From a virus: a DNA stretch of 20,822 nt. Shown piece after piece: positions 1 through 20,822 of this stretch. The DNA lies in IMG/VR virus record IMGVR_UViG_3300006924_000268, positions 1-20,822 of that record, one strand, 5' to 3'. A model generated the notes under the pieces. It was not told where the DNA came from. It did not search any database and saw nothing but the letters and a program-made list of their open reading frames with translations. Each line of letters opens with the position of its first letter. The first letter of the stretch is position 1. The translations under genes and the position numbers were made by a program.

Positions 1-265
1 AGTAATTGGCTCTCGATTCGTTAGCACCAAGACCCGATCATTCGGTCATGCGGTCAACGTTCTCGATCATCACATCCTAGCCGATCATTACGGGTCACTC
101 CCTATCGTTAGAGAGTCCGAAATTGAAGACTTATTGACAGACCCTGAGAGCGTTGACGAGGTCATTGAGTTCGGATTCCTAGCGGATGATTGGTCTGAAA
201 TTGAGACTCTCAGAAATAAAGAAATCAGCAAGGAAGCAGGGCTTGTTTTCGACTCTAACAAATAG
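1..265 (+). CDS. 3' end of an unrecognised plus-strand gene (partial)
   Basis: An open frame runs in from the left edge and ends at the TAG at 263-265. The 87 visible codons encode a mixed, acidic C-terminus (for example DLLTDPESVDEVIEFGF). The start lies outside the window. I do not recognise the family: no catalytic motif, metal site or membrane segment is visible. A strong intrinsic terminator follows within about 30 bases, so this is probably the last gene of an upstream transcript rather than part of the unit that starts at 958. It could belong to either the structural or the early block; nothing here decides. Confidence 0.65.
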   Translation, partial: VIGSRFVSTKTRSFGHAVNVLDHHILADHYGSLPIVRESEIEDLLTDPESVDEVIEFGFLADDWSEIETLRNKEISKEAGLVFDSNK

Positions 266-296
266 GCCCAAAGCCTAGCCCCTTAGGGCTTGATTT

Positions 297-323
297 AGCC
301 CCCCAAAATTGGGGGGCTTTTTC
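297..323 (+). terminator. Rho-independent terminator after the first gene
   Basis: The arms AGCCCCCC (297-304) and GGGGGGCT (311-318) form a perfect 8-bp GC-rich stem around a 6-base loop, AAAATT. The loop A and T bases can extend the pairing. A run of T (318-322) follows at once. A second, weaker hairpin (AAGCCTA / TAGGGCTT, about 271-292) lies just before it. This closes the transcript of the partial gene ending at 265. Confidence 0.85.
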
Positions 324-652
324 TTTGCCCAATTTTTAGCCCCTATTGACCTAGTAGAAACTTAAATCGGCTCTGTGTGGCGAATTCTGGCGCTTAAATC
401 TCTCGGGAGTGTCTTTATACCTTTCGGGTAACTTGCATGCACTCAGCAAGCACACAGCCCCTATTACGTCGATTTTCTGATCTGCTCACTACTACAGTAG
501 CAAGCCCCAAAAAGCCCCCAAAGCCCCCAAACCGAAAAGCTAAATCGTGTCAGTTAGCCTACCCACTTGACAGCCTCGAAAAGACTCATTTTGAAAAATT
601 TTTTGATCTGAATTTCTCAAACAAGCAGAGCTTAATCCACTGGAGTTCGTAG

Positions 653-675
653 ACAAAAAACAGAATGTTTTTTGT
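653..675 (+). terminator. Perfect 10-bp hairpin with GAA loop, T-rich right arm
   Basis: ACAAAAAACA (653-662) pairs exactly with TGTTTTTTGT (666-675) around GAA. The T-rich right arm could act as a weak terminator on the plus strand, but the stem is AT-rich and there is no clean T-tract after it. It sits 7 bases before the large AT palindrome, so it may instead belong to one compound structured element. Confidence 0.45.
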
Positions 676-682
676 ACAGGAA

Positions 683-740
683 GATTTATGTATAAGAATA
701 TATATATACGTTTAGTATATATATATTTTATACATAAATC
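683..740. repeat. Large AT-rich palindrome (candidate cruciform/origin element)
   Basis: The left arm (683-709) and right arm (715-740) are near-perfect inverted repeats of 27 and 26 bases around the loop GTTTA. They differ only by one extra base and small changes near AAGAATA / ATTTTAT. The arms start and end with GATTTATGTATA / TATACATAAATC and have an alternating TATATATA core. Palindromes of this size with easily melted cores occur at replication origins, protein-binding sites and recombination junctions. The sequence shows the structure, not the function. Confidence 0.75.
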
Positions 741-750
741 ACGCGTGGTG

Positions 751-778
751 GTGCGCACACACATATGTATGTGCACAT
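751..778. repeat. Imperfect inverted repeat of alternating GT/CA
   Basis: The arms at 751-764 (GTGCGCACACACAT) and 765-778 (ATGTATGTGCACAT) are complementary at 11 of 14 positions, with no loop (centre CATATG). The alternating purine/pyrimidine run is of the type that can adopt left-handed DNA. It lies 10 bases after the big AT palindrome, so the two probably form one regulatory or origin-like block. Confidence 0.45.
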
Positions 779-870
779 GAACCGAGCCGATTTTTGCCCC
801 AATTTTTCACCGATTTTTGCCGAAATCCCTCTTCAGAAGAACTCTTAACATCTTCATCAGTCAAAACAAT

Positions 871-926
871 ATCTATCTTAGGACTTTCATCGCTTCGCTT
901 TGAAGATGAAAGGTCCCAAGACAGAT
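871..926 (+). promoter_or_regulatory. Intergenic hairpin A, upstream of the first early gene
   Basis: ATCTATCTTAGGACTTTCATC (871-891, split here as ATCTATCTTAGGA + CTTTCATC) pairs with 905-926, with two mismatches and one bulge; the apical part can extend as CTTC/GAAG. It ends 31 bases before the ATG at 958. After it comes the A/G-rich ribosome-binding stretch CGGAAACGGAG, also seen after the other hairpins of the family. It is the most diverged member and lacks the UNCG loop. Confidence 0.6.
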
Positions 927-957
927 AAATGGGCCGAAACGGAAACGGAGCAGCGAA

Positions 958-1266
958 ATGAATGACAAAAACTTGAACGAAATAACGGATCAAATTGCTA
1001 ACGGCTTGTATGAGCTTAGTTATTTCAGTAATACAAGAAGTCATATGGATAACTGGTTTGAGTTACTAAATGTAGTAATTGAAAAACTACAAGATATGCA
1101 TGGTGAATTTGATGGATTTGATATCGAAGCCGAAGTTAATTTTGTAGGAAAAGCCACAAATGGACCTAGTTATGAATTTATTGGAGATATGTCGATTGAT
1201 GAATACGGAGTGATTACTTGTATAGATTGTTTAGAACCTATAGACGAGTGTACACACGCATCTTAA
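958..1266 (+). CDS. Small acidic protein of unknown function (102 aa)
   Basis: ATG at 958 with GGAG at 947-950. The product is acidic, AT-rich in coding sequence, has no membrane segment and ends in a Cys cluster (CIDC near residue 88, then C about 9 residues on, before THAS). The Cys pair could bind a metal or be incidental. The gene is the first of the early string and is preceded by hairpin A and followed by hairpin B. Its last codons and downstream flank (ACACACGCATCTTAATCAAA) are repeated almost exactly at the end of the gene at 1520-1996, which shows that the end-plus-spacer module was duplicated. I do not recognise the family. Confidence 0.75.
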   Translation: MNDKNLNEITDQIANGLYELSYFSNTRSHMDNWFELLNVVIEKLQDMHGEFDGFDIEAEVNFVGKATNGPSYEFIGDMSIDEYGVITCIDCLEPIDECTHAS

Positions 1267-1285
1267 TCAAAATAAATCATAAGAA

Positions 1286-1340
1286 CTCTCTAAATCTTTT
1301 TTCCATCCCTACGGTCTGTAAATGAAAAAAAGATAGAGAG
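1286..1340 (+). promoter_or_regulatory. Intergenic hairpin B with UACG tetraloop
   Basis: CTCTCTAAATCTTTTTTCCAT (1286-1306, split here as CTCTCTAAATC + TTTTTTCCAT) pairs with the arm 1322-1340 ending in AGATAGAGAG. The apex CCCTACGGTCTG contains C(UACG)G, a member of the very stable UNCG tetraloop class. It lies 19 bases after the stop at 1266 and 22 bases before the ATG at 1363, followed by GCGGAAACGGAG. Hairpins C and D share the apex word CATCCCTACGGTCTG (one change in C). Confidence 0.75.
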
Positions 1341-1362
1341 AACAGCGGAAACGGAGTGAAGC

Positions 1363-1515
1363 ATGGCAAGCAAAACAATCACAATCGATTTAACACCGAA
1401 TTGGGAAAACATCATAAGAGCTATGGAAATGTCTAAAGCAACTATGACTGCTAAACAGTGGGAAAAGAGTGCAGAAAAAAGAGTAATGGATGAATGTTTA
1501 AAGAGTAGAGGGTAA
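1363..1515 (+). CDS. Small protein, unknown function (50 aa)
   Basis: ATG at 1363 is preceded by CGGAG (1352-1356), the same ribosome-binding phrase as the genes at 958 and 2355. The product begins MASKTITIDLTPNWENII and is rich in Lys, Glu and Met, probably helical, with no membrane segment. The stop at 1513-1515 is four bases before the next ATG, so the two genes are probably translated together. No family is recognised. The strong ribosome-binding site and hairpin-led spacer are the main reasons to call it. Confidence 0.65.
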   Translation: MASKTITIDLTPNWENIIRAMEMSKATMTAKQWEKSAEKRVMDECLKSRG

Positions 1516-1519
1516 GCAA

Positions 1520-1996
1520 ATGACTAAGAATTTTGAAGATAGTTACTGGAAAAATCACCACCGAAAGCTGATACAGCTTCGAGCTGAAATGAAAAATCAC
1601 CGACTTGGTGACGAATGGACTAACAGTCCATTTGAAGATGAACTAAAAACCACCGAAGAAGTTATTGCCTATAGGCAAGAACTGAAAGAAGAAAGATTGA
1701 TTGGCGATTTCGGCAGCCTTTATGAAGTACCTAGACATGATTGTAATTATTGCAAAGGATATCTATTCCCAAATGGATATTTTATGAGTGTTATATCTTT
1801 CCATTGTTCTTATGTTAGTGCTTATGGAAATGAAGATCAGCCATATGAAATAGCTATAAGAGTAGATTCTACTGGTGATTTTGTTCATTTAGATGGTTAT
1901 GACTACCGTCATGACGATGTTCTTGGTTACCTCCCCTTAGAAGATGTCGCTGACATCTTTTACCAAACGAGAGACTTAGCTACACACACATCTTAA
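1520..1996 (+). CDS. Unknown protein with Cys/His cluster (158 aa)
   Basis: ATG at 1520, four bases after the previous stop, with the purine-rich GAGGGTAAG just upstream. The N-terminal third is charged and helical. The middle contains HDCNYC and, some 20 residues later, FHC, a possible metal-binding cluster. The C-terminal part is acidic and aromatic. The last residues and the 3' flank duplicate those of the 958-1266 gene (TACACACACATCTTAATCAA). I do not recognise the family. It is a typical phage early accessory gene by size, composition and position. Confidence 0.75.
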   Translation: MTKNFEDSYWKNHHRKLIQLRAEMKNHRLGDEWTNSPFEDELKTTEEVIAYRQELKEERLIGDFGSLYEVPRHDCNYCKGYLFPNGYFMSVISFHCSYVSAYGNEDQPYEIAIRVDSTGDFVHLDGYDYRHDDVLGYLPLEDVADIFYQTRDLATHTS

Positions 1997-2018
1997 TCAA
2001 AATAATCATTAAAGAAAA

Positions 2019-2069
2019 CTCTCTCCTTTTTCCCATCCCTTCGGTCTGTAGATGGAAAAAAGAATAGAG
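2019..2069 (+). promoter_or_regulatory. Intergenic hairpin C with UUCG tetraloop
   Basis: CTCTCTCCTTTTTCCCATC (2019-2037) pairs with 2051-2069 (GATGGAAAAAAG, then AATAGAG). The apex CCCTTCGGTCTG contains C(UUCG)G. The stem has the same polypyrimidine/polypurine plan as hairpin B. It lies 22 bases after a stop and 19 before the ATG at 2089, followed by AGCGAAAGGAAAAGC. Confidence 0.75.
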
Positions 2070-2088
2070 CAAAAGCGAAAGGAAAAGC

Positions 2089-2217
2089 ATGGAGCCAGAA
2101 ATTGACGGTTTAAACGAAATCTTCCACTGTGAAGAGAGTGGAAAGTGTGATTGCTGTGAAGCAATTTTCTTACCAACCGATTGGACTGATTCAGTCCTAG
2201 CTGAAGAAAGGATGTAA
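2089..2217 (+). CDS. Cys-rich mini-protein (42 aa)
   Basis: ATG at 2089 follows GAAAGGAAAAGC. The product contains FHCEESGKCDCCEAIF, giving His-Cys then Cys-x-Cys-Cys, a pattern that fits a small metal-binding knuckle. The rest is acidic. After the stop at 2215-2217 there are only about 70 bases to hairpin D, with no second gene that I can support. I do not recognise the family. The start is supported by its place directly after hairpin C, as for its neighbours. Confidence 0.6.
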   Translation: MEPEIDGLNEIFHCEESGKCDCCEAIFLPTDWTDSVLAEERM

Positions 2218-2286
2218 AGATGGATTAGGAATTGAAAATCTGAAAGACGTGGACACACTCTAAATCAATCAAAAAGAATATCTTAT

Positions 2287-2327
2287 CAATCTCCCTCATC
2301 CCTACGGTCTGAGAATGAGGAAGATTG
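2287..2327 (+). promoter_or_regulatory. Intergenic hairpin D with UACG tetraloop
   Basis: CAATCTCCCTCAT (2287-2299) pairs with ATGAGGAAGATTG (2315-2327) with a single mismatch, and the pairing can extend outward through TATCTT / AAGATA. The apex CCCTACGGTCTG is identical to that of hairpin B and contains C(UACG)G. The ATG at 2355 follows after GTGAAACGGAGAAACGAA. Confidence 0.75.
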
Positions 2328-2354
2328 AAAGATAAAGTGAAACGGAGAAACGAA

Positions 2355-2615
2355 ATGGCAATGACAAGAAAGCACTATCAAGCAATCGCTGAAGCACTTG
2401 GAGAAGTTCATGCTATTAAACTTGCTTTTAGCTATAACTCCAATCCAAAATTAGCTCTTGAAGGAGCTATTACTGGAATAGCTGACAGATTGGGTTCCAT
2501 ATTTGAAGCAGACAATCCCAATTTTGATTGGGATCGCTTTAAATCAGCTATCGAAAAAGAGTTTGATGAAACTATGGAAAGACTTCCGTACAACAGCAGC
2601 AACTGGCAGTTTTAA
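2355..2615 (+). CDS. Small phage early protein, conserved type, unknown function (86 aa)
   Basis: The ATG at 2355 is chosen over a TTG at 2325 because CGGAG at 2343-2347 is well placed and because the TTG lies inside hairpin D. The product starts MAMTRKHYQAIAEALGEV and has NPNFDWDRFKSAIEKEF near its end. This layout (TRKHY..IA at the N-terminus, a NPNFDxxRF stretch at the C-terminus) recalls a widespread group of small phage proteins of unknown function; the resemblance is from memory and was not searched. Probably all-helical and cytoplasmic. Confidence 0.75.
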   Translation: MAMTRKHYQAIAEALGEVHAIKLAFSYNSNPKLALEGAITGIADRLGSIFEADNPNFDWDRFKSAIEKEFDETMERLPYNSSNWQF

Positions 2616-2643
2616 AAAAAAAGCAATCTTGAAAGGATTAAAT

Positions 2644-2964
2644 ATGACCTACCAAACATACAGAATTTACACTCAAGACTTAGAGAATTACGACACTGAT
2701 TGTGTCGTAAATGAAGGGATTTGGAAGGCTAAAGGTGGAGATACATACAAAGTTACAGTGCCAGAGGGTTTTAGGGCTAGAAATAATGCTATGGCTCTTG
2801 TTTCACAAGAACTAATTATCAACGGCGGCTTTGTTCAATACATTTCTCTGGTAGAAAGATGTGACAATGATTGGATTCCATCTAATGACTGTAATGCTGA
2901 CCCTTGTAGAGATGAATATTGTGTAGAAGATGATAAAAGATTGAAAATTATTTCAATCAAATAG
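2644..2964 (+). CDS. Unknown protein with C-terminal four-Cys cluster (106 aa)
   Basis: The ATG at 2644 has the extended site GAAAGGATT at 2631-2639, the recurring phage ribosome-binding phrase. An in-frame upstream start at 2503 would lie deep inside the previous gene and is rejected. The product has a beta-rich N-terminal half and a C-terminal cluster of Cys73, Cys83, Cys88 and Cys93 that may bind zinc. I do not recognise the family. It is separated from the previous stop by 28 bases, without a hairpin, so the two probably share a transcript segment. Confidence 0.75.
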   Translation: MTYQTYRIYTQDLENYDTDCVVNEGIWKAKGGDTYKVTVPEGFRARNNAMALVSQELIINGGFVQYISLVERCDNDWIPSNDCNADPCRDEYCVEDDKRLKIISIK

Positions 2965-2966
2965 AT

Positions 2967-3020
2967 TTGTTGAACCACTACGATCCATAACTTCGGTTGT
3001 GAATCGTGTTGGCTTTACAA
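2967..3020 (+). promoter_or_regulatory. Intergenic hairpin E with UUCG tetraloop
   Basis: The arms 2967-2991 and 2996-3020 pair over most of 25 positions (with several mismatches and two G-U pairs) around C(UUCG)G at 2991-2996. Its stem sequence is unrelated to hairpins B-D, so the shape and tetraloop are conserved while the sequence is not. The stop of the previous gene is 2 bases upstream; the GTG at 3055 is 34 bases downstream. Confidence 0.7.
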
Positions 3021-3054
3021 ACGTTAAAGTCAGGCAAAGAAAGGATGCGGTTAC

Positions 3055-3591
3055 GTGACTAACCCATTAAACAACTCATGGTATTCAACTGGAACCAACA
3101 AGTATTCCATACTGGATGAAGTAGCTACAGCTACAGATACGCGTGAGTCAGTAGTTCAAAAAGAGGTCGAGACAATCTTGGCTAGTAGTGAGTGTAAACA
3201 CTCAGTTATGGAAGTTATGGTTGATATGAGCAGCGTTTGGATGTTCGCGTCAACTAAAGCTGACGATCTAACCTCATCTCTTAGAGAGATAGAAGGATCT
3301 ATAGACTCTATAGAAGATGTAATTGGTGGTGGTGATTATGATGTTGATTGGTATGACAGTGGTGATGAAGTAAAAATTACTGTTAGTAAATATGATGGTA
3401 GTGATGACGCAGAAGCATATATCAATGACGCAAGAACTGAAATTAATGATTTGATTGGTGAAATTCACCAACAATTAAGCGATATTCGTCAAGAAGATAT
3501 TGATCCAGAAAACATCTACCACCTATGCACAGAGTGTAGAGCTACATTCAATCACGAAGAAGTTAAGTATGTAAAGGAGGCTCAGGCATGA
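3055..3591 (+). CDS. Acidic unknown protein with C-terminal CxxC (178 aa)
   Basis: GTG start at 3055, supported by GAAAGGATG at 3039-3047; the nearer ATG at 3044 is out of frame and stops after five codons. The product is strongly acidic. It has predicted helices around residues 67-90 and 121-146, an Asp/Gly-rich linker near 90-115 and a C-terminal LCTECRATFNH (Cys158, Cys161, His167) that resembles half of a zinc site. The stop overlaps the ATG of the next mini-gene (ATGA). No family is recognised. Confidence 0.75.
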   Translation: MTNPLNNSWYSTGTNKYSILDEVATATDTRESVVQKEVETILASSECKHSVMEVMVDMSSVWMFASTKADDLTSSLREIEGSIDSIEDVIGGGDYDVDWYDSGDEVKITVSKYDGSDDAEAYINDARTEINDLIGEIHQQLSDIRQEDIDPENIYHLCTECRATFNHEEVKYVKEAQA

Positions 3592-3674
3592 TTGCACTTA
3601 TATTATTACCAATAATTGCCCTATCTCTGATAGGGCTGGTCAGTGAGTTCATCCGAAACGATTTGGAGCAGTAA
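3588..3674 (+). CDS. 28-aa single-pass membrane microprotein
   Basis: ATGA overlap with the preceding gene and a near-perfect Shine-Dalgarno AAAGGAGG at 3573-3580, the strongest in the window. The product starts MIALILLPIIALSLIGLV and ends with the charged tail SEFIRNDLEQ, so one membrane helix fills residues 2-18. A chance frame would not be expected to combine this site, the coupling and a clean hydrophobic helix. The role is unknown; small phage membrane peptides can act on host membrane proteins, but nothing here identifies a target. Confidence 0.7.
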   Translation: MIALILLPIIALSLIGLVSEFIRNDLEQ

Positions 3675-3676
3675 CT

Positions 3677-3731
3677 ACTCTCTAACTCTTTATCCCTGAA
3701 CGAAGTGAAGGGAATAAAGAGTAAAGAGAGT
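3677..3731 (+). promoter_or_regulatory. Intergenic hairpin F
   Basis: ACTCTCTAACTCTTTATCCCT (3677-3697, split here as ACTCTCTAAC + TCTTTATCCCT) pairs with 3709-3731 (AGGGAATAAAGAG then TAAAGAGAGT) with two small bulges. The loop is about 11 bases and not UNCG. It repeats the polypyrimidine/polypurine stem plan of B and C. A further 79 bases without a gene separate it from the ATG at 3811. Confidence 0.7.
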
Positions 3732-3810
3732 AAGAGAAAGGAAAGCCGATAAGCTAACGACCCTAGCGTAAACAAAAAACTAAACACAATTTTTGAAAGG
3801 ATTGTAAACA

Positions 3811-4218
3811 ATGGCAAACAGAGTAGATTTTAGTACAGAGACCGTAGGAAAAATGTTGAAGGCAGCAGCGAAAGCAGCTCACAAAAACATAAATGCCCAC
3901 ACACCTATGAACAGACCAAAGATGGTTCGTTCAGTGTGGTTCAACAGAGGCTATGCAGCAGGTGTAGCCGCAGCTACAGCTGAAGCTGAGAAAAAGTTTC
4001 GAGTTGGAGACAAGGAGCTTGTAGCTCCTGATGGTGAACCGATTGTGGTTCAGCTTACAGACTCAATGGAGTCTGTTGAGCCAGAGATTGATGTCGTTGA
4101 TGTCGTTGATACAACGGCAGATGAGGGAGCCATCATAGATGAGGATGACCAGAAGAGACTGTTAGATATCCTAGCAGCTTTTGGCAAAGCCAACGGCCTT
4201 GACCCCATCAAGGCATAA
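3811..4218 (+). CDS. Unknown protein, basic N-terminus and acidic C-terminus (135 aa)
   Basis: ATG at 3811 with GAAAGGATT at 3795-3803. Residues 1-60 are basic and alanine-rich (AAAKAAHKN, RPKMVRSVWFNRGYAAG). A short strand region with DGEPIVVQL follows, then an acidic repeat DVVDVVDTTADEGAIIDEDD and a C-terminal helix. The charge split suggests a nucleic-acid-binding or protein-binding adaptor, but this is only a guess. It directly precedes the DUF932 gene, with hairpin G between them. No family is recognised. Confidence 0.75.
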   Translation: MANRVDFSTETVGKMLKAAAKAAHKNINAHTPMNRPKMVRSVWFNRGYAAGVAAATAEAEKKFRVGDKELVAPDGEPIVVQLTDSMESVEPEIDVVDVVDTTADEGAIIDEDDQKRLLDILAAFGKANGLDPIKA

Positions 4219-4225
4219 CAGGGAC

Positions 4226-4267
4226 TTAAGCGTAAGTGTGTCATGCGAATGGCATACTTGCGCTTAA
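4226..4267 (+). promoter_or_regulatory. Intergenic hairpin G
   Basis: TTAAGCGTAAGTGTG (4226-4240) pairs along its whole length with CATACTTGCGCTTAA (4253-4267), counting two G-U pairs. The G-U pairs mean the structure is better on the plus-strand RNA than on the complement. It lies between the stop at 4218 and the ATG at 4307, which carries GAAAGGATT at 4294-4302. Confidence 0.75.
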
Positions 4268-4306
4268 CTTTCCGACAGTGTATAGTTAATCTTGAAAGGA
4301 TTACAA

Positions 4307-5377
4307 ATGACAACAGCACAAACACATGTAATGACAGTCCCACAAATCACCGATAGGCTAACAGCGTTAGCTGATTTTCAGCAGAGTTGTGTCGATATGG
4401 TAGTACCATCTCATTCAATCACCGCTCAGGTGGGGCAAATTGGAGAGGCTTATGAGCCTCTTATCAATGTAAATCTAGGCATCGGAGATGCCTCGCAGTT
4501 CTTGGTTCACATACAGGACCATGCACATAATCAAATCTTCCAAACTGGTACTGATATCGGTCTCCACTATGGGAGAAAGCTGCTTACAGCACCAGACTTA
4601 TGGGCTACCAATGTGAATCATTGGTTAAGACAGAAAGACGAAGACACTTCGTATCTCTTAAGAACCAGAAAAGATTTCTTACGATCTTTTCTGAGTTCTC
4701 GATACAAGATCGTAAACAATTACGATGTAGCGTTAACGACGCTACAAAAAGCGACTACAGTAGGAGCTTTTCCACACCGATTTGATGTATCTGATACTCA
4801 CATGAGGCTCACATACTTAATGCCAAATCGAACCGTTGACTTGAATGACGGGGACACACACACATTCGGATTCAGAGTAAGCAACTCTGAGGTAGGCATG
4901 GGTGCTGTAGATGTGAAGCCATTCTTGTTTCGTTGGGTTTGTACCAATGGTTTAATCATGGGTACTAAGGAAGTTAAACAGGGTGCTATGCACAAAGTAC
5001 ATAGAGGCTCCGACTTACCGTTAGGTCAGTTGTCTAGTCGTACAATCCTAAAGCAAGCAGAAGTAATTCTCAGCGAAGCTGAAGATGCCATTGAAGGTTG
5101 CCTTAGTGATGAGATGTTTAACACATGGAAGCGACAGCTTGAGGCTGCTAATGAAACAGCTTTAGCTGACGAGCCAGTCAAAATTCTAAAAAGAACTAAG
5201 TTCTTTACGGAAGCTGAGTCTACCAACATCTTGTATGAGTTAGCACAGGCGCAGCAAACAGTATTCGGTATGGTGCAGTCGATGACAGCTACAGCCCGTA
5301 ACATGCATAGCGACAGGCGGCATGAGGTTGAGACTTTCGCTGGAAAGTATCTCAACGAGTTAGTGCCAGTTCGATAA
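4307..5377 (+). CDS. DUF932 family phage/plasmid-like protein (356 aa)
   Basis: The ATG at 4307 has GAAAGGATT at 4294-4302; an upstream in-frame TTG lies inside that site and is rejected. The protein matches the DUF932 pattern: FLSSRYKIVNNYDV (about residues 128-141), FRVSNSEVG (189-197), FLFRWVCTNGLI (206-217) and HRGS (232-235). DUF932 proteins are common in phages and conjugative plasmids and usually lie in early regions, often near replication genes. Their biochemical role is not established. Length is within the usual range and the C-terminal third is helical. The gene is monocistronic in appearance, flanked by hairpins G and H. Confidence 0.85.
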   Translation: MTTAQTHVMTVPQITDRLTALADFQQSCVDMVVPSHSITAQVGQIGEAYEPLINVNLGIGDASQFLVHIQDHAHNQIFQTGTDIGLHYGRKLLTAPDLWATNVNHWLRQKDEDTSYLLRTRKDFLRSFLSSRYKIVNNYDVALTTLQKATTVGAFPHRFDVSDTHMRLTYLMPNRTVDLNDGDTHTFGFRVSNSEVGMGAVDVKPFLFRWVCTNGLIMGTKEVKQGAMHKVHRGSDLPLGQLSSRTILKQAEVILSEAEDAIEGCLSDEMFNTWKRQLEAANETALADEPVKILKRTKFFTEAESTNILYELAQAQQTVFGMVQSMTATARNMHSDRRHEVETFAGKYLNELVPVR

Positions 5378-5380
5378 ACC

Positions 5381-5435
5381 AACTACTACTCTCTCACCCC
5401 TCGACCGAAGGGAGAGGGGTAGAGAGAGAGTAGTT
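5381..5435 (+). promoter_or_regulatory. Intergenic hairpin H
   Basis: The arms 5381-5402 (AACTACTACTCTCTC then ACCCCTC) and 5414-5435 (GAGGGGTAGAGAG then AGAGTAGTT) pair with few mismatches, giving one of the longest stems in the window. It starts 3 bases after the DUF932 stop. The flanks ACCA / TGGT can extend it. There is no T-tract, so it does not look like a normal terminator. Another 99 bases without a gene follow before the ATG at 5535. Confidence 0.75.
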
Positions 5436-5534
5436 GAGAGCTGGTAAAGGGGCTGAAGCAGCGCAGTTGTATGCCAACGAGCACCGTGTTTCAGTCTCTC
5501 TACCAACACTCAACTGTTGGAGAAAGGATTGCTA

Positions 5535-5708
5535 ATGCAATTAGCAGGGAGATGGGACTGTGAAGAATGCGGTACGCCATACGATGGGAATCAAGACCCC
5601 GTGTGTACGTGCGATGACATCACTGACCCAGATCTAAAGTCGCTGTTAAGCGAGTGGTATGAGAATGCAGATGAAGAATGGTATCCAGAAGGGAGTGCGA
5701 GTGGATAA
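5535..5708 (+). CDS. Zinc-ribbon-like small protein (57 aa)
   Basis: ATG at 5535 with GAAAGGATT at 5522-5530. WDCEECGTPYDGNQDPVCTC gives CxxC (Cys9, Cys12) and CxC (Cys24, Cys26), a plausible four-Cys zinc site. The rest is acidic and Trp/Tyr-rich. The last codons overlap the GTG start of the next gene. First gene of the compact operon that leads to the ATPase. The function is unknown; small zinc-ribbon proteins of this kind are common phage early products. Confidence 0.7.
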   Translation: MQLAGRWDCEECGTPYDGNQDPVCTCDDITDPDLKSLLSEWYENADEEWYPEGSASG

Positions 5709-6177
5709 AACAAATCCGATATTCACTGACGATGATACGCATACGTCAGATGATGAGGTAGCAGAATACATATGTATAGGAGGCGAGTCTTGGGGTGTAG
5801 GTCATACACCTAAGCAAGCTATAGATGCTGCGAAAAAAGCAGGGCTAGATAGAAAGTCTGACGTGTGGGCTGTATGGGAAAGCCTTATATCTCACGGGAG
5901 GATTAGGTTGATAGCCGAAACCAAATCTATAACAGTAGTTCCACCTATAGATATGGATTGGGATGAGTCTTTGTTTTGGGAATCTAAGTATAAACCTGCG
6001 CGATTGCGAATGATTGCGTGTAGTTCTAAGTTTTCTGTTCGGATAATACGAGTACGTACTAACCGAATTGAACGAGAACTCCGCAGGAAAATGCAGCTAC
6101 AAGGGATAGATATAGATCCAACACAAGCCATAGAAGCAGTTGAAGAACTCTTGAAGGGAGACGCGAATGGAGATTAG
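5701..6177 (+). CDS. Unknown protein (158 aa)
   Basis: GTG at 5701 is preferred: AAGGGAG lies about 6 bases upstream and the start overlaps the previous stop (GTGGATAA). The frame is open further upstream, but an ATG at 5659 would overlap the previous gene by 50 bases without a good site. N-terminal acidic stretch, then SWGVGHTPKQAIDAAKKAG (about residues 30-48), a beta-rich middle and a basic helical segment RVRTNRIERELRRKMQLQ near the end. No family is recognised. The end overlaps the next ATG by 11 bases. Confidence 0.7.
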   Translation: MDKTNPIFTDDDTHTSDDEVAEYICIGGESWGVGHTPKQAIDAAKKAGLDRKSDVWAVWESLISHGRIRLIAETKSITVVPPIDMDWDESLFWESKYKPARLRMIACSSKFSVRIIRVRTNRIERELRRKMQLQGIDIDPTQAIEAVEELLKGDANGD

Positions 6178-6421
6178 TGTGAACTCTACAACGCAGAAAC
6201 GTGTGACATACGACACGAATCATGTGTTGAAAGGTGAGAAGGAAAGCTCTGATAGGTATCTGTCAGTGCATATCAACTCACCCACTGTAGCTGAACTACT
6301 AGATATCTTACGTGTAGCAGCGGAAGAAGTAGGCGGTGACGCAGTGGTATGGAGTCAAATTTCAGACTCAAATAGGTGGTATATAACCTGCCGTGAGAGA
6401 ACGGAGTTTGATGATGCCTAG
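6167..6421 (+). CDS. Unknown small protein (84 aa)
   Basis: ATG at 6167 with AAGGGAG (6154-6160) inside the end of the previous gene. The product has a beta-rich N-terminus and an amphipathic helix ELLDILRVAAEEVG followed by WYITCRER. No recognised motif. Both ends overlap neighbours (11 and 8 bases), which supports translation as one coupled operon. Confidence 0.65.
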   Translation: MEISVNSTTQKRVTYDTNHVLKGEKESSDRYLSVHINSPTVAELLDILRVAAEEVGGDAVVWSQISDSNRWYITCRERTEFDDA

Positions 6422-6830
6422 ACAATTACATAAATTAAATCTAGACATAGTGCTACCTGTAGAAATGGAAGTTGACGATATCGTAGAACTGTTTGAGCAG
6501 AGCTTCGATGTATGGTTAGCTGAGACATTTAACGGAGCAGTAGTGGGTGTAGATTTACACATGCCAGTAGCAGGACATGGCTGGAGAGAACGGTATCGTA
6601 CAAATGTACGCTTAATGCTCACAGCACATCTTGATTCATGGCAAAAAACTCTGGAGAACTATAACGCAGGAAGCATGACACTAGGTAACACAGCTAAGTT
6701 ATGTGGAGTCTCTCGGACTGCGGTATACCACTGGATACAAAGTAATAAATTGACAGGGCATAAGAACATAGAAGGCGAGTGGATGATTGACACTCAAGAA
6801 CTAGATGCACTGGCGAAGGAAGGATCGTAG
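6414..6830 (+). CDS. Protein with C-terminal excisionase-like helix-turn-helix (138 aa)
   Basis: The ATG at 6414 is 7 bases from GGAG (6403-6406); the adjacent ATG at 6411 is the alternative. Residues 1-85 are of unknown type and acidic. Residues 88-135 (MTLGNTAKLCGVSRTAVYHW, then a short wing ending GEWMIDTQELDALA) match the layout of MerR/excisionase-type DNA-binding domains: helix, turn, recognition helix, then a strand that tests for a following residue pair. It is likely a phage DNA-binding regulator or an accessory factor of replication. It abuts the next gene with TAG|ATG. Confidence 0.7.
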   Translation: MPRQLHKLNLDIVLPVEMEVDDIVELFEQSFDVWLAETFNGAVVGVDLHMPVAGHGWRERYRTNVRLMLTAHLDSWQKTLENYNAGSMTLGNTAKLCGVSRTAVYHWIQSNKLTGHKNIEGEWMIDTQELDALAKEGS

Positions 6831-7259
6831 ATGGCTGAGAAAATTGAGCCGAAAGTAAACACAATAACCTTTGGGATTGAGGGTATTCCATACTCACAAA
6901 TCACACTGGATGCGAGTGACCCTGATGGTGGCATAGCTACTGCCTTGTCATGGCACATTGCATACACTGATGCGTTTGATGAAATTCAAGCAGCTCAGAC
7001 AGGAGCGCAAGAGATTGTAGCCCAACAAGATGCACAAGCTGTGGAACCACAGGCCGAAGGCGGTCACATGGTACAGGAAGCGGTGGCTCTTGGTGGTGAG
7101 GAACGATGTCCCGATCACCCAGACCGTGACCCGAAGCCTAGCCAATACGGTGGTACATTCTGTACGTTCCCATTTAATCCACCACAAAAGGTTGAGTACC
7201 CTGACGGAACCGTTAAGGTAGTTAAGTTTTGTACGTGGAAAAGTCAGGTGAAGTCATAA
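6831..7259 (+). CDS. Unknown protein with putative zinc-binding C-terminus (142 aa)
   Basis: ATG at 6831 directly follows the previous TAG, with AAGGAAGGAT before it. Residues 1-50 form a beta-rich start. Residues 55-90 are Gln/Ala/Glu-rich and probably disordered. The C-terminal part has Cys93, His96, Cys111 and Cys134 in the order CPDH...GTFCTFP...FCTW, which fits a small zinc module. The stop overlaps the next ATG as TAATG. No family is recognised, but the C-terminal pattern recalls small zinc modules in actinophage replication operons; this is from memory. Confidence 0.7.
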   Translation: MAEKIEPKVNTITFGIEGIPYSQITLDASDPDGGIATALSWHIAYTDAFDEIQAAQTGAQEIVAQQDAQAVEPQAEGGHMVQEAVALGGEERCPDHPDRDPKPSQYGGTFCTFPFNPPQKVEYPDGTVKVVKFCTWKSQVKS

Positions 7260-7483
7260 TGAGAACGCAACGTGAGATTATTCTCAAGGTTGTGTCTCAG
7301 TCTGCTGAGCCTGTCCCATCATGGAATCTACAGAAGGTAGATACATTTTGGGGTTGGCTTGGTACGTCTGGTGACCGAGTAGCTCGGTTAATGGCAGAGA
7401 ATGGTGAGCTTGAACGAGTACGGAAAGGTAAATATGTGTACTACAGTGTGCCACAACCATCCAAACAACAGCGATTGTTGTAA
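7259..7483 (+). CDS. Winged-helix-like small protein (74 aa)
   Basis: ATG at 7259 overlaps the previous TAA (TAATG), with AGGTGAAG upstream. Residues 1-15 form a helix (MRTQREIILKVVSQS). Residues 37-68 read GDRVARLMAENGELERVRKG then KYVYYSV: a recognition-like helix followed by a two-strand wing, as in winged-helix DNA-binding domains. Likely a DNA-binding protein; the target is unknown. It overlaps the next gene by 50 bases in another frame. Confidence 0.65.
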   Translation: MRTQREIILKVVSQSAEPVPSWNLQKVDTFWGWLGTSGDRVARLMAENGELERVRKGKYVYYSVPQPSKQQRLL

Positions 7484-7733
7484 GCCTGTAGAATCACCGT
7501 TACAGAAAGGGTTGCGCGAACGCAGAGAACGCATCGCTCATCTACCTGAGTTAGCTAGGTATGAGTACGTATGTGATGGTTGCGCTCGGTTTGTCTGGAC
7601 TGATGGGTCTAGTCAATTCCTTTCCGAAACAGATACACCGTGTAGATGCATGGGTACAGTACAGGAGGACATACCTGTGCCTACTGACGAACCTGTGCAA
7701 GAAAGTGAGAGTACTGAATGGTGGAGAAAATAG
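7434..7733 (+). CDS. Cys-rich zinc-finger-like protein (99 aa)
   Basis: ATG at 7434 with GAAAGG (7423-7428). It starts 50 bases inside the previous gene, a longer overlap than elsewhere; a later start would lose the N-terminal Cys cluster but keep the main zinc pattern. Cys47-x2-Cys50 (YVCDGC) and Cys70-x-Cys72 (CRC) could bind one zinc. The N-terminus adds Cys2, Cys6, Cys15 and Cys16. The C-terminus is acidic (EPVQESESTEWW). It overlaps the ATPase gene by 16 bases. Function unknown. Confidence 0.6.
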   Translation: MCTTVCHNHPNNSDCCKPVESPLQKGLRERRERIAHLPELARYEYVCDGCARFVWTDGSSQFLSETDTPCRCMGTVQEDIPVPTDEPVQESESTEWWRK

Positions 7734-9040
7734 AGTACGAGCGAAACCCTGACGGGTTATCGTACACGGAAGAACTTGAGGGAGGCGAAGCCTTACTGAA
7801 GTTCAAGGCCGAGAAGATTAGACTGGAAAAGACAGGCGCACATGCTGAGGTACAGATACTTATAAATGATGTACTCTTAGCAGCCGACCAGTTTAACCTG
7901 AGTCGTCTAGACCCTAGACAACGCATGGCTAACAAGGCACACAAGCAACTGAATACAGGCAAGACTGAGCTGATAAGCGCAGCCGCACTGAACCATAGGT
8001 TTGATGAGTTTTGTATCGGATTGTGGGATGCGAATAGCGCATCCACATTAGCAAGTTGGGTGAACATTGACGGTGAACTCTCTTTACCAGAGTACATAGT
8101 CAATCCATTCCTGTTAGCTAATGGTGCAGGAACCATCTTGTATGGGGAACCTGCGAAGGGCAAGTCATGGTTCACCATGATGCTTGCTCAAAGCATTCAA
8201 CACAACATCGAGTATGTATTCGATGTACGTGGTAAACGTAATGTCATCTTTGTGAATCTTGAACGAGATGAAGATGGTGTCATACGTAGGATGCGAGCGG
8301 TGAACAGGGCATTGGGACTTGATTACAATCAAGAACCACTGATGATTAACCGCAAGGGCTGGACATTAGAACGTGTAAAGAACAGCATCGAGAAAAGTAT
8401 TGAGCACCACAATGCTGAGCTAGTGATACTAGATAGTATCAGTCGTGCAGGATTGGGACTCACTAACGATGAAGATGCGAATGCAATCATGGATCACTTG
8501 AACTCGTTAGGCGTGTCATGGCTAGGGATAGCACATACACCTAAGAGTAATACCGAGACTGTGTTTGGTTCTCAAATGTTCTTAGCTAGTGCTGACGTAG
8601 TATGTCAACTGACAACTGAGGAACAATACCAAAACAATAAACTTGGATTGGCATTGCAAATCACAAAAGCAAATGACATCCCGAAGGTGAAGCTACCTAT
8701 CTGGGCTATGGAGTTTGATGACTACGGTATACATACCATGCGTGAAGCATACGACGGTGAGTTCTTGGAGCTGACTGAGTTTGCTACATCACGCAAAGAA
8801 AAAGTCATAGAGTTCCTACGTGAGAACGGACCATCAACAGTGAAAGATATTTCAGCGTCGATGTCTATTCATAGGAGCACTGCAAGTGGCTTGCTCTCAG
8901 GTAACCCTGAGTTTGTAGCACTTGAACGTGATGGCAAGGAACAGATATACGGACTGACCAGTTTGCATCAATCATCAGCGCCAGCGCCTATTGATTATGA
9001 CAAAGGGTATGAACGTAGTGTGCAGCAAAGTAGCTTCTAA
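7718..9040 (+). CDS. RepA-like AAA ATPase / putative replicative helicase with C-terminal winged helix (440 aa)
   Basis: Walker A is GEPAKGKS (residues 143-150) and Walker B is LVILDS (235-240), followed by a sensor-like IAHTPK (271-276). This is the layout of the AAA_25/RepA group of RecA-fold hexameric ATPases that act as replicative helicases or recombination ATPases in plasmids and phages. Residues 359-413 (EKVIEFLRENGPSTVKDISA through the ALERDGKEQIYGL wing) form a winged-helix domain that would bind DNA. ATG at 7718 overlaps the previous gene by 16 bases; the ribosome-binding site is weak, so translational coupling is likely. It is the best candidate for the phage replication motor; no DNA polymerase or primase is visible in the window. 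Confidence 0.85.
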   Translation: MVEKIEYERNPDGLSYTEELEGGEALLKFKAEKIRLEKTGAHAEVQILINDVLLAADQFNLSRLDPRQRMANKAHKQLNTGKTELISAAALNHRFDEFCIGLWDANSASTLASWVNIDGELSLPEYIVNPFLLANGAGTILYGEPAKGKSWFTMMLAQSIQHNIEYVFDVRGKRNVIFVNLERDEDGVIRRMRAVNRALGLDYNQEPLMINRKGWTLERVKNSIEKSIEHHNAELVILDSISRAGLGLTNDEDANAIMDHLNSLGVSWLGIAHTPKSNTETVFGSQMFLASADVVCQLTTEEQYQNNKLGLALQITKANDIPKVKLPIWAMEFDDYGIHTMREAYDGEFLELTEFATSRKEKVIEFLRENGPSTVKDISASMSIHRSTASGLLSGNPEFVALERDGKEQIYGLTSLHQSSAPAPIDYDKGYERSVQQSSF

Positions 9041-9164
9041 GTGTTGAGTCGAACTCGATACGACTACTATCGAGTATAATAGTACCAACACTTACGGTCA
9101 AGCGTAGTGTATTGACTGTGTGAGTTTCGCTTAAGGCTCAACTCAACAGTAAATAGAGGTGTAT
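9041..9164 (+). promoter_or_regulatory. Structured leader with mutually exclusive hairpins before the HNH gene
   Basis: ACTCGATA (9053-9060) and TATCGAGT (9068-9075) form a perfect 8-bp stem, closed further out by GTGTTG (9041-9046) with CAACAC (9086-9091). The same 5' arm can instead pair as TGTTGAGT (9042-9049) with ACTCAACA (9141-9148), just before the ribosome-binding site of the next gene. A third option pairs ACACTTACG (9088-9096) with CGTAGTGT (9103-9110). TATAAT at 9075-9080 lacks a good -35. Confidence 0.5.
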
Positions 9165-9473
9165 ATGAAAAGGTCTCCGTTAAAAAGGACAGGTAAACTT
9201 CGGTCTCGGTCTAAGAAAACTGAGGTGAAGTACAGGGAACGAAGAAAAATAGTTTCTGAGTTACTCAGTACCCGTACTAAATGTGAAGCTGACATAAAAG
9301 GAGTGTGCAGTAACAGGAGCGTGGATGTGCATGAGGTAAAAACACGGGGGCGTGGAGGCAGCATACTAGATGTAGATAATCTACGTTGTGTCTGTAGACC
9401 ATGCCATACGTGGATTACTGAGCATCCAAAGGAATCACATGAGTTAGGTCTGGTAGTACATGCATGGGAGTAA
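9165..9473 (+). CDS. HNH endonuclease (102 aa)
   Basis: ATG at 9165 with AGAGGTG just upstream (an in-frame GTG lies 6 bases earlier inside that site). The basic N-terminus (MKRSPLKRTGKLRSRSKK) is followed by Cys40 and Cys48, the HE pair His56-Glu57, GGS, Asn72 and CVCRPCH (Cys77, Cys80, His81), then HP at 87-88. This is the beta-beta-alpha-metal HNH fold: a zinc-stabilised domain in which His/Asn/His ligate a catalytic metal. In phages such small HNH proteins can act in packaging, recombination or as free homing nucleases. Here it lies in the recombination block, far from any visible terminase. The stop overlaps an upstream ATG of the next gene. Confidence 0.85.
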   Translation: MKRSPLKRTGKLRSRSKKTEVKYRERRKIVSELLSTRTKCEADIKGVCSNRSVDVHEVKTRGRGGSILDVDNLRCVCRPCHTWITEHPKESHELGLVVHAWE

Positions 9474-9475
9474 GT

Positions 9476-9892
9476 ATGGGATACCACAAGAATAAAGAAG
9501 TCGATAAAGAATCTGAGTTTGTGCCAAAGCGCAAAAAGATTAATCGGAATAACCGAAGGAGAGGAAAGGAGTATGAGCGTAGAGCCGCAGCCATCGTGGG
9601 AGGGAAACGAAACCTCGACAAATCCCGACCGCACACAGATGTCGAAACGGTGGATACAGTTTACGAGATTAAGTCAACTCAACAATCAGTACCCAACTGG
9701 TTGGAGGGGGCATACAAGCAGCTCGCACTGGCGGCAAAAGAATCGGGGAAGGTAGCAGGGGGAGTCATCAAGGTCTGGACTAGCGGAGCTAAGTCTCGGT
9801 TCTTTTTGATTACAGAAATCACAGATACACAGAAAGGATTATGTGATGGCAACGAACGGAGTGGGTCTGGAGACCCTGAGATCCCTAGTTAG
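9476..9892 (+). CDS. PD-(D/E)XK nuclease, Holliday-junction-resolvase-like (138 aa)
   Basis: ATG at 9476 is chosen because GGAG (9467-9470) is 5 bases away; an in-frame ATG at 9464 has no comparable site. A basic N-terminus is followed by RRGKEYERRAAAIVGGKR (Glu32/Glu34), Asp55 (PHTDVET) and the ExK motif YEIKS (Glu64, Lys66), then WLEGAYKQLALAA and the strand GGVIKVW. This E-D-ExK order is that of resolvase-type PD-(D/E)XK enzymes. It probably cleaves branched recombination or replication intermediates. The frame ends 47 bases inside the next gene. Confidence 0.75.
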   Translation: MGYHKNKEVDKESEFVPKRKKINRNNRRRGKEYERRAAAIVGGKRNLDKSRPHTDVETVDTVYEIKSTQQSVPNWLEGAYKQLALAAKESGKVAGGVIKVWTSGAKSRFFLITEITDTQKGLCDGNERSGSGDPEIPS

Positions 9893-10370
9893 AGGGATAC
9901 TGAATGAGCGAGATGAGGTGTATGCACCTGACCTTGCTAAAGAATTAATGGCTACTCATGGTGATACAGACTGGTGGACATCTCTTAAAGATGATGTGTT
10001 CGACAATGCTGTATACAGCGAAGTAGTAAAAGTGATAGGCGCACAACGTAGAGCAGGACAGAAAACTGTGTACGGTGACAGGGCTATCACTGCAAACAAG
10101 ATGGTAGACCGCATAGAAAAGATGCGCACCTCTCGTATGGGTGGCATGGAATGGATTGGGGATAGGTACAAACGCATTAGTGAAATGACTAAGGCCGATG
10201 TCTATTCAGCAGCAGAGTTACGACGAGAACGTGGTGACCTACACAGTAGGTATGCAATGTTCTGGGAAGCTCTCGCAAGGAAGATGGATGATTCACAAGT
10301 AGTATCTGATATTGCTAGTGAAGAAGACCTCGACGCACTAAACGAATTAGTCACAGGAAAGGAAGACTAA
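9846..10370 (+). CDS. Unknown phage protein (174 aa)
   Basis: ATG at 9846 with GAAAGGATT at 9832-9840; a GTG three bases earlier is the alternative. The N-terminal half is helical and acidic with WWTSLKDDV. Residues near 95-150 read EWIGDRYKRISEMTKADVYS followed by AAELRRERGDLHSRYAMFWEALA. A motif of this type (a G/D-R-x-x-R-x-x-x-M-T stretch followed by a charged helix) recurs, as far as I recall, in actinophage proteins of unknown function. No catalytic motif is seen. It overlaps the resolvase-like gene by 47 bases and is 4 bases from the next ATG, so it is coupled on both sides. Confidence 0.75.
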   Translation: MATNGVGLETLRSLVRGILNERDEVYAPDLAKELMATHGDTDWWTSLKDDVFDNAVYSEVVKVIGAQRRAGQKTVYGDRAITANKMVDRIEKMRTSRMGGMEWIGDRYKRISEMTKADVYSAAELRRERGDLHSRYAMFWEALARKMDDSQVVSDIASEEDLDALNELVTGKED

Positions 10371-10374
10371 AACA

Positions 10375-11214
10375 ATGGCAGGTATATTCGCGAAGAAGGC
10401 AAACATTTGGAACCACTACAAGGTAACTATTTCATTACGTGAAAAGCTCATGGGTGGTGTACCAAAAGACCCGAAGATTATTGAGGGTTGGTTGAAAACA
10501 AAAATGGGAACTTCCAATGAGGAAGAAACCAAACAACAGCTGTATAACACATTGCTTGAGCTAGGCTATGACCTAGCTAAGCGTGAGGAATACGAAGATG
10601 AGAAGGGATTAGAGCGACTCATTGACATGCAGAACGATGCATCAAGTGACCTCGCTGCCGTCAAGAATACAAACGGGTTCAAGTTTGATGAGCGTGGTTT
10701 GTACATAGAAGGGCGACAACTGAAAGCTGCACTCAAAGAATCTACAAACATTCTATGGGGTGGTGTACGTACTGGTCCTACGAAGAAAGGATTCAAGAGC
10801 TTTATCTCAGAACGCCTGATGGTCATAGAGGACAAGGTGTATCTAGGGATACAAGAACCTGATGGTATCGAGACTGTGATAGGTCACGTTACTGGACCAC
10901 AAGGTCCACGTAGTACATTAGGCTACTCGGAGTATGCGTATCGACCAACCTTAACATTCCACATTAAAGAGTTGAAAGTACTTCAGACTGGACAAAAGCT
11001 AAACGATAAGGGTGGACAACCTGCGTTAACACTTGACCAATACGGAGAACTGCTGACTTGTATGGAAGAACAGGGCATCGGAGCTATGCGCTCTATGCAA
11101 CATGGTCGCTTTGATACGATGGCACTTGAGCCAGTAAGCATAGACGATGTACCAGAGACATCTGGTATCGTTGCCGAAGCAGAGAAGGTGGTGCTCGAAG
11201 CAGCTAAGTCCTAA
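10375..11214 (+). CDS. Putative RAMP/Cas7-like fold phage protein (279 aa)
   Basis: ATG at 10375 follows GGAAAGGAAG. Two segments recall RAMP-superfamily proteins: LYIEGRQLKAALKEST (109-124) aligns with the IPGSSLKGALR-type motif of Cas7/Csm3/Cmr4 proteins, and QGIGAMRSMQHGRF (233-246) with their C-terminal GxGA.RS.GYGR glycine-rich loop. The N-terminus (YKVTISLREKLMGGVPKDPK) recalls phage proteins of unknown function that start with a strand and a P-x-D/N-P segment. No Cas operon or CRISPR array is near, so it is not an ordinary CRISPR effector. It may bind RNA or single-stranded DNA within the replication/recombination block. The fold call rests on motif reading only. Confidence 0.5.
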   Translation: MAGIFAKKANIWNHYKVTISLREKLMGGVPKDPKIIEGWLKTKMGTSNEEETKQQLYNTLLELGYDLAKREEYEDEKGLERLIDMQNDASSDLAAVKNTNGFKFDERGLYIEGRQLKAALKESTNILWGGVRTGPTKKGFKSFISERLMVIEDKVYLGIQEPDGIETVIGHVTGPQGPRSTLGYSEYAYRPTLTFHIKELKVLQTGQKLNDKGGQPALTLDQYGELLTCMEEQGIGAMRSMQHGRFDTMALEPVSIDDVPETSGIVAEAEKVVLEAAKS

Positions 11215-11220
11215 CATAAT

Positions 11221-11245
11221 GGGGAGGGGGCATACCCCCCTCTCC
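11221..11245 (+). terminator. GC-rich hairpin after the RAMP-like gene
   Basis: GGGGAGGGGG (11221-11230), loop CATA, and CCCCCCTCTCC (11235-11245) form a strong stem 7 bases after the stop at 11214. No T-tract follows on the plus strand, so it may be a transcript-end stabiliser or a weak terminator rather than a classic intrinsic terminator. It also marks the start of the G-poor region. Confidence 0.5.
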
Positions 11246-11700
11246 ATACCGACAAAACACTACATAACTTGACTGCGCAGAACTACACATAACGACAAAA
11301 CGCTACCCGCCGTCACTCAACTAACCGACAGAACGCAACGCGCCGACATTCATCTAAACTCTACACGCCGACGGAACGAGACCGCACCACACACTCAACG
11401 GCACATTACTGGTCGACAGGACGGAACCAGACAGCACGAAACGGTATTCCCCTAATCACCACCTACCGACTATTCGGTACGCGTTCTCACGGGTCAGAAC
11501 ATATTGACGAAACCAAACAAAACGGAACTAGCCTCTCCGACTATCCGACCCCTGCCCTCACGGAACATTACTCATCGACATTACTCACCGCTTCCTGTCG
11601 GATCATTTCGACACTCCAATGCGAGACACGTCCTGTCCATACCATACCTACCGACCTTACACTCCCCATCGCCTCCTTCCATCCCGACAATACAGGATAA
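11246..11700. repeat. G-poor non-coding block with iteron-like CGAC repeats
   Basis: No frame is convincingly coding here. Six 16-base units of the form nCGACRRAACnC start at 11248, 11291, 11324, 11367, 11412 and 11503 (for example ACCGACAAAACACTAC, AACGACAAAACGCTAC, ACCGACAGAACGCAAC). Their start-to-start distances are 43, 33, 43, 45 and 91, close to whole helical turns for most. Seven looser CGAC units follow or intervene (11342, 11465, 11536, 11574, 11607, 11650, 11683). A hand count of 11501-11700 gives 26 G and 75 C. This could be an origin with iterons, a cluster of repressor-binding sites of the stoperator kind, or a non-coding RNA. Confidence 0.55.
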
Positions 11701-11724
11701 AATATGTACAGAAAGGATATACAT

Positions 11725-12606
11725 ATGAAGGTAACAAACAGGCTGAATTTACCACAGCCAATAGTAGAAGTACTAGCGTCAGATAACTACTCAAAGGGTA
11801 GTGCTGACTTTAGTGCAACAGAACTCATAGATTCACCTCGTGTGAAGCAGCTTACAAAGCGACACTATGAGGACATCACAGTAGACTGTGCTGATTTGCT
11901 CTATCAGTTTGATGGCAAGGCAGTGCATTCATTACTGGAACAAGCCGAAGTCTCAGAAGACGTAGGCTTGATTGAGAAACGCCTTGAAGTACAGGTGGGT
12001 ACGTACACTATCTCAGGGGCTATCGACTACTACGATGTGAAGCGCGGAGTCATACAAGACTACAAGCGTGTGTCCACATGGGAAGTAGTCATGGGTATCA
12101 AGGAAGAACGAGAGCAGCAACTCAACATCTATGCTCACCTAGCTAGAGAGAATGGTTGGGCAGTTAATGGGCTAGAGATTGTATATCTGTTCCGTGACTG
12201 GTCTGAAGCCAGAGCTACTCGTGAGAAAGATTACCCACAGGACAGGGCGCAGCGTGTAGACATACCACTGTGGTCAGCATCAAAAGCTCAGGAGTATTTA
12301 GAATGGCGTGTCAATCTACATGCTCAAGCATCTGAAGAATCTGATACCAATCTACCTCTATGCCTACCACATGAGAGATGGGAAGAACCCACTACCTATG
12401 CAGTAATGAAACAAGGACGCAAGAGTGCAGTACGCGCGACAGATGAGAAGGGGGATAAGTTTCTCTCTCAGGAAGCAGCTACTACATGGATGAACTTGAA
12501 TGTAAAAACTCGTTCAGACCATCATGTAGAGACTCGCATAGGTGAGCCACGCAGATGTCTCAAGTACTGTAACGTAGCTTCGTTCTGTAATCAATGGAGT
12601 GATTGA
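11725..12606 (+). CDS. Cas4/RecB-like PD-(D/E)XK nuclease with Fe-S-type Cys cluster (293 aa)
   Basis: ATG at 11725 has GAAAGGATA at 11711-11719; an in-frame ATG at 11704 would place the ribosome-binding site inside the gene and is rejected. Motifs in order: His68 (FDGKAVHSLLEQA), Asp101 (SGAIDYYD), Asp112-x-Lys114 (VIQDYK), Gln132 (QQLNIYA). These are the H-D-DxK-Q signature of RecB/Cas4-type exonucleases. Cys213, Cys278, Cys282 and Cys288 (RRCLKYCNVASFC) match the four-Cys iron-sulphur cluster of Cas4/AddB-type enzymes. It probably resects DNA ends for phage recombination. It is the last plus-strand gene and is preceded by the CGAC repeat block. Confidence 0.85.
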   Translation: MKVTNRLNLPQPIVEVLASDNYSKGSADFSATELIDSPRVKQLTKRHYEDITVDCADLLYQFDGKAVHSLLEQAEVSEDVGLIEKRLEVQVGTYTISGAIDYYDVKRGVIQDYKRVSTWEVVMGIKEEREQQLNIYAHLARENGWAVNGLEIVYLFRDWSEARATREKDYPQDRAQRVDIPLWSASKAQEYLEWRVNLHAQASEESDTNLPLCLPHERWEEPTTYAVMKQGRKSAVRATDEKGDKFLSQEAATTWMNLNVKTRSDHHVETRIGEPRRCLKYCNVASFCNQWSD

Positions 12607-12608
12607 CT

Positions 12609-12656
12609 GTGAGAGGCAGGTAAACATTTGACTATCGCGGTGGCGATACCTCTCAC
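12609..12656 (+). promoter_or_regulatory. Two-part hairpin just after the Cas4-like gene
   Basis: GTGAGAGG (12609-12616) pairs with CCTCTCAC (12649-12656), and inside it TATCGC (12633-12638) pairs with GCGATA (12643-12648) around GGTG. The 16 unpaired bases on the 5' side form a large bulge. There is no T-tract. It starts 2 bases after the stop at 12606, as hairpins E and H do after their genes. Confidence 0.6.
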
Positions 12657-12665
12657 ACCCAACCA

Positions 12666-12705
12666 GAAAGGATTGCAAGTAGTGGTGTAAAAGGCAACCA
12701 CACTT
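12666..12705 (+). other. Orphan phage ribosome-binding site with a two-codon ORF in a hairpin
   Basis: GAAAGGATT at 12666-12674 is the same ribosome-binding phrase used by six real genes here, at the usual distance from GTG GTG TAA (12682-12690). The GTG codons sit in the arm AAGTAGTGGT (12677-12686), which pairs with ACCACACTT (12697-12705) apart from one bulged A. No longer gene follows. It may be a relic of a deleted gene or a regulatory mini-ORF. Confidence 0.45.
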
Positions 12706-12733
12706 AACAACTAGTTCTAATATAGCAGGTTTT

Positions 12734-12774
12734 TAGTGGAGGGGGGAATGGGTGGAGACCAACCCCCTCCACTA
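12734..12774. terminator. Long GC-rich hairpin between convergent units
   Basis: TAGTGGAGGGGG (12734-12745) and CCCCCTCCACTA (12763-12774) are exact complements around a 17-base loop. It lies between the ends of the two convergent transcription units, where a two-way terminator is expected. Neither strand has a T-tract directly after the stem, so termination may depend on other factors. Confidence 0.5.
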
Positions 12775-12784
12775 AGCACTGAAG

Positions 12785-12805
12785 ACAGGCTAGAGGGTAG
12801 CCTGT
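12785..12805. terminator. Perfect 8-bp hairpin between convergent units
   Basis: ACAGGCTA (12785-12792) pairs exactly with TAGCCTGT (12798-12805) around GAGGG. It is 20 bases before the end of the minus-strand unit (stop at 12825-12827). It lacks a T-tract on either strand. Together with the hairpin at 12734-12774 it probably separates the two units. Confidence 0.5.
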
Positions 12806-12824
12806 AAACATAATAAACTATGTG

Positions 12825-12923
12825 TTACTTTTTTGCTTTAGCTTTCTTGGGTTTAGGTGCATCATACACAGCAGGTACACCTACTGCACTTGCTTTCTTG
12901 CCGTTCTTTTCGATACTAGCCAT
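12825..12923 (-). CDS. 32-aa Lys/Ala-rich peptide
   Basis: ATG at 12923 overlaps the stop of the holin-like gene (TAATG) and has AAGGAG upstream on the minus strand. The product starts MASIEKNGKKASAVG and ends PKPKKAKAKK: short, very basic and rich in Ala and Pro. No membrane helix. Lys/Ala/Pro-rich tails of this kind are typical of nucleic-acid-binding or disordered proteins. It is the last gene of the minus-strand unit. The function is unknown, but the start signals are good. Confidence 0.65.
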   Translation of the reverse strand: MASIEKNGKKASAVGVPAVYDAPKPKKAKAKK

Positions 12924-13183
12924 TACTTCTTCTCCTTTTTCATAAATCGACCTGTCTTTGGGTCGCGCTTTAATGTTACTAGACTAGCAGAATCATCTCC
13001 CACTAGCTTCTGAGCTACACCTGACTTAACAACACTAGCAAAAGCACTGACTACTACTGTAGCTATCAGAGCCATAGCATCCATGTCTATATCAGCGATG
13101 CTCATACCTGCCGTCACCCCCACCGCAGCTTGCACTGCGGTTGACGCGGCACGTTCCAAAATATCCCTATATTCTTCGTTCAT
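12923..13183 (-). CDS. Holin-like protein, r1t type (86 aa)
   Basis: ATG at 13183 overlaps the endolysin stop (TAATG), with GGAG upstream. The protein runs ILERAASTAVQAAVGVTAG (about 8-26), then DMDAMALIATVVVSAFASVV (34-53), a KSGVAQKLVGDDSASL stretch and a basic tail KRDPKTGRFMKKEKK. The ILERA.sT.vQ start, Asp before the second hydrophobic helix and G-D-x-x-S-A-S end match the r1t holin family (two hydrophobic helices, charged C-terminus). Holins form membrane lesions that time lysis; the place directly after an endolysin fits. Confidence 0.8.
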   Translation of the reverse strand: MNEEYRDILERAASTAVQAAVGVTAGMSIADIDMDAMALIATVVVSAFASVVKSGVAQKLVGDDSASLVTLKRDPKTGRFMKKEKK

Positions 13184-13821
13184 TAGTTCTCCATATCATC
13201 TACTAGCCCCATTGCAGAATCAAACGCATCCTTTAACGCGCTTTGAGCAGCATCTATCTGATCCATAGATGTCTGTACTTGATCCATTAAGGCTAATTGC
13301 TGTTTATTAACATCGCCTGTAGGCGGTTCCCCTAGAAACTTAAAGGCATCGTTCAGCCCTTTAGACCTAGAGAAGTACGGGTTATCTGCTACCGTACAGC
13401 CCCAATGTAAATGGGGTCCAGTTGATTGCCCTGTAGAGCCAATCTCTCCTATTTGTTGTCCGACACTGACGGATTCAGAGCGGCGGACACTCGGCGCGGC
13501 ATTGAAATGAGCGTATAAAGTGTACCCAATAAGACCACCAGTGCTGTCATTGTGACGCAGGAAAACAGAGTTACCAAAGATAGCCGCCACATTTTTCCTC
13601 CACGCGACTGTTTCTTCAGTCGTGAATACATCATTAACTACTCCATCCATAGGTGCGTACACAGGTGTTCCGATAGGAGCAGCCACATCATTGCCCGAAT
13701 GCCCCTTACCTGAACTTAGTTCAGGTCTTAAAACACCGTAGAAACTTGATACAGTTCCGCTTACAGGAAAGCCAGAGTACGTTAATCCATCTAAAGTTCC
13801 TGCGAAATTTAGTCTTGCCAT
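13183..13821 (-). CDS. M23-family peptidase endolysin (212 aa)
   Basis: ATG at 13821, with GGAG about 8-10 bases upstream on the minus strand. The M23 (lysostaphin/LytM) zinc peptidase motifs are complete: HSGNDVAAP (His41, Asp45), LYAHF (His105) and GPHLHWG (His137, His139). It would cut peptide cross-links of peptidoglycan. There is no signal peptide, so release would depend on the holin-like protein that follows. Residues 172-212 form a helical, Gln/Asp-rich tail that may bind the wall or oligomerise. It has TAATG coupling to the holin gene. It could instead be virion-associated, but the position favours lysis. Confidence 0.85.
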   Translation of the reverse strand: MARLNFAGTLDGLTYSGFPVSGTVSSFYGVLRPELSSGKGHSGNDVAAPIGTPVYAPMDGVVNDVFTTEETVAWRKNVAAIFGNSVFLRHNDSTGGLIGYTLYAHFNAAPSVRRSESVSVGQQIGEIGSTGQSTGPHLHWGCTVADNPYFSRSKGLNDAFKFLGEPPTGDVNKQQLALMDQVQTSMDQIDAAQSALKDAFDSAMGLVDDMEN

Positions 13822-13880
13822 CTTCTATCTCCAATCCCCATTCTATAATTATTAATAGCAGTAATACAACCAGTAGCCAT
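13809..13880 (-). CDS. Possible 23-aa ORF bridging the thermonuclease-endolysin gap
   Basis: A short frame starts at the ATG at 13880 and overlaps the endolysin start by 13 bases. It encodes MATGCITAINNY and ends GDRRWQD. AGGAG lies about 14 bases upstream, which is far. It fills the only sizeable gap (13822-13894) in an otherwise gapless minus-strand unit, which is the main argument for it. It may equally be chance. Confidence 0.2.
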   Translation of the reverse strand: MATGCITAINNYRMGIGDRRWQD

Positions 13881-13894
13881 TCGATACACGACTC

Positions 13895-14251
13895 CTAGCT
13901 CTTTAATGTTTTAGTCCCACCATAGTATTCCACAGCATGACCATTCTCTATTAACGCGTCGTTGAGATTCACTCCGTCGCAAATCAATTCTCCCAAAATT
14001 CTCCCGTACTTTCCCCTCCCATGACTCACCAGTATTATTTCCTCAGCCTCAGATACCATGTGCTTGGTGAATTCCTTCGCCAGTAATCCCTTTGCCTTCA
14101 CCTCTAGATCCCTAGTCCTGCTCTCCCATGTGTCGAGTCCCATTAGTCTTATTCTTTGGCCTGATAACCACACATCGAACCCTAAATCTATATGCACATC
14201 CACTGTGTCGCCATCAACGACCCTGTCTAGAGTTACCTTATACTCATACAT
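13895..14251 (-). CDS. Thermonuclease (staphylococcal nuclease fold, 118 aa)
   Basis: ATG at 14251 overlaps the previous stop as TGATG; a TTG three bases earlier is less likely. VVDGDTVDVHIDLGF (11-25) is the SNase N-terminal signature with its calcium-binding Asp residues. RIRLMGLDTWE supplies Arg35 and Glu43, and GKYGRILGE supplies Arg84: the Arg/Glu/Arg catalytic set of the family. HAVEYYGG near the end is also typical. It would cut DNA and RNA in a calcium-dependent way. No signal peptide. In the lysis block it may degrade host nucleic acid late in infection or at release. Confidence 0.85.
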   Translation of the reverse strand: MYEYKVTLDRVVDGDTVDVHIDLGFDVWLSGQRIRLMGLDTWESRTRDLEVKAKGLLAKEFTKHMVSEAEEIILVSHGRGKYGRILGELICDGVNLNDALIENGHAVEYYGGTKTLKS

Positions 14252-14523
14252 CAATCATCCCTCCTGCGTATATCAATCTCATTGCTAAACGCTTCAAATA
14301 ATTTACCCAACCCCATCGATACAGGTAGGCTGAGAACCGCGAGCGCCGTCAAAAGCCCCTCAATATTTTGTAAAGTTTCTACGTTACCTGTAGCTGACCA
14401 GATAATCCTAGCTCCTAGAGCCAACCAAACCATGACTACGGGGACAAAGATGATCCCCACCAATAGCTGAACGCCTGTAATGGTAGTGCCACTACTGGTT
14501 TTTTTAGGCTCGTCATCTGTCAT
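14251..14523 (-). CDS. Two-helix membrane protein (90 aa), possible second holin
   Basis: ATG at 14523 is chosen because GGAG lies 6 bases upstream; the frame stays open to 14565, but that start has no ribosome-binding site. A polar N-terminus (MTDDEPKKTSSGTT) is followed by hydrophobic helices at about 17-42 (VQLLVGIIFVPVVMVWLALG) and 56-76 (GLLTALAVLSLPVSMGLG), and a charged tail ending IDIRRRDD. Size, two helices and charged ends fit a holin or antiholin partner of the r1t-type protein. It overlaps the transglycosylase gene by 11 bases and couples to the thermonuclease by TGATG. Confidence 0.7.
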   Translation of the reverse strand: MTDDEPKKTSSGTTITGVQLLVGIIFVPVVMVWLALGARIIWSATGNVETLQNIEGLLTALAVLSLPVSMGLGKLFEAFSNEIDIRRRDD

Positions 14524-15085
14524 GGCAGCTCCAAGCGTCCCACCCTTGTATTTCCCAGATCTCATACGCGGCCTGTGCGTTGTCTACGGGTCTAAACAGG
14601 TGGTACTTTTTAGCCAGCTCAGGCCAGTACCCTGTGTTTATTTGAAACAACCCAACGGAAATACCTGTCCCAATCCCTATGTCACCTATGGCATCTATCC
14701 TGCCTGAGCTTTCACACATCATTAGATCATACAGCTTCACAGCATAAAAGTCGTCGTAAAACCAACGGTCTATTTCTTCTACGTAGTACATATGTGCTGT
14801 TACATACGAACGCCAACTTGTTTGTGCTAATACGTTAAGCAATTCCCATCGAGACAGAAAAATTAAATCATTCGCAGCAGTATCGGTAGAAAGAGTAATG
14901 TCTTTAGTCATCCTCGCACCTATACCCTCGCTGAGCGGCGTTACAGGGGCCATTACGAAGGGTGTGTGTACTTGCACAATAGACGGAGGGGGTACTGCAT
15001 ACGATACATGCACCACATTAGGCAAGGTAGCTGGTAAGAGCATGAGCATACTCAAGGCAAGACCAGCGGCTATTACACGCTTCAT
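14513..15085 (-). CDS. Secreted lytic transglycosylase-like protein (190 aa)
   Basis: ATG at 15085, only 2 bases after the previous stop; no strong ribosome-binding site, so coupling is likely. Residues 1-30 form a signal peptide (basic KR, then a hydrophobic core and a VSYA end). The C-terminal domain has CESSGRIDAIGD (Glu125 as the probable catalytic acid), SVGLFQIN (143-150), then PVDN and GWDAWSC (181-187), the goose-lysozyme/SLT-like order of motifs. It would cleave the peptidoglycan glycan strand. With the M23 enzyme this gives two lytic activities, one exported by the host Sec route. A virion-associated role is the alternative. Confidence 0.75.
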   Translation of the reverse strand: MKRVIAAGLALSMLMLLPATLPNVVHVSYAVPPPSIVQVHTPFVMAPVTPLSEGIGARMTKDITLSTDTAANDLIFLSRWELLNVLAQTSWRSYVTAHMYYVEEIDRWFYDDFYAVKLYDLMMCESSGRIDAIGDIGIGTGISVGLFQINTGYWPELAKKYHLFRPVDNAQAAYEIWEIQGWDAWSCHDR

Positions 15086-15087
15086 TG

Positions 15088-16080
15088 TTACTTAACGGAA
15101 ACGGGTGCTTCCGTATTTCCTGTGGCATTAAGCACTTGAATCTTGGTTGTGTTCGCGATTATGAAGCTCGGAGCGTCGATTCCTGTGCCGTCACCTATCT
15201 TACTAGAGCTAATCGTCAGAGTTCCCGCCTTAATATGGTCTAGGTCTATGCCACTTCCATACGCAGACACGTTAGATATGGTTAATGTACGGCACTGAGA
15301 TGCAGCCGTAGCAGTGTGTATGAGTATCTTATCGAAGGAACCACTGGTGACCGCAGGTACTTTAACCGCCCCACGGGTGCTGGTGACTGTAATATCAAGC
15401 ACCGCTGCGTTAAGTGTAGGCCCTACGGAGATACCGTCTGCCACATTATTAAGAATATTTAGCGTAAATATCTCTGAGTTGGCTAGGCTAAACGTCTTAG
15501 CTTCTACACCTGTAATAATTATTTCATCACACTCTAAAAAGAATGCGTTTGAACCTGATGTGTCACCTAGTATTTGAATAGCAGCCGTACTCCCTAAGTT
15601 TGCCTTACCAATCTCTAGGTCCGTAATGCTAATGTCCGCAGCTCTAGCTCCACTCATGTTGATCTGTAATGTATTTACCTGTAGCTCACGCTCTACAGAT
15701 GACGTATTGTCTTCAAACGTCCACTCTTCCCCGACCTTAAGGGTCTGGTCAGAAGCTACCGCAGCTACATGATATTGCGCTGGCTCGGGGAAATGAGGTG
15801 CTGCTCTGGTAAACACGACTGACGTACCAATAGCAAAACCTGTAACTAACAGACCCACCCCAATTCCCCAAGTACCAACTTTCCACACGCCCCCCGTAAT
15901 GTGTAGACCTTTAAGTGAAGCAACCCGCAGGTTGGGTGGCTGCCAACCGTTTAATGACGGTAGGCGTACATTAATTTCAGGCGTTTTCCATTTAGGTGCA
16001 CCGATTCTAATCGGTGGTAAGTGGACATCTTTAATCTGAAAAATCCTCTTAAAGAAAGAGGGCTTTTTATTCTCATCCAT
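15088..16080 (-). CDS. Membrane-anchored putative beta-solenoid protein (330 aa)
   Basis: ATG at 16080 overlaps the previous stop (TGATG). A basic N-terminus (MDENKKPSFFKRIFQIKD) is followed by a Pro-rich stretch of short repeats (residues 18-62, such as LPPIRIGAPKW and LPSLNGWQPPNLRV), one membrane helix at about 68-91 and a C-terminal domain from 105 to 330. The latter is built from recurring strand units of about 20-25 residues (LQVNTLQINMSG, TFSLANSEIFTLNILNN, LNAAVLDITVTS, GTLTISSSKIGDG) that suggest a beta-solenoid. The positive-inside rule places the solenoid outside the membrane. I do not recognise the family. Confidence 0.7.
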   Translation of the reverse strand: MDENKKPSFFKRIFQIKDVHLPPIRIGAPKWKTPEINVRLPSLNGWQPPNLRVASLKGLHITGGVWKVGTWGIGVGLLVTGFAIGTSVVFTRAAPHFPEPAQYHVAAVASDQTLKVGEEWTFEDNTSSVERELQVNTLQINMSGARAADISITDLEIGKANLGSTAAIQILGDTSGSNAFFLECDEIIITGVEAKTFSLANSEIFTLNILNNVADGISVGPTLNAAVLDITVTSTRGAVKVPAVTSGSFDKILIHTATAASQCRTLTISNVSAYGSGIDLDHIKAGTLTISSSKIGDGTGIDAPSFIIANTTKIQVLNATGNTEAPVSVK

Positions 16081-16397
16081 CAGTCATCTTCCAAATCATC
16101 TACGCGATCTTCAAGATCCTCGATAGCTTCCTCTAGTTCAGATGAATCAAATGCTTTCCCCACTGTGTACATACGCGCCATCTCCTGAGTCATGGCGATC
16201 TTGTCTTTCAGTGCTTCAATGTCGTTTTGCAACACCGCAATGTCAACGGTGGTTTGTTCTTCCTGAATAACTCCAACGGTAGAGGACAGATTTCCAACAG
16301 TCGAATCCAACTGAGCCACGTACCAGATGATCCCGAATGCTTGAGCGATGATGGCAACTACAATGCCTATCGACATTTTGATGTTGCTGAAATCCAT
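16080..16397 (-). CDS. Small protein with N-terminal membrane helix and coiled coil (105 aa)
   Basis: ATG at 16397 overlaps the fibre gene stop (TAATG). Residues 8-28 (MSIGIVVAIIAQAFGIIWYV) form a membrane helix. The rest, from about 30 to 105, is a hydrophilic helical region with heptad-like spacing and ends very acidic (LEEAIEDLEDRVDDLEDD). This design (membrane anchor plus rod) is found in phage lysis-accessory proteins such as spanin-like or holin-partner proteins, but no specific family is recognised. It lies at the junction between fibre genes and the lysis block. Confidence 0.7.
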   Translation of the reverse strand: MDFSNIKMSIGIVVAIIAQAFGIIWYVAQLDSTVGNLSSTVGVIQEEQTTVDIAVLQNDIEALKDKIAMTQEMARMYTVGKAFDSSELEEAIEDLEDRVDDLEDD

Positions 16398-17227
16398 TAC
16401 GCATTCCTTGTGATTTTCATGTAGCTACCTACCAGTAGTGATGTGTTACTACCATTCGCAGTGTTCTGCGCCCATTGGAAATTCAAATTCCCTGCTGTTG
16501 AACTGTTGTGAATTGTGGCAAATATAGGTACGACCACTTTGTTATCAGCACCCGTACCCTGACCTGCCAAAGCCATTGTTTGAGTCTGGTCGTGCATGGA
16601 GTTGTAGGTTGTAATCGCTCCACCACCAGACGGAGCAGCCGCGTTAATTGCTGACGATCCTGTCTGCCCCCATTCAATCGTGCAGCCTGATACCGATCCG
16701 ATGTCCCACTTAAACTTTACGTCTGGTGTTGTACCTGATAGGTAGATCAACACAAACTCAGCGACGTATGTAGCGTTTGCTACTAATGCAGTGGTGAAGT
16801 CCGCCAATGTGGTTAACGTAGCGGTGTTGTTAATCGTTTGCTCGGCACTAAGTAATGCAAGATTAGTACTTGCACCGTCAGCTACTTCAACAATCTGTGT
16901 GCCATTCCCATATGCAAGAACATTTTTTGTAGAGTTATACTGTATATATCCTGCGTCTGTGGCAGATGGAGATGAACTACCAGTTATTACTAATTGTGTA
17001 GGAGTTACCGTACCGTTAGAACTAACAACAAGACTGTCAGTACCAGCCGAATTTTCTACAATCATCTTCCTTGCGCCACCTGCATCAGCTAAACGCATAG
17101 TTATGTCAGCTCCTGAAGTAGCTACGATAGTTGGAGCAAAGGTACGAGTTCCTTCCAACGCTTCCTTATATTGATTAAGGTCAGCAGCTAACGCTGTATC
17201 GCCCGCTGTAACATTAGATAAAGCCAT
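16397..17227 (-). CDS. Fibre/receptor-binding tip-like protein (276 aa)
   Basis: ATG at 17227 overlaps the previous stop (TAATG). The N-terminus LSNVTAGDTALAADLNQYKE is a common start of phage fibre proteins. The middle is beta-rich with repeats of short strands (GYIQYNSTKNVLAYGNG), as in shafts of trimeric fibres. The C-terminal 130 residues end FQWAQNTANGSNTSLLVGSY followed by MKITRNA, a frequent end of jelly-roll tip domains in phage fibres. Probably a host-binding or virion decoration protein. Start and reading frame are unambiguous. Confidence 0.7.
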   Translation of the reverse strand: MALSNVTAGDTALAADLNQYKEALEGTRTFAPTIVATSGADITMRLADAGGARKMIVENSAGTDSLVVSSNGTVTPTQLVITGSSSPSATDAGYIQYNSTKNVLAYGNGTQIVEVADGASTNLALLSAEQTINNTATLTTLADFTTALVANATYVAEFVLIYLSGTTPDVKFKWDIGSVSGCTIEWGQTGSSAINAAAPSGGGAITTYNSMHDQTQTMALAGQGTGADNKVVVPIFATIHNSSTAGNLNFQWAQNTANGSNTSLLVGSYMKITRNA

Positions 17228-19311
17228 TAGCTATATATCCTTCCCGTGTTCCACGCACTTGTATCATAGATCAAAACCTCACCGATGTCAGTTAGCTGGT
17301 TGATTTCAGCGAATGACACGGTGTACACTTGCGTGTCTCGTCCATCTTGCGGAATGACTCCAGAGGATCTTAAACTCAACATCTTAACTGAATACGTGCG
17401 ATTAAAAATATCGGTTAAAGTAATCAGCCTGTTCGCTGAGTTAAACAAAAACTCTTCCGACACTTTTGCACCGTAACGAGATTTACCCCCGCCTTTAAGG
17501 GATAAGTCATCTGCAACCACAAAATCCATCTCAAACATCCTCCGCCGATCAGGTGCAATAGTAGTGTCTAATACAGCCGATTCAACAGATGCTACGTTTG
17601 TCCCACCTACAGGACGAGTCATTTTTAAAATGTATCTAATTTTATTAAATCTAATTTCATTAGTAATATTAAACGTCGTATCGTTATCTGTAGATGTGCC
17701 TATAACTGTGCCCGTAATATCACCACGTTGAACATTTTGTTGAAATGTATCTTGATAATCATCTGAATCTATTACATAACTTATAGTTGTAGGCGATGAT
17801 TCATTAGACCCTCGTGATAATAATCTCGCTCCGTTAAGTAGCTTTGGCGATGATGCTTGCCCTACATCCATCCACGATCCTACTATGTATTGATTATCAC
17901 TTGACTGAGCAAACTTATAATCAGGGTCAGTATCAGGTAGCATTCCCGTTTTAGGCAACACAATACCTCGAAGTGTTCCTGATGTGGGCGGGTTACTACC
18001 TGTTGCATCTGTGCCGTACAAAATCCATGAATTTGTAGACCCCAGAATGCTGCTTCCAGCTACATAAATCCCTTTAATTGCAGGAGTTTCAGTAAAAGTT
18101 AAGGTGTGCCAATTAGTTGTATTTGGTTGCCCTTTCATAATGTATGACACGCCTTGATTATTTACTAATGAAAAATATATCCAATCAGAATCGCCAGTAA
18201 TTCCCGTAATGCGTCCATCTAACTCTTCAGTTCCAACCTGTGCTGCGCTAGGGGGCCACACAATAGTCAAAGAGTTATTTATTGCATCAATTTGTAGCAG
18301 CCTACGTCCATATTGTACGTAACATTTCCCATCAATCCACACATACGGACGAGATCCATTACCTGCATTGACATCCCACACTTCATTATCACTGCGGCTT
18401 TCCCATACATTTAACGAATCGCTACCATCTGATCGCCAAATAGAATTTACTTTAAATACATATATATAATTACCAACAACCTCTAACCCTGTCACCCAAT
18501 CGTTAGTAGTTGTTCCCATAGCTATAGCATTAGACCACGCGCCACCAGTATTAGTTCCGTCAACATTTGTACGAAGCCTACCGTTTCCATCACACGACCA
18601 CAGCACAGCGGCACTAGAAGTTTCTCCACGTATAACAAAAAACAATACTGCTGAATTTGCTAATGTCGATTGGGTCCATGTAACTCCTGCATTAGTAGAG
18701 TAATAATAATTAACGGGAGCTTTGTTGCTTGTCTGAGCTACTGTTACAAACAATGTGTCATTAAAATCAATTATATCGCTGAAGTAATAACCATCCGCCA
18801 AAGCCATGTTAGTTTGCTCAATCCATAAATTAGATGCACTGTGGTAATACATTTTTCTACCACCAATAGCCCATAACCGACCAGACGATGGCGAATACAT
18901 AAATTTAACTACAGGAGTTTTTGCATCTCCTTGAGTAAAAAAGTCACTTGACCCTATTTGATAGTTTTGAAAATGGTATGGCCCTGCATACAAACGTCCT
19001 GCGTAGCTCGCATCCACACCCCTTGTAAACGAATATTTAGTAAGCGATCCTGCTTCTTCATACTCCACTGAGTTAAATCCGCAACCACCTTGCCATTCTT
19101 CATACGCTACTGGAATTTCTACTTCAATAGGCACAGAAGCGTAATCATATGAAGCAGTATTAAATTGCGGCGTAATTTGATCAGCTAAAGATGCTCGATA
19201 CCCCATTATTCCTTCATGCTCGTGAAGCATAAAGCCAACTTTTTGGTTGTCTACTTCTAGGTAAACATCATATGGCGTATCTACGCGAGAGCCAGTACTA
19301 ATAAGAGACAT
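17227..19311 (-). CDS. Large tail/adhesin-like protein with putative beta-propeller (694 aa)
   Basis: ATG at 19311 overlaps the previous stop (TAATG). Residues 1-120 form a beta-rich N-terminal domain. From about 130 to 450 the sequence is a series of four-strand-like units rich in Trp and Tyr (RLWAIGGRKMYYHS, DTLFVTVAQTS, YIYVFKVNSIWRS) with one clear Asp-box (Ser205-x-Asn207-x-Gly209-x-x-Trp212), as in sialidase-type propellers. The last 200 residues are again beta-rich (RYGAKVSEEFLF, RTYSVKMLSLRS) and resemble the virion-attachment end of minor tail proteins. Likely a minor tail protein that contacts host glycans. The sequence is more AT-rich than its neighbours. Confidence 0.7.
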   Translation of the reverse strand: MSLISTGSRVDTPYDVYLEVDNQKVGFMLHEHEGIMGYRASLADQITPQFNTASYDYASVPIEVEIPVAYEEWQGGCGFNSVEYEEAGSLTKYSFTRGVDASYAGRLYAGPYHFQNYQIGSSDFFTQGDAKTPVVKFMYSPSSGRLWAIGGRKMYYHSASNLWIEQTNMALADGYYFSDIIDFNDTLFVTVAQTSNKAPVNYYYSTNAGVTWTQSTLANSAVLFFVIRGETSSAAVLWSCDGNGRLRTNVDGTNTGGAWSNAIAMGTTTNDWVTGLEVVGNYIYVFKVNSIWRSDGSDSLNVWESRSDNEVWDVNAGNGSRPYVWIDGKCYVQYGRRLLQIDAINNSLTIVWPPSAAQVGTEELDGRITGITGDSDWIYFSLVNNQGVSYIMKGQPNTTNWHTLTFTETPAIKGIYVAGSSILGSTNSWILYGTDATGSNPPTSGTLRGIVLPKTGMLPDTDPDYKFAQSSDNQYIVGSWMDVGQASSPKLLNGARLLSRGSNESSPTTISYVIDSDDYQDTFQQNVQRGDITGTVIGTSTDNDTTFNITNEIRFNKIRYILKMTRPVGGTNVASVESAVLDTTIAPDRRRMFEMDFVVADDLSLKGGGKSRYGAKVSEEFLFNSANRLITLTDIFNRTYSVKMLSLRSSGVIPQDGRDTQVYTVSFAEINQLTDIGEVLIYDTSAWNTGRIYS

Positions 19312-20678
19312 TACTGGTAAGGGCTACGAATCATAGGAACTTGCGGAATAATATATCCCCATGCGTTTGTAGCATCCTTCTTTCTATCTATAATTTGAAT
19401 TCGTCTAGCAATAGCTTCAAATTCTTCCGTTGTTAACCCTTCACGCTCAAATAAAATTTCTGCCGCTGCGCCGTACAAAATTTGCGCACTTCCTTCATCA
19501 AGTTCCATAGTATTAGTACATTGAGTACTAGGAACTGTTCCTAGTGTAGATAAATACTGTCTGCCTACCATACGAATTTGCCGCCCCGCAACAGGAACCC
19601 ATGCTAATTTTACGCGCTGTGTTGTAGCATCACGGCGTAGTAAATGCGCGTCTCTAAATGGGTACACGTCCTGTATAAGATTGGACTCTCCATAGTAAAG
19701 CCATGCGCGGTTAAAGAATGCGGTCGCACCTGTAGTTCCGCCTGCCACAATTAAGGTCGCTGTCAACGTGGCGGCGTTCGTCGGAGAGATGTCTTTCTCT
19801 ACCGTAAGCAGCTCCCAACCTGTCCCACCATGCAACGAAGAAGCAGTATCACCATCATCGTCAGTAAGCTGAATTTTGACCCCAGAGGTGTCCCGAGTAT
19901 TCACCCACATTCCGAACGTCATGCGCCGTCCTGCGGCTTGTGAGGCTGTTATGGACATACTGCCAACTGTTTGTGCCAGAGTACCAGTAGTGGCAGCAGC
20001 AGTAGAAAGCTTCATGCAGCTTGTGTCGTACTTTGGAATCAAGCGATCCGTGTTGGTTTGGCTGACTATCGTGGCTGTGGTGTTGCTCACCGTCCAGCTT
20101 GTAGTCGTATTGCCTACTGGATTACTTAAAACATTCCATTCAGGGGTAATTGATTGAGGATCTTCTACAAAAATATACATCGGGCCTGAACGAATATCAG
20201 GGTTCACATCATAGCTATCATTCAGCCCATCGGATGTAGTTGTATCGTCATAAATCAACCTGAAAGCGTGTTCAAACACATCATCTCGTAATCGCGCTTC
20301 ATCAAGACACTCGAACTTGAGCGACGGATCGTACCGATGTATCTGGTAATCCGTACCACTAGCCACTGTTTCACTGAACGGTGGGTCAACAAACACAGTC
20401 CCTGTAGCAGACACAAACTGAGTAATGCGCCTTACATCGTATTGAAGATTCCCTGTACCTGTAATTCTGACATAGAAATCAATGATCTGGTCGTCACCAA
20501 AGCGAGCTAACGACGTGTCTACGAGCGTATTGAACGTACCTGACCCTGCACTCGTAGTCGTGTCCGCCCAATAATCGTTGATAAACTTACTGAACCCCAC
20601 GAGAAGATCACACCCTGACGTTGTGGTGACCCCACTGGCGCTAGTCGGGAATCCTATACCTACTGGACCCATTACCAT
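19311..20678 (-). CDS. Virion protein with carbohydrate-binding-like jelly-roll (455 aa)
   Basis: ATG at 20678 with TAGGAG upstream on the minus strand; a second ATG lies two codons later. Residues 60-115 are beta-rich with a repeated strand pattern (IIDFYVRITGTGNLQYDVRR). Residues 178-332 look like a carbohydrate-binding or fibre jelly-roll domain: RRMTFGMWVNTRDTSGVKIQ, GWELLTVEKDIS and a final AFFNRAWLYYGES. The C-terminal part has an acidic helix (TTEEFEAIARRIQIIDRKK). Such a module order occurs in tail- or baseplate-associated proteins. The exact role (minor tail, connector or fibre base) cannot be told. Confidence 0.65.
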   Translation of the reverse strand: MVMGPVGIGFPTSASGVTTTSGCDLLVGFSKFINDYWADTTTSAGSGTFNTLVDTSLARFGDDQIIDFYVRITGTGNLQYDVRRITQFVSATGTVFVDPPFSETVASGTDYQIHRYDPSLKFECLDEARLRDDVFEHAFRLIYDDTTTSDGLNDSYDVNPDIRSGPMYIFVEDPQSITPEWNVLSNPVGNTTTSWTVSNTTATIVSQTNTDRLIPKYDTSCMKLSTAAATTGTLAQTVGSMSITASQAAGRRMTFGMWVNTRDTSGVKIQLTDDDGDTASSLHGGTGWELLTVEKDISPTNAATLTATLIVAGGTTGATAFFNRAWLYYGESNLIQDVYPFRDAHLLRRDATTQRVKLAWVPVAGRQIRMVGRQYLSTLGTVPSTQCTNTMELDEGSAQILYGAAAEILFEREGLTTEEFEAIARRIQIIDRKKDATNAWGYIIPQVPMIRSPYQ

Positions 20679-20687
20679 GTCAGGCTC

Positions 20688-20822
20688 CTATCGTCGCTCG
20701 TTATTTCTGTATGTATCAGAATTAAAATACGGGCGGTCATGAACCGTACCCAGCAAGTATTCCTCAGCCGTAGCAGAAATGAGTTCCCAATCATCATTTG
20801 TAATATCGGTACGCTCCCATGA
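20688..20822 (-). CDS. 3' end of an unrecognised minus-strand gene (partial)
   Basis: The frame enters from the right edge and ends at the TAG complementary to 20688-20690, leaving 44 codons. The visible end contains WELISATAEEYLLGTV and HDRPYFNSDTYRN. It is 9 bases from the next ATG, so it belongs to the same minus-strand unit. Probably another virion assembly gene by position, but the fragment is too short to identify. Confidence 0.65.
   Translation of the reverse strand, partial: SWERTDITNDDWELISATAEEYLLGTVHDRPYFNSDTYRNNERR

Follow-up and report, generated by a model that had tools for sequence, protein, structure and literature searches.

The eight long hairpins in the early intergenic regions of the uncultivated phage record analysed here (20,822 bases, taken whole and termed the window) are real, shape-conserved structures, and they belong to at least two classes instead of the single hairpin family proposed in a preliminary description of this DNA. 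Elements A-D (870-2334) are four copies of one gene-start cassette of roughly 90-110 nt. Their hairpins are most likely under selection on the minus strand, and terminator scoring suggests that they most likely act as one-way intrinsic terminators of leftward (antisense) transcription. Hairpins E-H, by analogy with known intercistronic hairpins, are most likely RNase III-like processing or 3'-end-protecting hairpins. The joint reading, in which A-D would be leftward terminators within a shuffling cassette and E-H mRNA processing or stabilising hairpins, has in our judgement about an even chance of being correct.

Gene layout and relatives of the phage

Small rightward genes span positions 958-12606 of the window, one of which (4307-5377) carries DUF932, and to the right of this block are leftward genes that are holin-, endolysin- or tail-like by PHROG or by position. 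No megablast match to the window was found among annotated phages, the search of genome contigs by protein gave no relatives, and the Rfam search of the window gave no family at gathering score. Protein searches of IMG/VR showed few relatives. The relatives compared are L004/L005, with 99.7% DNA identity to the window; L021/L142, which belong to record G004 and show 89-99%; L127, on a contig shared with L006, at about 86-90%; and L131-L135, which show 69-87% to the window in one exonuclease protein.

Long hairpins in the early gaps

Folding shows a long hairpin in each of the eight gaps for which one had been described, at the positions given and ahead of ribosome-binding sites, and the stem sequences diverge while the shape is retained. 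The places are thus correct, and some of the hairpins are longer than first reported, such as D (2279-2334) and H (5380-5436). The description of one hairpin per gap does not extend to the H gap, which contains a second plus-strand hairpin (5440-5507) with a counterpart in the same place in L127 (2450-2523). A strand-neutral scan found 10 inverted repeats scoring at least 28 in the window, six of them belonging to the eight hairpins, whereas shuffled windows averaged 0.5 such repeats. When the hairpins themselves were shuffled, z for the better strand lay between -4 and -8, and none of 300 shuffles was equally stable for any hairpin; at the level of the whole gap, B and C are just mildly unusual.

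Four of the apices had been assigned to UNCG tetraloops, an assignment that is correct for E, where the UUCG at 2992-2995 caps a real helix, and wrong for the other three. E and its G004 copy carry C(UNCG)G on an uninterrupted helix. In B, C and D the C-G taken as the closing pair gives way to a C.U mismatch, and UNCG caps for these three are ruled out on pairing. In A, a compensatory swap is consistent with a triloop on a 2-bp stem in place of UNCG.

Organization of the A-D cassettes

The cassette shows, in order, the left motif T(C/T)A(A/G)TCAAAA, a hairpin with a stem of 16-23 pairs, the right motif GAAACGGAG (in A, B and D) and the start codon; C has GCGAAAGGAAAAGC between the hairpin and the start codon, where the others have GAAACGGAG. 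TYARTCAAAA has seven matches in the window, five of which are situated 13-26 nt ahead of hairpins A-E. Hairpin E was considered as a member of this class and excluded, the motif before it not being retained in G004.

The motif scan places the left motif of cassette A (TCAGTCAAAA) at 857-866 on the plus strand. Its right motif (GGAAACGGAG), which adjoins the start codon at 958 and is a breakpoint between the window and L021, is at 941-950 on the same strand; hairpin A, assigned like B-D to the minus strand, is at 870-927. Cassette B contains TTAATCAAAA at 1263-1272, the hairpin at 1286-1340 with the apex CAGACCGUAGGGAUG read on the minus strand, and GGAAACGGAG at 1347-1356, before the ATG at 1363, and its two motifs are the left and right ends of a block shared with L021. 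Cassette C shows TTAATCAAAA at 1993-2002 (motif scan and L021 comparison) and the hairpin at 2018-2070. Cassette D has TCAATCAAAA at 2265-2274, its hairpin at 2279-2334 and GAAACGGAG at 2339-2347, before the ATG at 2355 and at another window/L021 breakpoint.

Strand preference and terminator scores of A-D

All four hairpins show lower free energy and lower z on the minus than on the plus strand (A, -29.1 vs -20.5 kcal/mol; B, -20.4 vs -15.2; C, -23.0 vs -12.6; D, -27.9 vs -20.1). Since an A.C on one strand is a G-U on the other, the type of wobble shows which strand is under selection, and A-D read on the plus strand contain nine A.C mismatches and one G-U, counts that are small and come from hairpins grouped after inspection of the data. 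The consensus fold of the four paralogues reaches -18.9 on the minus strand vs -12.0 on the plus, and in 11 of its 19 pairs on the minus strand both partners have changed; this covariation is between paralogues only, because A-D scarcely vary in G004. At E below 1e-11, a covariance model of A-D matches only the window and L021. Selection for the minus-strand fold is the most likely explanation of these data.

An intrinsic terminator score of d'Aubenton-Carafa type (d-score), combining hairpin energy and T-tail and terminator-like above 0, takes positive values on one strand only, the minus, for A (+8.4), C (+13.0) and D (+13.8), whose U-rich tails are found on that strand (UUGUUUUG, at plus-strand coordinates 862-869, for A, UUUUCUUU for C and UUCUUUUU for D); the respective plus-strand values are -41, -65 and -39. 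Hairpin B fails on both strands (-9.2 minus, -61 plus), and its U-tail value is reached by 4.3% of gap positions. The plus strand is A-rich (0.325 A), so U-rich tails are commoner on the minus strand than on the plus, and those of A-D are in part a product of this composition. That the hairpins lack T-tracts and are not simple terminators, as the preliminary description had it, is true of the plus strand and fails on the minus strand, where A-D have U-rich tails and three of them score as intrinsic terminators. Both strands need checking wherever a hairpin is called as having no T-tract.

The early region contains 11 antisense sites with a d-score above 0 and one such sense site; in 25 shuffles, antisense sites averaged 1.2 and never exceeded 3. 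Across 11 blocks from phages of this group, antisense sites number 24 (6.75 expected) and sense sites two (2.5 expected); the window holds nearly half of the group's antisense sites and the shuffles break codon structure, and an antisense excess across the wider group is at most suggested by these predictions. If A-D act as one-way leftward terminators, rightward early transcription would read through them, and a leftward antisense RNA would fold the hairpin, meet the U-rich tail and stop.

Hairpins E-H after stop codons

Hairpins E (2966-3022), F (3676-3732), G (4226-4267) and H (5380-5436), all on the plus strand, begin 1-8 nt downstream of the preceding stop codon (1 nt in E and F). Read on the plus strand, E-H and their relatives contain about 23 G-U and four A.C, a count in which some positions are common to orthologues and a few near-apex pairs are included. 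The G-U pairs reported earlier in E and G are present; G, which has a GCGA loop, shows three of them on the plus strand and no A.C, an energy of -26.9 vs -12.0 on the minus strand and a plus-strand d-score of 5.4.

Covariation in related phages, the absence of which had been set as refutation of the hairpins, was found for E against G004 and for F, G and H against L127, and the proposal of structured RNA between early genes is upheld to that extent, for E-H. Compared with L142 of G004, E shows compensatory changes, with several pairs altered on both sides and the cUUCGg loop retained, and G has one C-G changed to U-A in L127. In F (apex GA-AC-GAA-GU-GA; L127 387-445) and H (apex GA-CC-GAA-GG-GA; L127 2391-2449) the outer arms are retained in L127 and the inner arms are wholly unrelated yet paired; chimeras joining left and right arms of the window and L127 are 7-14 kcal/mol less stable on the plus strand than the native hairpins. 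Early gaps of L132 and L134 also hold long hairpins near stop codons, and these are unrelated in sequence. The replaced but paired arms, together with the unrelated hairpins of these relatives, indicate that length and pairing are kept and the sequence is not. Template switching between palindrome arms is another possible source of paired changes.

E-H would form in the rightward early mRNA just past the stop codon, and the simplest interpretation, taken from the T7 analogy, is that they are processed in an RNase III-like manner or block exonuclease between cistrons, with duplex length outweighing sequence. Extending one such function to all eight hairpins, as T7-like RNase III sites or stabilisers of rightward mRNA, would make the minus-strand bias of A-D accidental, and we consider this improbable, although it accounts for several observations: all eight lie in rightward early gaps beside ribosome-binding sites, as T7 sites are placed, their stems of 16-25 Watson-Crick pairs are of suitable length, and E-H have wobble and covariation on the plus strand. 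It is at odds with the nine A.C against one G-U of A-D on that strand, with their poorer plus-strand folding in four of four cases and with U-rich tails on the minus strand only, and the shared core of the T7 sites, with its asymmetric internal loop, is missing here.

Cassettes as seams for gene exchange

The order in the window is cassette A, gene 958, cassette B, genes 1363 and 1520, cassette C, gene 2089, cassette D and gene 2355. L021 shows cassette A, genes 1363 and 1520, cassette B, a new gene and cassette C, followed to the right by gene 2089, a second new gene, cassette D and another new gene. The cassettes are nearly identical in both and the neighbouring genes differ: for cassette B this holds on either side, for A and D on the right, and for C on the left. 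Homology between the window and L021 stops at the left motif or at GAAACGGAG. The same cassettes beside different genes in G004 mark them as seams for gene swapping. Outside A-D, L127 contains a DUF7249 gene directly after hairpin F, which the window does not have. The cassettes have been transferred between phages, presumably by recombination at their flanks, the repeats of which would provide homology for the exchange of early genes.

The coincidence of cassette boundaries with gene-content breakpoints also suits purely DNA-level elements, that is, recombination seams or cruciforms with arms matched by template switching and no RNA role. Template switching can replace arms wholesale and in step, as in F and H, and the opposite orientation of the apex in A-D and F/H is a possible product of arm recombination; such elements should show no strand preference in wobbles, however, and E, G and the relatives lean to the plus strand and A-D to the minus. 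With U-tails and stop-codon adjacency also unpredicted, we regard a function confined to DNA as quite unlikely, and retain the joint reading of A-D as leftward terminators and E-H as mRNA hairpins.

Apex motif and loop complementarity

The apex GA-NC-GNA-GN-GA is shown by A-D on the minus strand (with AA in place of the first GA in A) and by F and H on the plus strand, and has one further match in the whole window. In IMG/VR, the apex motif CATCCCTNCGGTCTGNNNATG was found in only three contigs, all of this phage group, with three copies each. Its orientation could have been inverted by recombination between hairpin arms. One loop motif for all eight hairpins was rejected: E and G do not have it, and F and H of L127 have lost it, so that hairpin formation there does not depend on it. 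The loop string also occurs in hairpins of the GC-rich phages L063, L107 and L116, where it folds differently and was set aside as coincidence or convergence.

An apex common to six of the eight hairpins, in which changes to the 2-bp stem are compensated, could be expected of nut-like or other protein-binding RNA sites, where the tandem GA and triloop would be recognised by a protein of phage or host that controls elongation or translation, and a boxA-like CTCTTAACA is present at 842-850, before hairpin A. This string is a lone unsupported match, an N-like protein was not recognised, and F and H of L127 keep the stem without the apex, which makes protein reading of the apex very unlikely. The plus-strand loop of C is complementary to that of H in 11 of 11 nt (-22.3 kcal/mol), and those of B and D in 10 of 11 (-17.8 kcal/mol), and kissing of these leader loops with H about 3 kb downstream on one early transcript, as a long-range switch, or as an inter-transcript contact, would make the apex orientation functional; this prediction from complementarity is very unlikely to be correct.

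Comparison with known systems

None of the known kinds compared, PeSL, T7 RNase III sites and ESAS, matches these hairpins in all the features tested. The PeSL (promoter-early stem-loop) cassettes of T4-like phages were reportedly described by Comeau, Arbiol and Krisch in 2014. Like them, A-D are small stem-loop cassettes among small early ORFs, with different neighbours in close relatives; they differ in that the terminator-like strand is antisense here (sense-strand scores of A-D from -39 to -65), in that most of the cassettes have no sigma-70 promoter, and in belonging to a phage group unrelated to T4. The scan for sigma-70-type promoters found eight promoter-like sites, against 23 in shuffles, and the one rightward match directly ahead of a hairpin (2250-2279, 9/12) is before D.

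In T7 (NC_001604), early intergenic hairpins are likewise near the upstream stop and a few tens of nucleotides before the next start. An intercistronic hairpin of the T7 type, of about two helical turns, fits E, F and H, and G is shorter (19 pairs). The T7 RNase III sites have a common core and an asymmetric internal loop, both absent here, where the stems exceed those of T7 in length, are almost fully paired and show no relation in sequence. On the minus strand, A, C and D resemble intrinsic terminators in hairpin, U-rich tail and positive d-score, and differ from them in their long AT-rich stems, conserved apex and direction against the genes.

Cluster K mycobacteriophages show inverted repeats (SAS/ESAS) upstream of many non-structural gene starts, the ESAS half-sites being conserved in sequence and the authors seeing little support for mRNA hairpins (PMC3203893). 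The position right upstream of translation starts is shared with the present hairpins, the arms of which, unlike ESAS half-sites, vary with compensation. The 13-bp SAS GGGATAGGAGCCC gave four matches with three mismatches, at chance level, and none at these starts.

Small host-takeover genes swap fast in phage early regions. If the reading of A-D holds, a start-site module joined to a one-way barrier against antisense transcripts would offer a simple account of how expression is kept up across such swaps, in this case in phages other than the T4 group.

Other hairpins and repeats in the window

A strong rightward intrinsic terminator (298-317; d-score 60.5, computed from hairpin energy and T-tail, with values above zero being terminator-like) lies 3' of the leftmost gene, and the same place in L021, a relative contig of the same phage group, also carries a terminator (11713-11736), of different sequence. 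The gap ahead of the first early gene contains the inverted repeat with the top score in the window (683-740). Its arms are AT-rich and TATA-rich and form about 26 pairs; L021 has an identical copy at 12099-12156, and the repeat is possibly an operator or origin element. A boxA-like string, CTCTTAACA, is found at 842-850, 19 nt upstream of hairpin A, the first of the early-gene gap hairpins.

Hairpins with CATCCCTTCGGTCTGTGAAGGG are also present in three unrelated GC-rich phages (L107:4191-4212, L116:1775-1796 and L063:3354-3375), where the outer stems differ and ribosome-binding sites follow directly 3'. These phages show hairpins in other gaps as well.

Two structures are located within genes: a strong palindrome in the DUF932 gene (4648-4715; L127 counterpart at 1654-1725) and a leftward terminator-like site (10505-10531, d 13.0) in the gene at 10375-11214, which is retained in L127 (7528-7554, d 15.9).

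The gap between convergent genes holds a long GC-rich hairpin (12726-12782), and the relatives L127, L131, L132 and L134 have hairpins of differing sequence near the matching place. The gap 11214-11704, of about 490 nt, shows repeated CCGAC(A/G)(A/G)AAC-like units and opens with a hairpin (11220-11246; leftward terminator score 17) that has a conserved counterpart in L127 (8243-8269). This gap may be an origin or control region.
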